DNA of 64,000 bases, from contig DUZX01000015.1 of assembly GCA_013349325.1 (NCBI GenBank), positions 1 to 64,000 of the forward strand, read 5' to 3'. How positions within the stretch are numbered: position 1 is the stretch's first letter; each line of letters opens with the position of its first letter. The notes beneath the pieces are model-generated. The model was not told the origin of the DNA. It saw only the letters and a program-made list of their open reading frames with translations, and did no database searches. Origin of the DNA: Desulfuromonadales bacterium. GTDB lineage: Bacteria > Desulfobacterota > Desulfuromonadia > Geobacterales > Pseudopelobacteraceae. Both the position numbers and the translations under genes were made by a program. Shown here piece after piece: positions 1 to 64,000 of the stretch.

Positions 1-222
1 CCGCTGCATGGCGTTCAGATCCCGGTCAGCCAAAAGTTCGCCCTCGCGGCGCACTACGACAGCCACGAGCTGCGGTAAACTTTCCCCCAGGGCAGCAATG
101 ATGCTGAGTGGTTCAAGTGACGTGAATGAAATGCCCTGTAACAGCCGTGTCAACTGTCCGATCTGACCGAGCACAAGTGGTTTTTGAATGTAGGTGGTAC
201 CGTTTATGGTGTAGGTGTACAT
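1..222 (-). CDS. Putative tail assembly chaperone-like protein (partial)
   Basis: An open frame of 74 codons starts with ATG at 222, has a GGAG-type ribosome site just upstream, and runs off the window at position 1. The protein begins MYTYTINGTTYIQKPL and looks soluble. I do not recognise a named family from the sequence. Its place directly after the tail tube gene is where tail assembly chaperones sit in long-tailed phages, which is the only basis for the label. Confidence 0.6.
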   Translation of the reverse strand, partial: MYTYTINGTTYIQKPLVLGQIGQLTRLLQGISFTSLEPLSIIAALGESLPQLVAVVVRREGELLADRDLNAMQR

Positions 223-248
223 GTGGCTCCTTTTTGATTTTACTTTTT

Positions 249-1193
249 TTACGAAAATACGATCACGAGCTCATCGTCACCGGTGCCCATTGCCAATTGA
301 AAGCTGGTGTCGGCAACTTCATTGCCTTCGCGTTCGCCTTCACTGACTTTTGTTGTCACGACGGTGGGGGCGGTTATTTTCACTTTGTTGTACTGGCTGG
401 CTCCGATAGCACCTAGCGAAAGCGCAGCAGATGTGCCCGATTTCCACAGCCCGTACCAGTCATGTCCATTTACCAACTCCATTTCAGGGTCAAACGTTCC
501 GGATGGGTCACGATCCGTCAGCATGAATGATTTATAGCCGCTTACGGCGTTGATATCTTCACGCGGGGCCAGCTTGTTGCCCATATCAAAGCTGATGCTT
601 TTGATGGTGGGAGCAAACGCACCGATTGTGAACTGTGCATTGGTCAGCTGGGGCGGGGTGTGAGTTGGCAAAGTCGGTATAATCAACGGTGTATCAAAAA
701 CCGCATTGTAGGACCCCATAAAATCAAACTCGGCAAACAGCTGTTCGCCAACCGTACCACTGAATTTAACGGTACCGCGAGCTCCGCTGATCAGTTTTCT
801 GACACCGTCAACATAAACGCCCAGGGTAAGCGACGGTATACCGGTCGAGGCCGGTTTGTAGGTTACGGTTTCGGCACCCGGCGTTACTACCAGTGTGGCA
901 GCAAAGCCGGCGGCCCGCAGGTAGGGATCAACAAACGGCAGATTTACGGTGGAGAATGCTGCCGTACGTCCCATCAATTCTGTTTTAAAGGCGACATGAG
1001 CCAGTGCCAGACCAGGGATCTGCTTGATCTTGGAGAGCGTCGGCAATGCAGCATTTCTCTGGATCATTTTTATATCCGGAGTCCACTTTACATCCAGGGC
1101 GATAATGCCCCCTTCGGTAGCGGTCAGTATTTCTGCGGTGCCTTCAGTCGCTTCTATTTTTCCGGCCAGCGCCCGGCGGCGAGTCTTAATCAT
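249..1193 (-). CDS. Phage tail tube protein
   Basis: This 314-residue protein matches the style of phage tail tube proteins (Phage_tube_2-like): an N-terminal segment of the type RRRALAGKIEATEGT followed by beta-rich repeats. It would form the inner tube of a long tail. Its start overlaps the stop of the preceding small gene (ATGA), so translation is probably coupled. No tail sheath gene lies beside it, which suggests a non-contractile tail. The family call rests on pattern recognition, not alignment. Confidence 0.7.
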   Translation of the reverse strand: MIKTRRRALAGKIEATEGTAEILTATEGGIIALDVKWTPDIKMIQRNAALPTLSKIKQIPGLALAHVAFKTELMGRTAAFSTVNLPFVDPYLRAAGFAATLVVTPGAETVTYKPASTGIPSLTLGVYVDGVRKLISGARGTVKFSGTVGEQLFAEFDFMGSYNAVFDTPLIIPTLPTHTPPQLTNAQFTIGAFAPTIKSISFDMGNKLAPREDINAVSGYKSFMLTDRDPSGTFDPEMELVNGHDWYGLWKSGTSAALSLGAIGASQYNKVKITAPTVVTTKVSEGEREGNEVADTSFQLAMGTGDDELVIVFS

Positions 1194-1333
1194 GGCAGCT
1201 TCTCCTTTTTATTTTTTGATACTTCAGCAGGGACGACCGGCTGGTCGCCCCTGCCTGTTACCTCGATTTCCTGACCATCTACAAGCTCCACAATCCGCAG
1301 TACTGATGCATCGTTAATTGTTATTTCCGGCAT
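1190..1333 (-). CDS. Small phage protein, unknown function
   Basis: This is a 47-residue protein beginning MPEITINDASVLRIVELVDG. The frame extends further upstream, but the ATG at 1333 is preferred because an AAGGAGG site lies about seven bases before it and the upstream extension would run through a palindromic repeat. The stop overlaps the tail tube start (ATGA). The lysine-rich C-terminus and tail-module position fit a small structural or assembly accessory. Nothing more can be assigned. Confidence 0.6.
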   Translation of the reverse strand: MPEITINDASVLRIVELVDGQEIEVTGRGDQPVVPAEVSKNKKEKLP

Positions 1334-1350
1334 GGCATTCCTCCTTTTTG

Positions 1351-1397
1351 GTTCGACTCCGCTCACCAACCTTTGGTACCTGAGCGGAGTCGAAGGG
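1351..1397. repeat. Palindromic repeat, copy A (TTCGACTCCGCTCA family)
   Basis: Perfect 14-base inverted arms TTCGACTCCGCTCA (1352-1365) and TGAGCGGAGTCGAA (1381-1394) flank a 15-base centre. This copy is intergenic, between two prophage tail genes. Related copies are at 3094, 14907, 46662 and 53963. Confidence 0.9.
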
Positions 1398-1868
1398 TTA
1401 AATGGCGATTCTCTCTGTAACACTCAGGCTGATTAGCGCGTGATGGCACAACACACTGCCGAACATGCGATCATCAATCAGCTCTATCTGGGCGGGGGTT
1501 TTGTCCGGGTCATCGCCGTTGCGATACATCCAGCTGGAGCCGGACAGCGGCTCGGCGGTACGAAAGGCATCACAGATCGTGTCGCACAGATCCTGAAACA
1601 GTACGCCGCTGGCTGCAGCATCCTGCAACCCCATGTAACCGTGCAGCATCATCGCATGGTGGCGGAATACGATGCCCTGCTGATGCTCCATAACGGATTT
1701 GCGGGTAATCTCCCAGCCCAGGATGCGACCGCTGCCGTCTTTGAACAGTCCGATAAACTTAGCCAGATCAACCGCCTGGCGCTCGTATATGTGAATTATC
1801 CCGCTGCCCGGTACCGCCTCCAGTCTGGTTTTGATATCAGCGGCTATGTTGCTGTAACGGATGGTCAT
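1398..1868 (-). CDS. Phage tail terminator-like / Gp37-like protein
   Basis: This is a 156-residue protein (start MTIRYSNIAADIKTRLEAV). An N-terminal helix and a mixed alpha/beta body, plus a position between the gp10-like protein and the tail tube gene, fit a tail terminator or Mu Gp37-type minor tail protein. The start overlaps the upstream stop by four bases (ATGA). The function is inferred mainly from position. Confidence 0.55.
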   Translation of the reverse strand: MTIRYSNIAADIKTRLEAVPGSGIIHIYERQAVDLAKFIGLFKDGSGRILGWEITRKSVMEHQQGIVFRHHAMMLHGYMGLQDAAASGVLFQDLCDTICDAFRTAEPLSGSSWMYRNGDDPDKTPAQIELIDDRMFGSVLCHHALISLSVTERIAI

Positions 1869-2389
1869 TCGCTAAGCTCCCTGGCGATGGTCAGGCCGCA
1901 TGCCTGGGCCATGGCCTCAAGCCTGCCGATATTCTCATTGGCCGCTTTTTCAAACATATGGCGGCCTTCGAATCCTTCGGCTTTAATCTTGCGGCCAATC
2001 AGATATGCAACACGTTCTGCATCCTTGCCAGATAGGCCCAGTTTTTTGTTAACCCAGGGGATCAGCGGAGATACATATTTATCCCCTGGCACAGCTGAAG
2101 CGAGGCCTTTCCCCGGTCTGCGACCCTTTTCAATTACCTCGGCATATTTCTGGGCGCTCATAACGACACCTTTGACGATCGGAGTCCCTTTATTATAGAC
2201 CTGATCCTGTATGGATCCGAGCAGACCGCCCTGGGCACCAAAGACCCCCTGCGGCGTCCGTTTTTGTACTTCGGTAAGCAGAAACAGAGTGGCCTGAGTT
2301 ACAAAGCGATCAAGCCCGGCCTGAATAACCTTGGGCGCTGTTCCGTCAAGCAGTGCGCCCTGTGTGCTGACACTGATCTGGAGCTTCAT
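1865..2389 (-). CDS. HK97 gp10-like head-tail / tail completion protein
   Basis: This is a 174-residue basic protein with a segment (LLTEVQKRTPQGVFGAQGGL) typical of gp10-like neck or tail completion proteins, which help join head and tail. It lies between the connector and the tail terminator-like gene and overlaps both by four bases, so the three are probably translated as a coupled set. The family assignment is by sequence style and order. Confidence 0.6.
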   Translation of the reverse strand: MKLQISVSTQGALLDGTAPKVIQAGLDRFVTQATLFLLTEVQKRTPQGVFGAQGGLLGSIQDQVYNKGTPIVKGVVMSAQKYAEVIEKGRRPGKGLASAVPGDKYVSPLIPWVNKKLGLSGKDAERVAYLIGRKIKAEGFEGRHMFEKAANENIGRLEAMAQACGLTIARELSE

Positions 2390-3039
2390 CGCCTGCGACC
2401 ATGTATCAAGCGGGGACGGGATGTGTCCGCTGCAGTTGCAATTACTGAAGCTGCGATGGTGGTATCTGTGTCTTTAATCCCGAGATGATGTTTGTACAGC
2501 CCCTCGAATGACTCTGCGAGGCGGCGGAATTCATCAGATTTGGAGCGATAATTGACAGAATCAGCCTGAATCAGGCTGTCACTTGTCTGACCGAAGGCAG
2601 CTGCCAGCTGCCGCAGACAGAGCGAGACGGCCAGATTGGCAACCGCTTCCAGATCCGCAGCCGGGAGTGTCAACTCGGAGTGCAGAAGGGAATACAGTAA
2701 TCTGACATTTTGACTTACTGCAGGTTTGATGGTGGAAAAACGGATAAATATTTCGGTCGGAGTCTGGTAGAAACGCCAGTCTCGCGGATCAATCAATGTC
2801 TCCGGGACTGCTCCGACGGGATACTCAATAGATTCAACAGCCGAAAAACCAGGACTCCAGCCAGGCGGCAGCGGGATGTCATAACTATTCTGACCCGGAA
2901 CATCCGCACAGGTAAGACGTGGCCGGTGTTTGCTGTAGCGTTTGATAGCTTCAGCGGCAGCTGATAAGAGATCATCCGGATCTGTCAACCGGCCGGAATC
3001 ATCTTTTACTTTGGCGCGTATGGAATCAATGAGTGGCAT
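2386..3039 (-). CDS. Head-tail connector (adaptor) protein
   Basis: This is a 217-residue mostly helical protein. It begins MPLIDSIRAKVKDDS and contains an alpha-helical core (ADLEAVANLAVSLCLRQLAA) like phage gp6-type adaptor proteins, which bind beneath the portal. It is the first gene of the tail-side block after a gap of about 170 bases from the capsid gene. No clear ribosome site precedes the ATG at 3039, and a candidate late promoter (3046-3085) sits immediately upstream, so the message could have almost no leader. Confidence 0.55.
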   Translation of the reverse strand: MPLIDSIRAKVKDDSGRLTDPDDLLSAAAEAIKRYSKHRPRLTCADVPGQNSYDIPLPPGWSPGFSAVESIEYPVGAVPETLIDPRDWRFYQTPTEIFIRFSTIKPAVSQNVRLLYSLLHSELTLPAADLEAVANLAVSLCLRQLAAAFGQTSDSLIQADSVNYRSKSDEFRRLAESFEGLYKHHLGIKDTDTTIAASVIATAADTSRPRLIHGRRR

Positions 3040-3045
3040 GCAGCG

Positions 3046-3085
3046 AGATTACAGGAGGGGCGGGGGGAAAGTATTTTTACCGGGT
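3046..3085 (-). promoter_or_regulatory. Candidate phage late promoter, tail block
   Basis: On the minus strand the motif CACCCGGTAAAAAT (core ACCCGGT, complement of 3079-3085) is followed 27 bases later by a -10-like TAATCT (complement of 3046-3051). The same core and spacing recur upstream of the lysin gene (10775-10813). The dyad-like upstream element resembles how Mu C activates late promoters. Assignment as an activator site is inference. Confidence 0.45.
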
Positions 3086-3093
3086 GAAAACAA

Positions 3094-3140
3094 TTCGACT
3101 CCGCTCATGTACCAGGACGGTAACTAAAGCGGAGTCGAAG
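3094..3140. repeat. Palindromic repeat, copy B
   Basis: TTCGACTCCGCTCA (3094-3107) is matched by GCGGAGTCGAA (3129-3139). The copy is intergenic between connector and capsid genes, next to the candidate late promoter. Confidence 0.85.
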
Positions 3141-3206
3141 TTTCGGGTTTTTACTCCGTTTACAGCATGATGTCAACTCACAAACGCTTGCACACCAACA
3201 TTACGG

Positions 3207-4691
3207 TTAACCGGCAACGACAGCTTTATAGGCGCCACGATAATCCATGATTTCAAACTCGTACTCATCACGGATCTTGTACTGCAGCTTATCAGCAACG
3301 AAGAACTGTCCAACGGTCGGCTGATCGGCTACGAACATTTCCGGTTCCTGCTGACCGTTCAGGTAGGCCACTTCCAGAATTTCCACATCTTTCGGATCGG
3401 CGAACATCATCCAGTCGGTGGCGTCAGTCATGAAGGGGCATTCGATTATCCCTTCGTTATTTGCGCCGAAGTAGTTGAACATGGAGTTACCCTGATTGGC
3501 CGAGCCAGGCACGCCCCGGGTCTGGTTGAGCTGAACGGCGGCGTCCCACAGATCGGACGGGATAGCCAATGTGACCGGGCGCAGTGCCAGACGTTCGCCG
3601 GAGCCCGGTTCGGTCTGCTTGGCAATTGCGGTGCGGCCTGCTACGGCAGATGCCAGGGCATACGCGGTTGTGCTGAGATTGTTGTGGCTGGCGTGGAAAG
3701 TTGCAAGCGAATCGCCTTTATAGATGTCGTTGTTGATAAATTTGTTCCAGGCACGCTTGGCCTTGGTTCGGCGGGCGGCACGGGGGAGACGACTGACGAT
3801 GCGGTTAATGGCGGTCATATCGTCGTTGATGATCATCTTACGGGTAATGGTGATGATGCCTCCCTTCTGGTTGAGGGCATATTCCATTTTTTCATCCGTC
3901 AACGTGCCCAGGTCGGCGTAGTCGATATTTTCCGGATTAACGTCAGGCAGGTCGCCGAAATAGGCTATACGGATCGCCTGGAGTGGACGGAAGTCACGGG
4001 CATTGCGAACGTTGGAAATCAGTCGGGACAATCCGAAGTCAGTGGTTTCGCGGTAATCGGCCACCATGCGGCGATAGAGTGCGTTGCCGAGCAGGTAGGA
4101 GAAGGTCGAGGTGTCGAATGCAGCCTGCATGCGGCTGGCATTGTCCTGATAGCCGCGTACGTCGCTGTCGCCGGTAATTTCGGTATATGCGGCACGAATA
4201 CTGTTGAAAACCGGAACATCCCGCATGGCATCGGCCACCGGCACCTGGAACAGGCCATCAACGGCGGCCTGAAGTTTGTCGCCGGTTTCACGCCCCACGC
4301 GAACATCTCCCACGCCGCGCACCTGACCGGAAGCGGTTAGCTTGTCCAGGGTTTCTTTTTCCAGCTTGATAGCTGCCTGCAGCGCATCTTCAGTAATCAC
4401 CGTACCGCCGAAGCTGGCACGTAGCTTTTCCTGCACCGGTTCGGGAAGCTTGCTGGCGGACAGCTGTTTGTCCAGGAGCATGCTGCTGGCCAGCAGGCGG
4501 GTTTCCTGAAGCAGTGCCGAGGCAGCCTGAATCTGATCCGCTCCGGCGGCGTTAGTGCCCTTGTCCATGGCCGCCATCATCTGCTCGATGGCCTGTGATT
4601 CGGTCATGGTTTTACCATCCAATGCGGCCTGAATCCGGTCGGCATCAGCCTGGTGTCGCAGCCGGAAGGCTGCCATTAACGTCTTGATCAT
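3207..4691 (-). CDS. Nested in-frame scaffold-capsid product (internal start)
   Basis: Within the fusion gene, the ATG encoding Met178 (MIKTLMAAFRLRHQ) is preceded by AGAGGAGG with about eight bases of spacing, a better ribosome site than most gene starts here. Use of this start would give a 494-residue scaffold-capsid protein without the protease, echoing Mu, where a scaffold gene is nested in frame within the protease gene. The sequence shows the site. Actual use is inference. Confidence 0.5.
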   Translation of the reverse strand: MIKTLMAAFRLRHQADADRIQAALDGKTMTESQAIEQMMAAMDKGTNAAGADQIQAASALLQETRLLASSMLLDKQLSASKLPEPVQEKLRASFGGTVITEDALQAAIKLEKETLDKLTASGQVRGVGDVRVGRETGDKLQAAVDGLFQVPVADAMRDVPVFNSIRAAYTEITGDSDVRGYQDNASRMQAAFDTSTFSYLLGNALYRRMVADYRETTDFGLSRLISNVRNARDFRPLQAIRIAYFGDLPDVNPENIDYADLGTLTDEKMEYALNQKGGIITITRKMIINDDMTAINRIVSRLPRAARRTKAKRAWNKFINNDIYKGDSLATFHASHNNLSTTAYALASAVAGRTAIAKQTEPGSGERLALRPVTLAIPSDLWDAAVQLNQTRGVPGSANQGNSMFNYFGANNEGIIECPFMTDATDWMMFADPKDVEILEVAYLNGQQEPEMFVADQPTVGQFFVADKLQYKIRDEYEFEIMDYRGAYKAVVAG

Positions 4692-5222
4692 GGGTGTTTC
4701 CTCCTCTAGGTCGGTCTGTCTGGCAGCCGCCATCTTTAAAAATTCCCCTTTGGCAACGGGGTCATACACTACATCCACAGTTACGGAATTGATTGAGGTC
4801 ATCATGGGAAGTTTTCTGCCCGCTTCCAGCTTTAAACCCATTTTTCCGGAGACATCCACCGACAACCCGAGAACATTTTCCAGCCCCATTTCGGCACAGC
4901 CAACCAGATTATCACGCAACCAGGTGGAGGTCGGCAGCAGAATCAGGGTGGCATAGATGCCATCTTGCTTTGCAATGGCTCCCTGCAGCACTCCTACCAT
5001 TTCTCCGGTCGGCTTGCCGAAACGATGCGGTTTGTTCTGATGCTGGGCTTCAGTCAGCATGAACACCTTGGCGCCCTCGAACTTGCCGACGGCAGCGGAC
5101 ATGACTTCCTTATCCCAATAATTCCCGTTCAAGTCCTGGCCGAAAGCGGCAACACGCACGTCCCACTTGAAGCCGGTGGCATCGCCTTCCTTGGCCGCCA
5201 TGATCTGATAGCTGCGTACCAT
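3207..5222 (-). CDS. Prohead protease-scaffold-major capsid fusion protein
   Basis: This 671-residue protein appears to combine three head functions. Residues 1 to about 165 look like a prohead protease region. About 170-320 is a helical, glutamine- and alanine-rich scaffold-like segment. About 330-671 resembles a Mu-type major capsid protein, ending in a region with NYFGANNEGIIECPFMTDAT. Such protease/capsid fusions are known in some phages. The ATG at 5222 has a GGAG site and lies four bases after the upstream stop. A second start with a strong ribosome site lies inside at 4691. Domain limits are estimates. Confidence 0.75.
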   Translation of the reverse strand: MVRSYQIMAAKEGDATGFKWDVRVAAFGQDLNGNYWDKEVMSAAVGKFEGAKVFMLTEAQHQNKPHRFGKPTGEMVGVLQGAIAKQDGIYATLILLPTSTWLRDNLVGCAEMGLENVLGLSVDVSGKMGLKLEAGRKLPMMTSINSVTVDVVYDPVAKGEFLKMAAARQTDLEEETPMIKTLMAAFRLRHQADADRIQAALDGKTMTESQAIEQMMAAMDKGTNAAGADQIQAASALLQETRLLASSMLLDKQLSASKLPEPVQEKLRASFGGTVITEDALQAAIKLEKETLDKLTASGQVRGVGDVRVGRETGDKLQAAVDGLFQVPVADAMRDVPVFNSIRAAYTEITGDSDVRGYQDNASRMQAAFDTSTFSYLLGNALYRRMVADYRETTDFGLSRLISNVRNARDFRPLQAIRIAYFGDLPDVNPENIDYADLGTLTDEKMEYALNQKGGIITITRKMIINDDMTAINRIVSRLPRAARRTKAKRAWNKFINNDIYKGDSLATFHASHNNLSTTAYALASAVAGRTAIAKQTEPGSGERLALRPVTLAIPSDLWDAAVQLNQTRGVPGSANQGNSMFNYFGANNEGIIECPFMTDATDWMMFADPKDVEILEVAYLNGQQEPEMFVADQPTVGQFFVADKLQYKIRDEYEFEIMDYRGAYKAVVAG

Positions 5223-5225
5223 GGA

Positions 5226-5465
5226 TTACTCCTTGGCCTTTTCGGCTTTTTTGGCGACGGTGTATTTCTTGCCGTCGGCGGTGACCAGGGTGACTGTGTC
5301 GCCATTATCAACCCAGTCCAATACGTCATTCTGTTCAAGAGGCCGTGAAAACGGTTTTGACCGTGCCACTTCGCGCCCGGAATCCTCATCCGTTACGGTT
5401 TCAACCGTTGCCCCCTTGAAAACCAGCCCTTCCAGAAACTTCCTGTCGATTGCTTTTGATGCCAT
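5226..5465 (-). CDS. Small phage protein, unknown function
   Basis: This is a 79-residue protein beginning MASKAIDRKFLEGLVFKG, with a lysine- and alanine-rich tail. It starts at an ATG with a GGAGGG site and ends four bases before the capsid fusion. It contains a short beta-rich centre (DTVTLVTADGKKYTV). Position between portal and capsid suggests a head accessory, but there is no family evidence. Confidence 0.6.
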   Translation of the reverse strand: MASKAIDRKFLEGLVFKGATVETVTDEDSGREVARSKPFSRPLEQNDVLDWVDNGDTVTLVTADGKKYTVAKKAEKAKE

Positions 5466-5490
5466 ACATCATCCCTCCTTTTGTTTTATT

Positions 5491-5573
5491 TAACCCCCCT
5501 CAATCCCCCCTTAACAGGGGGGAGGTTAGCCCCTCCCCTGTTAAGGGGAGACGGGGGAGGGGGCACATGCCTC
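5491..5573. repeat. C/G-tract palindromic repeat
   Basis: This intergenic segment contains a near-perfect hairpin CCCCCCTTAACAGGGGGG, a second arm pair CCCCTCCCCTGTTAAGGGG, and trailing G tracts. The half-sites CTTAACAG and CTGTTAAG repeat in inverted order. It looks like a dispersed intergenic element rather than a simple terminator because it has no T run. It sits between portal and the next head gene. Confidence 0.7.
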
Positions 5574-5594
5574 TAAATCGATTTATAACACGTA

Positions 5595-7040
5595 TTACAG
5601 CCCCGAACCGGGACCGGTGGCATGGTCTGTAGCGGTTGAATTGCCGTCCGGGCTTTCAGGGGCATTTTTACCCGTTTGGTAATCTTCTGTTCCCGGCTCG
5701 TTTTCCTGCAGGTTGTCGGTGTCGATTTCAAAGCCTATCAACGCGATTACCAATGCAAACAGCTTGGCGGCGTTGCCGGCGTCCAACCACCCCTGGGAGG
5801 CGGCAGCGACCATGGAGGTGATGATGTCCCGTACGGCGGTGCTGATCTTGGTCAGATCCTTGTTGGTGGTTTCCGGAAGTTGTACGGCGAAATTGAACGC
5901 TTCATCTTCCGGCATTACCAGATACCCGGCATCGAGCGCTTTCCGGATGCAATAGGTGAAGATCGTCTCAATGATAAATTTGATTTTGTTCTTGCGGCTG
6001 TCCACCAGCGCCATGATCGGGTCGTTGCTCTCGGATGCGGTATTGCGGTTTACATCGCCGCCACCGCCGTACCAATGTTCCGGAATGCTTTTGTTGCCCA
6101 GGATGTGGTTGCGGAATACTCCGGCGCTCTCTTTGATTTCCATGGCCTGAAGGTTTGGAGCGACTGTAGCCCACTTCACTTTTTCGTTATGAACCCGGAT
6201 GGCACCATCTTCCTGCCGGGAATATGCCTGCGCTATTTTTTCGCAGGTGGCTTCATCACCGCCGTTTACCTCCACATCCCAGATGTAGGCGTTCTGTTTG
6301 CGGGCCTTATCGGCGTAGTTGTAGATGAACTCCTCATACTCATCGAGCCAGTCGGCAATGACGAACAGGTCTGAGGTGCCGTAGGGATCGTTGCTGACGC
6401 GGTTGATACTGAAGAGGAAACATTCTCCGTCGGTGAAACCGTCCCGCATGATGCGGGCATCGTTCGACATGACGGTCTCTGCTTCACCGGCCAGAATGAT
6501 TTTCATCTGGCGGGTTTCTGCACTGTGCATGGTCTGAATTTTAACGCCGATCTGCAACTTGGCGTTTTGCGGGTCGGTATAAATTTCCACGATCAGGGCC
6601 GGGTCAATCATGCCCAATCGCACCTTGCCGGTCTGTTCGGCTACGAATACCGGCCAGCACTGGACGCCGTACAGAAAAAGCTCGCGGGTCATTTCTTCCA
6701 GGTTGATGTCCATGCGATTGATCGGGTCAAACCAGAAACTGTCGAGGATCTCTTTGACGGCATCAATTTTGACGGTATAGGTGAAACCTTTGCCGGTAAC
6801 AAACGTGGTGAGAGTTTCGATAATCCAGTTGCCAAGCGGATTGGTTTTCCAGAGCCAGTAGCAAACTTCCACCTGACGCTGCCAGGCGGCCACCGGAAGC
6901 TCACGATTGGAGTTTCCGGAAAGACGCCGCCACGGGGTGGCATCTCCGGCACCGGATGAAGCGGCGGGGAGGCGCTGGAGAACTGCCTGCTCGATAGCAG
7001 CGCCGAACAGCTTTTCTGTCAAATATGCTTTGATACCCAT
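5595..7040 (-). CDS. Phage portal protein
   Basis: This 481-residue protein has the pattern of an SPP1 gp6-like portal: an N-terminal helical region, a central segment (WLWKTNPLGNWIIETLTTFV), a long helical wing, and an acidic, low-complexity C-terminus. The portal forms the ring through which DNA enters the head. It starts at 7040, where its ATG overlaps the terminase stop by one base, placing packaging genes in one translational unit. Confidence 0.8.
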   Translation of the reverse strand: MGIKAYLTEKLFGAAIEQAVLQRLPAASSGAGDATPWRRLSGNSNRELPVAAWQRQVEVCYWLWKTNPLGNWIIETLTTFVTGKGFTYTVKIDAVKEILDSFWFDPINRMDINLEEMTRELFLYGVQCWPVFVAEQTGKVRLGMIDPALIVEIYTDPQNAKLQIGVKIQTMHSAETRQMKIILAGEAETVMSNDARIMRDGFTDGECFLFSINRVSNDPYGTSDLFVIADWLDEYEEFIYNYADKARKQNAYIWDVEVNGGDEATCEKIAQAYSRQEDGAIRVHNEKVKWATVAPNLQAMEIKESAGVFRNHILGNKSIPEHWYGGGGDVNRNTASESNDPIMALVDSRKNKIKFIIETIFTYCIRKALDAGYLVMPEDEAFNFAVQLPETTNKDLTKISTAVRDIITSMVAAASQGWLDAGNAAKLFALVIALIGFEIDTDNLQENEPGTEDYQTGKNAPESPDGNSTATDHATGPGSGL

Positions 7041-8752
7041 TACACCCGCCTCCGCCCTGATAGTCGTTCTCTGCCGCCTCTGCCGCTGCCCATGAATGAT
7101 TCACGCCTCTCGCGGCGGGTTGCCTCTTTGTGCTGATTCGGATCCGCGCCGGCACAGACGGCGGTGATCAGCGCGCCTTCGCATAAATCAAGCAGCATCT
7201 CCAGCGCATCAGGACCGTCATCGTGACCGCCGCGCCCTTTGGGTCGGTAGTAAAGCAGCTGGCGCTTCAACTCGGTATGCTCTCTCCGGAACCTGATCCA
7301 GCCGTTCTTGATCCAGGGTTGCAGCCGGATAATACGCAAGTCCTTATCAGCGTTCGGGGTCTTGTCATCGATATTGAGCGTGATACCTTCATCCTTGGAA
7401 CGCTGCTCAAGGGTGCGGGCAAAGAACTCCTGAAACTGCACCGTCTCCATGCGGAACTTCAGGAACGGATCCCGTTGGTGGTAAAGCAGAATGTCATCCA
7501 TAATCCGGTCGGGGCGACGTTGCTCGATATCGGCAATGTGCAGATAGAGCAGGCGGTTGATCATGCGACCGGTCAGGATCGCCGATGGATCGTTACGCTT
7601 GTTGCGCTTGCCCAGGGACGGATCGCAGGCACCGGCGTGGGGAATGCAGGTCAGATCGACGTCGCCATCTTCCCAGTCCTGGAACCACTCTTCAAAGAAC
7701 ACCTGATCTTCGGGGTTGAGCGGTTCATTCTGTTTTTCGCTCTCGAAGTAGGCGGGGCCGTCGGATACCCGCATCTTCATCAGGTAGTAGTACGGCTCCA
7801 TCTCCGGCCAGAGTACTTCAGTGCCGGCCAGCATTTCCGCTTCATGGGCGGCGAAGTAATTGTCGGCGGCGGCCTCGGCCATATCCTTGCCGATGGAAAT
7901 ATCAGCGTAGATCCGTTCCCACTCTTCCCAGCGCTTGACCGCCGGGCTCCACTTCATGACCGCTTTGAACTTCTGCCCCTTCCAGCCCGGCTTGACCAGC
8001 AGGCGTGACAACAGCGAATCATAATGCAGGATGGTGCCAACCACGATGAACACGGTATCCGGTTGACCGATCTTCATCAGCGCCTTGAAGAACCAGTTCT
8101 CAAGTTTTTTGCGCTGATCTGGCGATTCAACAGATTCGTCGTTTTCCAGATCATCGACTATGACCAGGTCGGGGCGGCAATTGCCGTGGCGTAGACCGCG
8201 CAGTTTCTGACCGGCTCCGGCAGCCTGAATCTTGACGCCGTTGCGGGTAATGATCTGATCGGCACGCCACACCGGCCCTTCGCCGCAAAGCTCCGGGAAG
8301 TCCTGCTGCAAGCGTTCGTTGGTCTCCAACTCCAACTTGATGAATGAGAGAAAAGATTCCGCCTGACTGCGAGTCTCGGAAACGATCAGCGGATACTTGC
8401 GCTTGCGGAAGGCGGCGACCCAGAGCGGGAGACCAAAGGTGCCCCAGGTAGATTTGGCATTGCCACGGGGTGCGGCGTTGGCCTCTTTATCCCCCTGGCC
8501 GGTCTGAAACGCCGTCTGGATCATGTCCAGGTAGCGCTGGGAGAAATACTTATGCAGCCGGCTGGAGGGTTTGGCGAAATAGTGCGGGAAATAGGTGCGG
8601 CAAAAGAAATCAAGGCTTTCCGAAGCCTGCGCCTTGCGGGCTTTCTGGGCGGATTTGTCATCGGGGAAAGGCTTGGCGGCCGCCTGGATCATCTGGCGGA
8701 GCGCTTCCACCTCCTTGTCGAAGATTTTCTTTTTCGCCTGGCTAAGCAGCAT
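7040..8752 (-). CDS. Terminase large subunit
   Basis: This is a 570-residue DNA-packaging motor. A Walker A-like APRGNAKST (around residue 95) and Walker B LVIVDDLEN (around 198) mark the ATPase. ACDPSLGK (around 376) and HDDGPDALE (around 512) carry acidic residues of an RNase H-like nuclease. The C-terminus is arginine- and glycine-rich. It overlaps the small subunit gene by 11 bases and abuts the portal gene. Confidence 0.9.
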   Translation of the reverse strand: MLLSQAKKKIFDKEVEALRQMIQAAAKPFPDDKSAQKARKAQASESLDFFCRTYFPHYFAKPSSRLHKYFSQRYLDMIQTAFQTGQGDKEANAAPRGNAKSTWGTFGLPLWVAAFRKRKYPLIVSETRSQAESFLSFIKLELETNERLQQDFPELCGEGPVWRADQIITRNGVKIQAAGAGQKLRGLRHGNCRPDLVIVDDLENDESVESPDQRKKLENWFFKALMKIGQPDTVFIVVGTILHYDSLLSRLLVKPGWKGQKFKAVMKWSPAVKRWEEWERIYADISIGKDMAEAAADNYFAAHEAEMLAGTEVLWPEMEPYYYLMKMRVSDGPAYFESEKQNEPLNPEDQVFFEEWFQDWEDGDVDLTCIPHAGACDPSLGKRNKRNDPSAILTGRMINRLLYLHIADIEQRRPDRIMDDILLYHQRDPFLKFRMETVQFQEFFARTLEQRSKDEGITLNIDDKTPNADKDLRIIRLQPWIKNGWIRFRREHTELKRQLLYYRPKGRGGHDDGPDALEMLLDLCEGALITAVCAGADPNQHKEATRRERRESFMGSGRGGRERLSGRRRV

Positions 8753-9245
8753 ACTTCTCCCGGCCCCACTGGATCAGATCATCAAAGTTGTCCTGAATCG
8801 CGGCGGTAATCGCCTCATCATGTTTTCCGCCGTACTCGATCAGATCCTTGATGAACTGGAGGAACATCTCACCACGCTGTTTGGCGATGGTATCCTGCGC
8901 GTCACGGGCGGCTTTGCGGTTGCGGTCGAGCAGAGCATCAACCTTGGACAGGGAATCGAACATGGCCGGAGAAACTTGTTTGATGGAAACCAGCGCCGAT
9001 TCCTCAATCTCGTTCATGATGTTTTCGCGGATTGCCTCCAGGCGCTGTTCGAAGCCGCGTTTCATCTCACGAGCCTTGTCCCATTCGTCGCGATCATCAT
9101 TCGGTGCTTTGGTGCGGGCTTTCCAATCAGTGAGGGTGTTACGCGATACCTGTAGCGCCTCGGCAATCGCCGTGAGGCTCTGCCCTTCGATGTACATCTG
9201 CCGGGCGACTGGCTCCAGTTGTGCGCGGGCTCCCTTCTCGGCCAT
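8742..9245 (-). CDS. Terminase small subunit-like (DUF1804-type) protein
   Basis: This is a 167-residue protein whose N-terminus holds a helix-turn-helix (SLTAIAEALQVSRNTLTDWK, residues 24-43) followed by a long helical region. In Mu-like phages a protein of this type sits directly upstream of the large terminase and is thought to recognise DNA for packaging. It overlaps the large subunit by 11 bases and its ATG overlaps the preceding stop. Confidence 0.75.
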   Translation of the reverse strand: MAEKGARAQLEPVARQMYIEGQSLTAIAEALQVSRNTLTDWKARTKAPNDDRDEWDKAREMKRGFEQRLEAIRENIMNEIEESALVSIKQVSPAMFDSLSKVDALLDRNRKAARDAQDTIAKQRGEMFLQFIKDLIEYGGKHDEAITAAIQDNFDDLIQWGREKYAA

Positions 9246-9490
9246 TATTTCAACTCCCTCTCAAGGCGGGCGATATCGCCGTCGATCTTGGCCACTTCGG
9301 CCCAGGTCATCACCAGTTCATCCGTCTGCTGGGCAACCTGGGGAATCTCCATTTCCGAGAAGGGCGTCAGGGCGGTATTGAGCCCCTGGCGGATGGCGGT
9401 ACAGAGTCCTTCACCCTTGAGGGTCAGCTTTGCTCTTTGGTCCTGTGCCTCGGCCAGCCTTCCTCTCATTGCGGCACGTTCCATGTTCAT
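9245..9490 (-). CDS. Small phage protein, unknown function
   Basis: This is an 81-residue, mostly helical protein (MNMERAAMRGRLAEAQDQRAKL) that overlaps genes on both sides (ATGA and TAATG junctions). Mu-like phages carry small helical genes between lysis and terminase genes. No function can be read from the sequence. Confidence 0.65.
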   Translation of the reverse strand: MNMERAAMRGRLAEAQDQRAKLTLKGEGLCTAIRQGLNTALTPFSEMEIPQVAQQTDELVMTWAEVAKIDGDIARLERELK

Positions 9491-9936
9491 GATTTCCCCA
9501 CTTGCTGGCGCACCTGCGGACAGAAGGTATTGTTCTTGATCGCTTCAGCCAGATGCGAACTGGCTTGAGCGTTGAGGGAAACAACTGACATCATTTCTTC
9601 AGACAGTTTCTCCATGCGGAGCATGGCACGGTCATAGTCTCCAACCAGGTGCACATTGTTTTTGTAAAGACTGGCGATGTTGTTGACATCATCCTTGTAC
9701 TGGCTAAGAATTTTATTGGTTGCGTCCCGGTCGGCACGATGTTCCCGATCATATGATTCACGCAGCTTCTGCTGCTCTTTCTCATACAGATTACGGTACT
9801 GCTGCTGTTGTTCCCGATAGACGGCCTGCTGCTTATCCAGGCGCTTGTTGTCAAAATGCCAGATAATGAAGATCAGGCCGGGCAGGCCGAGTAACTGGAT
9901 GATCAGTTGAGTGAAAGGTAGTGGCAGTGAGTCCAT
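9487..9936 (-). CDS. Membrane-anchored coiled-coil phage protein (possible lysis accessory)
   Basis: This is a 149-residue protein with one N-terminal membrane segment (LIIQLLGLPGLIFIIWHF, about residues 11-28) followed by a long charged coiled coil rich in Gln, Glu and Arg. One membrane anchor plus coiled coil next to holin and lysin genes suggests a Rz/i-spanin-like role. No paired outer-membrane lipoprotein was found, so that is a weak inference. Confidence 0.65.
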   Translation of the reverse strand: MDSLPLPFTQLIIQLLGLPGLIFIIWHFDNKRLDKQQAVYREQQQQYRNLYEKEQQKLRESYDREHRADRDATNKILSQYKDDVNNIASLYKNNVHLVGDYDRAMLRMEKLSEEMMSVVSLNAQASSHLAEAIKNNTFCPQVRQQVGKS

Positions 9937-9938
9937 TT

Positions 9939-10124
9939 TTAACAGCCCTGCAACGCACTTTGCACAACAGTACCGCCGGTTACGTCGTGATCCTTGGCTA
10001 ATAAGCCAACTAAGAGCAACGTAATGCCGGAGCCTGCTGCAGCCCAGTCGTTGTTGACGATACCGGTGATAATTTGCGGTAATCCGCCCAGTGCCCCCGC
10101 TAATGATGTTTTCCAGTTTTTCAT
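9939..10124 (-). CDS. Holin-like small membrane protein
   Basis: This 61-residue protein has a glycine-rich hydrophobic segment (LAGALGGLPQIITGIV) and a second one (SGITLLLVGLLA), directly downstream of the lysin gene. This size and topology fit a holin that releases the lysin. A GGAGG site precedes the ATG. Confidence 0.6.
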   Translation of the reverse strand: MKNWKTSLAGALGGLPQIITGIVNNDWAAAGSGITLLLVGLLAKDHDVTGGTVVQSALQGC

Positions 10125-10144
10125 GATGTTCCTCCGTTTATTAT

Positions 10145-10663
10145 TTATGCCCGTGCCAGCCAGCCGTGCAGGAATTTGCTTTTTTTCGGGTTGTGCAGGG
10201 CGATGTGGGTGTAATAGGCTTTGGCGGCGGCACGGCAGCCGGCCAGCAGCTCCACCGGATTTGCAGCGTTGATGGCGGCTTTGGTTTGTGGGCCGATAAT
10301 GCCGTCTTCATCAACGTGCAGCGCCCGCTGCATGAGTTTGTAGGCCGGGCGGATACCCATGTTGATGCCTTTGTCGAACAGCCAGTTAACCAGGTTCTGG
10401 TCGTTGATTTCGTCCATAACTGGCGTCCAGAAATTGCGTTTGTAGAAATCCTTGATGCGCCCCTGAAGATCGGCGTTCCGATCGAGGCATACCGGGAAAT
10501 CTTTCTGCTGTTTCAGGTGATCAACATCAGGCCAGCCATTCCACCCCGGCCAGTTGACGCGGCTGATACCGCGATAGGTTTCGCCGCCGCTGTCATCGGG
10601 ATCGTTGTTGTAGCCACCTTCAAATTTCATGGCTGCGGCAAAGGCAGGTTCGAATAAGGCCAT
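10145..10663 (-). CDS. Phage endolysin, glycoside hydrolase family 108
   Basis: This is a 172-residue murein hydrolase. The N-terminal motif KFEGGYNNDPDDSGGETYRG carries the catalytic Glu of GH108 (ZliS-type) lysins. The C-terminal half (VDEDGIIGPQTKAAINA) is a peptidoglycan-binding region of the PG_binding_3 type. No signal peptide is visible, consistent with holin-dependent release. It is the first gene of the late block, with a GGAG site before the ATG and about 275 bases of regulatory DNA upstream. Confidence 0.88.
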   Translation of the reverse strand: MALFEPAFAAAMKFEGGYNNDPDDSGGETYRGISRVNWPGWNGWPDVDHLKQQKDFPVCLDRNADLQGRIKDFYKRNFWTPVMDEINDQNLVNWLFDKGINMGIRPAYKLMQRALHVDEDGIIGPQTKAAINAANPVELLAGCRAAAKAYYTHIALHNPKKSKFLHGWLARA

Positions 10664-10722
10664 TGTGTTCTCCGATCTGACTGGCCTGGCTTGTTCGACC
10701 GGTCGGAAGGCTTTTAAAGTGT

Positions 10723-10748
10723 AAAAAGCGGGGCGGGATCACCGCCCC
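10723..10748 (-). terminator. Intrinsic terminator / possible attenuator upstream of lysin
   Basis: On the minus strand, GGGGCGG TGATC CCGCCCC forms a 7-bp G/C stem (complement of 10730-10748) followed by GCTTTTT. It lies between the candidate late promoter at 10775-10813 and the lysin start at 10663, so late transcripts would have to read through it. Confidence 0.7.
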
Positions 10749-10774
10749 AATTGCAAGGAGGTACTGTTGACGGG

Positions 10775-10813
10775 ACTATACGAAAGAAACGGAGGGGGGT
10801 CTTTTTACCGGGT
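10775..10813 (-). promoter_or_regulatory. Candidate phage late promoter, lysin/head block
   Basis: On the minus strand the motif TACCCGGTAAAAAG (core complement of 10807-10813) is followed after 26 bases by TATAGT (complement of 10775-10780). The tail-block site at 3046-3085 has the same core and nearly the same spacing. No good -35 is present, as expected for an activator-dependent promoter. The Mor-like protein at 11549-11863 is the obvious candidate activator. Confidence 0.5.
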
Positions 10814-10851
10814 AAAAAAGAAAAGCCCCAATCCGGGTGGAAAGGGGCTTT
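10814..10851 (-). terminator. Intrinsic terminator of the early/middle region
   Basis: On the minus strand AAAGCCCC (complement of 10844-10851) pairs with GGGGCTTT (complement of 10822-10829), followed by a T-rich run into 10814. It would end transcripts of the early and middle genes before the late promoter. Confidence 0.7.
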
Positions 10852-10938
10852 GAAGTATTTTGTGCCTTATATCGTGAGAGGGGGGAATTTGTCAACGGCA
10901 TAACTCACGCAGCAGCGGACAAGCCGCTGTGCGTGGCG

Positions 10939-11121
10939 TTATGCCAGCTTCCATATAAGGTCACTGATTTCTTCAATGTCGTTATACAAACTCAATGGGA
11001 TATCGTCGCTGTCTCTGATCGCGTCCTGCGCCTGATCCTCCAGAGTCACAATCCCATCATCCTCGAATTCAACTGTGACCTCTTTAACGATCGTCACCAT
11101 AGCGGTTGCTTTATATTTCAT
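10939..11121 (-). CDS. Small acidic phage protein, unknown function
   Basis: This is a 60-residue acidic protein (MKYKATAMVTIVKEVTVEFEDDG) with a clear AAGGAG site before its ATG. A beta-strand N-terminus and helical C-terminus suggest a folded small domain. It is the last gene before the early terminator. The function is unknown. Confidence 0.6.
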   Translation of the reverse strand: MKYKATAMVTIVKEVTVEFEDDGIVTLEDQAQDAIRDSDDIPLSLYNDIEEISDLIWKLA

Positions 11122-11130
11122 ATACTCTCC

Positions 11131-11220
11131 TTAATTTGAATTGCCGTGCGGCTTATACCAACGTCCTCTCGGTATTTCATTCATAAGTACCAGCACGTTA
11201 CCGGCTGAAGCTACTATCAT
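11131..11220 (-). CDS. Possible 29-residue ORF (weak)
   Basis: An ATG at 11220 opens a 29-codon frame (MIVASAGNVLVLMNEIPRGR). The frame also extends upstream to a TTG at 11265. No good ribosome site precedes either start. A 12-base inverted repeat TTGCCGTGCGGC / GCCGCACGGCAA brackets the segment (about 11141 and 11253). It could be a real small gene or a structured spacer. Confidence 0.25.
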   Translation of the reverse strand: MIVASAGNVLVLMNEIPRGRWYKPHGNSN

Positions 11221-11273
11221 CGAATGTGTCTGACCAATATTGATCGTCCTTGGGCCGCACGGCAAACCGTTAA

Positions 11274-11459
11274 CTACTTATCCGGAACGGTTATGTGATT
11301 ATAACATGCCATAGTCACACTACCGCTGCCGAGGTGGCCGATCCCAAACGGCATGGCGTGGATTATACCCTGAACTGCGCCAGTTATGACAATGCCATCG
11401 GTACAGCCCTCTTTTTTCTTAGTACAGTCAGCACAAGGTGTGTTTACTGAATACGACAT
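11274..11459 (-). CDS. Small cysteine-containing phage protein, unknown function
   Basis: The ATG at 11459, with an AAGGAG site seven bases before it, gives a 61-residue protein. It opens MSYSVNTPCADCTKKKEGC, with three cysteines spaced like a small metal-binding knuckle, then a glycine-rich hydrophobic segment. An upstream ATG in the same frame lacks a ribosome site. Metal binding is only suggested by the cysteine pattern. Confidence 0.6.
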   Translation of the reverse strand: MSYSVNTPCADCTKKKEGCTDGIVITGAVQGIIHAMPFGIGHLGSGSVTMACYNHITVPDK

Positions 11460-11548
11460 ACGATTTCTCCTTTTTTTTGTGTCCCCTCCACTGGAAGTGA
11501 AACACGATATGGACCGGTACCAAGGCCGACCGGTTATCGGCAAACCGT

Positions 11549-11863
11549 TTAAATAAGTTCTTCCTGTTTCCAGGCATGCTTTTCATTGTGATCATCCTTG
11601 ATGATCTTATATACGGTTTTCAGGGTCAGGCCGGTATCGAGCGCCAGGCGGCGCTGGTTGGCGCCGGAGAAATATGCCAGGATGTATGCCCGCTTGGCGG
11701 GGTAAAGCAGATGATGCACCTGCTTGAAGTAGAGCGGTACACCGGGGAACGCCTCAGCCAGTTTTACCGTGGCATCGATCCCGATCACAGAGATCACAAC
11801 CTGGTAATGCTCCGGCAGCTCATCGACCTGCAGGTAGTTCAGATATTTTGCATGATCACTCAT
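11549..11863 (-). CDS. mor: Mor-like transcription activator
   Basis: This is a 104-residue protein of the Mu Mor/C activator family. The N-terminal dimerisation part contains VISVIGIDATVKLAEAFPGV and the C-terminal helix-turn-helix RRLALDTGLTLKTVYKIIKD. In Mu these proteins turn on middle and late promoters by bending DNA and contacting RNA polymerase. Only one family member is seen here, so it may serve both stages. It lies between the early genes and the lysin block and overlaps the upstream gene by four bases. Confidence 0.85.
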   Translation of the reverse strand: MSDHAKYLNYLQVDELPEHYQVVISVIGIDATVKLAEAFPGVPLYFKQVHHLLYPAKRAYILAYFSGANQRRLALDTGLTLKTVYKIIKDDHNEKHAWKQEELI

Positions 11864-12360
11864 CCCAGGCTCTCCAATATTGCGTTCAACGCTTCGGCTG
11901 ACCGGGCATGCGCCGCTTCATCAACCGCCTCAACATTCACCGTACCAGCCTGCGGCTTGACAATGCGCCGTGGTAGTCGTTTCAGCAGTTCTGCCGGTTG
12001 CGGCCAGCGCCGGCATTCACGGAAGAGCAGTTTGAATCCGGCAATGATCCGTTCACGATCCAGCTCCTCGGTCATACCTTCACCGATGATCTCCACCCAA
12101 TCCTCGGCAACCACTTCAATCAGATCGGCGGCCGGGGCATCCTGCATGCGGCGCGGAAACATCCGTTGAAAAGCGGCGTAGATCAGGAGGCGCAGCCAGT
12201 AATCCGGTGCAGATTCATGTTCATTGCGCCAGACGATCATTTTCTGGATGCCTTGCACTGTTTTCGGTATGTGCAAACCACCTGGGCCTGAACGGGCAGG
12301 GTAGCCCTGTACGGTAAGCTGTACGCCGGTAGCTGAGATTATATTCGTATTCTGTGTCAT
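11860..12360 (-). CDS. Mu-like phage protein, unknown function
   Basis: This is a 166-residue protein. A central region (DYWLRLLIYAAFQRMFPRRM) looks like an amphipathic helix and the C-terminal part (RWPQPAELLKRLPRR) is basic. Its ATG overlaps the upstream stop and its stop overlaps the Mor start, so it is translated with its neighbours. I do not recognise its family. Confidence 0.65.
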   Translation of the reverse strand: MTQNTNIISATGVQLTVQGYPARSGPGGLHIPKTVQGIQKMIVWRNEHESAPDYWLRLLIYAAFQRMFPRRMQDAPAADLIEVVAEDWVEIIGEGMTEELDRERIIAGFKLLFRECRRWPQPAELLKRLPRRIVKPQAGTVNVEAVDEAAHARSAEALNAILESLG

Positions 12361-12545
12361 CGGAGTGAGCTCACATATGCATCAATCCATGCCTGGCGAT
12401 CGTTGATCAGCTTTTCCTCCAGCGCAGCGTGCAGAAACTCCTGCACGCTGCGTCCGGAAAGTGCTTTTTCAACGGAGGCTTTTGTTTCGTCGCTGATACG
12501 GCAGCTGATGATGTTGTAACGAGGATGTTGTTTCATGCGTCCCAT
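12357..12545 (-). CDS. Small phage protein, possible ribbon-helix-helix type
   Basis: The ATG at 12545, one base after the upstream stop, gives 62 residues (MGRMKQHPRYNIISCRISDE). A strand followed by helices (RISDETKASVEKALSGRSVQEFLHAAL) is reminiscent of ribbon-helix-helix DNA-binding proteins, but the match is loose. The longer frame would overlap the upstream gene. Confidence 0.55.
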   Translation of the reverse strand: MGRMKQHPRYNIISCRISDETKASVEKALSGRSVQEFLHAALEEKLINDRQAWIDAYVSSLR

Positions 12546-12546
12546 A

Positions 12547-12759
12547 TCAGGCTGCCTCTCCGGCTGACTGCTGTTTTGCGACATGGTCAACCGCAAATTC
12601 AACATCGGGATTACCGGCGGCAGCCGATATCATCAGCCGTTCAAACTGGGCCAGCCGTGCCAGCTGCCGTTTGATATCGTCATAATCACGGGTAAAGAGT
12701 ACGGTCAGGCCATGATCATTGAGGGTTCGTTGTAATTCGTCACGTTTTTGAAGAGTCAT
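12547..12759 (-). CDS. Small phage protein, unknown function
   Basis: The ATG at 12759, with AAGGA seven bases before it, gives a 70-residue helical, charged protein (MTLQKRDELQRTLNDHGLTV). It lies in the run of small early genes between the HU-like protein and the Mor block. No function can be assigned. Confidence 0.55.
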   Translation of the reverse strand: MTLQKRDELQRTLNDHGLTVLFTRDYDDIKRQLARLAQFERLMISAAAGNPDVEFAVDHVAKQQSAGEAA

Positions 12760-12829
12760 GAGGATATCCTTTCGGCTGCTCAAATAACTGACCATTTTCC
12801 CGGCGTCAGGAAAATGGTCAGTTTCACTG

Positions 12830-13051
12830 TTACTTCGCTGCCTTGAAGGTCAGCACTGTTTTTGCCGGTACCTGGATCGCTTCACCGGTTTTCGGGTTGC
12901 GTGCGGTCCGCGCTTTGCGGGTGACGGTTTTGAAGGTGCCGAATCCCTTGATGATGACTGGCTCCGGACTGGCCTTGATCGCCGCGAATACTGCCTTTAC
13001 CTGGTGTTCATCCGTGTTTGCCGCTTTTGACACGTCTTTGATTCCTGCCAT
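12830..13051 (-). CDS. HU-family DNA-binding protein
   Basis: This is a 73-residue HU/IHF-like protein. It carries the family signature GFGTFKTVTRKARTARNPKT and the conserved ending PAKTVLTFKAAK. It is shorter than cellular HU (about 90 residues) because the N-terminal helices are trimmed. Mu transposition needs HU and IHF, so a phage copy beside Gam may support transposition or packaging. A GGAGG site precedes the ATG. Confidence 0.88.
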   Translation of the reverse strand: MAGIKDVSKAANTDEHQVKAVFAAIKASPEPVIIKGFGTFKTVTRKARTARNPKTGEAIQVPAKTVLTFKAAK

Positions 13052-13070
13052 GGTTGTTACCTCCTGTGGT

Positions 13071-13139
13071 TTATTTGACTCTGATATTCCAGAGCTTTCC
13101 TGCTATTTCGATAAATGGGCATGGCGTGATCGGTTCCAT
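13071..13139 (-). CDS. Possible 22-residue ORF coupled to gam
   Basis: The ATG at 13139 overlaps the Gam stop codon (TGATG) and opens 22 codons (MEPITPCPFIEIAGKLWNIR), ending just before the HU gene ribosome site. The overlap favours translation by restart, but the peptide is very short and has no known relatives that I recognise. Confidence 0.35.
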   Translation of the reverse strand: MEPITPCPFIEIAGKLWNIRVK

Positions 13140-13636
13140 CACGCCGCCTCCCTGATCCGCTCGACGTTCAGTGTGTACCCGAATACATTTTCCATTTTTC
13201 GGGCAGCTCCCACCTCGGCCAGGGTTTCATCCGGCAGATTTTTCATGGCTTCTTTGTCGCACTCTTCTTTGATGCGGATGCAGTTGATCAATGCGAGGTC
13301 TTTGAGCGACTGGAGCGTTTCGGCTACGCGTTTGATCAATATTTTGGTGGTGAGGCGGAAGCCGACTTCACCAAAGGTGAGCTGTTTGGTTTTAACCTTG
13401 ATGAACTCAGGTTTATTGGCTTCGCAGTATTCTTTGATAGCCAGCTCCAGGGCGTTTTTCTTGCACTGCAGCGGCGTGGCCAGTTCTTTGGTCTGGGTTT
13501 TAACCTGGTCTATTTTTTCATTCTGGCTGGATTCCAATAAGCCGAGTTCGCGATCGATGCCGCCGATTTCCATGAGTGCGCAGTCAACGTCGTTCCAACT
13601 GCTGAACAGTGTTCCTTCAATTCGTTTTCTTGCCAT
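13139..13636 (-). CDS. gam: Host-nuclease inhibitor Gam
   Basis: This is a 165-residue Mu Gam-type protein: a long helical N-terminus (MEIGGIDRELGLLESSQNEK) and a beta region (QLTFGEVGFRLTTKILIKRV). Gam binds DNA ends and protects them from host exonucleases, and is related to Ku. The ATG at 13636 has a GGGAGAG site. An in-frame ATG five codons earlier lacks one. Confidence 0.88.
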   Translation of the reverse strand: MARKRIEGTLFSSWNDVDCALMEIGGIDRELGLLESSQNEKIDQVKTQTKELATPLQCKKNALELAIKEYCEANKPEFIKVKTKQLTFGEVGFRLTTKILIKRVAETLQSLKDLALINCIRIKEECDKEAMKNLPDETLAEVGAARKMENVFGYTLNVERIREAA

Positions 13637-13673
13637 GTTCGTCTCTCCCATATATTTTTTTATTCATTGAAGC

Positions 13674-13838
13674 CTAGTGATCATATTGAGTCTGGTAGTA
13701 GGCCCGTTCGGTTTCGTTGCGCTCGACCAGACTGCGGATGTATCGGTCGTCAATGCTGGCGGCACGCATACCCCAGCCAATTACAGCACCCATCAAAATC
13801 AGAGTGAGACAGATTGTCAGCCAAATAAAATTATTCAT
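13674..13838 (-). CDS. Small membrane protein (54 residues)
   Basis: This frame begins MNNFIWLTICLTLILMGAVI, a clear single membrane segment at residues 4-22, followed by a charged tail (RNETERAYYQTQYDH). Its ATG overlaps the stop of the 35-residue frame upstream (ATGA). The placement between gemA and gam in an otherwise packed operon supports a real gene. The function is unknown. Confidence 0.5.
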   Translation of the reverse strand: MNNFIWLTICLTLILMGAVIGWGMRAASIDDRYIRSLVERNETERAYYQTQYDH

Positions 13839-13942
13839 CGCGCCAGCCTCGCAGTTTGCCGGTGCAATATCCGGCGGGTCTTGAATTGGGTTATTTCCTG
13901 TTTGATTACGTCACAGAAGCCTTTGATTATTCGCCTGATCAT
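13835..13942 (-). CDS. Small basic protein (35 residues)
   Basis: The ATG at 13942 follows an AGGAGG site and overlaps the GemA stop region. The product is very basic (MIRRIIKGFCDVIKQEITQF). Its stop overlaps the start of the small membrane protein, so the two are likely coupled. No family is recognised. Confidence 0.45.
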   Translation of the reverse strand: MIRRIIKGFCDVIKQEITQFKTRRILHRQTARLAR

Positions 13943-14472
13943 GGTGTACCTCCTGTTGATTTTTGTTGAGCGCCCATTCCTTCGAGCGCTTTGATAACTC
14001 TGCCGACATCATTCATCGGTAGCATCCGCAGCCCTGCCACCCCAAAACGGTTGCGAACAAATGTGTCAAGTGCCTTGTCTCGTGGTTCTCCGGCTTCTGC
14101 CCTGGCAACCTGACCCCACATGGCATCAATTTTCCGGCACTGCGCTCCGGTGGCGAATCCGGGCCGGCCTTCCATATCGGTGTATTTCTTCCCATAGGGT
14201 GCATGGTCTTTTTTGCTGTATGGTTTGTAGGGTGAATGCAATTTCTGTTTCCACACCCCGCCTGCAACCGCCTTACGTTCCCAATCATCAATAAGCGAAC
14301 CGGCCTGGTCGAACGTCAGAGTCAGAGACGATTCTTTACCGGTTTGCACCTGAAGATTGTTCCGGTACTGCTCTTTGTCCCAGCCCATGGCATTGGCCAG
14401 GGCATGGAGCTTCTTTATCTGCCCCCCACTGATCGGCGAGGCCTTACTGTTGTAAACTCGTTTGGTACTCAT
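13939..14472 (-). CDS. gemA: GemA-like regulatory protein (Mu gp16 family)
   Basis: This is a 177-residue member of the GemA/Mu gp16 family. It contains the recurring motifs GGQIKKLHALANAMGW and LQVQTGKESSLTLTFDQAG and a basic middle segment. In Mu, GemA affects host gene expression and DNA topology. The ATG at 14472 is used because it overlaps the upstream stop (TGATG). A longer frame would run into the upstream gene. Confidence 0.82.
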   Translation of the reverse strand: MSTKRVYNSKASPISGGQIKKLHALANAMGWDKEQYRNNLQVQTGKESSLTLTFDQAGSLIDDWERKAVAGGVWKQKLHSPYKPYSKKDHAPYGKKYTDMEGRPGFATGAQCRKIDAMWGQVARAEAGEPRDKALDTFVRNRFGVAGLRMLPMNDVGRVIKALEGMGAQQKSTGGTP

Positions 14473-14891
14473 CAGTTCCCCCTCATTCCCAGTAGTCTGG
14501 CGGCCTCTGTTTCTATCTCCGCCGTGTCGTTTACCGCCCGCAGGCATTCCAGCAGATACTGGCTCATACGGGCAAAACGGTTCAGCGTGTCGGTTCTCGG
14601 GCCATACAGGGCCGCAAATCCAACCAGGTCAATAATCACTTCCTCCAAGTCAACGCACGCAGCGGGCGGCACAAATAACGCCTCGATATGTGTACCGTTT
14701 TCGGTCAACCAGGTATCAATCTGCGGGTTTTGCTCCACAAAGCGCCGCACTCCGGCGCGAAAACGCTCAGCATCAACCGGAATCCGCCCCTGATTCAGAA
14801 ACAGATTCACGGCGGTGCGGCTCCAGCCAATGCCCTCTGCAACGGATTTCTGGCTGATTTTTAGTTCGGTAATGCACTGTTTCAATAGCAT
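14472..14891 (-). CDS. Phage HTH protein, unknown role
   Basis: This is a 139-residue protein with an N-terminal helix-turn-helix (ISQKSVAEGIGWSRTAVNLF, about residues 12-31) and a helical C-terminal region. It follows the MuB-like gene, where Mu-like phages of Geobacter-type hosts seem to carry an extra early regulator. A GGGGGG site precedes the ATG. Target DNA is unknown. Confidence 0.65.
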   Translation of the reverse strand: MLLKQCITELKISQKSVAEGIGWSRTAVNLFLNQGRIPVDAERFRAGVRRFVEQNPQIDTWLTENGTHIEALFVPPAACVDLEEVIIDLVGFAALYGPRTDTLNRFARMSQYLLECLRAVNDTAEIETEAARLLGMRGN

Positions 14892-14901
14892 GGCCGCCCC
14901 C

Positions 14902-15819
14902 CTACAGTTCGGCTCCGCTCACTGACCTATGGTCACTGAGCGAAGTTACCGTATTGGTTGCAGCGCGTTTTGCCAGCACACTTTTCAGGGCATCTCCGCT
15001 GCTGACCGGCTGTGACTGTGGTTTTGCCTTTCCGGAGCGGGGAAGGGGGGCCGATTCTCGGCAGGCCACCTCACGCACATCCTGCTCCGATACCACTTCA
15101 CGCCCGGCGGTGAGAGCGTGATAAAGCAGCGCCACCAGCAGTTCCTGCAGCTCCAGAAAGTTTTTCGCCTGAGGCAGGTCGGACAATGCTTCCAGGGAGG
15201 CATCATCAAAATATCTGCCGACGGTGGAACGCACATATCCAGCCGCCTCAGCATCGGTCAAACCCTGCATATGTACGCAATCACTACGCAGTCTCACTTC
15301 TGAAACACCAGCGCGGTTCATGGGGTCGCTCTGCGCGACCAGCAGGATGGTGAACAATTCATCCTCACTCAGCCATTCTATTTCGCGCATACTTTTCAGG
15401 CTGCGCAGAGTGGCGGAATGGAGCCGTTGTGCTTCTTCGATAACGACAACAATCTTCTGTTTCCGTGATGCTTCTCCGACAATACGGCGTAGCTGCATAC
15501 TGCTGACAACGCCGCCGCGTTTGACATTTTCATTGGACAGTTCCAGAATCAGTGCGGTTTTGATATCAGCAATGGTCAGCTTTTCCTGATCTTCCCGCTT
15601 GGCGTGTATCGTTGTAACCCCCAGCTTTTTCAGGGCAGCCTTGACCGCTTCGGTCTTACCGCAGCCGCGCTCGCCGACAATGCTCACCATGGCGCGTGAT
15701 TCAACTGCCATGGTCAGAATACGGAGCACCCGCAGGCTATCCCCGGTGGTAAATGAGGCTTTATGGAAGGGATCGACCTTGAGCCCCAAACTGCTGAATA
15801 CCTCGAGCTTGTTCATCAT
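14902..15819 (-). CDS. MuB-type AAA ATPase, transposition target-DNA binding protein
   Basis: This 305-residue protein has Walker A GERGCGKT (around residues 49-56) and Walker B IVVVIEEAQ (around 123-131), followed by the arginine-containing region typical of MuB/TniB ATPases. MuB binds target DNA and delivers it to the transposase. The start overlaps the transposase stop (ATGA). The last 15 or so residues (VTSLSDHRSVSGAEL) are encoded by a copy of the palindromic repeat, so the natural C-terminus may have been replaced. Confidence 0.88.
   Translation of the reverse strand: MMNKLEVFSSLGLKVDPFHKASFTTGDSLRVLRILTMAVESRAMVSIVGERGCGKTEAVKAALKKLGVTTIHAKREDQEKLTIADIKTALILELSNENVKRGGVVSSMQLRRIVGEASRKQKIVVVIEEAQRLHSATLRSLKSMREIEWLSEDELFTILLVAQSDPMNRAGVSEVRLRSDCVHMQGLTDAEAAGYVRSTVGRYFDDASLEALSDLPQAKNFLELQELLVALLYHALTAGREVVSEQDVREVACRESAPLPRSGKAKPQSQPVSSGDALKSVLAKRAATNTVTSLSDHRSVSGAEL
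14907..14950. repeat. Palindromic repeat, copy C (within MuB-like 3' end)
   Basis: GTTCGGCTCCGCTCACTGACC is diverged from the family consensus and pairs imperfectly with GGTCACTGAGCGAAGTTACC. It encodes the C-terminal tail of the MuB-like protein and supplies its stop codon. Confidence 0.75.
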
Positions 15820-17411
15820 GCGTACCTCCTCTCTAATAGTTCGGCCCCGATATCGAGACCCAGTTCTACGACATACTTCCGCGACAGGCCGTTTTGGGCG
15901 ATCAACTCCGCCACAACCTCCCGTTCCTCAAGCGACAGAATAGAGCCGCTCACGGTTTGCAACTCCCGCAGGGCCGCTTCCATGGACGGCATGCGGTCCA
16001 AATCAAGCGGGTTTTCCAGCGGGCGAGTTTCTTTGATGCGGGTCGGGAACTGCGTCACATTGGCAGCCCTGACCGGGTGTTCGGTGTACAGCGTATTAGT
16101 CAGGCCATCCAGCTCCCGTGCGGCTTTTACCGCTTGCTGATGCGGTGTTTCGGTGTGCGCGGTATATTCGCCGTATTTGTTGGGTGCAAAGTTTTCCACC
16201 TCGTATTTACGGCCATCCCGCTCATCGACAACCATCATCATGTCGGCAAAAATCCCCTGATAAACCCAGACGGTGGCGCTGTGCAGTCCCTTGACCTCGT
16301 ACAAAACATTGTCGATGGGGAACACTCCGGCAGCATCAACCGTGCGTTTCCAGCGCTTCACGACGGTGCGCAGGGCATTTTCCGGCAGAGCGGTGGCGCC
16401 GCCGTACAGGCTGATTTTCTGCCATGCCTGGCGGCGCGTGATGGTGCGTTCAAAGCGGTGTTTGCGGCTGTTGTACTCTTCCTGGTAGATCATGAAGCGG
16501 CGGTTCAGTTCGGACAGGGTAATTTCAAAGTGTTTCCAGTCTGATTCAACGAAGAATGGGAGCTCAAAGGATTGCCACATGGTGCGCCAGGGGCGCTCGA
16601 TCTTGCCGTGGCTTTCCTTGTTAAGAGCAATGGAACCGTCTATCTCAATCCCCAAGCGGCCAAACCAATCAGGGGCGCCGTCGCTTTTCATCATCGGCCC
16701 TTGATCGCCTTTGATGTTTTCCGGCAGGCCGAAGAAAAAAGAATCATCATTTTTACTCCATGCCCAGGAGAGGAAATCCATGTTATCCCCGGCGCTTTCC
16801 CCCAGGGCGGCGATGTAGCGAGCGCAGTGGACGCCGCTGTAATCATCGGTGAGGCCGTAAATCCAGGGACGCAGGCGGATCGGCACCGGCTTATTTTTGT
16901 ATCCGGCAATCCCGGCATGTAGTTTCAGCACAAAATCACCGTTTTTAAGCGCTTTACTGACCCAGAAGTTTTTCGAGCTGGAGGCGTCCACATGGTGCAG
17001 CTGATTGGGTCGTTCCGCCTGATATCGCTGAATACGGCGCTGACGGCGGTTAAGCCCCATTTCACGCATGGTGCGGTCAAATGTACTGATGCTGACATCG
17101 GCATAACTCTCGGCAATCGCGCCGTTTTCCAGGGCGATCTTGACGGCGGCTGCTGTAGTAATTTCACCTTTATGCTCCGGCGGGCGGCGCTTGATGGCGG
17201 CAATGGTAGCGGCGGCAGCGACGATGCCCTCTATTTTGACATCGCCTTTGCGGCGGATGCGGTCGGTCGGCATGGAGCGATAGAGTGTTTCAGGCGATAT
17301 TCCCAGCCGCTCGGCCCAGTCATTAACAACTTGCCGCTTGGTTCCAAATGGCGCTGTTTTCCATTCGTCAACAACCAGCGCCAAAATATAGGGTTCGAGT
17401 GCCTTGGACAT
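15816..17411 (-). CDS. MuA-type DDE transposase
   Basis: This is a 531-residue transposase. An N-terminal winged-helix DNA-binding region (RQVVNDWAERLGISPETLYR) precedes the catalytic core with acidic residues in HHVDASS (around 140), KSDGAPD (around 240) and HGKIERPW (around 270). A Mu-type C-terminal beta-barrel and a basic tail that would contact the ATPase follow. It inserts and replicates the phage by transposition. The ATG at 17411 is chosen because the longer frame would overlap the upstream gene in another frame. The gene overlaps the MuB-like gene by four bases. Confidence 0.9.
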   Translation of the reverse strand: MSKALEPYILALVVDEWKTAPFGTKRQVVNDWAERLGISPETLYRSMPTDRIRRKGDVKIEGIVAAAATIAAIKRRPPEHKGEITTAAAVKIALENGAIAESYADVSISTFDRTMREMGLNRRQRRIQRYQAERPNQLHHVDASSSKNFWVSKALKNGDFVLKLHAGIAGYKNKPVPIRLRPWIYGLTDDYSGVHCARYIAALGESAGDNMDFLSWAWSKNDDSFFFGLPENIKGDQGPMMKSDGAPDWFGRLGIEIDGSIALNKESHGKIERPWRTMWQSFELPFFVESDWKHFEITLSELNRRFMIYQEEYNSRKHRFERTITRRQAWQKISLYGGATALPENALRTVVKRWKRTVDAAGVFPIDNVLYEVKGLHSATVWVYQGIFADMMMVVDERDGRKYEVENFAPNKYGEYTAHTETPHQQAVKAARELDGLTNTLYTEHPVRAANVTQFPTRIKETRPLENPLDLDRMPSMEAALRELQTVSGSILSLEEREVVAELIAQNGLSRKYVVELGLDIGAELLERRYA

Positions 17412-17415
17412 GGGG

Positions 17416-18333
17416 TTAGTCCTCTTCGGTGAAGTATGCCTGACGCATGCGGGCGTCCAGATCTTCAAGCTGGTGGATGGCGGCATTGAGCGGAGCCCAG
17501 ATCTGCGCCTGCAAGGGGCGGTCGCCAACCACGCGCGGGTCAATGACGAATTTCTGTATGGCAATTTCCAGCCCCAGGGCCGCTTCGAGAACGCGGTCCA
17601 TGGTGGCAACACTCCAGGTGCGGTCATGGCATTCCGGAGCATACTGTTCGAGATGCTTTACCTTTTCGATGAGCGCCTCTTTTTCTATGCGCAGCCCTTT
17701 GGTTTCTTCCTTGACGCAGGCATTCATATCTTGGATCAACTTCTTGGCAGTGGCGTTGATGTCGTTTTTGGCTTTGATGATCTGTTCGATAGCTGTCTGA
17801 AGTTCTTCGACGTGATCCTGATCAATGGGGATAGTTTCCCCTTCGATAATCAGGGACTCACCTTCGATGGCTACGGTACCGTCATGGGTGAGTTGGCGGA
17901 GCTGACGAAGTTCTTTATAGCCAAGGCTTAAATTGCCGACGGTCGTCAAAAACTGCTCACCGAAAACATTCATATTCATCAAATCTTCATCAACCTTTGA
18001 CCGTGATAACCCTATGTAATTACAAAAACTATCCCATGTTCCGATATCAGAAATGCCTTTATATATTTTTGACTCTTTAACTTGCTTCAACCAGACCAAT
18101 TTGCCGATATCGGTAAATTCACCGATTGCTTTGAAGCCTTGAATCCGACCGATCATCTGGTGACACTGGGCAATCATCAACTCTCGCTGTTCCCGCTCTG
18201 CCTTTTCCTGCTGCAGCCGGTTGGCTTCTGCTTCCAGCGGTGCCACGGCCATGACGCTGTCCCGCTCTACCCGCTCCAAGGCTCCCTGTGTCGCGGTCAT
18301 TTCTTCTGCTGTTGGTAATGATTTCCGGGCCAC
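17416..18333 (-). CDS. Early coiled-coil phage protein, unknown function
   Basis: This is a 305-residue protein starting with GTG (GGAGG site nearby). It is largely coiled coil (EAEANRLQQEKAEREQRELM) with a central folded part (GISDIGTWDSFCNYIGLSRS). It lies directly before the transposase gene with a four-base gap. Its size and position suggest a transposition or regulatory helper, but I know no defined family. The opening KSLPTAEEM resembles the start of the small ORF at 19531-19701. Confidence 0.65.
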   Translation of the reverse strand: MARKSLPTAEEMTATQGALERVERDSVMAVAPLEAEANRLQQEKAEREQRELMIAQCHQMIGRIQGFKAIGEFTDIGKLVWLKQVKESKIYKGISDIGTWDSFCNYIGLSRSKVDEDLMNMNVFGEQFLTTVGNLSLGYKELRQLRQLTHDGTVAIEGESLIIEGETIPIDQDHVEELQTAIEQIIKAKNDINATAKKLIQDMNACVKEETKGLRIEKEALIEKVKHLEQYAPECHDRTWSVATMDRVLEAALGLEIAIQKFVIDPRVVGDRPLQAQIWAPLNAAIHQLEDLDARMRQAYFTEED

Positions 18334-18334
18334 G

Positions 18335-18631
18335 CTACACCTCCACTGTCGTTAATTCGCTCTGCAGGCCGTTGATGCGGCTCTTTAAACCATGCACATA
18401 CCCGGCATGCATGGCGGCAATGGCTGGGCCTGGCTCAAAGCCATCACCCGTCTGGCGTATCCAGCGGCAATCAATCGCCCAGGCGATTTTGGTCATGACC
18501 GTGCCGCTGGGGATCTCCAGCGCCACGGCGATTTCATTGGCCGTGACCGGTTTGATCTGCTGATGGAGAAATTCAATGATTTCGGTAAACTTGCGGTCTG
18601 ATTCACAGCGTTTGTACGTTGATTTTGCCAT
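18335..18631 (-). CDS. Small winged-helix-like phage protein
   Basis: The ATG at 18631, seven bases after GGAGG, gives 98 residues. The centre (KPVTANEIAVALEIPSGTVM) reads as a winged helix, then a strand pair. It is probably a small DNA-binding early regulator. The longer frame start lacks a ribosome site and overlaps the upstream gene. Confidence 0.6.
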   Translation of the reverse strand: MAKSTYKRCESDRKFTEIIEFLHQQIKPVTANEIAVALEIPSGTVMTKIAWAIDCRWIRQTGDGFEPGPAIAAMHAGYVHGLKSRINGLQSELTTVEV

Positions 18632-18635
18632 TGTC

Positions 18636-19073
18636 CTACCTCCGTAATTTGCATTCATTTTCCAGCAACGCTATTTCCTGATCCAGCTGCTGCCGCTGTT
18701 GTATTTTTTTGGCCAATATCATGAACGGCTTTTCGTTGGCCGTCAGAATGCCCGCCCCCAGCTCCTCAAGGCCTATTTCCATGGGATCAAAACGCCCGGC
18801 CAGTTTGCAGGAGGCAATGACCTGGATCATGGTTGGCTGATACTGATCATCGCTGGAAAGGATTTTGTCGAACACTGATCCTCTGACTTCAATGCCGGTG
18901 GCCTCGCTGATCATGGCGGCCACCAAGGCCCGGTTGCGCGGGTGGAGCATTCTGGACAGGCTCTGTTTGATATTGAGGCTCAGGTGTTTCAGGCAACCCG
19001 GCATCAATTCGCTATCCAACAGGCTCATTTGTCCGGACATACTTTTATCTATTTTGCTGTGTTGATTGGACAT
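18636..19073 (-). CDS. Early phage protein, unknown function
   Basis: This is a 145-residue protein (MSNQHSKIDKSMSGQMSLLD), mostly helical, with a GAGGGG site before its ATG. It is the first gene of the early minus-strand run and is preceded by an operator-like palindrome at 19097-19115. I do not recognise a family. Confidence 0.65.
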   Translation of the reverse strand: MSNQHSKIDKSMSGQMSLLDSELMPGCLKHLSLNIKQSLSRMLHPRNRALVAAMISEATGIEVRGSVFDKILSSDDQYQPTMIQVIASCKLAGRFDPMEIGLEELGAGILTANEKPFMILAKKIQQRQQLDQEIALLENECKLRR

Positions 19074-19096
19074 GACGCCCCTCGAAAAACTGTTAT

Positions 19097-19115
19097 TATC
19101 AAATCAAGTTTGATA
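19097..19115. promoter_or_regulatory. Operator-like palindrome between divergent early genes
   Basis: Perfect arms TATCAAA / TTTGATA are separated by five bases (TCAAG), centred between the minus-strand early operon and the plus-strand gene at 19141. A TATATT -10-like box overlaps the right arm. It is a likely binding site for the Ner-like regulator or the repressor. Confidence 0.55.
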
Positions 19116-19140
19116 TATTCCCAATTAAGGAGTGTGGAAC

Positions 19141-19638
19141 ATGTTGCCGTTACTTTTTAAGGCTGATCCGGTCTTTGATATCCGCAACGATATCGAGCAA
19201 ATTCGGATGACTATCCCATCAGATGACCCGGAATTTGTGCAGGCTATCAAACTGCCTAGAAAATCCAACATTGCCCGTATGCCCGTTTTCAGAGCGTATA
19301 TACTGACAAAGCAATTGCAGCCGCTGGCCATATTCGACAGACTTGGATATGAAGACTTGGAAGCTTTTATAAAGATTGGTATGTGTATGCGCCCGAAACA
19401 CATTGACAACCCCAAACGCTACCGTGATGTAGAGGTCATGAACCAAGGCAAAAAGCTCTTTTTCTCCAAAGCATTTAAAAAGCCTTATAAGATTGCGCTG
19501 TTTATGGCTGATAAAATCCAGTTTCATGCGTCAATTCCTGTCGATTTGATGATATATCTTTGCGCTCGCTTCCACGATCTGGACATTGTCGAGAGGGGCA
19601 TCTGGAGTGTCATCACTGGAGAGGCTGAACCGGACTGA
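19141..19638 (+). CDS. Divergent phage protein, unknown function
   Basis: This is a 165-residue protein encoded opposite to the early operon. The ATG at 19141 is eight bases after AAGGAG; an upstream GTG overlaps that site and is unlikely. The protein is basic in the middle and has a hydrophobic C-terminal part (IPVDLMIYLCARFHDLDIVE). Its last 108 bases overlap a minus-strand small ORF (19531-19701), an odd convergent arrangement. No family is recognised. Confidence 0.55.
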   Translation: MLPLLFKADPVFDIRNDIEQIRMTIPSDDPEFVQAIKLPRKSNIARMPVFRAYILTKQLQPLAIFDRLGYEDLEAFIKIGMCMRPKHIDNPKRYRDVEVMNQGKKLFFSKAFKKPYKIALFMADKIQFHASIPVDLMIYLCARFHDLDIVERGIWSVITGEAEPD

Positions 19639-19701
19639 AAGTATTCCAAGGTCTGCAGCGATCTCCAGGGCCTCGGCGGTGGGCAAATTCTTTTTCTTCA
19701 T
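19531..19701 (-). CDS. Small ORF coupled to the Ner-like gene (56 residues)
   Basis: The ATG at 19701 overlaps the stop of the Ner-like gene (ATGA) and has GGAGG four bases upstream. The product is MKKKNLPTAEALEIAADLGI followed by an acidic tail. It overlaps the 3' end of the plus-strand gene at 19141-19638. The strong ribosome site and coupling favour translation, but only one of the two overlapping frames may be real. Confidence 0.5.
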   Translation of the reverse strand: MKKKNLPTAEALEIAADLGILSVRFSLSSDDTPDAPLDNVQIVEASAKIYHQIDRN

Positions 19702-19925
19702 GCTGCCTCCAGGTATTTAGTTGGTGTGTCGGGCCAAAAATATTGAACCGGAAGTCCGCACGCTTGTGCTGTCACCTGACGGATCCGGTAGCCTTTTTCC
19801 TGGTTACTGAGTACCCGGTATAGTCGCTGCCGCGATACGCCGGCGGTTTTGGCCAGGGCGGCATTGGTAATGCGGCGCTTGACCAATTCTCCACGCACGA
19901 AAGAGTAGAACTCTTCTGATGACAT
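19698..19925 (-). CDS. Ner-like early regulator
   Basis: This is a 75-residue protein with a helix-turn-helix (NAALAKTAGVSRQRLYRVLS). Its position directly across from the repressor is that of Mu ner, which tunes early transcription. The ATG at 19925 has GAGGAGG eight bases upstream. In-frame ATGs at 19955 and 20012 lack such a site. Confidence 0.7.
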   Translation of the reverse strand: MSSEEFYSFVRGELVKRRITNAALAKTAGVSRQRLYRVLSNQEKGYRIRQVTAQACGLPVQYFWPDTPTKYLEAA

Positions 19926-20035
19926 TGCGGTTACCTCCTCTTTTTTTTGCGTCATGGGGTTGACCTTTTGAAAGTTGTTTTGTGTAACGTGATGGATAAC
20001 AAATAAACTCATTTAAGGACAAAATCAACAAAAAA

Positions 20036-20635
20036 ATGAACTCAATTGGTGACAGACTAAAAATAGTTATGGGTAGCATGTCTGGTCGCAAATTTGCTTC
20101 TGCGCTAGATTTAAGCTCTACCACTGTGAATCAGTATTTAAATGGCAGAACCCCGCCAGCTGATTTTATTGTCCTCGTTTGCGAACGTTTCCCGAATGTT
20201 GACCCATGGTGGTTAATGACCGGGCAAGGAAAAGCGCCCGAATCAAAGCCAATGGATCCTCAAATTATGGAGGTCGTATCGATCATGGAACGCCTGGACG
20301 ACAAGGGAAAGGCTGATTTGGTGCGAGTTGCCGAGAAGGAAGAGCTGCTGGCGGATATAAAGAAATCGCGGGGACTGAAGCCGATTGGTGAGGCGGGAGT
20401 TATCGGGGTGAATCTGTTGATCCAACTTCTGCTGCCAACAGAGTTGATCCTAGTTGCTGTCGGTTACGGTTGGATTAATGGGGATACGGCATGGGAGCTC
20501 TTGTCCTGGAACAAATACTATTGGGCTTTGGCACTGCCGGCAGTATTTATATTTCCTGTTCAGGCCATACGCTGGCTGAAGCGTAGAGAATCATCTGTGG
20601 TTATCTTCAAATCGCGACGTTTTGGGCGCTGGTGA
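20036..20635 (+). CDS. Putative prophage repressor with membrane segments
   Basis: This is a 199-residue protein. Residues 1-65 form an XRE-type helix-turn-helix domain (GRKFASALDLSSTTVNQYLN), as in CI-like repressors. Instead of an S24 peptidase domain it has two hydrophobic stretches (about residues 121-143 and 161-180) and a basic C-terminus. It is divergent from the Ner-like gene, the place of Mu c. A membrane-linked repressor would be unusual, so see the findings. Confidence 0.7.
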   Translation: MNSIGDRLKIVMGSMSGRKFASALDLSSTTVNQYLNGRTPPADFIVLVCERFPNVDPWWLMTGQGKAPESKPMDPQIMEVVSIMERLDDKGKADLVRVAEKEELLADIKKSRGLKPIGEAGVIGVNLLIQLLLPTELILVAVGYGWINGDTAWELLSWNKYYWALALPAVFIFPVQAIRWLKRRESSVVIFKSRRFGRW

Positions 20636-20686
20636 TGTGATGTGGTGAGGCTGTGGATACAATTAATATAGGGGGTGATTCAAAAT

Positions 20687-22630
20687 ATGGCTTACCGAGT
20701 AATGTGGGAAACTGAAGTGCGGCATGAAGGCTTAGGAAAGTATCGCCATATACGTGGATCAGAACAATATGTAGTTGAACAAAAAGCTGCGGCCCAGAAA
20801 CTTCAATGGGAAGAACAATGGCAACGGAAACAGGAAATAGATCGCCGCGGCAAAGAAAGGGAACGGGCTGCTAATCAAAAAATTTCGGAACGAGAACAGA
20901 ATGCTTTAGAGAAAGCACGCCAGAAAGAAGAATCTCAGCGCTATAAGGACGAAAGAAAGCAAGAAGCTTTAAACCGTGATAAGGAAGCCAAAGACGCAAT
21001 TGATACGTTAAAAAATATACTCAATCATACACTCAACGTAAACGATGCTATCGACTGGGAAAAGCTCAAGGATACGTCAAAATTCATCGAACCTCTTCCG
21101 AAATTAGATCTTCCGCCATGTCCGGCAAACCAGCCAATTCCAATTGCTCCGGTACCAAAGATTGTCCCCATGAAGCCAAGTTCTTCGGCCAGAGATAAAT
21201 CTCCAACAAAAAGTTTTGCCAAATATCAGCCGGTTTTTGGTTTTTTTGACAAGATCATACCTTCATTTAAAGCAAAAAAGATTGCAGCAGCTGAAGCTTT
21301 GTTCTCTCAAGATTATACTGCCTGGGAGACAGAATGCTTCAAACTTGATGAGTCTGATTCTGCAGAGTTGAAACGGTGGGAGGAAAGTAAAAACAGTATT
21401 GATATACGAAATGCTGCACTTTTGGCTGAATGGGAGCGAAATGTTGAGAGAACAAAAATTGAGAATACAAACAGAAAGTCATGGTGGGAAAAGAGCTGTG
21501 AACAGGCCCGGTTAAAGCACGCTGAAGAGGTAAAGCAATGGGAGTTACGTAAGGAAAAGTTTATCGAAAAACAGGCTGCTATTAATTCTGTAATTGATAA
21601 AAACCGAGAAAACTATTTGTCAAATGAACAGGGTGCAATTTCTGATTATTGTGATTCTGTTCTGTCAAACTCTATCTATCCAGACTATTTTCCCAATGAG
21701 TGGGATCTGGATTACAACGCCGACACAAAAAACCTGATTGTTGAATATGCGTTACCAGCTCCTGAATCACTCCCGACTTTGAAGGATATCCAGTACGTGC
21801 AAACAAAGGATGACTTCAAGGAAAGTTATCTGTCTGAAAAAGAATCAGAATCCATTTATGACAGCCTGCTATACCAGATTGCACTGCGCACCATTCATGA
21901 ATTATTTGAAGCTGATACCGCTAATGCAGTAGATACCATTGCATTTAACGGTATAGTTACTGCCCTGGATAAAACTACAGGAAATAAAGTCACTGCCTGT
22001 GTCCTTTCTCTGATGACCCGCAAAGAACAATTTTTACAAATTAATCTCGCAAATATTGAACCTAAGGCATGCTTCAAGAGCCTGAAAGGTGTCGCTGCCA
22101 CAAAACTTATTGGGATTACTCCTGTATCGCCTGTTATGGCAATTGACAGAAATGACCGCCGTTTTGTTGAAGGTTATGGAGTTGCTGATTCTTTAAATGA
22201 AGGTACTAATCTGGCGACTATGGATTGGGAAGATTTTGAGCACCTGATAAGAGAGGTGTTTGAACAGGAATTTGCAACGAGCGGTGGCGAAGTGAAAGTA
22301 ACTCAGGCAAGCCGGGACGGCGGGGTTGATGCGATTGCATTTGATCCTGATCCAATCAGAGGCGGCAAAATCGTTATACAGGCAAAACGTTATACAAATG
22401 TGGTAGGAGTTTCGGCCGTCAGGGATCTATACGGTACTGTTATTAACGAGGGAGCTACCAAAGGTATTTTAGTTACTACTGCTAATTATGGGCCTGATGC
22501 ATACGAATTCGCAAAAGGAAAACCGCTATCTCTGCTGACGGGTGCGAACCTTTTACATTTGCTCGAAAAACATGGGCACCAAGCCCGTATTAATATAAAT
22601 GAAGCTAAGCAATCCTTTCAAAATAAATAG
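20687..22630 (+). CDS. Mrr-type restriction endonuclease with long coiled-coil N-terminus
   Basis: This is a 647-residue protein. Residues 30-120 and 215-310 are charged coiled coil. The C-terminal 130 residues are an Mrr_cat-type nuclease: MDWEDFEHLIREVFEQ, then RDGGVDAIAF and IVIQAKRY, giving the D-(Q/E)xK active site. Such proteins cut foreign, often modified, DNA. Start choice is uncertain (ATG at 20687, or GTG at 20675). It lies between the repressor and the prophage end in A+T-rich DNA, the usual place for a phage-borne defence gene. Confidence 0.8.
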   Translation: MAYRVMWETEVRHEGLGKYRHIRGSEQYVVEQKAAAQKLQWEEQWQRKQEIDRRGKERERAANQKISEREQNALEKARQKEESQRYKDERKQEALNRDKEAKDAIDTLKNILNHTLNVNDAIDWEKLKDTSKFIEPLPKLDLPPCPANQPIPIAPVPKIVPMKPSSSARDKSPTKSFAKYQPVFGFFDKIIPSFKAKKIAAAEALFSQDYTAWETECFKLDESDSAELKRWEESKNSIDIRNAALLAEWERNVERTKIENTNRKSWWEKSCEQARLKHAEEVKQWELRKEKFIEKQAAINSVIDKNRENYLSNEQGAISDYCDSVLSNSIYPDYFPNEWDLDYNADTKNLIVEYALPAPESLPTLKDIQYVQTKDDFKESYLSEKESESIYDSLLYQIALRTIHELFEADTANAVDTIAFNGIVTALDKTTGNKVTACVLSLMTRKEQFLQINLANIEPKACFKSLKGVAATKLIGITPVSPVMAIDRNDRRFVEGYGVADSLNEGTNLATMDWEDFEHLIREVFEQEFATSGGEVKVTQASRDGGVDAIAFDPDPIRGGKIVIQAKRYTNVVGVSAVRDLYGTVINEGATKGILVTTANYGPDAYEFAKGKPLSLLTGANLLHLLEKHGHQARININEAKQSFQNK

Positions 22631-22646
22631 TTGACTGGAAATATAT

Positions 22647-23005
22647 ATGAGCAAAATAAAAATACTTGCTGGCGATCTTGAAGCAGGCACCTACGACCTT
22701 CCAAATGATCTTTTTGGACGTGAATTGATCATCAGGAAACAATTCTCAACACAAAAACTGACCTGGTCAAAGAACTGGATCGCGTTGAACTGCATACAGA
22801 AGAAAGTGTTAAAAGGCTGGCCGGTACATCTGGCTGGGGCGTGGCTGGACTTGCTCTTTTTGGACCACTCGGAGCAATCGGCGGAATGCTGATCGGCGGT
22901 AAAGGTAAAGTTGTTTGTTTTGCAGCGTACCTTAAAGATGGCAGGAAGTTTTTAGCTACCACCGATGGTAAAATGTATCAGAAATTAGCTGCGGTAACGT
23001 TTTAG
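22647..23005 (+). pseudogene. Frameshifted small conserved protein (glycine-zipper type)
   Basis: The frame from 22647 encodes MSKIKILAGDLEAGTYDLPN and more, then degenerates after about residue 32. A second frame, one base back, continues at about 22748 with TKTDLVKELDRVELHTEESV, then a glycine-rich membrane-like segment (GWGVAGLALFGPLGAIGGML), and ends FLATTDGKMYQKLAAVTF at 23005. The two parts together match a familiar small-protein pattern, so a single frameshift near 22735-22747 breaks the gene. No canonical slippery site is visible. A sequencing error is possible. Confidence 0.7.
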
Positions 23006-23039
23006 TATTTCATTTTGATGTAATATCACGGGGGAGTTG

Positions 23040-24023
23040 ATGGCAAACGCAGTTACTAAAATACCAGTATTAAGTGAGGAAGAGGCTTGGTCCCTGCTTG
23101 AAAAAGCTGTATCAAACGGTTTGCCAAAAGGGACGATTCAGCTTAATATCGGAGATTGGTATAACCGACATATCAAGTTTGAGGGTGAACGTTACAACTC
23201 CACAATCACCCCAGATTTAATGCAGGTTTTTATAGATTTGCAAAAAACGATTTATCGTACCTATTCAAAATTGACTTATAATGAGACAAATCACCGATTA
23301 TCAGACGACGAAAAGAAATCTCTTGAAATATTTGTAAAAGTGGAGCCTGGGAGTAGTGATTTCACTGCAATGTTAAACAAAGCCGTAGAGACACTAACAA
23401 AGGGGGCGGTTAACGAAATGCAAGCACATCATTATGTCATCATAATAGTGGCAAGTATCCTTTGCTTGACCGGGACTGTGATGTGGCGGGCCTTCTTAAA
23501 GCATCGCTCTGAGATAAAACAAGCAGACCTTGATTTAGCACTTTCTCAAGAGGAGTCTCATCGACTTGAAATTTTGGGAAATGCAATAAAACGTGAGCCT
23601 TATGTGGGTATTGTGCAGAAAGATAGTGAGGAGTTTCACAATGCTGTCATAAAATGTGGCAAAACTACAGATAGATTTATTGTCGCTGACCAGTATGTAA
23701 ACGGTGAACAAGCTGGGATAATGGCAAGAAATTCACGGTCGCAATCTGAAGAAGTAACTCTCAATGGTGAGTATCGAATTACGAAGGTAGACAGCAAAGA
23801 CCCCGATGTTTTTAAGGTATATTTGGTAGGGAATGGATTGAAAGAGTTTAGCGCAACTTTGGATCGTCAAACTATTATCAGTGGAAAAAATTTGGCTATT
23901 ATTCAGGCTGCTGAATGGGGACAAAAACCAATTCGATTGATGATAGATGGGAAAACAGTCAGGGGAGAAGTTACTTCTGCGAGGATCGTCGATGTTCCAG
24001 ATCGGTTTGCAAGCGGTACATAG
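23040..24023 (+). CDS. Membrane-anchored protein of unknown function
   Basis: This is a 327-residue protein. Residues 1-125 are soluble and look like a folded N-terminal domain. Residues 133-152 (YVIIIVASILCLTGTVMWRA) form one membrane segment. The C-terminal 170 residues are beta-rich (NGEYRITKVDSKDPDVFKVY). GGGGGAG lies very close to the ATG, so initiation strength is uncertain. It follows the nuclease gene in the same A+T-rich stretch and may belong to a defence module. No family is recognised. Confidence 0.6.
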   Translation: MANAVTKIPVLSEEEAWSLLEKAVSNGLPKGTIQLNIGDWYNRHIKFEGERYNSTITPDLMQVFIDLQKTIYRTYSKLTYNETNHRLSDDEKKSLEIFVKVEPGSSDFTAMLNKAVETLTKGAVNEMQAHHYVIIIVASILCLTGTVMWRAFLKHRSEIKQADLDLALSQEESHRLEILGNAIKREPYVGIVQKDSEEFHNAVIKCGKTTDRFIVADQYVNGEQAGIMARNSRSQSEEVTLNGEYRITKVDSKDPDVFKVYLVGNGLKEFSATLDRQTIISGKNLAIIQAAEWGQKPIRLMIDGKTVRGEVTSARIVDVPDRFASGT

Positions 24024-24038
24024 CTTTACTATTTAAAT

Positions 24039-24061
24039 GGGGTGCTGAAAGGCCCCTTTTT
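24039..24061 (+). terminator. Weak intrinsic terminator after the accessory genes
   Basis: GGGG (24039-24042) and CCCC (24053-24056) can pair across a 10-base loop, followed by TTTTT. The stem is short. It lies 15 bases after the last accessory gene. The 159 bases from here to the host gene at 24221 hold no gene I can see and probably include the prophage end. Confidence 0.5.
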
Positions 24062-24220
24062 CTTCTTCCTTTTTATGATTTTCAATGCATCAAACCAACT
24101 TTGAAAACGATGCCGCCGACACCCTTCTTTCAGGCTCATTCCAAGCATCGCTCACCTCATTATGTCAATTTCTGCACACTTATTATATTGCCCCCCTTTA
24201 ATGTCGGAGAGAGATTTTGA

Positions 24221-25048
24221 TCATTTTGCGCTGTTTTTAATAACCTTTCTGACTTCGGCAGAGAAAGGATCCATCTCTTTCAGCTCACCCGCTTTCAGCT
24301 TGCGATACCCTTCCAGCTTGTTGGCGGTGAAATATGCTTTTGCCTCCGGCGTCGCAGCAAAGGCCCATAAGGCGGCATCTATTTTTTTCTGCAGTGCAGC
24401 ATTGCGGTTATTGAGCACATAGACCCGACCGGCCATCGGCTTACTTTCGGCAAGAACACGCAACTGTCCGCGTATCGCCGGTGTCAGTTTCTGATAATTT
24501 GCCAGCGATGTAAACCCGGCAACAGCATCGCCCCCAATGATTAACTGAGCGACACTATCCGAAGCACTGACAAATTTGACTGTTGATGTGTCAAGTTTAT
24601 TGTTCTTCATCCAGTGCAGACCCCACAGCGTAACCAGCGAAGCCGGACTCAGGCCGAGCACCGGTTTTCCCTTCAGGTCAGCTGGTTTGTGTATCGGACC
24701 GGCGTCAGCGACCAGCACTACCGCTTTAAAATCCGCCTTGTAGGTCAAGAGCGGAATATATTTGGCGTCTGTTTCAAAGAGGCGGGCCTGATGACCGGTG
24801 GTGACGGCAAGATCGTACTCCTTGGCCAAACCGCGACGGGCAAAGGTATCGAAATCGGGAGCTGTTACGATTTCAACCGGTTTTCCCAACACCTTTTCCA
24901 GGTACTGGCGTAGCGGTTGATACATTTCAAGAATCACCCGGGCGCTGGTGTGCGGGGCAACACCAATCGAAAACGACTCCCCGGCACGAGCCGTACCGGC
25001 GACCAGAAATGCTACCACAACAAAACATACAAACCGTACTGTTTTCAT
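24221..25048 (-). CDS. PhnD-like periplasmic substrate-binding protein
   Basis: This is a 275-residue protein with a signal peptide (residues 1-22, cleavage after TARA) and the phosphate/phosphonate-binding (PhnD) fold: SIGVAPHTSARVILEMYQPL, PDFDTFARRGLAKEYDLAVT. Such proteins bind phosphonates or similar anions. No ABC permease or ATPase is nearby. It follows the HD-GYP regulator with a 10-base gap, which suggests a sensory rather than transport role. Confidence 0.8.
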   Translation of the reverse strand: MKTVRFVCFVVVAFLVAGTARAGESFSIGVAPHTSARVILEMYQPLRQYLEKVLGKPVEIVTAPDFDTFARRGLAKEYDLAVTTGHQARLFETDAKYIPLLTYKADFKAVVLVADAGPIHKPADLKGKPVLGLSPASLVTLWGLHWMKNNKLDTSTVKFVSASDSVAQLIIGGDAVAGFTSLANYQKLTPAIRGQLRVLAESKPMAGRVYVLNNRNAALQKKIDAALWAFAATPEAKAYFTANKLEGYRKLKAGELKEMDPFSAEVRKVIKNSAK

Positions 25049-25058
25049 TTTTCCCTCC

Positions 25059-26165
25059 TCAGGTCATTTTTTCTGCATCACTCATATGGACATGCTCTTC
25101 AAACTCATCTTTCAAGGTTTCCCGGATTGCAACAAAGCTGTTGATATGGGTGCGGAAGAGGTCATACAGATCAGGATCGAAAAACTCCCCGCGCCCTTCA
25201 TCCATGATAGCGAGCGTTTTTTCAAGCGGGAAGGCTTTCTTATACGGACGTTCGGAACTCAGGGCGTCAAATACATCAACAATCATGACAATCCGGGCAT
25301 AGATATGAATATCATTCCCTTTCATTCCGGACGGATAGCCGCTACCATCCCACTTTTCGTGGTGCTGCAGGGCGATAAAGGCGCCGGCGTTCAGCAGCGG
25401 GTAGTTGACAGCATCGGCCAGAATTGATCCTCCGATGGTCGTATGCTGCTTCATGATTTCGAATTCGTCAATATCCAGTTTGCCCGGCTTGAGCAGAATC
25501 TTGTCGGGAATTCCTATTTTACCGACGTCGTGCAACGGAGAAGACTTGCGCAGAATTTCGCACTGCTCAGCGCTCAGCCTGGCCAACAGCCCCAGCTCTT
25601 TGGACAGCTCGCTGATGCGGCGCGTATGCATGCCGGTTTCCTGATCCCGGAATTCGGAAGCCTTACCGAGACGGATCGATATTTCGTATTCTGCATCCTG
25701 GGAAAATTTGAGTGCTTTTTGGAGATCGGCTGTTTTCTTAACGACCTCCTCCTCCAGAATACTGTTCATATTTTTGGTCATATCGGACAGCTTTTTACTG
25801 CGAACGTGATTCATGACCCGCAAGCGCAACTCTTCCGGATTGTACGGTTTAGGGATAAAATCATTTGCTCCCAGGGCCAGCATACGTGTCACTTCGCTGG
25901 TTCCGGCGGTTACCACGATGACGGGAATATCGCGCCAGTCAAAACTCTGCTTGATGTGCTTGATCGTTTCGTAACCATCCATGACCGGCATTTCCAGATC
26001 CAGAAGGACAACATCGACACCCGGTTCCTGCTCCATCACCAGCAGCGCCTCCCGACCATTTCCGGCCTTGAGGATTCTGCCGCCCAACTCGGAAAGCATC
26101 AGCTCGAGCATTTCAAGATTCATGCTGTCATCGTCAACGGTAAGTATCGTCACGTTATCAAACAT
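25059..26165 (-). CDS. Response regulator with HD-GYP phosphodiesterase domain
   Basis: This is a 368-residue protein. Residues 1-125 are a receiver domain with the phospho-acceptor Asp in DLEMPVMDGYE (around 57). Residues 165-350 are an HD-GYP domain with LHDVGKIGIPDKIL (HD, around 208) and HHEKWDGSGYPSGMKG (GYP, around 270). It is predicted to break down c-di-GMP when phosphorylated, probably by the hybrid kinase encoded just upstream. Confidence 0.9.
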   Translation of the reverse strand: MFDNVTILTVDDDSMNLEMLELMLSELGGRILKAGNGREALLVMEQEPGVDVVLLDLEMPVMDGYETIKHIKQSFDWRDIPVIVVTAGTSEVTRMLALGANDFIPKPYNPEELRLRVMNHVRSKKLSDMTKNMNSILEEEVVKKTADLQKALKFSQDAEYEISIRLGKASEFRDQETGMHTRRISELSKELGLLARLSAEQCEILRKSSPLHDVGKIGIPDKILLKPGKLDIDEFEIMKQHTTIGGSILADAVNYPLLNAGAFIALQHHEKWDGSGYPSGMKGNDIHIYARIVMIVDVFDALSSERPYKKAFPLEKTLAIMDEGRGEFFDPDLYDLFRTHINSFVAIRETLKDEFEEHVHMSDAEKMT

Positions 26166-26183
26166 ATCTTCCTCCAGAGGTGG

Positions 26184-29100
26184 TTACCTGTATGCGGCTT
26201 GGCCGGAGATTTCCCGCTGAAACGCCGCGTGATCCTCGTTAAGCTGCGACAACAGTGCTACCGCTTCATCAAGCTGCCCTTCACGCGCACGTGTCTCCAG
26301 AGTGGCGGCGGTCGCCCGCATGCGACTGGCAGAAATGTTGGCGGCAGCCCCCTTGATGGTATGAGCCTGGATACGAACCTGCTCCCCGTCGTTCTGCGCA
26401 ATCGCCGCTGCGAGAAGCTCCAGGTATCCGGCGACGTTTTTGAGGAACATTCCGACAAAGCGCGCAACCATCTCTTCACGCCCACCGAGACGCTCAAGAA
26501 GATCGCTACGGTTGAAAACCGGCGCGAGCTCTACCTGTTCTGTCAGACCAGTCTGACAGGTCTGAGGAGTCAGACTGGTCTGACTTCCGCCACATTCTCC
26601 CAGCAGTTTTTCAAGCAACGCCAGAATTTCGACCGGGCGCGCCGGTTTGGAAAGATAGGCATCCATACCTGCTGAAAGGCATTTTTCGCGGTCACCCTGC
26701 AAGGCATAGGCGGTCATGGCAACAATCGGGGTTCGAGCGGCGTCGTGCGCCGCTTCAATGGCCCGTATCGCGCTGACCGCTCCATACCCATCAAGAACCG
26801 GCATCTGCATATCCATAAAGATAACGTCAAATTCGCCCTGGGAAAACCGGTCAACCGCTTCGCGCCCATTCTCGGCCATCGTTATGCGGTGACCATGTTT
26901 TTCAAGCGTGGCCCGCAGAAGTTCACGGTTGATCTCGACATCATCAACCACCAGGATCGAACAGCGCTGCTGCTCCTCCCGTACGGTATGCCGGGTTACC
27001 AGGTTTACATTCAGCTGTTTTCCGCTGAGAATGGCTTCCAGCGAATCGTGCAACTCAGCCATGACAACCGGCTTGGTCAGGTACCCCTCTATGCGGAGAT
27101 CCTGGCAGCGACGGGCGTCACCTCGCATGCCGGCGCTCGGCAATATCAGGATCTGCAGCGAATCGTACTCTGCCATCTGACGCACCCTGGAACACAGTTC
27201 CCAACCGTCGGTACCCGGCATCTGGACGTCGGTAAGCATGATTCGCGGCAGATTCCCGACACTGCGCATGCGATCCAGCGTTGCGAGCGCCTCATCGGCA
27301 TTCGCTGCCAGCGTAACCGGCATCCGCCAGCGGAACAGAAAGCCGCTCAGCATCTGGCGGTTGATGTCGTTATCGTCAACAATCAGAGCCGAAATACCTT
27401 CCAGACTCCCGACCGTCGGTACTTCAGCTGCGACCTCCTGCTGCACGCCGCACCGAAGCGTAAAACTGAAACAGCTCCCTTCACCCGGTGTGCTGGTTAC
27501 TGATAGTTCACCATCCAGTATACTGACCAGGCGCTTTGAAATAGCAAGTCCGAGACCGGTGCCGCCATACTTTTTGGTCGTTGTGGCATCCCCCTGCTCG
27601 AATGCGTTAAAAATACGCTGCTGCTGTTCTTCGGAAATACCGATGCCGTTATCGCGCACATCAAACTTCAGCAGCACCCCGGACGGCGTTTCCTCTACCA
27701 GACTGACGATGACGCCGATTTCCCCCCGCTCGGTAAATTTCACGGCATTACCAGTCAGATTGATCAGTATCTGTCGCAGGCGCCCGGGATCACCGATCAA
27801 CGCATCCGGCACATCCTGTTCGACGTTAAAAACAATTTCCAGCCCCTTTTGGCTGGCCCGTGGAGCCAGGGTACGCAGGGTCTGACCGATCATACTGCGC
27901 AAAAGAAAGTGGGAAGAATCGATCTCGACGTGTCCGGCTTCGATCTTCGAGTAATCCAGCACATCGTTAATAATCGACAGCAGATTGTCAGCCGACGTTT
28001 TGATAGAGCGCAGGTAGTCGATCTGCTCACGCCCCAGATCGGTTTCCAACACCAGTTCCGTCATGCCGATAATTCCGTTCATGGGGGTACGGATCTCATG
28101 GCTCATATTGGCCAGAAATTCACTCTTGGCGCGGTTGGCCGCTTCAGCCGTGTCTTTGGCGGCCTGCAAAAGGACATTCTGCTCGGCGATGGCCTTCTCT
28201 CTAATACGGGTCTCTTCCAGACGGCTATTCAGCGCTGCTGTTCGAATGCTGTTTCTGGTAATTGCCACAGCACCGAACAGAATCAGCAGACCGATACCGC
28301 CTGTTACCACCAGAAGACGGCGAGGTGAATCCTCATTTACCTCGACCGCCGGTATGTAGAGAGCTATGGCGAACGGCGTTGCATCGATGGAAACCCTGAA
28401 GGCTGTCATTTCCAGCGATTCCTTACCAGGAATCGGCACAAGAAAATGGATCGGCTCACGCTCTCTCAGGTTATGGGCAAGCGGCAGCTGTTCATAGGTG
28501 AAGAGCAGCGAATCATCTATGGACGTGTAGAGATATGATTTTTCATACATCATCGAAAAGAGGCTCGTACGACTGGATTTATCGGCAAGGAAATGATGGT
28601 AAATTTCTGATGGAGAGAGCCAGGCCAGAATATGCCCCTGCAGGCTCCCTTTGAAAAAGAATGGCACCGAGATACCGATAGATGCAGCTTCATCCTCGCC
28701 TGACGCAAAATATACCGGCTTTTTCTGCTGGTTACGAGCATACGTCTTCCATGCCGCTTCATCTCCCTTATGAAGTTTGCTGCCGGCTGCTCTGATATCA
28801 AGCAGTTTATGTCCGCCTGAATCAAGAAAAACTATCCGTTTGTAGATCGGAATATCGTCGATCTTCTTCTTTTTCTGGAAGGCGGTGAAAACGGTGCGCA
28901 TCTCATCCAGGCTGGTAGCCAACCCATATTCCATCGACATGCCGAGCGCCACGTTTTCAAAATAGGCCGACAGATCCCGATGCGCAGCCAGATCCGACAG
29001 ATCGGTCAACTGTTCCGAAAAAAAATAGCTGAGTGCCTGAGCCCGTTTGTCCGCGTCCTGGAGCAGATGAAGACGTCCGGAGCGCTGTAGTTCACTGCGC

Positions 29101-29201
29101 GAGCGGTAAAGATCGGTCAACAGAAACCCCAGATACGCGACCAGGGCAAGAGCGATCAGAAACGGCGCAATGCGCTGTATGGAGGTAAGGATTCTGGTCA
29201 T
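26184..29201 (-). CDS. Hybrid sensor histidine kinase (HisKA, HATPase, REC, REC, HPt)
   Basis: This is a 1005-residue membrane kinase. Two membrane segments (about 13-31 and 296-315) bracket a periplasmic sensor region. A HisKA domain with phospho-His in [12 protein letters not shown] (around 366), a HATPase with [10 protein letters not shown], two receivers ([11 protein letters not shown] around 659; [11 protein letters not shown] around 796) and an HPt domain ([11 protein letters not shown], around 947) give a full phosphorelay. The linker between the second receiver and HPt is encoded by a palindromic repeat (26542-26584). It is likely the partner of the HD-GYP regulator 18 bases downstream. 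Confidence 0.92.
26542..26584. repeat. Perfect 16-base inverted repeat inside kinase linker
   Basis: GTCAGACCAGTCTGAC (26542-26557) and GTCAGACTGGTCTGAC (26569-26584) are exact reverse complements with an 11-base centre. The region encodes the linker segment around [15 protein letters not shown]. Each arm is itself built from GTCAGAC / GTCTGAC units. It is a different family from the TTCGACTCCGCTCA repeats. Confidence 0.9.
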
Positions 29202-29250
29202 GAATGAGTGTAGATGCCGGGAGAACAGCTGTGTGTCTCCCGGCGTCAGG

Positions 29251-30132
29251 CTATTTCATGCCTTTGAAGAATTCGGGGAAATAACGGGTGGCAGTCGGGT
29301 AATACTTTTTGATCAGCGCCAGATAGGTGCCGTCATGCTGCGTTTTTTTTACGAAGGCGTTGTAGGCAGCCAGCAGCTGCGGTGAAGTTTTCGGGAAGGC
29401 GGCCGCCATCTGCTGTTTGTCGGAAACCGGGCCGATTATTTTGAGTTTGCCCTTCCATTTGTCGAGGGCTACCAGGGCATCCGGAACGTCCAGAATCGTC
29501 AGGTCGGCCTCTTTGTTGAGGACCGCCGGTGCCATCTCATTCAAGTTGCCGGTGCGGCAGACAACTTTGGCGCCGGTGGCATCCAGGCTGTACAGCCCCG
29601 GATCCAGACAGGTTTTTTCCATCGCCAGGACAGTTTTTCCCTTCATCTGTGCTTTGGTAAGCACAATATCCTTGGCAACATTTTTGGTCGGCTTGATCGG
29701 TTTGACCGGTGAGTCGGCACGCGCAATCAACCAGATCTGGTTGGGGAAGGTCGGGGTGGCAAAGTCAACGACCTGCTGCCGCCAGGGGAGCACGGTAAAG
29801 CCATTGGCAATGATATCGCCCCTGACCGGCGCTTCCTCAAGCAGCTCCGCTTTTCCGGCAGCAACCTTGACCTTCCTGCCTATCAGTTCTTGTACGACCA
29901 CTCCCCAGCCGCCGCTTTCAACAAATTCGTATGTGACCCCCAGCGACTTGGCAAACATTTTTGTCAGCTCAACTTCCATACCGTCGCCAGCTCCGGAAAT
30001 GAAGTTGGCGTACGGAATACCAACATGCCGCAGCACACCGCGCGCCTTGATATCGTCCAGGTCTCCTGCAACCGCTGCGGTTGCACCAGCTACCGTGAAA
30101 AGCATCACTGCCGCCATAATCAGTCGCTTCAT
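29251..30132 (-). CDS. Extracellular solute-binding protein, family 3-like
   Basis: This is a 293-residue periplasmic protein with signal peptide [20 protein letters not shown] and the SBP_bac_3 pattern ([38 protein letters not shown]). The ATG at 30132 has AGAGGAGG nine bases upstream; the longer frame would add an unusual N-terminus before the signal. No transporter genes are adjacent. It precedes the hybrid kinase and may feed it a signal. Confidence 0.82.
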
Positions 30133-30164
30133 AGATTTCAACCTCCTCTGCTTTGATGGGAGTC

Positions 30165-30572
30165 TCAAATGACACCTTTGGTATTAAGAAAATCGCCAAA
30201 CTTTTTGTCGATGATATGGATATGATCCATCAGCCAGTCGCGCAGAAACATCAGTACATTTATCATCATGATCGGCGCCCCGGAATCGTATTTCCGCAGC
30301 AGTCCACGCACCTGGTTGATTAATTTCTCATGCTGCTCCATATGGGCGACCGCGTCAGGATAATCATGGGTCTTCATCAGACTTTCCTCGGCAGCAAAAT
30401 GGTACTCGGTGTAGTCCATCAATCCCTTCAGCGTCTTACCGAGGGCCTCTGCGCCGTTACCGTCAATCACGGCATCGTGCAATCCGTTGATCAAGGCCAG
30501 TAACTGCTGGTGCTGGTCATTAATTATCGCATTCTTGACATCCAGCGAATCATTCCATTCCATCAGTGCCAT
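30165..30572 (-). CDS. Bacteriohemerythrin
   Basis: This is a 135-residue hemerythrin-like oxygen-binding protein. The diiron ligands sit in INDQHQQLL, YTEYHFAAEESLM, AHMEQHEKL and DHIHIIDKKFGDFL. The start MALMEWNDSLDVKN has AAGGA upstream; a longer frame lacks it. Such proteins store or sense oxygen and are common in Geobacter-type bacteria. A good promoter lies at 30651-30679. It heads the signalling block. Confidence 0.9.
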   Translation of the reverse strand: MALMEWNDSLDVKNAIINDQHQQLLALINGLHDAVIDGNGAEALGKTLKGLMDYTEYHFAAEESLMKTHDYPDAVAHMEQHEKLINQVRGLLRKYDSGAPIMMINVLMFLRDWLMDHIHIIDKKFGDFLNTKGVI

Positions 30573-30650
30573 AAGAGCGTTCCTTTTATGCGCGAACAAT
30601 TTTTAAAATACCGCATCACAACACCATAATAACCTGTTTTTGTTACATTT

Positions 30651-30679
30651 GTTGTATCCAAGCTACAAGTGAATGTCAA
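30651..30679 (-). promoter_or_regulatory. Sigma-70-type promoter for bacteriohemerythrin block
   Basis: On the minus strand TTGACA (complement of 30674-30679), a 17-base spacer, then TACAAC (complement of 30651-30656). Predicted transcription starts about 70 bases before the bacteriohemerythrin ATG. Confidence 0.6.
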
Positions 30680-30728
30680 GGTGGAAATCAGTTTTTCCGT
30701 CAGGAACCAATCACCGGCTGCACAGATT

Positions 30729-31421
30729 TCATCTGACTGCCCAGGTCAGATATTGTGCTCCGTAGGGAACTTTGCGCAGAAGAGGCTCACAGGCACGCAA
30801 CGGCCCTGACCATGTTGGGAAAAATGCATAGAACTCCTGGCATTTCACATTGAAACCCGATGACATCAGCACACACTGCATTTCAGCAGCGGAGAGAGCT
30901 ACCACACCTTCGTCAAACGGGTTATCGCGCATGGCTTTCAGCATAAGCGGGTTGCGAGGATTGTTCTCGAAAACAAAGAGATTACCACTCGGCTTTAGCG
31001 AGGTTTTCACTGCGGAAACGACTCCGGGAAGCGTGGAAAGAGCTATATGATGAAAGGTGCCGTTGCTGTAAATCGTGTCAAATACGGACGTACCGAGATC
31101 TCTGTTATCAGCTGAAATGCAGTGAAACTCGGCATTACTGATACCCAACTCTTTCGCAGCTGCAATTGAATCATGAGAAGTATCGACCCCTACTATGTGA
31201 GCTACAGGAAAGAACCTCCGCATAATGAGCGCGGTTGCGCCAATCCCGCAGCCAAAGTCAAGTATACTGCTCGGCGTCTTTATTGACGCTGTCAACAGCT
31301 TTTTTCGCATCAGATTCAGGCGCATCTCGACAAAATATTCATAACTGCCGCCGCTCAAGCGTGCAACCCGATTGATAATATCGCGATAACTATCGGTGTA
31401 GTGGTTGAAGTCAGTACTCAT
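30729..31421 (-). CDS. Class I SAM-dependent methyltransferase
   Basis: This is a 230-residue methyltransferase with SAM-binding motif ILDFGCGIGATALIMR (about residues 53-68) and acidic loop IVGVDTSHDS. It overlaps the glycosyltransferase gene by 11 bases, so it likely acts on the same lipid- or glycan-linked product. The substrate is unknown. Confidence 0.82.
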   Translation of the reverse strand: MSTDFNHYTDSYRDIINRVARLSGGSYEYFVEMRLNLMRKKLLTASIKTPSSILDFGCGIGATALIMRRFFPVAHIVGVDTSHDSIAAAKELGISNAEFHCISADNRDLGTSVFDTIYSNGTFHHIALSTLPGVVSAVKTSLKPSGNLFVFENNPRNPLMLKAMRDNPFDEGVVALSAAEMQCVLMSSGFNVKCQEFYAFFPTWSGPLRACEPLLRKVPYGAQYLTWAVR

Positions 31422-32565
31422 CGACGTGTTGATCTGGCGGATTGGTTTTGAGAAACAGTAATGACAGAATGAACCCGTTAAACGCGCTTTGAATGGAGAC
31501 GGTAATGGCTGTAAATGACAGTACCATGATATTTTGAATTGTCACGGCCTCAGGTGACCCCAATGAGGGCGCGACAGCGATGCCTGCGATGCCGCAGAAA
31601 AACAAGATGATTGAGCCGATCAGCAGCTTTTCGAGCGTTACTCGCTTGATAAGCGTCTGAAAAGAGTTGTCAGCAGGCAAAATACCGTTGAGATGGCTGT
31701 ACAGCTTTGCAAAAATCCCCGAAAAAATGATCTGAGTGCCCAGTACAACCAGACAGTACAACAGCAACTGAATGAAAAAAATGAAATTCGATTTCATGAG
31801 CGTGCCGCCCCACATCAGCAGGAACAGATCACCCAGGACACCGCCACCCAGCAGACATAATCCGGGCACTATGAAAAGCCAGAACGGTGAATGGAGCAGC
31901 ATGAAGCGCAGGTGACGCCAACCATCGCGCCAACGCCTGAGATGCGGAGGACGGTTGCGACCATCCTTGAACAGGGTAATCGGTTCTTCGGTGATTCGCA
32001 GACCGGAGAGCTTTGACTTGATGACCATTTCTGTCGCCCATTCCATGCCGGTTGTTACCAGTCCCAGGGCCATGACTTTTTCACGGTCAAAGGCGCGCAT
32101 ACCGCAATGGAAATCACTGATGGCGGAGTTGAACAGCCATTTTCCTATCCCTGTCAGCACGGGATTACCCACGTAGCGGTTCAGAACCGGCATGGCGCCC
32201 GGCATAATCGTCCCCTTGAGACGAGTGCCCATACAGACGTCAAAGCCCTCCCGTACACGCTCAATCAGCGGAAATGCTTCGTCGAAGTGATAACTGTCAT
32301 CACTGTCTCCCATCACGATATACCTACCGCGAGCCTGGCTGATTCCAAACTGTAATGCTGCGCCATACCCGCGCTGCGGACATTCAACGACCCGCGCCCC
32401 CAGACTGAAGGCAAGCTCCTGGCTGCCATCAGTTGAACCGTTGTCAGAGATGAGTATTTCACCGTCGATGTGCCGCGTTTTCAGCAACTGACGCGCTCTG
32501 GAGATACAGACCGCCAGGGTTTCAAACTCGTTAAGGCAGGGCATGAGGATGGTCAATTCGAGCAA
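31411..32565 (-). CDS. GT2 glycosyltransferase with membrane C-terminus (DPM1-like)
   Basis: This 384-residue protein starts with TTG (AAGGAG site nearby). Residues 1-230 are a GT2 domain (LTILMPCLNEFETL; ISDNGSTDGSQ; MGDSDDSYHF). About four membrane segments follow in residues 230-380. Enzymes of this build usually transfer a sugar to polyprenyl phosphate. The PMT-like enzyme encoded upstream could use that lipid-linked sugar. Confidence 0.82.
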   Translation of the reverse strand: MLELTILMPCLNEFETLAVCISRARQLLKTRHIDGEILISDNGSTDGSQELAFSLGARVVECPQRGYGAALQFGISQARGRYIVMGDSDDSYHFDEAFPLIERVREGFDVCMGTRLKGTIMPGAMPVLNRYVGNPVLTGIGKWLFNSAISDFHCGMRAFDREKVMALGLVTTGMEWATEMVIKSKLSGLRITEEPITLFKDGRNRPPHLRRWRDGWRHLRFMLLHSPFWLFIVPGLCLLGGGVLGDLFLLMWGGTLMKSNFIFFIQLLLYCLVVLGTQIIFSGIFAKLYSHLNGILPADNSFQTLIKRVTLEKLLIGSIILFFCGIAGIAVAPSLGSPEAVTIQNIMVLSFTAITVSIQSAFNGFILSLLFLKTNPPDQHVDEY

Positions 32566-32591
32566 AAAAGAAACTCCTTGAGCTGTTCAAA

Positions 32592-34184
32592 TCATCGACT
32601 ATATTCGTAAATCACACAGCCACCGACATCATAGGAGAGAACGGCCACCGGCTTCAGTCCGTAGTCGGATCGCAATTCTTTTCCGTACAGTGGATTGAGA
32701 AGCTCCTGTAGTTCCTGACGACGAGAAAATACTGACATGGTGTCAATTATCAGGAAGCGGACACCATGCTTTCGGCCATAACCAACGACATCCTTTATCT
32801 CCCCTTTCGGCAGAGTTACCACGGGACGGTCAGCAAAGTAACCGATCAGCCCCCAACGCGTCATGATGAGATCCGCAGGACGGGAGTGCTTCTTGATCAA
32901 CTCTCCTGCTCCTCTGAAAACCTGACCTGACAATTGGGCCTGTTCAATGAGTTGTGGTGAGCGGTAATTGGCTTCTGCATCACTGTAACCAGCGATAGAA
33001 AAATACAGTACCGGTGCAGCAATAACCAGAGCAGAAGCCAATCTGATCAGGGGGCCCCGGCTTACGGGAATAATCGAGAGCAGGCTTCTCCGTAACGCCT
33101 CACAGCCGATTGCGGCGCACAGAAAAGCCAAGGTGAAAACGGGGTAATTGTATGAATTGCTCTTACTGATGTTAACGATATAGTTGGGAACCGTTACCGC
33201 CAGCAGCGTCATAAAACAGACAATCTCTGTAAAGCGCCGTTCTTTTAAAAGCACCAGCAGACCGAGAAGCGAGAGCAGATGCAGCCAGCGTGGCAGTACC
33301 TGAATATACGCTTCTGCAAACTGGGAAGCATTGGACAGACTGGAGTGGAGAAAAACTGACAACGAGCCATAATACTCTTTCCAGAGTGCCAGACCTTCCG
33401 GCGATACGGGCAATTCGCCTTGTGCATTAAGTACCAGAATCCCATCCTGCGTTTTGACAGCAGCGGCCGATTTGTTGGTCAGAGCCCACTGTCCGGTCTG
33501 ATGGCGGTAAGCAGCCATAAAGGGGCCCACCAGCAGCATGACTCCGACCCCCAGAAGCAGAAGCTCTTTCAGCAGGGGTTTGAATTGTTTTTTCTGAACC
33601 AGTCTGACGGCAACGACGACGCACGCGAGATATAAACAGGCTACGATTCCTTCGGGACGTGACAGGTAGGCCGCACCGATACTCATACCTCCCAGAAACA
33701 GCGGCATCAGCGTCTTCTCGCCGGTGAGTGAACGGTGTATCAACACAATCGCTGTTAACAGATAAAACAGAAACGTTGATTGCGAGAGCGGCGATGTTGA
33801 AAACGCAAGAGCGAAACCGAAAAAAGCCCATAACAGGGGCGCTGCAGCCGACGCAGTACGAGATGAAGTTACACTGCGTACCATGAAAAACAAAGGGATT
33901 GTAACCAGTGCATCCATGAAAATCGATGCCAGACGTGCGGCATATTCAAGGTCGACCGGCAGGAGGGCGAAGAGTGCTATGCTGAGCGGATATCCCGGCG
34001 GACGACCTGTCACCGGCAACGGATGCCACTGCAAAATTTCTCTGGCCACATCCATATAACCGACGGCGTCCTGCTCATGGATCATCATCGGGTAGTTATA
34101 GGTTGCCAAAAAATGGTACCGCACAAGAAAAGCCGTCAAAAACAGTACCAGTGGGATCAGATACGTCTTCCACTGAGTGTTCAT
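32592..34184 (-). CDS. PMT/ArnT-like (GT39-type) membrane glycosyltransferase
   Basis: This is a 530-residue polytopic membrane protein. An N-terminal membrane segment (LIPLVLFLTAFLVRYHFLA) is followed by a periplasmic loop with Asp in MMIHEQDAVGYMDVAREI, as in GT-C enzymes, then about ten more membrane segments and a soluble C-terminus. It would move a sugar from polyprenyl phosphate onto an envelope acceptor. The ATG at 34184 overlaps the phosphotransferase stop (ATGA); the longer frame reading is unlikely. Confidence 0.8.
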   Translation of the reverse strand: MNTQWKTYLIPLVLFLTAFLVRYHFLATYNYPMMIHEQDAVGYMDVAREILQWHPLPVTGRPPGYPLSIALFALLPVDLEYAARLASIFMDALVTIPLFFMVRSVTSSRTASAAAPLLWAFFGFALAFSTSPLSQSTFLFYLLTAIVLIHRSLTGEKTLMPLFLGGMSIGAAYLSRPEGIVACLYLACVVVAVRLVQKKQFKPLLKELLLLGVGVMLLVGPFMAAYRHQTGQWALTNKSAAAVKTQDGILVLNAQGELPVSPEGLALWKEYYGSLSVFLHSSLSNASQFAEAYIQVLPRWLHLLSLLGLLVLLKERRFTEIVCFMTLLAVTVPNYIVNISKSNSYNYPVFTLAFLCAAIGCEALRRSLLSIIPVSRGPLIRLASALVIAAPVLYFSIAGYSDAEANYRSPQLIEQAQLSGQVFRGAGELIKKHSRPADLIMTRWGLIGYFADRPVVTLPKGEIKDVVGYGRKHGVRFLIIDTMSVFSRRQELQELLNPLYGKELRSDYGLKPVAVLSYDVGGCVIYEYSR

Positions 34185-35662
34185 TCCAGCGCCTGTTCGA
34201 TCCGATCGCAGAGGGTTTTCAGCACCTTGATGCGGGCGTAGTATTTGTCGTTGGCCTCGACCAGCGTCCAGGAGGCGATCTCGGTGCTGGTGCGATCGAT
34301 CATGTCGCAGACCGCCACTTCGTACTCGTTCCATTTGTCGCGGTTGCGCCAATCCTCATCGGTTATCTTGAAACGCTTGAAACCGATCTTCTCGCGCTCC
34401 TTGAAGCGCCGCAGCTGCTCCTCCTGAGAGATGGAAAGCCAGAATTTCAGTACGACGGTTTTATTGCGTACCATCTGCTCTTCAAAATCATTTATTTCGC
34501 CATAAGCACGCATCCAGTCTTTATGCTGGCAGTACCCTTCCACGCGTTCCACCAGCACGCGTCCGTACCAGGATCGGTCAAAGATGGCGAAACGGCTCTT
34601 GCGGGGTATGTTGCGCCAGAAGCGCCACAGATACGGCTGGGCGCGCTCTTCCTCGGTCGGGGCTGCCACCGGGATAACCCGGTACTGGCGCGCATCCAGC
34701 GCCTGAATGATGCGGCGGATACTGCCCCCCTTGCCGGCGGCGTCATTGCCTTCAAAGGCGATCACCACCGACAGTTTTTTGAAATCGGCATGCCGGGTCA
34801 GCAGGTTGAGCTTGCCCTGGTATTTCTCCAGTTCGCTCTCGTAGAGACTCTTTTTCAGTTTTTTCGACATATCCAGCGTCTGCAGGAGCAGAAGATTGTC
34901 GATGGTAGGCATGATCGGTGGAATCGGTTCTGCATGGCGGGGCGCTTCCGGCAGATCCAGACGCTGGCGCACGGCATTCAGAATGGCTTTGCCGATCGTC
35001 AGGTAGCGGTAACACGGATCGGTTCCCTCAACGATGGTCCAGGGAGCTTCAGCAGTACTGGTGGTGCGCAGCATCCGTTCGGATACTTTGCGGAACTTAT
35101 CGTATTTTTTGTAGTGATCCCAGTCGGTATCGGTAACCCGCCAGCGGGTTGAGGGGTCTTTTTCGAGGAGTTTAAGCCGCTTTTTCTGTTCACCTTTGGA
35201 AAGGTGCAGCCAGAACTTGAGCACCAGAGCACCTTCATCGCAGAGCATCTTTTCAAAATGCAGAATCCGCTCCAGACGCTGATCCAACTCGGCGTTCTTG
35301 ATGTTGCCGTAGACATTTTCAACCAGCGGTGCCGAATACCAGGTACCGATAAATACACCGATCTTTCCCTGCGGCGGCAGCACGCGCCAGTAGCGCCACA
35401 TCTGAGGGCGCTCCAGCTCCTCGTCGGTCAGGTCCCGCAGGGCGTGTGTCTCGATATGGCGCGGATCCATCCATTCGTTCAGCAGGTTGACGGTTTCACC
35501 CTTCCCTGCGCAATCAACGCCGGCCACCAGGATAATCACCGGAAACTTTTTGGACTGGAGCAGGTCGAGCTGAACATCCAGCAGCCCTTCCCGAAGTGCG
35601 GGAATTTCCTTTTTCCAGATCGTTTTGCTGATCGTGTGACCAAGTTCCGCTGATTCAAACAT
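34181..35662 (-). CDS. pap: Polyphosphate:AMP phosphotransferase (two PPK2 domains)
   Basis: This is a 493-residue protein with two tandem PPK2 domains. The first has VAGVDCAGKGETVN and the second FEGNDAAGKGGSIRR as P-loops. The second keeps the lid motif DRSWYGRVLVER, while the first has GTWYSAPLVEN and lacks the Arg, so the C-terminal domain is probably the active one. This matches class II PPK2 enzymes that make ADP from AMP and polyphosphate. The ATG at 35662 has GGGAGG upstream. Confidence 0.88.
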   Translation of the reverse strand: MFESAELGHTISKTIWKKEIPALREGLLDVQLDLLQSKKFPVIILVAGVDCAGKGETVNLLNEWMDPRHIETHALRDLTDEELERPQMWRYWRVLPPQGKIGVFIGTWYSAPLVENVYGNIKNAELDQRLERILHFEKMLCDEGALVLKFWLHLSKGEQKKRLKLLEKDPSTRWRVTDTDWDHYKKYDKFRKVSERMLRTTSTAEAPWTIVEGTDPCYRYLTIGKAILNAVRQRLDLPEAPRHAEPIPPIMPTIDNLLLLQTLDMSKKLKKSLYESELEKYQGKLNLLTRHADFKKLSVVIAFEGNDAAGKGGSIRRIIQALDARQYRVIPVAAPTEEERAQPYLWRFWRNIPRKSRFAIFDRSWYGRVLVERVEGYCQHKDWMRAYGEINDFEEQMVRNKTVVLKFWLSISQEEQLRRFKEREKIGFKRFKITDEDWRNRDKWNEYEVAVCDMIDRTSTEIASWTLVEANDKYYARIKVLKTLCDRIEQALE

Positions 35663-35681
35663 GACGCCTCCCGGTGCAGCG

Positions 35682-36494
35682 CTATTTTCCAGCCAGCTCC
35701 TTCGATCTGTTGCAGGCGACTTCGACGGCATTCATGACTACGCCGCGGAAACAACCCTGTTCGAGGGCATGCAGCCCGGCAATCGTTGTCCCGCCGGGGG
35801 ACGTTACCTTTTCACGCAGTAACGCCGGATGTTCTCCGGTCTCCAGAACCATGCGGGCAGCTCCGGCTACCGTTTGTGCTGCCAGACGGGCGGCAACATC
35901 CCGTGTCAGGCCGTTTTTGACACCGGCATCGGCCAGCGCCTCAATAAAGGTAAAGACATATCCGGGGCCGCTTCCGGAGAGCCCGGTAACCGCGTCCATC
36001 TGTTTTTCCTCGACGACGACGGCACTGCCGGTCAGGGAAAAAAGAGCGACGGCCAGATCAAGGTCGTCCTGCGACGCCTTGCGACCGGCACAGACGGCGG
36101 TGGCTCCCGCTCCGATAAGAGCCGGAGTATTTGGCATGGCGCGCACAACCCGGCAACCGGCAGCCAGATTGGCTTCGATCATGCTGCTGGGTATGCCGGC
36201 CATAATCGATATGACCAGCTTATCTTCTGTTACGGCCGTTTCGAGTTGATCCAGTACGCCAGCCGCCTGCTGCGGCTTGACCGCCAGAATGATGACTTCG
36301 CCCCAACCGGCCGCTTCAGCAGGATCTGACATCACCTGTACGCCGGGGAATTTAGCCGTCAGTTCGTCGCGGCGCTTCGGGTTTATCTCAGCCACACAGA
36401 TGCCGATGTCCGGCTCCCCTTTCAGCACTCCCTGTATGATAGCGTCCGCCATGTTGCCGCCACCGATCAACGTAATTTTTTGTACGTTCAGCAT
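35682..36494 (-). CDS. proC: Pyrroline-5-carboxylate reductase
   Basis: This is a 270-residue enzyme for the last step of proline synthesis. The NAD(P) site is KITLIGGGNMADAIIQG at the N-terminus, and the family signature region is in DAVTGLSGSGPGYVFTFIEA. The ATG at 36494 has GGAGGGG upstream. The longer frame would read through a REP-like repeat. It lies 19 bases before the phosphotransferase gene. Confidence 0.93.
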   Translation of the reverse strand: MLNVQKITLIGGGNMADAIIQGVLKGEPDIGICVAEINPKRRDELTAKFPGVQVMSDPAEAAGWGEVIILAVKPQQAAGVLDQLETAVTEDKLVISIMAGIPSSMIEANLAAGCRVVRAMPNTPALIGAGATAVCAGRKASQDDLDLAVALFSLTGSAVVVEEKQMDAVTGLSGSGPGYVFTFIEALADAGVKNGLTRDVAARLAAQTVAGAARMVLETGEHPALLREKVTSPGGTTIAGLHALEQGCFRGVVMNAVEVACNRSKELAGK

Positions 36495-36508
36495 AGTGCC
36501 CCTCCGAA

Positions 36509-36600
36509 ATTTGTAGGAGCGCCTTGCAGGCGCGATTGCTGCAATATCCGACAAAATAGCCTATCGCATCAATCGCGGCAACATGCCGCTCCTACGAAAA
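36509..36600. repeat. REP/BIME-like element
   Basis: Two inverted units, TTGTAGGAGCGCCTTGCAGG and the reverse complement of GGCAACATGCCGCTCCTACG, each with its own small hairpin, flank a 30-base centre. GTAGGAGCG-type units are typical of REP sequences. It lies between the DMT transporter and proC genes and could separate their transcripts. Confidence 0.8.
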
Positions 36601-36615
36601 TATGTAGATTTGAAA

Positions 36616-36996
36616 TTACCCCACGCTACTCTTTGTGACCAGCGCCACGCCAACGCAGATCAGACAGATACCGGCCCAACGGGTCGGGCTGACCTGTTCC
36701 CCCAGAAACCACTGCGCCAGAAAAGCGACCACCAGATAGCTGAGCGCCTGTAGCGGCAGTGCCACCGACAAATCCTCCCATGACAGCACCGCCAGCCAGA
36801 GTCCGAAATAGACCGCCTGCATGGCTGTTCCCAGGATCAGCCGCCAGTTGGTCAGCGCGTTGACAACGGTGTTGAATATCTGGCGCAGATTCATGGCCGA
36901 GATATCTCCGGTACTTTTCATCCCCTGCGTCAAAAATATATCACCGATCGCCCCGGCGGTTATTGCTACCAGCATGACCAGTATCGTCTTCAGCAT
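36616..36996 (-). CDS. Small DMT-superfamily (EamA/SMR-like) membrane protein
   Basis: This is a 126-residue protein with four membrane helices (LVMLVAITAGAIGDIF; LILGTAMQAVYFGLWLAVL; LSVALPLQALSYLVVAFLA; WAGICLICVGVALVT) in the SMR/half-EamA style. It overlaps hpnK by seven bases, so it may move a hopanoid or lipid-linked precursor across the membrane. Confidence 0.78.
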   Translation of the reverse strand: MLKTILVMLVAITAGAIGDIFLTQGMKSTGDISAMNLRQIFNTVVNALTNWRLILGTAMQAVYFGLWLAVLSWEDLSVALPLQALSYLVVAFLAQWFLGEQVSPTRWAGICLICVGVALVTKSSVG

Positions 36997-37850
36997 TTGA
37001 TCTCTCCACGGTAATTTTGAAGCTGTATGTGTAATTCTTTCAAGCGGCGCTTGACCTGCTGGCTGGTAAGAGCTTCCAACTCTTCGGGGTGGCGATAATC
37101 CGGCATACGGCGGGTGATTTCAGCATCCGGCAGGAGACCGGGATGAAAGTAGATCTCCGTTACGCCATCCTGCAAGCCATCAAGAATATTCAAAATGTAC
37201 TCTTCCGTCATGCGACCCGAATTGAGCACCCCCTTGACCTCTACAGCATAACGGATTCCCATACGGTCGAGCTGCGAACGGGCATGCTCGGACAAGCGCC
37301 CGAAGATAAAGCGCTCGACCGCTTTTCCCATGATCCGGCTCCGGTCAAACCGGAGGTTATGCCGCAAGCGCTCACATGAGAGGCGAAAACTGGTTATGCC
37401 GTAGCGCGGCATCAGACCGGTCAGAATTGAGAAAACCACCGGATGCAGGTGGATATTAAGGTGCCCGTCAACATGCGTCGGAACGATACCCGCTTCACGA
37501 ATGCGGATGAACTGGGCCTCGATCTCGCGTTCGAGCTGCCCGCGCAGACTCTTGCCGAAATAGTAGCGCATGCCGCTCGCCACCGGATTGTCGCTAAAGT
37601 TACCGTCCACATCGACCAGTCCGGGTATTTCCGTATGCGGCAGAACGCTGGTGCCATGCACCAGTGTCAGGTGCAACCCCACCTGCAAGCCCGGATTACG
37701 CCGTGCAATGACAACCGCTTCATCAAACGCCGCTGCCCCCGGCATCAGTGAGGCACAGGTCAAAAGGCCGTCCTGCCAGGCCTGTTCGACCGCTCGGTTG
37801 ACACCGGAGCAGAGCCCGAAGTCATCGGACGTGATAATCAGCTGCTTCAT
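36990..37850 (-). CDS. hpnK: Hopanoid biosynthesis-associated deacetylase HpnK (YdjC family)
   Basis: This 286-residue protein has the YdjC/ChbG carbohydrate deacetylase pattern: IITSDDFGLCSGVNRAV (metal-binding Asp pair), VGLHLTLVHG, HVDGHLNIHLHP and FHPGLLPD. HpnK is known to deacetylate N-acetylglucosaminyl bacteriohopanetetrol, ahead of HpnJ. The ATG at 37850 overlaps the hpnJ stop (ATGA); the longer frame is a shadow of hpnJ. Confidence 0.87.
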   Translation of the reverse strand: MKQLIITSDDFGLCSGVNRAVEQAWQDGLLTCASLMPGAAAFDEAVVIARRNPGLQVGLHLTLVHGTSVLPHTEIPGLVDVDGNFSDNPVASGMRYYFGKSLRGQLEREIEAQFIRIREAGIVPTHVDGHLNIHLHPVVFSILTGLMPRYGITSFRLSCERLRHNLRFDRSRIMGKAVERFIFGRLSEHARSQLDRMGIRYAVEVKGVLNSGRMTEEYILNILDGLQDGVTEIYFHPGLLPDAEITRRMPDYRHPEELEALTSQQVKRRLKELHIQLQNYRGEIKC

Positions 37851-39277
37851 GTACAATCTGAACAGGAATCTTTCCGTTTGCGCATATACTGCAGGTACTG
37901 TTTGCCTTCCTTGAGCAGTTTGCTGCGCTCGTCGGAGTCGACGATCATGCGCCCGATACTGCGGGCGATGTATTTGGGGCGGAAGTAGAACTTGTTGTAG
38001 AATTCTTCGACCGAGTTGAAGATCTCGGCATTGCTGTAATTCGGGTAGTTGATGATGCATTTCTGATGGCCGCTGTCGTCCAGAAAATCGTCCGAAGAGA
38101 TCCAGCCCTCTTTTTTGCAGAGGTTGTAAAATTCCGTACCGGGATAGGGTGACGCCAGCGAGGCCTGAATCGAATTAAGATCCATCGCCTTGGCAAACTC
38201 TATCGTTTCGCGAACCGTCTCCTTGCTCTCGCCCGGCAGACCCATGATAAAGGCGCCATGAATGGAGAGTCCCAGCTTTTTGCAATCTTTGGAGAACTGC
38301 AGCGCCTGAGCCTTGGTGACCCCTTTTTTGATGTTTTTCAGGATCTGGTCGTTACCGCTTTCAAAACCGACCACCACGTGACGCAAACCACCTTCGCGCA
38401 GCGCCTTCAACGTCTCAAAATCGGTGTTGGCACGGGCATTGATCGTCCAGGAGATGCCGAGCGGCTTGATCAGGGCGGCAATGGCGCGCGCATGTTTGCG
38501 GTCGGCCGTGAAGGTATCGTCGTCAAAGGAGAGTTCGCGCATTTCGGGGATGTTGTCCACGATCCATTTGATCTCTTCGTAAACGTTCTCCGGCGAGCGT
38601 ACCCGCATGGTCCGACCGGAAAAGGTCTGCGGCCAGAGGCAGTAGATACAGTGCGACGGGCAACCACGGCTGGAGTAGATTGAGACGTAGGGGTTCTTGA
38701 AATGCGGAATAACATATTCCTTGATCGGCAGATCGCGCTTGTAAATGGGTGCCACAAAGGGGAGCGCATCCAGGTCCTGAATCGGCGGACGATCAGGAGT
38801 ATGAACGACCTGTCCCTCCTTCAGAAAACTGATGCCATCCACACGCGCCCACTCGCGACCTTCACACAGTTCCTTGGTGGTATAGTCAAACTCGCCGCGA
38901 CAGACGATATCGATGATCCCGTTACCGGCACGCAGCGATTCTTCCGGCAGGATGGAGACGTGCGGGCCGGTCAGCACCGTCACGATACCCGGCTTGACCT
39001 CCTTGATGCGGCGGGCGGTCTCGATATCGATCCGTAGCGTGGGTGTCGAGGTATACATAACCACCATATCGAAATCTTTGGCGATGGTCAGGCAATCTTC
39101 CAGAGTAAATTTCTGTACCGGGGCATCGACGACACGGCTCCCCTCGATCATGCCAGCCGGGAAACAGAGCCAGGTCGGGTACCAGAATGAGGTCACTTCA
39201 CGTGATGCCTGATAGCGGGCACCGGCGCCGCCGTCAAAGTCTTCAAAGGTAGGGGGATTCAAAAAAAGCGGCTTCAT
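37847..39277 (-). CDS. hpnJ: Hopanoid biosynthesis-associated radical SAM protein HpnJ
   Basis: This is a 476-residue protein. An N-terminal B12-binding-like region is followed by a radical SAM core with the cluster motif SRGCPSHCIYC (CxxxCxxC) around residue 206 and GFESGNDQILKNI. HpnJ converts glucosaminyl bacteriohopanetetrol to the cyclitol ether. The presence of hpnJ and hpnK implies bacteriohopane cyclitol ether production; squalene cyclase and HpnI are not in this window. Confidence 0.9.
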   Translation of the reverse strand: MKPLFLNPPTFEDFDGGAGARYQASREVTSFWYPTWLCFPAGMIEGSRVVDAPVQKFTLEDCLTIAKDFDMVVMYTSTPTLRIDIETARRIKEVKPGIVTVLTGPHVSILPEESLRAGNGIIDIVCRGEFDYTTKELCEGREWARVDGISFLKEGQVVHTPDRPPIQDLDALPFVAPIYKRDLPIKEYVIPHFKNPYVSIYSSRGCPSHCIYCLWPQTFSGRTMRVRSPENVYEEIKWIVDNIPEMRELSFDDDTFTADRKHARAIAALIKPLGISWTINARANTDFETLKALREGGLRHVVVGFESGNDQILKNIKKGVTKAQALQFSKDCKKLGLSIHGAFIMGLPGESKETVRETIEFAKAMDLNSIQASLASPYPGTEFYNLCKKEGWISSDDFLDDSGHQKCIINYPNYSNAEIFNSVEEFYNKFYFRPKYIARSIGRMIVDSDERSKLLKEGKQYLQYMRKRKDSCSDCT

Positions 39278-39359
39278 TACAACTCCTTGTCTGCAGATAA
39301 AAGGAAACGAAAATAGCAGACATCTTGTAGAAAAGTCAAGGATTTAGCGGTTTCATGGA

Positions 39360-40202
39360 TTATTTTCTCTGCACATGATCAGCCGCCTGTGCTGCCTTTT
39401 TCTCCACCCCGTCCTTCAGCCACTGATACCACTCCTGCATCCCGGCACCGCTTTTTGCCGATATTTCGAATATGATGATGCCAGGGCTGACGCGCCGTGC
39501 GTACTCCTTGCATGTCTCAACATCAAAATCGAGGTGTGGCAACAGGTCGGTTTTATTGAGCAGCATGACGGTCGAGTTGTGAAACATCTGCGGGTATTTG
39601 ATCGGTTTATCCTCCCCTTCTGTTACGGAGAGGACAGTAACCTTGTGGTGTTCGCCCAGATCAAAGGCGGCCGGGCAGACCAGATTGCCGACATTTTCGA
39701 TCAGCAGACAGTCGAGACTGTCGAGATCAAATTTTTCCGTGCCATGCATAACCTGGTGGGCATCCAGATGGCAACCGGATCCGGTGTTGATCTGCTGCAC
39801 CGGAACTCCGGTGGCGGCGATGCGCTGCGCGTCGTTGTCGGTCTGCTGATCACCCTCGATGACGGCGAAACGCATGCTGGTCGACAGATCGTTCAGGGTG
39901 CGCTCCAGCAGGGTCGTCTTGCCGGAACCGGGAGAACTGACCAGGTTGAGGACAAAGATGCCCTTGTCTTTGAACAGGGCGCGGTTGAAACCGGCCAGGC
40001 GGTTGTTTTTCCCCAGGATATCTTCTTCAATGGAGATTTTCGACCGTTTGACCGGCTCTGCGTCATGGTGATGTGCATGTTTGCCGTCGTGGTGATGCGT
40101 GTGACCATGCGTTTCGTCGTGATGATGGTCATGGGAATGGTGATGGTCGTGATCATGGTGGTGATCATGATCACCCGGGGAACAGCCGCAGGTTGTGCAC
40201 AT
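39360..40202 (-). CDS. hypB: Hydrogenase nickel incorporation GTPase HypB
   Basis: This is a 280-residue GTPase. The N-terminal CTTCGC motif (residues 2-7) is the high-affinity nickel site. Residues 12-46 are a histidine-rich nickel-storage stretch. The G domain has VSSPGSGKTTLLER, ENVGNLVCP and NKTDLLPH. It loads nickel into [NiFe] hydrogenases with HypA. No other hyp gene is adjacent. Confidence 0.95.
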   Translation of the reverse strand: MCTTCGCSPGDHDHHHDHDHHHSHDHHHDETHGHTHHHDGKHAHHHDAEPVKRSKISIEEDILGKNNRLAGFNRALFKDKGIFVLNLVSSPGSGKTTLLERTLNDLSTSMRFAVIEGDQQTDNDAQRIAATGVPVQQINTGSGCHLDAHQVMHGTEKFDLDSLDCLLIENVGNLVCPAAFDLGEHHKVTVLSVTEGEDKPIKYPQMFHNSTVMLLNKTDLLPHLDFDVETCKEYARRVSPGIIIFEISAKSGAGMQEWYQWLKDGVEKKAAQAADHVQRK

Positions 40203-40228
40203 GAGAGACTCCTGAAACGTTGTAGTAA

Positions 40229-40251
40229 GCTGAATTGCAGCTCAATTCAGC
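40229..40251. promoter_or_regulatory. Perfect 9-base dyad upstream of hypB
   Basis: GCTGAATTG and CAATTCAGC are exact inverted arms separated by five bases, about 30 bases before the hypB start. This looks like a repressor or activator binding site. No known factor is matched. Confidence 0.5.
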
Positions 40252-40284
40252 CATAGCAAATAAAGCTCAAAAACCAAAGATATT

Positions 40285-42150
40285 TCATCCTTCGGCAAAT
40301 TGCAATTTATGCAGCCGCGCATATATCCCGCCGGCGCGCATCAGTTCGTCATGAGTGCCTTCTTCACTTTTTACACCGTGGTGAATGGTGATGATCCGGT
40401 CGGCATCCTGAATCGTGGAAAGACGGTGGGCAATGATCAGCGACGTGCGTCCCTGCATCATGCCGTGAAGTCCCTCCTGAATCATCTGTTCCGATGCCGA
40501 ATCGATGCTGGCGGTAGCCTCATCCAGCACCAGTATCTCAGGATCGAAAGCCACCGCCCGGGCAAAGGAGATCAGCTGTTTTTCACCAACCGAAAAATTA
40601 CTGCCCCGCTCATGAACCTCTTCCTGAAAACCATTCGTTAAACGCTCGATGAAACGATCGGCGCCAACCGCAGCTGCCGCCTGCTGAACCCGCGTTCGGG
40701 CCAGTTCGTCCCCCAGGCAGATGTTGAATTCGATGCTGCCGGCGAACAGACAGGGATCCTGCAACACAACACCGATGCGCCCGCGCAGCTCCTCCAGCGA
40801 TAGGTCACGAATATCGTTCCCGTCGATCCGGATACTGCCACGTTCAATGTCATACATGCGGGTCAGAAGGCGTGTGATGGTAGTCTTGCCGCCGCCACTC
40901 TCCCCCACCAGCGCAATGCGCTGACCACGCTGAACGGTCAGCGAAAATCCTGACAAAATGTCGTTTCCCTCCTGATACGAAAAGGAGACATCGCGGAATT
41001 CGATCAGAGGGGCGAGGAGTGAAGTGTGAGGAGTGAGGGGTGACGGGTGACGGGTGACAGGTGAAATTTCGGCCCTTTCCTGACTCCTGTTTCCTGTCTC
41101 CTGACTCCTCTCCGCTGAATCTTGCCCCCTGCCCCCTGCCCCTTGCCCCTGCCCCGTATCCAGCAACGCAAAGATCCGCTCCAGCGAGGCCATGGCACCC
41201 TGCATGACCGAATATTTGGCGGAGAGATCGCGGATCGGACCGAAGAATTTTTCGATATACTGGATAAAAGCGACCAATACTCCGAAGGTAAGGATGCCCC
41301 GTGCGATTTCGCCGCCGCCGTACCAGATGATCAGCGCCACGGCGATTGACGAGAGCGCCTCGACAATGGCGTACAGCGAGGCATCCCAGAAGATGACCGG
41401 CATGTTGGCATCACGGTACAGTGCGTTCAGCTGGCTGAAACGACGCAGTTCGTCGCGCTCGCGGTTGAAGATCTGGATGATGCTGATGCCGGAGAGACAC
41501 TCATTCAGAAAGGCATTCAGCCCCCCCAGGCGGGCGCGCACTTCGCGGAAGGATTGGCGCATGCGACGACGGAAGGTGTAGGCGACGTACAGCAAAAGCG
41601 GCAGGACTGAAAAGGTGACCAGCGACAATTTGAGATTCATCCAGAGCATGACCGAGATGATGCCTATCAGCAGCACTATATCGCCGACGATAGTGATGAT
41701 GCCGGAGGCAAACATCTCTCCCAGCACCTCAACGTCACTGGTCAGACGCGTAACGGCGCTGCCGACCGGCACCCGGTCAAACCAGGAGACCGGCAGGTGC
41801 ATGACATGGCGGTAGAGTTCTGAACGAATATCAGCCATGACACGCTGCCCGACCGACTGCAGCAGGTAGACCTCCAGAAACGAGAGCAGAGATTCAATCA
41901 GCAATACCCCCAGAAAAGCCAGGGCGATTGATTCCAGTCCGGCCAATCTACCGGTAACGATATGACCGTCAATGGCCAGCTTGATAATCCAGGGCTGCGC
42001 CAGACGACAGGCGGCAACCAGCGGCAGAATCAGCAGCACCACAATAATCGCGAGTCGATAAGGTGACACATAGCGCGCAAAGCGCTTCAGCAACGCGCCG
42101 TCATAGGCTTTGCCGGCTATTTCTTCCGCATAGATTCCACCGTGGTGCAT
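40285..42150 (-). CDS. ABC exporter, fused membrane and ATPase domains (MsbA/MdlB type)
   Basis: This is a 621-residue half-transporter. Six membrane helices lie within residues 20-320. The ATPase has Walker A VGESGGGKTTITR, signature NFSVGEKQLISFARA, Walker B EILVLDEATASID and the H-loop IIAHRLST. Between the two domains a 50-residue low-complexity linker is encoded by simple-sequence repeats (41013-41156). The substrate is unknown; lipids or drugs are usual for this type. It follows priA by 19 bases. Confidence 0.9.
   Translation of the reverse strand: MHHGGIYAEEIAGKAYDGALLKRFARYVSPYRLAIIVVLLILPLVAACRLAQPWIIKLAIDGHIVTGRLAGLESIALAFLGVLLIESLLSFLEVYLLQSVGQRVMADIRSELYRHVMHLPVSWFDRVPVGSAVTRLTSDVEVLGEMFASGIITIVGDIVLLIGIISVMLWMNLKLSLVTFSVLPLLLYVAYTFRRRMRQSFREVRARLGGLNAFLNECLSGISIIQIFNRERDELRRFSQLNALYRDANMPVIFWDASLYAIVEALSSIAVALIIWYGGGEIARGILTFGVLVAFIQYIEKFFGPIRDLSAKYSVMQGAMASLERIFALLDTGQGQGAGGRGQDSAERSQETGNRSQERAEISPVTRHPSPLTPHTSLLAPLIEFRDVSFSYQEGNDILSGFSLTVQRGQRIALVGESGGGKTTITRLLTRMYDIERGSIRIDGNDIRDLSLEELRGRIGVVLQDPCLFAGSIEFNICLGDELARTRVQQAAAAVGADRFIERLTNGFQEEVHERGSNFSVGEKQLISFARAVAFDPEILVLDEATASIDSASEQMIQEGLHGMMQGRTSLIIAHRLSTIQDADRIITIHHGVKSEEGTHDELMRAGGIYARLHKLQFAEG
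41013..41156. repeat. Simple-sequence tract inside ABC exporter gene
   Basis: Three adjoining tracts lie here: GAGTGAGGGGTGACGGGTGA-type units (41016-41066), CTCCTGTTTCCTGTCTCCTG-type units (41082-41112), and CCCCCTGCCCCCTGCCCCTT-type units (41123-41156). They encode the interdomain linker and keep the frame open. Confidence 0.9.
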
Positions 42151-42169
42151 AGATCTTCCTCTCCGCGAT

Positions 42170-44422
42170 TTACATCATATCAACCGGATCGATATCGAGC
42201 GTTATCCGCACCGCTGAGCTGACCGGCTTTTGCTGGCGCCAGACCTGAATCAGCCGGTGGAGATCGTTTCGTGTGGGGGCCTTGAGCAGAATCTGGCGGC
42301 GAAAACGACCTCGCAGCCGGTAGATCGGAGCGGGCGCGGGACCAAGTATTTCGACGCGCAGCTTCTGCTCTCGTTTTGCGCTCATCAGAAACTGCGCCGT
42401 CTGTTCGGCCCGTTCCGATACTCCTGACTCAGCCGTACCGGAGAAACTGAAAGCCGCCAGAAACGCGAACGGGGGATAGCCCGCTTCCTGGCGGAACTCC
42501 AGCTCCTGCCGGTAAAATCCGGCGGCATCGTGTTCGGCAGCCGTGCGGATGGCATGCTGTTCCGGATCGGCAGCCTGAATGATTACGCGACCCGGCAGTT
42601 CACCACGGCCGGCCCGGCCAATAACCTGCGACAAAAGTTGAAAGGTCCGTTCAGCCGCCCGAAAGTCCGGCAGACCGAGACTGGCCTCGGCGTTGATGAC
42701 CCCGACCAGGGTCACTTCAGGAAAATCGTGCCCTTTGGCGATCATCTGCGTGCCGACCAGAATATCGACCGAGCCGTCGCTCATACGCTCCAGTAACCGC
42801 TGGTGACTGCCGCGACCGGAGGTGGTGTCACTGTCCATGCGCATGATGCGGGCCTCGGGGAACAGCTCTTTCAGGTCATGCTCGATCCGTTCCGTACCGG
42901 CTCCCATCTCAGAGAGCGTGGTACCGCCGCAGGAGGGACAGGTTCCGGGCGCCGGGACAGTGTAGTCGCAGTAATGACAGATACTCTGGCGGCGCTGACG
43001 ATGATAGGTAAGTGTGACCGAGCAATTCGGACAGGCCAGCGTTTGACCGCACTCCGCGCAGAGCAGAAAACTGGCATACCCGCGACGATTCAGGAAAACA
43101 ATCGCCTGTTGACCGCTTGCCATGGTGTCTGCCAACGCTGCGACCAGCTTCGGAGACAGTGATTCTTTGACACCTTTCATGGCGACCCGCTCCACATGCG
43201 GCATGGGGCGCCCCTCAACGCGCTCCGGCAGCTGCAGTATCGTCAATCGCCGCCGACTGGCGGCCTGCATACTGACGACCAGCGGGGTGGCCGATCCGAG
43301 TACGACAGCCGCCTGCTCCAGCTGTCCCCGCACCAGCGCCAGATCGCGGGCATTGTAGCGCAGGCCGTCCGACTGCTTGAAGGAGGCTTCCTGCTCTTCA
43401 TCCACGATGATGATACCGATATTTTCAAGCGGCGCAAAGACCGCCGAGCGGGCACCGATAACGATGCGGGCCTGTCCGCGCCGGATACGACGCCACTCAT
43501 CATAGCGCTCACCGCCTGAAAGCCCGCTGTGCAAAATGGCGATGCCGCCTCCGAAGCGGGCCTGGAAACGCCCGGTCAGCTGCGGTGTCAGTGCAATCTC
43601 CGGTACCAGCACCAAGGCATTTTTACCCGCGTGCAGAACGTGGGAGATGCTCTGAAGATAGACCTCGGTCTTGCCGCTTCCGGTGACGCCATACAGCAGA
43701 AACGGTGCAAACTGCTGCCGGTCAAGACCGGCGTTGATGGCATCCAGAGCATCTTTCTGACCACTGTGCAGCCGGCGCGGTTCGTCACGCGTAATCGTGC
43801 TGTTTTTAAACGGATCCCGATACACTTCGCGCTCGATGACGGTAACCAGACTCAACTCGTTCAAGCGGGTGAGCTGTGCGGAACAGCTGCCGAAGCGCTT
43901 ACGCAGATCGGCTGCCGAAATCTCGCCCGCTTCACGCACAACCGCCAGAATCTCCAGCGCCTTGGTACTCGGCTGACGGGGTGGTTCCGACCCCGCATCC
44001 GGCTGGTAAAACTTTTCGATTCTAACCGATCGGCCGCCATGGAGCTGTTCAGTATCACCCGGAAGACCGGGACGGATCTGGACGTTGATGCCGGCCGGGA
44101 GTGCCGTCCTGAGGACTTCTCCCAGAGGATGCAGATAATAGGAGGCGGTCCAACGGAAAAATTCCAGTTCACGCTCCGTCCAGAGCGGCTGGCTGTCCAA
44201 CACCTCGATGATTTCCTTCAGCTTGTCGGATGCTGTATCGGTGACGTCACGCAGGATATAGCCGGTCAGACGGCGATTCCCGAAAGGCACCAGGGCACGG
44301 TACCCTTTCAGAGGATGAGTCAGCAGTCGTGCAGGCACCAGATAGTGAAACAGTTTGTCCAGCTGCAGCGGAATGGCAACTTCAATGATGCGGGGAGGTG
44401 CGTACGTTGTTGAAGATGTCAC
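42170..44422 (-). CDS. priA: Primosomal protein N' (replication restart helicase)
   Basis: This is a 750-residue helicase with the start placed at GTG 44422 (an ATG 24 codons earlier lacks a ribosome site). It contains Walker A GVTGSGKTEVYL, an unusual DEEQEASFKQ in place of the common DEEH box, eight zinc-binding cysteines (CAECGQTLACPNC and CHYCDYTV...CPSC), and helicase motifs IAKGHDFPEVTLVG and QVIGRAGRGE. It reloads the replisome at stalled forks. Confidence 0.92.
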   Translation of the reverse strand: MTSSTTYAPPRIIEVAIPLQLDKLFHYLVPARLLTHPLKGYRALVPFGNRRLTGYILRDVTDTASDKLKEIIEVLDSQPLWTERELEFFRWTASYYLHPLGEVLRTALPAGINVQIRPGLPGDTEQLHGGRSVRIEKFYQPDAGSEPPRQPSTKALEILAVVREAGEISAADLRKRFGSCSAQLTRLNELSLVTVIEREVYRDPFKNSTITRDEPRRLHSGQKDALDAINAGLDRQQFAPFLLYGVTGSGKTEVYLQSISHVLHAGKNALVLVPEIALTPQLTGRFQARFGGGIAILHSGLSGGERYDEWRRIRRGQARIVIGARSAVFAPLENIGIIIVDEEQEASFKQSDGLRYNARDLALVRGQLEQAAVVLGSATPLVVSMQAASRRRLTILQLPERVEGRPMPHVERVAMKGVKESLSPKLVAALADTMASGQQAIVFLNRRGYASFLLCAECGQTLACPNCSVTLTYHRQRRQSICHYCDYTVPAPGTCPSCGGTTLSEMGAGTERIEHDLKELFPEARIMRMDSDTTSGRGSHQRLLERMSDGSVDILVGTQMIAKGHDFPEVTLVGVINAEASLGLPDFRAAERTFQLLSQVIGRAGRGELPGRVIIQAADPEQHAIRTAAEHDAAGFYRQELEFRQEAGYPPFAFLAAFSFSGTAESGVSERAEQTAQFLMSAKREQKLRVEILGPAPAPIYRLRGRFRRQILLKAPTRNDLHRLIQVWRQQKPVSSAVRITLDIDPVDMM

Positions 44423-44522
44423 GTGGGTATCCGTAATTTTTATCGGCAGGATAGCATAATCAAAAAAATCGTGTATAATAATGAACCTTTTCATGAGTAC
44501 GAATCGAGCCAGGAAGTTAGTG

Positions 44523-45779
44523 ATGAATCTCTATCAACTGCTTAACATAAAAACTCAAAATGACCCGGACAGCTTACTCCGTTTGCTGACCATTGTGGCG
44601 CTTATTTCGATTATCACCGTTGTCACTCTGGGGAGCTACGGTTTTTATCAGGTTTTTTCAGGGTTTGTCATCAAAAGCGCTGAAGTTGACTCTGTGCAAC
44701 TCTGTCGGGTGCTGATCAACGAACAGAAAGATCTGATGTTTGTGACCCCGCCAGGGAAAAAAGTTGAAATTGGCCTGCATGGCACCGAGATACTGCCGTT
44801 TGACAACCGGCTCAGAGCTTTTTTGGCCCCGTTCAACATCATCAAGGTAAAGATTTATAACCCCGCCAAACAGATCGTCTATAGCACCGATCCGACATTG
44901 ATCGGCAAGGTGGATAGCAACAATCGCCGACTGGCGCATGCACTGTCCGGTGCTGTCGATGCAAAGCTGGTAACCAAGGACAAGGCCAGCGATCTGGCTG
45001 ATGAGACGCTGCGGGATGTCGATGTTGTTGAAACGTATGTACCGATCGTGAGTAGCGACAGCAGGATCGTGGGCAGTTTTGAAATCTATATGAACGTTAC
45101 CCAGTATCGTGCCCAGATCAGCCACGGAGTGCGGCTGGCAACCTCGCTGCTCGGACTTGTGATGGTTGTAGTGTTCGGCTTTTCGTACGTTCTGATTCGC
45201 GGCGGCACCGATCGGCTGAAAGCTGCTCAGTCGCAGCTGAATATTATAGCAATCACCGACTCGCTCACCGGCATTCCCAACCGTGGTCAGCTGATGTTAC
45301 GCGGCGAAGAAGAGTTCGAGCGGATACAAAGGGCTCATAACGGGCAGAGGATGCCGTTAGGCTGCATCATGCTTGATATTGATCATTTCAAACAGGTCAA
45401 CGACACCAAAGGACATCTGGCAGGGGATCAGATACTGCACGGAGTTGCACAGCGGTTGAAAAGCTGTCTGCGCCCGTACGACCTGATTGGACGCTATGGC
45501 GGTGAAGAATTTGTCATACTGCTGCCCGACACGGCATTGGAGCACAGCCTGCTTGTCGCAAACCGGCTTCTGGAGAGAATGAGGCGGGAACCGTTCGAGG
45601 CGGTTGGCCTTCAGCTTTCAATAACGGCCAGCCTGGGAGTAACCATATCCAGCGAGACCGACAGCAGTCTGGCCGATATAATCAAGCGGGCTGACGAAGC
45701 GATGTATAAAGCCAAGAAGTCCGGGCGTGATCGCGTGGCCTGGATGTACGATCCCTTTGATGCCGAGATACACTCGTAA
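44523..45779 (+). CDS. Membrane diguanylate cyclase (GGDEF)
   Basis: This is a 418-residue protein. Membrane segments at about 20-42 and 205-225 bracket a periplasmic sensor region; the C-terminal GGDEF domain has the active motif RYGGEEFVILLPD and IMLDIDHFKQVND. It makes c-di-GMP. The ATG at 44523 follows AGGAAG; an upstream ATG in frame lacks a site. A TATAAT box at 44474-44479 is a possible -10, but I see no convincing -35. Confidence 0.9.
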   Translation: MNLYQLLNIKTQNDPDSLLRLLTIVALISIITVVTLGSYGFYQVFSGFVIKSAEVDSVQLCRVLINEQKDLMFVTPPGKKVEIGLHGTEILPFDNRLRAFLAPFNIIKVKIYNPAKQIVYSTDPTLIGKVDSNNRRLAHALSGAVDAKLVTKDKASDLADETLRDVDVVETYVPIVSSDSRIVGSFEIYMNVTQYRAQISHGVRLATSLLGLVMVVVFGFSYVLIRGGTDRLKAAQSQLNIIAITDSLTGIPNRGQLMLRGEEEFERIQRAHNGQRMPLGCIMLDIDHFKQVNDTKGHLAGDQILHGVAQRLKSCLRPYDLIGRYGGEEFVILLPDTALEHSLLVANRLLERMRREPFEAVGLQLSITASLGVTISSETDSSLADIIKRADEAMYKAKKSGRDRVAWMYDPFDAEIHS

Positions 45780-45807
45780 ATACGGATATCGGCCGGAAGC
45801 GGCTCAG

Positions 45808-46017
45808 CTACCAGTATTTTTGGGGTGGATCAGTCTTGCCGGTGCAGACAATCGCGGAATCAACTATCGCAAACATGTCGCCGATTTCGTTGATCCAGTT
45901 ATCACCTTCTTCGAGCGGAATCGGCACTTCACGCTTACCCAGAAAAACCTCTTCATCGCCGATATAGGCAAACCACTCCAGACTTCCATTCATCCAGATA
46001 ATATTTTTCAGTTCCAT
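45808..46017 (-). CDS. Small conserved-looking protein at end of polyamine operon
   Basis: This is a 69-residue acidic protein (MELKNIIWMNGSLEWFAYIG) with AGGGGA before the ATG and only an eight-base gap after nspC. It ends in KTDPPQKYW. Its position at the end of the speA operon suggests a link to polyamine metabolism, but no family is recognised. Confidence 0.6.
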   Translation of the reverse strand: MELKNIIWMNGSLEWFAYIGDEEVFLGKREVPIPLEEGDNWINEIGDMFAIVDSAIVCTGKTDPPQKYW

Positions 46018-46025
46018 ACATTCCC

Positions 46026-47204
46026 CTACGAGAGCCGCCCTTTAAAATCCTGATACCCGAAACTGCGCGTAACCTTCAACTCGCCGGTTTCCGGCTCCCA
46101 GGTACAGATATGCGGATGCTGAATGCCGTTGAAGGTCGTGGTTTTGACCATGGTGTAATGTGACATATCCTCAAACGCCAGACGCGTACCCGTTTGCAAC
46201 GGTTTTTCGAACGACCAGTCACCGATGACATCTCCCGCCAGACAGGATGCCCCCGCCAGCCGATAGTTGAACGGTTTCTCTCCCGGCGCGAAGCCCCGGT
46301 AGATCTCAGGGCGGTACGGCATCTCAAGAATATCGGGCATATGGCAGGTGGCCGAGACATCCAGAATGGCGATATCCATACCGTTGTGGACGACATCCAG
46401 TACTTCTCCCACCAGAATGCCGGTGCCGATGGCAACCGCCTCACCCGGCTCCAGGTAGACCTCGACATCGTATTTTCTCTTGAAGTATTTTACCAGATCA
46501 ATCAGGCCGTCAATATCATACCCCGCGCGGGTTATGTGGTGACCGCCACCAAAGTTAAGCCACTTCATCTGTGATAAAAATTGGCCGAATTTTTCCTCAA
46601 AAACCCTGGCAGTCCGCTCCAGAGGTTCAAAGAGCTGTTCGCAGAGCGTGTGAAAATGCAGCCCTTCGACTCCGCTCAGGAACCGCTCTCCGTTCCCAGA
46701 GCGGAGTCGAAGGGAAAATTCCCCGTACGGTATGCCGAGGCGGGAGTTGGCTGCACAGGGGTCGTAGATCTCCGTCTGCCCCTCGGAGTGCTCCGGGTTC
46801 ACGCGAAGCCCGACAGAGACTCTGCCGGCCTCTTTTTCCCACTGCGGACGGAAGCGCTCCAGCTGATCGAAGGAATTGAACACCAGATGATTGGAGAGCT
46901 GGAGCAGTTCAGCGACATCACTCTCTTTGAAGGCGGCGGCAAAACTGTGCACCTCGCGATTGAACTCCTCGCGCCCCAGCCGCGCCTCCCAGGGTGAACT
47001 GGCGCAAACACCCTGCAGCGTTTCCCGGATCAGCGGAAAGACGCTCCACATCGAAAATGCCTTCATCGCCAACAGGATTTTAGCACCGCTGCGCCGTTGC
47101 ACGTCATCCAGAATGGCCAGGTTGTGGCGCAAGCGACAGAGATCAACCACGTAAGCCGGCGAAGGGGATTGCTGCAGGATTTTATCGATGTCGATGCCGG
47201 TCAA
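46026..47204 (-). CDS. nspC: Carboxynorspermidine/carboxyspermidine decarboxylase
   Basis: This is a 392-residue PLP enzyme. The PLP-binding Lys is in LLAMKAFSMWSVF, and GLHFHTLCEQ, GGGHHITRAGYD and the C-terminal dimer motif are typical of NspC. It makes spermidine (or norspermidine) by decarboxylation. No ATG fits; TTG at 47204 with GGAG ten bases upstream is the best start, four bases after the dehydrogenase stop. A palindromic repeat (46662-46714) adds a segment (SLRLRSGNGERFLSGVE) between IPYGEF and GLHFHT in an otherwise normal protein. Confidence 0.9.
   Translation of the reverse strand: MTGIDIDKILQQSPSPAYVVDLCRLRHNLAILDDVQRRSGAKILLAMKAFSMWSVFPLIRETLQGVCASSPWEARLGREEFNREVHSFAAAFKESDVAELLQLSNHLVFNSFDQLERFRPQWEKEAGRVSVGLRVNPEHSEGQTEIYDPCAANSRLGIPYGEFSLRLRSGNGERFLSGVEGLHFHTLCEQLFEPLERTARVFEEKFGQFLSQMKWLNFGGGHHITRAGYDIDGLIDLVKYFKRKYDVEVYLEPGEAVAIGTGILVGEVLDVVHNGMDIAILDVSATCHMPDILEMPYRPEIYRGFAPGEKPFNYRLAGASCLAGDVIGDWSFEKPLQTGTRLAFEDMSHYTMVKTTTFNGIQHPHICTWEPETGELKVTRSFGYQDFKGRLS
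46662..46714. repeat. Palindromic repeat, copy D (inside nspC)
   Basis: CCCTTCGACTCCGCTC (46662-46677) is perfectly inverted as GAGCGGAGTCGAAGGG (46699-46714), with a 21-base centre. It lies in frame within nspC and encodes about 17 extra residues in a loop. Confidence 0.9.
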
Positions 47205-47208
47205 CGGA

Positions 47209-48405
47209 CTACAGCTCCGGCCAGTCACCACCGTCCACAACGACGGTCGGCAGCCCCATTGGACCGAGTACTTCCAGGAACTGTTCAGGGTCGAACTGCT
47301 CCATATTCCAGACACCGGGCGCATGCCATTTTTTTGTCAGCATCATGATGGCACCGACTACAGCCGGAACGCCGGTGGTGTAACTGATGGCCTGCGACTG
47401 AACCTCTTTGTAGCAGGCTTCATGATCGCAGATGTTGTAGATGTAGACTTGCCTGCGCTGACCATCTTTGATGCCACGAGCGATGACGCCGATGCAGGTT
47501 TTGCCCCTGGTCAGCGGACCGAGACTACCCGGATCCGGCAGCAGTGCTTTTAAAAACTGGATCGGGACGATCTTCTGCCCGTTGTATTCGACTTCATCGA
47601 TACGGGTCATGCCGACGTTCTGCAGCACTTCCAGATGCTTGAGGTAGTTTTCCGAGAAGGTCATCCAGAACTGGGCTTTTTTGATGGTCGGGATATGTTT
47701 GACGATCGATTCCATCTCCTCATGATAGAGGCGGTAGATGTTCATCGGCCCGATCCCTTCCGGAAAATCGAAGGAGTGTTTGGTGGAGAGCGGCGGCGAC
47801 TCGACAAACTGGCCGTTTTCCCAATGCCGGCAGATGGCGGTCACTTCGCGGATGTTGATCTCCGGGTTGAAGTTGGTTGCAAAGGGCTGGCCGTGACTAC
47901 CGGCGTTGGCGTCGATAATGTCGAGCTCTTCGACCACATCCAGATATTTTTTGGCGGCCAGGGCGGTATAGACATTGGTAACACCCGGATCGAAACCGGA
48001 ACCGAGCAGCGCCATGAGACCTTTTTCCTTAAAGCGTTCCTGGTAGGCCCACTGCCAGGAATACTCGAAGTGGGCGGTATCGAGCGGCTCGTAGTTGGCG
48101 GTGTCGAGATAATCGACACCGGTTTCGAGGCAGGCGTCCATGATATGCAGATCCTGATAGGGGAGCGCCACGTTGATGACCAGCAGCGGCTGCAGCTTCC
48201 TGATCAGCGCTACCAGTTCCGGTACGTTGTCGGCATCGACCTGGGCGGTAGTAATACTATTGCCGAGTTGGGCCGCAATGGCGTCACATTTCGATCTGGT
48301 GCGCGAGGCCAGTGTGATTTCGCTGAAGATGTCGCGCCGCTGGGCGCATTTGTGGGTGACGACCTGACCGACGCCGCCGGCGCCGATGATGAGGACTTTG
48401 CTCAT
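47209..48405 (-). CDS. Carboxyspermidine/carboxynorspermidine dehydrogenase
   Basis: This is a 398-residue saccharopine dehydrogenase-type protein: NAD(P) site KVLIIGAGGVGQVVTHK, then ALPYQDLHIMDACLETGVDYLDTA. It reductively joins putrescine (or diaminopropane) to aspartate semialdehyde, giving the substrate of NspC. The ATG at 48405 follows GGGGGA; gaps of four bases to speA and nspC mark a single operon. Confidence 0.88.
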   Translation of the reverse strand: MSKVLIIGAGGVGQVVTHKCAQRRDIFSEITLASRTRSKCDAIAAQLGNSITTAQVDADNVPELVALIRKLQPLLVINVALPYQDLHIMDACLETGVDYLDTANYEPLDTAHFEYSWQWAYQERFKEKGLMALLGSGFDPGVTNVYTALAAKKYLDVVEELDIIDANAGSHGQPFATNFNPEINIREVTAICRHWENGQFVESPPLSTKHSFDFPEGIGPMNIYRLYHEEMESIVKHIPTIKKAQFWMTFSENYLKHLEVLQNVGMTRIDEVEYNGQKIVPIQFLKALLPDPGSLGPLTRGKTCIGVIARGIKDGQRRQVYIYNICDHEACYKEVQSQAISYTTGVPAVVGAIMMLTKKWHAPGVWNMEQFDPEQFLEVLGPMGLPTVVVDGGDWPEL

Positions 48406-48409
48406 AGTA

Positions 48410-50317
48410 TTATTCCCCCAGATAGGTATAGCCAAGTAATGTTCTGTCCAGCAGTTCGATAAAGTGGCTGCTCTCTTCGATGGAAATATTCTTCAGCATG
48501 ACGCTTTTTTCGAGATTGTCCCTGACTCGCTTCAAAATCTCCGGTCCTTTGTACTGGACGTATTTGAGCGTTTCCCAGGTGGCGTCTCCGTTTATAACCG
48601 TGTCAATCATGTAGCCTGATTTTTTGTTAAATGTTATATGCACGGCATTGGTATCGCCGAACAGGTTGTGCAGGTCACCCAGAATTTCCTGATAGGCTCC
48701 GATCAGAAAAAAACCGATATAATAATCTTCGTCCTTACGAATCTTATGCAGCGGCAGATACTTTGAACGTCCGTTTTCACCGACGAAGCTGGTGATTTCG
48801 CCGTCCGAATCGCAGGTAATATCGGCAATCGAGGCCATGACGTCCGGCTTGTGATTGAGCCGCTGCAGCGGGACAATCGGAAAGAGCTGGTCAATGGCCC
48901 AGGAATCGGGGATCGACTGGAACAGCGAAAAATTGGCGAAATAGGTCTGGCGCATCGAGAGCTGGAAGTTCTGCAACTCCTCCGGAATCGGCTTGATCTT
49001 CTCGACGATGCTGTTGATCTTCTTGATTATCTTCGAATAGAGCCATTCGGCAATCGCACGGTCATTGAGCGTCAGATACCCGAGATTGAACAGACTGACC
49101 GCCTCGTTGATCAGCTGCAACGTGTCGTGGTAATCCTCACGCAGCGAGTAGCGATCGATGCTCTTGTAGATATCGGTCAATTTTTTTACCGTGGGGGCCA
49201 CTTTCTCGGAGGTCGCCAGAATATCCTCAAAATCCGGCATCAGATGCTGCGTGTTGGTGTTGAGGACGTTGGTGACCAGAACCGAGTAGTGCGCAACGGT
49301 GGCACGTCCCGACTCCGAGATGATATTGGGGCAGGCCACACCGGCTTCATCACAGATGTTCTTGATCTGGTAGATGACGTCATTGGCGTACTCTTCCAGC
49401 GTATAATTGACGCTGGAAAAATAGCTCGATTTTGAGCCGTCGTAATCGACGCCCAAACCACCGCCAATATCGAGATACTCGATACCGACCCCCAGTTTTT
49501 TCATCTCGGTATAGACACGGGCGACTTCGATCAGGGCGGTCTTGATCTTATCGATCTTGGTGATCTGGCTGCCGATATGCGAATGCAGCAACTTTACCGC
49601 ATCCAGCATGTTCTGCTCTTCCAGCATGCGAATGGCGGCGATGATCTCGGACATACGCAGACCGAACTTGGCATCCTCGCCACCCGAGGTGGCCCATTTT
49701 CCGGTCCCTTTTGAGGAGAGCTTGACCCGAACCCCCAGTTTGGGCGTAATGCCGGTCTTCTTGGAAAGAACGATGATCTTTTCCAGTTCAAACAGTTTCT
49801 CGACTACCAGTGTAATGTCGAAACCGATTTTTGTGGCATACAGCACCGTCTCGATGTATTCGGCATCCTTGTAGCCATTGCAGATGATCGGCAGATTATT
49901 ACCGCTGGAAATGGAAATTCCGGCTACCAATTCCGGCTTTGAGCCGACTTCCAGACCGATATTATAGCGTTTCCCGTAGCTGGCGATCGCCTCGACTACC
50001 TGGCGCTGCTGATTGACCTTGATCGGATAGAAGGTCTGATATTTGGCCGGGTAATCATTTTCCTGAATCGCGCTTTTGAAGACGCGGTTGATGGAAGCGA
50101 TACGCCCCTGCAGAACATCCATAAAGCGCAACAGAATCGGTGGCTTGATCTTGCGCTTGATCAGATCATCAACCAGATCGCGCAGATCGATGGACTGCTT
50201 GGAGTTTGACGAGGGGTGTACGCAGATGTTCCCCTTTTTGTTAATCGAAAACAGGTCGGCGCCCCAGTTATCAATGTTGTAAATCTTGGCCGAGTCACTG
50301 ACGGTCCATTTTTCCAT
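48410..50317 (-). CDS. speA: Biosynthetic arginine decarboxylase
   Basis: This is a 635-residue PLP enzyme that turns arginine into agmatine. The PLP Lys is in FYPIKVNQQRQVVEAI, and HSHIGSQITKI, DIGGGLGVDYDG and ISESGRATVAHYSVL are family motifs. It opens the polyamine operon. The step from agmatine to putrescine is not encoded here. A strong promoter lies at 50366-50394. Confidence 0.94.
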   Translation of the reverse strand: MEKWTVSDSAKIYNIDNWGADLFSINKKGNICVHPSSNSKQSIDLRDLVDDLIKRKIKPPILLRFMDVLQGRIASINRVFKSAIQENDYPAKYQTFYPIKVNQQRQVVEAIASYGKRYNIGLEVGSKPELVAGISISSGNNLPIICNGYKDAEYIETVLYATKIGFDITLVVEKLFELEKIIVLSKKTGITPKLGVRVKLSSKGTGKWATSGGEDAKFGLRMSEIIAAIRMLEEQNMLDAVKLLHSHIGSQITKIDKIKTALIEVARVYTEMKKLGVGIEYLDIGGGLGVDYDGSKSSYFSSVNYTLEEYANDVIYQIKNICDEAGVACPNIISESGRATVAHYSVLVTNVLNTNTQHLMPDFEDILATSEKVAPTVKKLTDIYKSIDRYSLREDYHDTLQLINEAVSLFNLGYLTLNDRAIAEWLYSKIIKKINSIVEKIKPIPEELQNFQLSMRQTYFANFSLFQSIPDSWAIDQLFPIVPLQRLNHKPDVMASIADITCDSDGEITSFVGENGRSKYLPLHKIRKDEDYYIGFFLIGAYQEILGDLHNLFGDTNAVHITFNKKSGYMIDTVINGDATWETLKYVQYKGPEILKRVRDNLEKSVMLKNISIEESSHFIELLDRTLLGYTYLGE

Positions 50318-50365
50318 GTCTACGTCCCCAACTTCCTGTTTTTCAAAATCCTGAATAAACGTCCT

Positions 50366-50394
50366 TATCTATGGCATACTTCTGTCAAAGTCAA
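50366..50394 (-). promoter_or_regulatory. Sigma-70-type promoter of the polyamine operon
   Basis: On the minus strand TTGACT (complement of 50389-50394), 17-base spacer, TAGATA (complement of 50366-50371). The predicted start is about 40 bases before speA. Confidence 0.65.
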
Positions 50395-50405
50395 TTTTTT
50401 ATTGA

Positions 50406-50430
50406 ACTCCGCCAGAATAACCGGCGGAGT
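50406..50430. other. Hairpin between speA and hsp20
   Basis: ACTCCGCC and GGCGGAGT form a perfect 8-bp stem with a nine-base loop, without a T run. It lies upstream of both divergent genes. It may be a regulatory hairpin or a decayed repeat half-site. Confidence 0.45.
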
Positions 50431-50519
50431 AATGAGTGCCTTGACTTTAGCGATTTGAATGATTACCTTCGGCACTGTTTATAAATTCGGACATATTTTT
50501 CCCGTTGGCAGGTGGTCTC

Positions 50520-50948
50520 ATGTCAAAGTTTTCAGGCCGGAAAGTGTTTCAGCATGAAATGTTTAACCGACACGTCGGTGAGATACGCAGCATGTTGCAC
50601 GCCCTTGAGTTGCGGGACTCCTTCGAACCGGGCGGTAACCGCCCGCCGATGGATATGTATGAGACGGCCGGAGAGGTTATTGTCGAGTTTGATCTTCCGG
50701 GAGTTACCCTGGATGCGATCAATCTCAGAATGTCCGGTGTGACTCTGATTCTTGAAGCGGACAAACCACGTGACCTGCATGATGGTACCTATGTCCGTGT
50801 TGAACGACACCACGGAACGTTTCAGCATTCGGTTCAACTACCCGGCAATATTGACCCTGGGGCGGTACGGGCCGAATACCGGATGGGTGTCGTACGTGTA
50901 ATTTGTCCAAAAAGCGGTGAACGGCTGGTGCCGATTAAGGAGATTTAA
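50520..50948 (+). CDS. Small heat shock protein, Hsp20 family
   Basis: This is a 142-residue alpha-crystallin-type chaperone: PPMDMYETAGEVIVEFDLPGV and the C-terminal MGVVRVICPKS. It holds unfolded proteins. It directly precedes lon, a protease for misfolded proteins, with two bases between stop and start, so the pair looks like a stress operon. The ATG at 50520 is preceded by AGGTGG. Confidence 0.88.
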   Translation: MSKFSGRKVFQHEMFNRHVGEIRSMLHALELRDSFEPGGNRPPMDMYETAGEVIVEFDLPGVTLDAINLRMSGVTLILEADKPRDLHDGTYVRVERHHGTFQHSVQLPGNIDPGAVRAEYRMGVVRVICPKSGERLVPIKEI

Positions 50949-50949
50949 A

Positions 50950-53427
50950 TTGATCGAAATAGAGACTGAAAACGATACCGAACAGAGTTCGGAAGAACTT
51001 AAAATACCGGATCTGTTGCCACTGCTGCCAATCCGCGATGTGGTTGTATACCCTTTCATGATCATCCCGCTCTTTGTCGGGCGTGAAATGTCGGTCAAGG
51101 CTGTTGACAGTGCCCTGGCCGGCGACCGGATGATCCTTCTGGCAACGCAGCATGATGTCGGTGATGAAGATCCGCCAGCTGATAAAATCTATGAAGTCGG
51201 CACCGTCGCCATGATCATGCGAATGTTGAAACTGCCTGACGGTCGCATAAAAATTCTGGTGCAGGGGCTGGCCAAAGCCCGCATCACTGAATTTGTGTCC
51301 GACAAACCGTTTTATACCGTTCGCGTGGAACGCCAGCACGATCTCCAATTAAAGGACATCTCGCTGGAGGTTGAAGCGCTGGTGCGCACCGTCCGCGAGC
51401 AGCTGAACAAGGTGATTGAGCTGGGCAAACAGATATCGCCCGAAGTCATCGTCATACTTGAAAACATTCAGGATCCCGGCAGCATGGCCGATCTGATCGC
51501 CACAAATCTGGGACTTAAAGTTGCCGAAGCGCAGCAGTTGCTTGAAATTAACGATCCGGTCGCACGGCTGACCAAGGTCAACGAGTTCCTGAATCGTGAG
51601 GTTGAGCTCCTGAGCGTGCAGGCCAAGATCCAGAACGCCGCCCGCGAAGAGATGGGCAAGAACCACAAGGAATATTATCTGCGCGAGCAGATGAAGGCGA
51701 TTCAGAGTGAGCTGGGTGATAACGAGGGCAAAGAGGAGCTGGCTGATATCCGCAAGGCTATCGAAACGGCCAAAATGCCGGCGGCGGTTCAGAAAGAGGC
51801 TCTCAAACAACTGGGACGCCTGGACAATATGCACCCCGATGCCGCCGAAGCCGGTATCATCCGCACCTATCTGGACTGGATGGTGGAACTCCCCTGGAGC
51901 ACATCGACCCGTGACAACCTGGACATCATTCGCGCCAAGAAGATCCTCGACGACGACCACTTCTACCTGGACAAGATCAAGGAACGCATCCTGGAGTTTC
52001 TGGCGGTGCGCAAGTTGAAAAAGAAAATGAAAGGGCCGATCCTCTGCTTCGTCGGGCCGCCGGGCGTCGGAAAAACGTCGCTGGGCAAATCGATCGCCCG
52101 GGCTATGAATCGTAAATTCGTGCGCATATCGCTGGGGGGCGTGCGCGATGAAGCCGAAATTCGCGGACACCGCCGGACCTACATCGGGGCCCTGCCGGGG
52201 CGCATTCTGCAGGGGATCAAGCAGGCCGGCGCCAATAATCCGGTCTTTATGCTGGACGAGCTCGACAAACTGGGCTACGACTACAAAGGTGACCCCTCTT
52301 CGGCTCTTCTTGAGGTGCTTGACCCGGAACAGAATCACTCCTTTTCCGATCATTACATCAACCAGCCTTTCGACCTCTCCAACGTTATGTTCGTGGCGAC
52401 CGCCAACCAGATGGACCCGATCCCTTCAGCACTGCGTGACCGCATGGAGGTCATCAATCTGTCGGGCTACACCGAGGAGGAAAAGCTACAGATAGCCAAG
52501 CGCTATCTGGTGCCGCGCCAGATCAAGGAGAACGGCCTTAAAGCCAAGCTGATCAGCTTTGATGATGCCTCGATCAACGAGATTATTGCCAAGTACACGC
52601 GGGAAGCGGGGCTGCGCAGCCTGGAGCGCGAAATCGGAAAAGTGTGCCGTAAAGTTGCCCGCAAGGTTGCCGAGGGCAACAAAAATGCTGTCAAGATCAC
52701 CGCCAAGGAACTGCACACCTATCTGGGGATTCCCAAGTACATCCGCGAAGAGGATCTGGACAAGAATGAGATCGGTGTCGTCAATGGACTGGCCTGGACA
52801 CCGGTCGGGGGCGAAATCCTGCATATCGAAGCGACCCTGATGCAGGGCAAAGCCGGTATGACACTGACCGGCCAGCTGGGTGACGTCATGAAGGAATCGG
52901 TGCAGGCGGCCCATTCTTACATCCGTGCCCACACTGACGCGCTCGGCCTGAAACCGGAACTGTTTCAAAAGCACGAAATCCATGTGCATGTTCCGGCTGG
53001 CGCCATCCCCAAAGACGGTCCCTCGGCCGGCGTAGCAATGACGGTGGCACTGGTCTCGATTCTCTGCAAGATTCCGGTCAGAAGTGACGTCGCCATGACC
53101 GGTGAAATCACCCTGCGCGGCAAAGTACTACCGATCGGCGGCCTCAAGGAAAAAATTCTGGCTGCCGTCCGTTCGCGCATGCGGCTGGTGATTATTCCGG
53201 AGCAGAACAAAAAAGATCTTGAGGATATTCCGCCTGAAATTCTTAAGAAGGTCAAGATCGCGGCAGTATCGGAAGTCGGCGAAGCTCTCAGGCTGGCGCT
53301 GGAAAACTTCTCTCCGACCGGTTCAACGGCACTCACAGAAAAAAATGTCAAATCCAAAACGAAAGCATCCACCGTTACAGCTCCGGCACGCCGCCGCAAG
53401 GTACTATCACCAGAGGTCCGGGGTTGA
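50950..53427 (+). CDS. lon: ATP-dependent Lon protease
   Basis: This is an 825-residue protein with the start at TTG 50950, seven bases after AAGGAG. The N-terminal substrate domain (LPLLPIRDVVVYPFMIIPLF) is followed by the ATPase (Walker A GPPGVGKTSLGKS around 370) and the protease domain with catalytic Ser in PKDGPSAGVAM (around 692) and the Lys further on. The C-terminus is a basic tail. It degrades misfolded and regulatory proteins. Confidence 0.95.
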   Translation: MIEIETENDTEQSSEELKIPDLLPLLPIRDVVVYPFMIIPLFVGREMSVKAVDSALAGDRMILLATQHDVGDEDPPADKIYEVGTVAMIMRMLKLPDGRIKILVQGLAKARITEFVSDKPFYTVRVERQHDLQLKDISLEVEALVRTVREQLNKVIELGKQISPEVIVILENIQDPGSMADLIATNLGLKVAEAQQLLEINDPVARLTKVNEFLNREVELLSVQAKIQNAAREEMGKNHKEYYLREQMKAIQSELGDNEGKEELADIRKAIETAKMPAAVQKEALKQLGRLDNMHPDAAEAGIIRTYLDWMVELPWSTSTRDNLDIIRAKKILDDDHFYLDKIKERILEFLAVRKLKKKMKGPILCFVGPPGVGKTSLGKSIARAMNRKFVRISLGGVRDEAEIRGHRRTYIGALPGRILQGIKQAGANNPVFMLDELDKLGYDYKGDPSSALLEVLDPEQNHSFSDHYINQPFDLSNVMFVATANQMDPIPSALRDRMEVINLSGYTEEEKLQIAKRYLVPRQIKENGLKAKLISFDDASINEIIAKYTREAGLRSLEREIGKVCRKVARKVAEGNKNAVKITAKELHTYLGIPKYIREEDLDKNEIGVVNGLAWTPVGGEILHIEATLMQGKAGMTLTGQLGDVMKESVQAAHSYIRAHTDALGLKPELFQKHEIHVHVPAGAIPKDGPSAGVAMTVALVSILCKIPVRSDVAMTGEITLRGKVLPIGGLKEKILAAVRSRMRLVIIPEQNKKDLEDIPPEILKKVKIAAVSEVGEALRLALENFSPTGSTALTEKNVKSKTKASTVTAPARRRKVLSPEVRG

Positions 53428-54458
53428 AAACGGGGGATTCCGGTGAATTCGGCCTGATTTCCCGCATAGCAGCGCAGGTACACTCTCATCAGGGCGTCAT
53501 CACCGGTATCGGTGATGACGCAGCCGTCACCGTTCTCACTCCCGACATGCAGCTTTTAACCTCCACCGACATGCTGATGGAGGATATCCACTTCCGCCGC
53601 CGCTGGCACGACCCGTACCGCCTGGGACGCAAGTCACTGGCGGTCAGCATCTCCGATCTGGCCGCCATGGGCGCTATCCCGCGCTGGGCGCTGCTATCGC
53701 TGGCCATTCCCGCCGATCTTCCACCAAATTTTATCACTGAATGTACGCACGGCTTTCTGGCTATGGCAGAGGAATATTCCGTAACCCTGATCGGCGGAGA
53801 CACCTGCGCCTCACGATCAGGTCTGGTGATCTCTGTGACCATCATGGGTGAGCAGCGTCCTGAATTGATCCTCCGCCGCAGCGGCGCCCGGCCCGGCGAT
53901 GATATCTGGGTCAGCGGCACACTGGGTGATGCCGCGCTGGGACTGAAACTGCTTGACTTCGGTTTCGACTCCGCTCAACCACGGGACTCCGCTGGGCATA
54001 CTGGGCGGTCCCTGAGCGGAGCTGAAGGGGCGGTCTCCCGCCTGCTCGATCCGACACCGCGCGTAACGGCCGGCCTGGCACTGGCCGCTTCCGGCCTGGT
54101 TACCTCCATGATCGATATCAGTGACGGCATCCTGGCCGACTTTGGACATATCGCCGAACTGTCCGGTGTTGGCGGTTGCCTGCATCTGGACGACCTGCCG
54201 GTGTCCGATTGCTTCCGCTCGATCGCGTCAGCTTTCAACGATTTCCCCCATGATCTGCCACTTTCAGGTGGCGAGGACTACGAACTCTGCTTCACCGCCT
54301 CACCGGGAGATCGTGAAAAAATCATCGGACTCATGAAAAAATGTGGCAATCAGGCAACAGCTGTTGGTATAGTGTCGCGCCAACCGGAAGTCACCGTTGT
54401 GCGCGCCGACGGCAGCAGCTACACCCCGCTTTCAAAAGGTTTTAACCATCTTATCTAA
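53424..54458 (+). CDS. thiL: Thiamine-monophosphate kinase
   Basis: This is a 344-residue kinase of the AIRS/PurM fold, which makes thiamine diphosphate from the monophosphate. Motifs include GIGDDAAV near the N-terminus, DMLMEDIHF and SLSDLAAMG-like SISDLAAMGA. The start is TTG overlapping the lon stop (TTGA), with AGAGGT upstream. A palindromic repeat at 53963-54028 adds about 22 residues (FDSAQPRDSAGHTGRSLSGA) after LGLKLLDFG. Confidence 0.88.
   Translation: MKTGDSGEFGLISRIAAQVHSHQGVITGIGDDAAVTVLTPDMQLLTSTDMLMEDIHFRRRWHDPYRLGRKSLAVSISDLAAMGAIPRWALLSLAIPADLPPNFITECTHGFLAMAEEYSVTLIGGDTCASRSGLVISVTIMGEQRPELILRRSGARPGDDIWVSGTLGDAALGLKLLDFGFDSAQPRDSAGHTGRSLSGAEGAVSRLLDPTPRVTAGLALAASGLVTSMIDISDGILADFGHIAELSGVGGCLHLDDLPVSDCFRSIASAFNDFPHDLPLSGGEDYELCFTASPGDREKIIGLMKKCGNQATAVGIVSRQPEVTVVRADGSSYTPLSKGFNHLI
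53963..54028. repeat. Palindromic repeat, copy E (inside thiL)
   Basis: TTTCGACTCCGCTCA (53963-53977) pairs imperfectly with TGAGCGGAGCTGAAGG (54013-54028). The centre holds a second inverted pair (GGGACTCCGC / GCGGTCCC region). It is in frame within thiL. Confidence 0.85.
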
Positions 54459-54485
54459 TCCATGTGCAGCTTGAAAGGATCAGTA

Positions 54486-56489
<2,004 letters not shown>

Positions 56490-56492
56490 TCG

Positions 56493-57182
56493 ATGGAACT
56501 CATCGAACAACTCAAAAAGCCGCTGCTCTTCTCCGGGTTGAACGATGCCGACCTGAGGGAGTTAGCGACCATCACGGTCAGACGCTCGTTTCGTAAAGGC
56601 GAATCCCTGTTTTGCGAGGGGGAGTCCGCGACCGGATTTTATCTGCTCCTTTCCGGCAGTATTAAACTCTGCCGGATTTCTCCCGATGGACGCGAAAAGG
56701 TGCTGCACTTTGTCAAACCGCGTGAAACCTTTGCCGAAGCAGCTTTTTTCGGCAACGGCACGTATCCGGCGGAAGCGCGCGCCATGGAGTCGGGAGAGGT
56801 GCTCTATCTCCCGCGCGAGGGTTTTATGGCGTTAATGGCCAGAAACCCCGGCTTTGCGCTCAACCTGGTTGTTTCACTGTCTCTGATGCTGCGCCAGTTT
56901 GTCCGCCAGATTGAAGAGCTTTCCTTCAATGATGTCACGTCACGGCTGGCATCGTTTCTGCTTCGCCGCATAGATGAAAAATCAACCAGCTACGGAGGCA
57001 TCATCTACCTCGATCTCGGCATCAAAAAAGGGGAGTTGGCTTCCCGGCTCGGCACCGCCAGTGAAACGATTTCACGCACGTTTAAAAAGCTGAAAGATGA
57101 AGGTATTATTGACGTGCAGGGCAACCGGGTGGTAATTCATCAGCTGGAAAAACTGCAGAAACTGTGCGAACGGCACGAGTAA
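56493..57182 (+). CDS. Crp/Fnr-family transcription regulator
   Basis: This is a 229-residue protein. A cyclic-nucleotide-type beta barrel (residues 10-120) and C-terminal helix-turn-helix (GELASRLGTASETISRTFKK) are clear. The N-terminus lacks the Fnr cysteine cluster, so it is not an oxygen-sensing Fnr of the classic kind. It starts three bases after transketolase and ends at a strong terminator. Target genes are unknown. Confidence 0.88.
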   Translation: MELIEQLKKPLLFSGLNDADLRELATITVRRSFRKGESLFCEGESATGFYLLLSGSIKLCRISPDGREKVLHFVKPRETFAEAAFFGNGTYPAEARAMESGEVLYLPREGFMALMARNPGFALNLVVSLSLMLRQFVRQIEELSFNDVTSRLASFLLRRIDEKSTSYGGIIYLDLGIKKGELASRLGTASETISRTFKKLKDEGIIDVQGNRVVIHQLEKLQKLCERHE

Positions 57183-57188
57183 TAGACG

Positions 57189-57229
57189 ACAACAAGGGCG
57201 CTGCATTTTAGATGCAGCGCCCTTGTTGT
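57189..57229. terminator. Strong bidirectional hairpin terminator
   Basis: Perfect 18-base arms ACAACAAGGGCGCTGCAT / ATGCAGCGCCCTTGTTGT around a five-base loop, between the convergent Crp/Fnr and PEP-CTERM genes. Confidence 0.9.
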
Positions 57230-57256
57230 ATTAATAACCTGCTGTTGGTTCTGGTA

Positions 57257-57853
57257 TCAGACTTCTGTTTTGTAAGTGCGACGCTTTCCGTACACTGCCA
57301 GACCGGCCATACCAAGCCCTAACAGCATCAGAGTTCCCGGTTCCGGAACGGCAAACGTGAAGTCGTCCATGACAAACTGGGTGCCGTTTCCGGTAGTACC
57401 GGCATCAGTACCGCCATATGAATTGAACGTAACTGAATCAATCCCCCGATAGTTGAAATTGAAATACGTAGCCTTATCATCATCGACATTTACAACAGTG
57501 TCATAAATACGTACACCATCTTTCCACCCCTTGACATCAATTGCGAGGCCATGGTTCCAGGCAGCGGTAAGATATACACCGAAGAAGTCAAAATAACCGT
57601 CTGCCAGAGACGCTTTTGCTTCATATCCACAATAGTTAAATGCTACGTAATCACCGCTGACATGACCTTTTTCAAAGCCGCTAGCGAAAGCCACCGTGTT
57701 CTTATCAATGGCATACATTTTTTCCCACGTCAGACCGCCGTAACCATTTGCTATTTTTTGAGAGCTTGGTAGTCCCTCAAAGGTCAAAACGGTTGAATGA
57801 CCCGTGCCGACACTGCATACAATCAGCACTACTGCTAAAAGAAACTTTCTCAT
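57257..57853 (-). CDS. PEP-CTERM sorting domain protein
   Basis: This is a 198-residue exported protein: signal peptide at residues 1-20, a beta-rich middle, and the C-terminal sorting tag VPEPGTLMLLGLGMAGLAVY followed by GKRR. Exosortase would cleave the tag and release or anchor the protein in the exopolysaccharide layer. A sigma-54-type promoter and two enhancer-like repeats lie upstream (57903-58172). The specific role is unknown. Confidence 0.9.
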   Translation of the reverse strand: MRKFLLAVVLIVCSVGTGHSTVLTFEGLPSSQKIANGYGGLTWEKMYAIDKNTVAFASGFEKGHVSGDYVAFNYCGYEAKASLADGYFDFFGVYLTAAWNHGLAIDVKGWKDGVRIYDTVVNVDDDKATYFNFNYRGIDSVTFNSYGGTDAGTTGNGTQFVMDDFTFAVPEPGTLMLLGLGMAGLAVYGKRRTYKTEV

Positions 57854-57902
57854 TTTCCACCTCTGGTAGTCCGGGTTGCAGGGCGTTCGCTGCCATCACC
57901 AT

Positions 57903-57920
57903 AAGCAAATTTCACACCAA
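57903..57920 (-). promoter_or_regulatory. Sigma-54-type (-24/-12) promoter of PEP-CTERM gene
   Basis: On the minus strand TTGGTGTGAAATTTGCTT places GG and GC exactly 12 bases apart (TGG-N8-TTTGC), the sigma-54 spacing. The predicted start is about 40 bases before the PEP-CTERM ATG. The rest of 57854-58271 is non-coding: two enhancer-like repeats, A+T-rich DNA and the leader of the DAHP synthase gene. Confidence 0.65.
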
Positions 57921-57981
57921 TTCGATAAGCATATATAATAATTAGTATTTAAGACAGTGTTTCTCTGCGCATCCCGTAACA

Positions 57982-58000
57982 TGTAAAGTTTTTCGACAAC
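57982..58000. promoter_or_regulatory. Enhancer-like repeat, copy 1
   Basis: TGTAAAGTTTTTCGACAAC occurs here and again, exactly, at 58154-58172. Its ends TGT...ACA make a partial palindrome (TGTCGAAAAACTTTACA on the other strand). It lies about 65 bases upstream of the -24 box, a usual distance for a sigma-54 activator. Confidence 0.6.
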
Positions 58001-58153
58001 ATCTTTTGTCGGCGTACCCGCTACCAAGCCAAAAGGCTCTCGTTGTAAACACATAACTATCCATAATCGCCGTTATTTATTTTTTTAGCCACGCAGTGCC
58101 ATCAATTTGCATGAAAATCATCGTGATGCTGATCCGACTTTAACGACTATTAG

Positions 58154-58172
58154 TGTAAAGTTTTTCGACAAC
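58154..58172. promoter_or_regulatory. Enhancer-like repeat, copy 2
   Basis: An exact second copy of the 19-base element, 172 bases from the first. It also lies about 100 bases upstream of the DAHP synthase start, so it could affect either gene. Confidence 0.6.
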
Positions 58173-58271
58173 TTTTCCCAAGCGCTTAAAATGAACCTAT
58201 ACAAAATGCGGGTTGCAACGTATACTGCGTCCGCTTTTGAATTCATGCTGCTAATGTGAAGGAGATGTAAC

Positions 58272-59282
58272 ATGCTGATTGTTATGAACCATAATGCTAC
58301 CCAGGCTGATGTTGATGCCATTTCCAGAATTGTTGCCGAAATGGGCTTCCGGGCAGAACCGATCCCGGGTAGCGAGCGGACCGCAATTGGTGTACTGGGT
58401 AATCATGGCTATGTTGATGATACCAAAATTCTCGAACTGCCGGGTGTGCAGCGGGTGCTGCACGTATCCAAACCCTACAAACTGGTCTCGCGCGATTTCC
58501 ATCCTGAAGATACGATCGTCGATGTCGCCGGCGTCAAGGTTGGTCGCGGCTGCCGTCCGGTGGTCGTGGCCGGCCCCTGTGCCGTAGAAAGCGAAGACCA
58601 GATCATCACGACTGCACTGTTTGTCAAGAGCTGTGGTGCCGTCATGCTACGCGGTGGAGCCTTTAAGCCGCGCACCGGACCGCACACCTTCCAGGGTCTG
58701 CGCGAAGAAGGTCTGAAGCTGTTGTCAAAGGCCGGCAAAGAGAGCGGGCTTCCGATCGTGACCGAAGTCATGAGCCCTGACCATGTTGCCCTACTGGCTG
58801 AATATGCCGATCTGCTGCAGATCGGTGCGCGTAACATGCAGAACTTCGATCTGCTGCGCGAGGTGGGACGTGTCCGCAAACCGGTTCTGCTGAAACGCGG
58901 TATGAGCGCCACAGTGGAAGAGTTTCTGGCAGCTGCCGAGTATATTCTGGCCGAAGGAAACGACCAGGTCATTCTCTGCGAACGGGGCATCCGCACTTTT
59001 GAGACCGCCACACGCAACACGCTGGATCTCTCAATCGTTCCGCTGAGCAAAGAGTTGTCACATCTCCCGATCATGGTTGATCCATCACATGCAACCGGCA
59101 AACGCTCGCTGGTCGCGCCAATGGCCAAAGCCGCACTGGTATCCGGAGCAGACGGCGTGTTGATCGAGGTGCACCCTAATCCGGAAAAGGCGCTCTCTGA
59201 TGGACCGCAGTCGCTGACCTTCCCGGGGTTCAAACAGTTGATGAGTGAAATTGACAGCTTAACTCACTTTTTGGGGGAGTAA
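58272..59282 (+). CDS. aroF: DAHP synthase (3-deoxy-7-phosphoheptulonate synthase)
   Basis: This is a 336-residue enzyme for the first shikimate-pathway step, joining phosphoenolpyruvate and erythrose-4-phosphate. A ferredoxin-like regulatory N-terminal domain (residues 1-70) precedes the barrel (VVVAGPCAVES; MLRGGAFKPRTGPHTFQG; MVDPSHATGKRSLV), the type I-beta layout of Thermotoga-like enzymes. The ATG has an AAGGAG site. Confidence 0.93.
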   Translation: MLIVMNHNATQADVDAISRIVAEMGFRAEPIPGSERTAIGVLGNHGYVDDTKILELPGVQRVLHVSKPYKLVSRDFHPEDTIVDVAGVKVGRGCRPVVVAGPCAVESEDQIITTALFVKSCGAVMLRGGAFKPRTGPHTFQGLREEGLKLLSKAGKESGLPIVTEVMSPDHVALLAEYADLLQIGARNMQNFDLLREVGRVRKPVLLKRGMSATVEEFLAAAEYILAEGNDQVILCERGIRTFETATRNTLDLSIVPLSKELSHLPIMVDPSHATGKRSLVAPMAKAALVSGADGVLIEVHPNPEKALSDGPQSLTFPGFKQLMSEIDSLTHFLGE

Positions 59283-59302
59283 TACGTACCGGATAATAAC
59301 AC

Positions 59303-59331
59303 TTGAAAAGTCTGAGTCCAAAGTGTAATAA
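59303..59331 (+). promoter_or_regulatory. Sigma-70-type promoter of the 6S-like RNA
   Basis: TTGAAA (59303-59308), 17-base spacer, TAATAA (59326-59331). The predicted start falls just before the RNA stem at 59348. Confidence 0.65.
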
Positions 59332-59347
59332 TCGAACATCTTTTTGT

Positions 59348-59522
59348 TCTCTCTACCCTGCCCGTTAGTTGTAACGCCCGGGCGGAATGCTACATGGAAC
59401 GGGGTTCGTTCCCTGCTGTGGTGTGCTGCCTTCAATACGCGGGTCTGCCTGAAACAGTATACTGATTCCCACAATTAAGGAACTCGCCGGAGGCCCTTAA
59501 ATCTGACGGCAGGGTGGAGAGA
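59348..59522 (+). ncRNA. ssrS: Candidate 6S RNA
   Basis: A segment of about 175 bases is closed by a near-continuous 20-bp terminal stem: TCTCTCTACCCTGCCCGTTA near the 5' end pairs with CTGACGGCAGGGTGGAGAGA at the 3' end, with GU pairs and one bulge. CCCTTAAA near the 3' side matches a segment seen in many 6S RNAs. Length, closing stem, own promoter and terminator all fit. I could not fold the centre, and the usual 6S neighbour ygfA is absent. Confidence 0.65.
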
Positions 59523-59530
59523 ATAATTGA

Positions 59531-59560
59531 AGGGGTTACCGAAAGGTAGCCCCTTTTTTT
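59531..59560 (+). terminator. Intrinsic terminator of the 6S-like RNA
   Basis: GGGGTTACC GAAA GGTAGCCCC (59532-59553) forms a 9-bp stem with one GU pair and a GAAA loop, followed by seven T. Confidence 0.88.
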
Positions 59561-59595
59561 GTACGTGAAACATGGAGCGGCACAGCAGACGGTAA

Positions 59596-60210
59596 TTAGC
59601 GGGCGAAACAGAAGGCAACCCTTTTTTCGGCTATCGGTTTCCCTCCGACGGTTCCGTCGGCATAAATCTTTACATCGGCAGCGCATTTGCCGATTGCGTA
59701 ACTGACGATTGACATCGAACGAGGACCATCATTATAGATCAGGACCCTGTCCGAGGCCCAGGTTCGAGCTATGGCGCTGAGTATTGCCCGTTCCAGATCG
59801 GCATTTACGTAGAATTCCTCTACCGGATCAGACATGGCGGCAATCATTCCGTCTAAAATGCGATAGCGGGTCACGGTCCGTTCAGGGAACGGCTCTTTAC
59901 TTTCGGTTTTACTGACCACATCAACTACCTGAACGGGCTTCTCTTTGGAATGATCATTGATAATGAAGAAAATAGTCTGCTCTTCAACGTTTTTGGTCAC
60001 CCCGGTCCGCGCTACATCAAGTACGGCATCTTCAACCGGACTCACCGGGCCGCGCGGTGTGATATATTGATGCCAACCGGAAATCGTAGATGGGGAGCCG
60101 ACCGCCACCAACTGATAGCCACCGAAGCAGCCGCCAAGTGACAGCAGACAGAGAGCGACCCCTACGGTTCGGGCGGTAACCTGCCACAGCATAGGAAGTT
60201 TACCGTACAT
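59596..60210 (-). CDS. Putative lipoprotein, unknown function
   Basis: This is a 204-residue protein with an N-terminal lipobox (LCLLSLGGC, Cys around residue 28) and a mixed alpha/beta domain. The sequence around TFIINDHSKE-like IFFIINDHSKEKPVQV and YADGTVGGKPIAEKRV suggests strands. The ATG lies at 60210. No family is recognised. It converges on the 6S-like RNA. Confidence 0.7.
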   Translation of the reverse strand: MYGKLPMLWQVTARTVGVALCLLSLGGCFGGYQLVAVGSPSTISGWHQYITPRGPVSPVEDAVLDVARTGVTKNVEEQTIFFIINDHSKEKPVQVVDVVSKTESKEPFPERTVTRYRILDGMIAAMSDPVEEFYVNADLERAILSAIARTWASDRVLIYNDGPRSMSIVSYAIGKCAADVKIYADGTVGGKPIAEKRVAFCFAR

Positions 60211-60234
60211 ACATTTTGTACCTCGTTCGTTTTT

Positions 60235-61326
60235 TTAGTGCTCACACGATGAGCTGAATACCATTTCCAGCGCATCTAACAAGCGCTGATTATCTTGCCT
60301 GTTTTTTACCGCAACCCGGAAAAATCTTTCTGAAAGCCCGTCAAAACTGGAGCAGTCCCGAATCAGAAGACGCTGCTGCAGCAAGTGTTCCTGGAGCTCT
60401 TTGGCAGTTGTAGCGCGTGTGATTTCAACCAGCAGATAATTGACGCTAGAGGTGTACACCCGCAAACAGGGGAACCGTTCCAGGCTCCGCGAAAGTATAT
60501 GCCGCTCCAGAGAGGTATCTGCAATCGTGCGCTGTATGTAGTCTTCATCCTGCAGAGCTGCGGTGCCTGCCACCAGAGCCAGTGTATTAACCCGCCAGGG
60601 GCCGCCTATGGCATTCAGGCGCTCCGCCAGAGTACTGTTACTGATCGCATATCCGAGCCGCAGGCCCGGTATGCCGAAAAACTTGGTCATCGAACGCAGT
60701 ACAATTGCATTGCCCTGCCGGGCGATAAACAGCTTGGCCGATGATTCTTCACAGAAATCCATGAAGGCTTCATCCAGCACAAAAAACGTTCCGTTCGTGT
60801 GGCAGAAAGTCGCAATCCGCTCAATCACCTGCTGCGGATAGAGCGTACCACTGGGATTGGCAGGATTGCAGAGACAGAGCAGATCAATACCACCGGACAA
60901 AGCCGTTTCGAGCTGCTGTAGATCGATCGAAAAGTTGCTCTCCGGCGTCAAAACAATCTGCTCCACCTGCCAGCCGTGCTGATGCAACGCCTGACTATAT
61001 TCGCTGAAACAGGGCGCAATCAAAAGCGCCTTTGTGCCTGAGATGAGAGCCGGCAGGTTATAGATCAGCTCGGTCGAACCGTTGGCAATGGTAAAACTTT
61101 CGGCCGGCAGGCCGTGATGCTGCGCCAGAGCGGCACGCAGCTCCGCATGACCGCTGTCAGGATAGTGGACCAGAGCGTCCAGCGCCGAAATAATGGCCGC
61201 TCGGACGAGCGGTGACACGCCGAGCGGATTGATGCTGGCAGAAAAATCGGTGAGCGTGTCAATCGGAACACCCAGCGAACGGGCGACCGCAGCGATGTTG
61301 CCGCCATGATTAGAGGAGTGGGACAC
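60235..61326 (-). CDS. cobD: L-threonine-O-3-phosphate decarboxylase (CobD-type)
   Basis: This is a 363-residue PLP-dependent aminotransferase-fold enzyme: NPANPSGTLYPQQV, and the PLP Lys in RSMTKFFGIPGLRLGYAIS. CobD makes the aminopropanol linker of cobalamin. It starts with GTG and overlaps cbiB by 17 bases. Close relatives include histidinol-phosphate aminotransferase, but the cobalamin neighbours support CobD. Confidence 0.87.
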   Translation of the reverse strand: MSHSSNHGGNIAAVARSLGVPIDTLTDFSASINPLGVSPLVRAAIISALDALVHYPDSGHAELRAALAQHHGLPAESFTIANGSTELIYNLPALISGTKALLIAPCFSEYSQALHQHGWQVEQIVLTPESNFSIDLQQLETALSGGIDLLCLCNPANPSGTLYPQQVIERIATFCHTNGTFFVLDEAFMDFCEESSAKLFIARQGNAIVLRSMTKFFGIPGLRLGYAISNSTLAERLNAIGGPWRVNTLALVAGTAALQDEDYIQRTIADTSLERHILSRSLERFPCLRVYTSSVNYLLVEITRATTAKELQEHLLQQRLLIRDCSSFDGLSERFFRVAVKNRQDNQRLLDALEMVFSSSCEH

Positions 61327-62281
61327 AGAATCCTCGCAGAAAAAAGGCCACTGCTACGCATGCAGCGGCCATCAGGAATGTTGAAATATACATCAGCTGT
61401 ATCATGCCGTGGTAGGCCCGTTCGTCCAGAACCTGTTCAGGATCACCCAAAAGCTGCTTGTGGGAAACAAAGCCGCCATAGCTGGCAGCCCCGCCCAGCT
61501 GTACCCGCAACGCTCCGGCAGCAGCAGCTTCAGGGTGCGCGCTGTTGGGAGAAGGGTGCTTGTGACGGTCACGCAGGAAAATCCGCAGCGAATTGGCCGC
61601 TGAATACCCGCTGACCGCCGCCGCAACGACAATCAGAAGCGCCGTCAATCGGGCCGGGATGAAGTTGAGCAGGTCATCCATGCGCGCCGACGCCCAACCG
61701 AGCTGCTGATAGCGCTCGTTGCGGTAGCCGACCATCGAATCAAGCGTACTGACCGCCTTGAAGGCCATGGCTGCCACCGGTCCCCCGACTGTCAACCAGA
61801 AGATCGGTGCGATAATCCCGTCGGCACTGTTCTCGGCCACTGTTTCCACTACGGCCCGCCAGATTTCAGCCTCTTCCAGCTGATCCGTGTCACGCCCGAC
61901 GATCCAGGACAGATATTTCCGGGCGGCCGGCAGATCTCCGGCCGCCAGCGCCGTTGCGACACGGGCCGATTCAACGTGCAGCGAGCGGGCCGCCAGACAG
62001 GTGGCTGCGATTATGACAGACCCGATAAATCCGAGCAGAGGAAGGAGCTGATGCATCCCTTTCAGCAGCAGCCAGGTTGCACCGGCCGCGCTGCCGACGA
62101 CGATCAGCAGCAGCAGGACTCCAGCCAGGCGCGGATTAAGCCAGGGACGGCGCAATTGCTGATCCAGCACCGTGATCAACCGCCCGATCATGATCACCGG
62201 ATGCGGCAGCCAGCGCGGATCACCCAGCACGAGGTCCAGTAGCAGTGCCAGCAGAATGATCAGCGCATCAGGGGGTGTCAC
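61310..62281 (-). CDS. cbiB: Adenosylcobinamide-phosphate synthase CbiB
   Basis: This is a 323-residue membrane protein of the CbiB/CobD (cobinamide) family: LLLDLVLGDPRWLPHPVIMIG, then EIWRAVVETVAENSADGIIA. It attaches the aminopropanol phosphate to cobyric acid, using the product of CobD. It overlaps both cobD and the cobyric acid synthase gene. Confidence 0.9.
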   Translation of the reverse strand: MTPPDALIILLALLLDLVLGDPRWLPHPVIMIGRLITVLDQQLRRPWLNPRLAGVLLLLIVVGSAAGATWLLLKGMHQLLPLLGFIGSVIIAATCLAARSLHVESARVATALAAGDLPAARKYLSWIVGRDTDQLEEAEIWRAVVETVAENSADGIIAPIFWLTVGGPVAAMAFKAVSTLDSMVGYRNERYQQLGWASARMDDLLNFIPARLTALLIVVAAAVSGYSAANSLRIFLRDRHKHPSPNSAHPEAAAAGALRVQLGGAASYGGFVSHKQLLGDPEQVLDERAYHGMIQLMYISTFLMAAACVAVAFFLRGFCVPLL

Positions 62282-64000
62282 TGTTTAGTCCGCAGAGCGT
62301 CACCAGACGCTGCAGATCCAGATGCTGCTCCATACGTTCCGCCAGCGCGTCAAACGGGTCGTTAAGCGCCACCGACTGGACTCCGCGCCGCAGCGGCAAC
62401 CCTTTTTCGAGGCGGACCCGGTTCAGATAGATTTCACGGAAGCGGCTGTTTTCAAAGAGACCATGCAGATAGGTGCCGAAGATGCGATTGTCCGGCGATA
62501 CAGCACCATCCACAACCGACACAGAATTCTCACCGCGCCGGAAGATCCTCGCAAACGGCCTGATCCCTTTGGCCAGCGTCGTGGTACCCATGTGGATCTC
62601 ATAGCCGGACATAACCCCGTTGCAGTCCGGCGCAATCCCCTGCCCGGCTTCATCCAGATAGGCCCGCGCCTGATGGGTTTCCTTATTCAGCAAAATCTCT
62701 GTCTCAGACGGCAGCAGATCAAGCCCCTGCGCTTCTTTGATTGAGGACTCAACGCCATGTGGATCAAGTACCCGCGTGCCGAGCATCTGAAAACCGCCGC
62801 AGATGCCGACGATGTGCCCTTTGAACTCCTTGATTTCTTCAAAAAGATCGCGCTCCATCAGAAAGTAGAGATCAGCGGCAGTTGATTTACTGCCGGGCAG
62901 AATCAGTATGTCAAGTCCCTGCAGATGCTCGCGGACCTCAACATAGCGCAGATTTACATCCGGCTCGCTCAGCAGCGGATCGAAGTCGGTAAAATTGGAA
63001 ATGCGCGGCAGCTTGACGACGCCGACCTGGAGCCGTTTATGGCTGGACATGATACTGACAACCTTGGAAAGCTGTCCAAGCGCAACGCTGTCTTCCGCCG
63101 GCAGACTAATATCGGAGAACCAGGGCAGTACGCCCAGCACCGGAATTCCGGTGCGTTGTTCGATAAAGTCGATACCGGGTGTCAAAATATCGGCATCGCC
63201 GCGAAACTTATTGATGATGATCCCGCAGATGGATGCTCGTTCCTGCGGTTCCAGCAGCTCGATCGTGCCGACGATCTGGGCAAAGACGCCGCCCCGGTCG
63301 ATGTCTGCCACCAGAACCACCGGACAACGGGCCATGGCAGCAACTTTGAGATTGGCAATATCGTTGTGTTTGAGGTTGATTTCGGCGATGCTGCCGGCAC
63401 CTTCAATAACGATAAATTCGTAGGCCTGCTGCAGCCGATGAAAGCTCTCTTGCACCTTGACAAATGCGGTTGGCTTGTAGGCGTCATATTCGTGCACCGA
63501 CATGTTCTCGACCGCTTTGCCCTGCACGATGACCTGACTACCGGTGTCGGAGTTCGGCTTGAGCAGCACCGGATTCATATCGGTATGCGGGTTGATGCTG
63601 CAGGCCTGGGCCTGAACCGCCTGGGCCCGCCCAATCTCCCCCCCTTCGGGGGTGACAAACGAATTGAGTGACATGTTCTGCGATTTGAAAGGGGCCACCG
63701 CAATGCCTCGCTTGAGCAGATAACGGCAAAAGCCGGCCGTGATGACAGATTTGCCGACATCAGAGGCGGTGCCGCAGAACATGATCGCGCCTGGACGCGG
63801 CAACGGAATCTGTTCCGCTGCGACCGTGCCGTCGCTTGCGCCGGTACCGTATTTTCCGGAATAACCGCGCGGTGTTACAATGCGCCCCTGCTGGTCGATA
63901 AAACTGCTGGCGTTGCCGATAATGACGATGCTGGTCATATCAATCTCGTGCTCAAGCAGCTCCCCGAGCGTGGTCACGACCACACTCTGATTGTCACGGC
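62268..64000 (-). CDS. cbiP: CbiH (CobJ)-CbiP (CobQ) fusion, partial
   Basis: The frame is open to the window edge. The first 45 or so residues seen (SVVVTTLGELLEHEIDMTSI, VIIGNASSF, MVTPRGY-like IVTPRGYSGKYG) match the C-terminus of precorrin-3B C17-methyltransferase (CbiH/CobJ). The rest is a full cobyric acid synthase (CbiP/CobQ): MFCGTASDVGKSVITAG, VIEGAGSIAEINLK, and the glutamine amidotransferase with Cys in GHIVGICGGFQMLG and a final His in GTYLHGLFEN. No ribosome site separates the parts, so the two enzymes are one polypeptide. Confidence 0.85.
   Translation of the reverse strand, partial: RDNQSVVVTTLGELLEHEIDMTSIVIIGNASSFIDQQGRIVTPRGYSGKYGTGASDGTVAAEQIPLPRPGAIMFCGTASDVGKSVITAGFCRYLLKRGIAVAPFKSQNMSLNSFVTPEGGEIGRAQAVQAQACSINPHTDMNPVLLKPNSDTGSQVIVQGKAVENMSVHEYDAYKPTAFVKVQESFHRLQQAYEFIVIEGAGSIAEINLKHNDIANLKVAAMARCPVVLVADIDRGGVFAQIVGTIELLEPQERASICGIIINKFRGDADILTPGIDFIEQRTGIPVLGVLPWFSDISLPAEDSVALGQLSKVVSIMSSHKRLQVGVVKLPRISNFTDFDPLLSEPDVNLRYVEVREHLQGLDILILPGSKSTAADLYFLMERDLFEEIKEFKGHIVGICGGFQMLGTRVLDPHGVESSIKEAQGLDLLPSETEILLNKETHQARAYLDEAGQGIAPDCNGVMSGYEIHMGTTTLAKGIRPFARIFRRGENSVSVVDGAVSPDNRIFGTYLHGLFENSRFREIYLNRVRLEKGLPLRRGVQSVALNDPFDALAERMEQHLDLQRLVTLCGLNSDTP

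Follow-up and report, generated by a model that had tools for sequence, protein, structure and literature searches.

A coding palindrome in nspC of a Desulfuromonadales bacterium, with one native arm and one added arm resembling a dispersed repeat

The stretch of DNA analyzed here, referred to as the window, comprises 64,000 nucleotides from a Desulfuromonadales bacterium. On its minus strand it carries nspC, the gene for carboxynorspermidine decarboxylase (46026..47204; 392 aa), whose TTG start lies immediately after an nspB-like gene; use of this start is backed by relatives, in that alignments mostly begin at query residue 14, which corresponds to that TTG. The product is a member of the NspC family at the equivalog level, matching the TIGR01047 profile with 478.3 bits (cut-off, 409.05) and covering model positions 2-379 of 380. 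Scoring above the curated cut-off over nearly the full model length, the protein flanking the palindrome described below is intact, as a preliminary description of this DNA had held. Upstream of nspC and on the same strand lie an arginine decarboxylase gene (48410-50317) and a carboxynorspermidine synthase-like gene (47209-48435), the latter scoring 403.6 bits where its model has a cut-off of 800.

Exact inverted repeats of 16 nt are located inside nspC at 46662-46677 and 46699-46714, and both the coordinates and the complementarity of these arms, first pointed out in the preliminary description, were verified. As RNA, the segment gives a fold of -42.7 kcal/mol (z -7.62) that none of 200 shuffles equalled in stability. 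Codons were also redrawn at NspC usage frequencies under an unchanged amino acid sequence; none of 100,000 such draws yielded 16 Watson-Crick pairs, and the best, with 15 pairs, came up once; thus, the pairing of the arms is well beyond chance even given the amino acids. Read on the minus strand, the palindrome consists of a 24-nt arm, TCCCTTCGACTCCGCTCTGGGAAC (46692..46715), coding for SLRLRSGN (residues 164-171); a 12-nt spacer, GGAGAGCGGTTC (46680..46691), coding for GERF; and a second arm, CTGAGCGGAGTCGAAGGG (46662..46679), coding for LSGVEG.

NspC was compared across 58 genomes, including that of the window, and 80 named contigs. This gave 110 loci and, after removal of 24 duplicates, 86 distinct sequences; N-terminal stretches ahead of upstream stops were cut off in L050, L097, and L111 (L and G denote individual loci and genomes). 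Counted from SRLG to LCEQ, relatives without the insert have 29 residues, typically SRLGIPRREFEGRSLSGVEGLHFHTLCEQ, whereas the window NspC has 37, a gain of eight residues (SLRLRSGN) or 24 nt. Extra residues at this site are found in 10 of the 86 distinct genes and are absent from the other 76. The preliminary description had counted about 17 repeat-derived residues, but the length comparison rules out the insertion of a complete segment of that size, LSGVE being native and GERF being the native spacer, which corresponds to EGRS or EERS in genes without the insert and has its GAG CGG codons in common with L041. The LSGVEG residues align without gaps to PDB 9eaf, 36gy, and 3n29, which have no counterpart of the eight residues directly before them, and nine of the 76 genes lacking the insert have the native-arm DNA, CTGAGCGGAGTCGAA, exactly. 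In genome G038 the native stretch of nspC is the sole match, at ≤1 mismatch, to the dispersed unit considered below. The LSGVEG arm is ancestral NspC coding sequence, and it follows from this ancestry and the length comparison that the palindrome pairs one added arm with one native arm, the 12 nt between them being native spacer.

The two halves of the segment accordingly part company in the alignment of relatives, which the preliminary description had proposed as a check and a possible refutation of its repeat-derived segment. The left half, of LRLRSG type, is present in seven of the 86 genes, with three more having other extra residues, and is not general to the family; the right half is native, since LxGVEG is common to NspC proteins with and without the insert and is often encoded by different DNA. 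Structure mapping, also proposed there, likewise assigned LSGVEG to the native enzyme rather than to a repeat insert. What stands of that description is that the arm of a dispersed repeat lies in frame in nspC at a loop where relatives tolerate extra residues.

The structure model of the window NspC is rough (mean pLDDT 78.5, with 56.5-70.8 for four other models); its best fold matches are NspC structures, with query TM values of 0.79-0.82 for 9eaf and 3n29. Helices are predicted at residues 160-168 and 172-175 and a strand at 179-183, in the GLHFH region, and on this model the eight added residues would extend the connection ahead of the GLHFH strand. The insert site is flanked by residues that do not vary among 44 aligned NspC rows, and, judging by the general architecture of this fold, the insert is presumably on the side of the enzyme facing away from the active site. 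The eight residues are probably neutral for NspC.

The sequence of the arms recurs as a dispersed unit of ~20 nt, CCCTTCGACTCCGCTCAGGG. At ≤3 mismatches the window contains 11 arm matches against 0.70 expected, and a 19-base form has 26 matches in the 3.58-Mb genome, the reversed control having one. Twenty-two sites read in this genome comprise nine solo units, eight inverted pairs spanning ~45-122 nt, two direct-repeat arrays, and three weak single matches. Inverted pairs in the window, to which no strand applies, include copy A (1349..1397) and copy B (3091..3142), both probably intergenic because the longest open frames across them are only 77 and 45 aa, respectively, and copy C (53961..54029), which lies in a thiL-like gene and codes for FDSAQ...SLSGAEG. 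By eye, five of the six frames of the unit are open (PFDSAQ, PSTPLR, LRLRSG, PERSRR, and LSGVEG), a property that suits insertion in coding sequence. At ≤1 mismatch the distribution of the unit is patchy, with a match in 36 of 58 relatives and, in a phylum-wide sample, in 42 of 297 genomes, five of which have 20 or more. The window also has an unrelated-looking palindrome at 5494-5561, with 32-nt arms that are 78% complementary, lie 4 nt apart, and contain runs of C and G.

Besides nspC, the unit is in frame within genes that, from their sequences, look thiL-, rnr-, rarA-, and nuoL-like; open frames spanning unit copies in the window's own genome include apparent conserved enzymes. Among the fetched loci that were aligned (thiL, 30 rows; rnr, 29 of 30 after removal of one row with a stop, L269 being truncated; rarA, 30; nuoL, 24), a loose pattern recognizes the unit in 6 of 30 thiL-like, 3 of 29 rnr-like, and 5 of 24 nuoL-like genus rows; for rarA the figure is 2 of 30, the unit being clear in the window genome's gene alone. 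Neither arm is present in 10 of the 30 thiL-like rows, and a native half-site is therefore not needed in general. The thiL-like loop (window 53358-54455; L203-L232) is hypervariable in the genus, with 25 to 57 residues over one stretch. Single loops of the rnr-, rarA-, and nuoL-like genes (L245-L274, L275-L304, and L305-L328, respectively) are hypervariable too and gather in-frame insertions, some belonging to this family and others looking like different palindromic repeats, such as PPPPGEGVNLLPPAGGGREGG.

The bases added to nspC have a counterpart closer to hand, in the native codons of the gene itself. Reverse-complemented, the 24 bases added in L043 and L050 are identical to the native stretch of L068, a gene without the insert; over the seven carriers of this insert type the agreement is 21-24 of 24 bases (22/24 in the window), and the window's added arm is reverse-complementary to the native codons of L041 at 21 of 24 bases. 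A new segment reverse-complementary to adjacent sequence is what template switching leaves behind. Four of the 24 matching bases in L043 and L050 fall beyond the 20-nt unit, while over the 20-nt core a dispersed copy of the unit could give a similar match. L068 was the best of 76 rows, and its match is for this reason support, not proof, that the added arm was copied backwards from native codons of nspC. In the native arm itself, Ser in LSGVEG is associated with GGA GTC (Fisher p 6e-6, rows uncorrected), but the coupling loses significance (median p 0.45) once pairs are chosen to be phylogenetically independent, and homogenization of the native arm is consequently not claimed. The Ser codon at this position is AGC in all 27 of the NspC rows that have Ser there, as against 23% of Ser codons elsewhere in the genes; the rows are related, and the figure serves as a lead only.

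Alternatively, nspC may have received the unit from another place in the genome, through a mobile-element enzyme or through homologous recombination for which the native half-site acted as guide. The dispersal of the unit and its in-frame presence in other genes favor such an outside source, as does a GCCTGCC extension before the native arm in L024, L044, and L072 that occurs in dispersed copies too. Extended in this way, the sequence (GGCCTGCC followed by CTGAGCG) is matched at ≤2 mismatches in 16 of 58 relatives, and G002 and G031, the genomes of L024 and L044, have it exactly within nspC. Most of the 76 native genes are at least 3 bases off the GCCTGCC extension, and it suggests repeat-family input in these three alleles; the nearest native gene is, however, only 2 bases off, which weakens the point. 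A further point for an outside source is the repeat load, which in the five clean carriers exceeds that of 29 genomes of the genus lacking the insert (p 0.0013), a difference that shrinks to p 0.055 once two decayed carriers are added, with relatedness uncorrected in both cases and G022, whose nspC is only a fragment, excluded. The added bases beyond the unit in L043 and L050, which match native nspC, count against this source. So does the absence of the unit, at ≤3 mismatches, from 34 fetched RAYT loci (98,849 bases), a subset of the RAYT matches; two more stretches around RAYT genes of the window's own genome have no unit at ≤4 mismatches. RAYT was rejected as mobilizer of the unit as far as the loci examined are concerned, and an outside source for the nspC arm as a whole seems unlikely.

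The seven carriers of the insert type are the window gene (L009), L039, L043, and L048, each with eight extra residues; L024 and L044, with 13; and L050, with 32. In the L050 allele (L050:3532-3652), diverged repeats of a CTGAAYRGGRAYRAA-like stretch lie between the arms, an arrangement that looks like multiplication of the spacer. Other alleles with extra residues are those of L045 and L046 (nine residues), which look decayed, and L072 (eight), with a different left part. Within the genus, 7 of the 36 genomes with nspC covered have extra residues, the remaining 29 having been judged from extracted sequence or match length. By eye, direct repeats around the 24-nt gain are no longer than 2-3 nt, the feature on which a MITE-type target-site duplication would be recognized.

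Forcing the seven carriers into one clade was 139.7 log units worse for nspC DNA minus the segment (p-AU 0.0057), and 208.3 log units worse (p-AU 5.6e-5) for the NspC, NspB, and SpeA proteins in 70 rows, 16 of the 86 having been left out because they had too little of the three genes; in these tests the carrier group was defined by the trait, and a first tree had been viewed before the constraint was applied. In the three-gene tree the row nearest to the window is L041 (SH-aLRT 91), which has no insert, a perfect native arm, and the spacer codons GAG CGG as in the window; in the nspC DNA tree it is L040, also without the insert, at a node with no support value. Outside the segment, raw identity to the window is 0.787 for carrier L039, 0.783 for carrier L043, and 0.783 for L040. 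Plain descent from one gain does not fit these data, leaving recurrence and allele exchange.

One old insertion in an ancestral nspC could account for the carriers if the allele was later exchanged by short recombination tracts or lost many times, the latter being what plain descent requires once a single carrier clade is rejected. The boundaries and the added DNA are alike in the seven carriers, and particular residues accompany the insert: IPY before EF is found in six of the seven carriers (8 of all 10 rows with extra residues) and Phe175 in five of seven, a pattern consistent with common descent or with the exchange of a single allele. Over 10 codons, carriers are also more alike beside the insert than they are to noncarriers, both on the left (0.83 vs 0.67) and on the right (0.92 vs 0.80). 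On the other hand, neither IPY nor Phe175 is kept in any of the 76 genes without the insert, and the left flank of the window is no closer to other carriers (0.73-0.77) than is the rest of the gene (0.76-0.79); a recent patch transfer into the window lineage is unsupported on the latter ground. We regard a single old insertion as rather doubtful, if still deserving of attention.

Selection of the hairpin for a role in the nspC mRNA, whether in decay, translation, or the binding of a protein, would give a different reason for its presence in the carriers. The great stability of the fold is in keeping with this, and at four of the eight positions where the seven carriers depart from Watson-Crick pairing, a G-U pair is formed. 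The other four break a pair, the left arm is decayed in L045 and L046, and 76 of 86 genes manage without the hairpin. No arm-to-arm covariation was seen in nspC; in the thiL-like row L204 one complementary arm change was noted by eye. A known RNA family was also considered as the identity of the hairpin, and an Rfam search of 44000-50000 returned none at the gathering threshold. Maintenance of the hairpin for such a role is very improbable.

On balance, the nspC palindrome is best regarded, with slight confidence over doubt, as a coding repeat of REP/RPE-like kind that was completed on a native half-site in a tolerant loop. The starting state would have been an nspC gene whose LSGVEG codons already matched the unit, and an inverted 24-nt copy would then have been added upstream of LSGVEG, in frame, leaving a 12-nt spacer. 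The chance of a random insertion falling within 40 nt of one of 22 look-alikes is ~5e-4, and this figure, together with added bases that copy native codons, points to an event guided by the native half-site. The likeliest route is template switching during replication, in which the native stretch was copied backwards; a close alternative is that the native half-site guided recombination between nspC and a dispersed copy; we infer this route, as we do the mobilizer, the neutrality of the added residues, and the number of events. More tentatively, and with the odds somewhat against it, the process that makes inverted pairs out of solo units may act on any unit-like sequence, native codons included, and may have completed the nspC palindrome several times independently. 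If so, a conserved enzyme would have been lengthened repeatedly at one place, with its own codons seeding each event.

Completion on a native half-site would let the birth of a coding palindrome be viewed before and after the event: one genus offers relatives that have the native arm only, relatives in which the hairpin is complete, and dispersed copies of the unit. The old question of how small bacterial palindromes spread, through insertion or through templated copying, becomes testable on real alleles. There is also a caution: protein segments that look repeat-like may in part be native.

In-frame palindromic repeats in bacterial genes are already known, as are repeats within Geobacter genes. 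Intragenic REPs of the GTAG and CGTC families are small palindromes that occur, singly or paired, in frame within conserved genes, and in recB of two Xanthomonas species different REPs lie at approximately one site (PMC3733652). The present unit resembles REPs in being a dispersed short palindrome found solo or in inverted pairs, but neither CCCTTCGACTCCGCTCAGGG nor its complement contains the GTAG or CGTC tetranucleotide. GTAG REPs are associated with RAYT genes, whereas CGTC REPs have no such association (PMC3733652); the unit, unlike GTAG REPs, is away from the RAYT genes examined. RPEs are palindromic repeats of ~150 bp translated in frame in unrelated metabolic genes (PMC10969869), and the unit is similarly in frame in unrelated conserved genes (nspC and thiL-, rnr-, rarA-, and nuoL-like). 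RPEs as described there are complete elements, however, whereas the unit is ~20 nt and the nspC palindrome is a 24-nt arm added to a native one. Multicopy repeat families have been described between and within genes of Geobacter metallireducens (PMC2700814); in the main-text passages compared, their consensus sequences (the heptamer GGGACCG, the octamer GTTGCTYN, and others) differ from the unit. A literature search that missed most subscription journals and supplements found the unit's sequence nowhere in print and its peptides only in papers on other subjects.

Template switching can create a stem in one step by making a reverse-complement copy of neighboring sequence (PMC8794818), and in coding genes of yeast some such events occurred more than once (PMC8604942). 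In the parts of these two papers compared, the cases are not connected with any bacterial dispersed repeat that has an identical sequence, whereas the nspC arm equals one. In Nematomorpha mitochondria, both arms of perfect inverted repeats encode protein in functional genes; unlike the nspC palindrome, these mitochondrial arms reach 284 bp and both lie in conserved regions (PMC6649704). What sets nspC apart from the intragenic REPs, and is unusual for intragenic repeats, is that one arm of its palindrome is ancestral coding sequence of the host gene.
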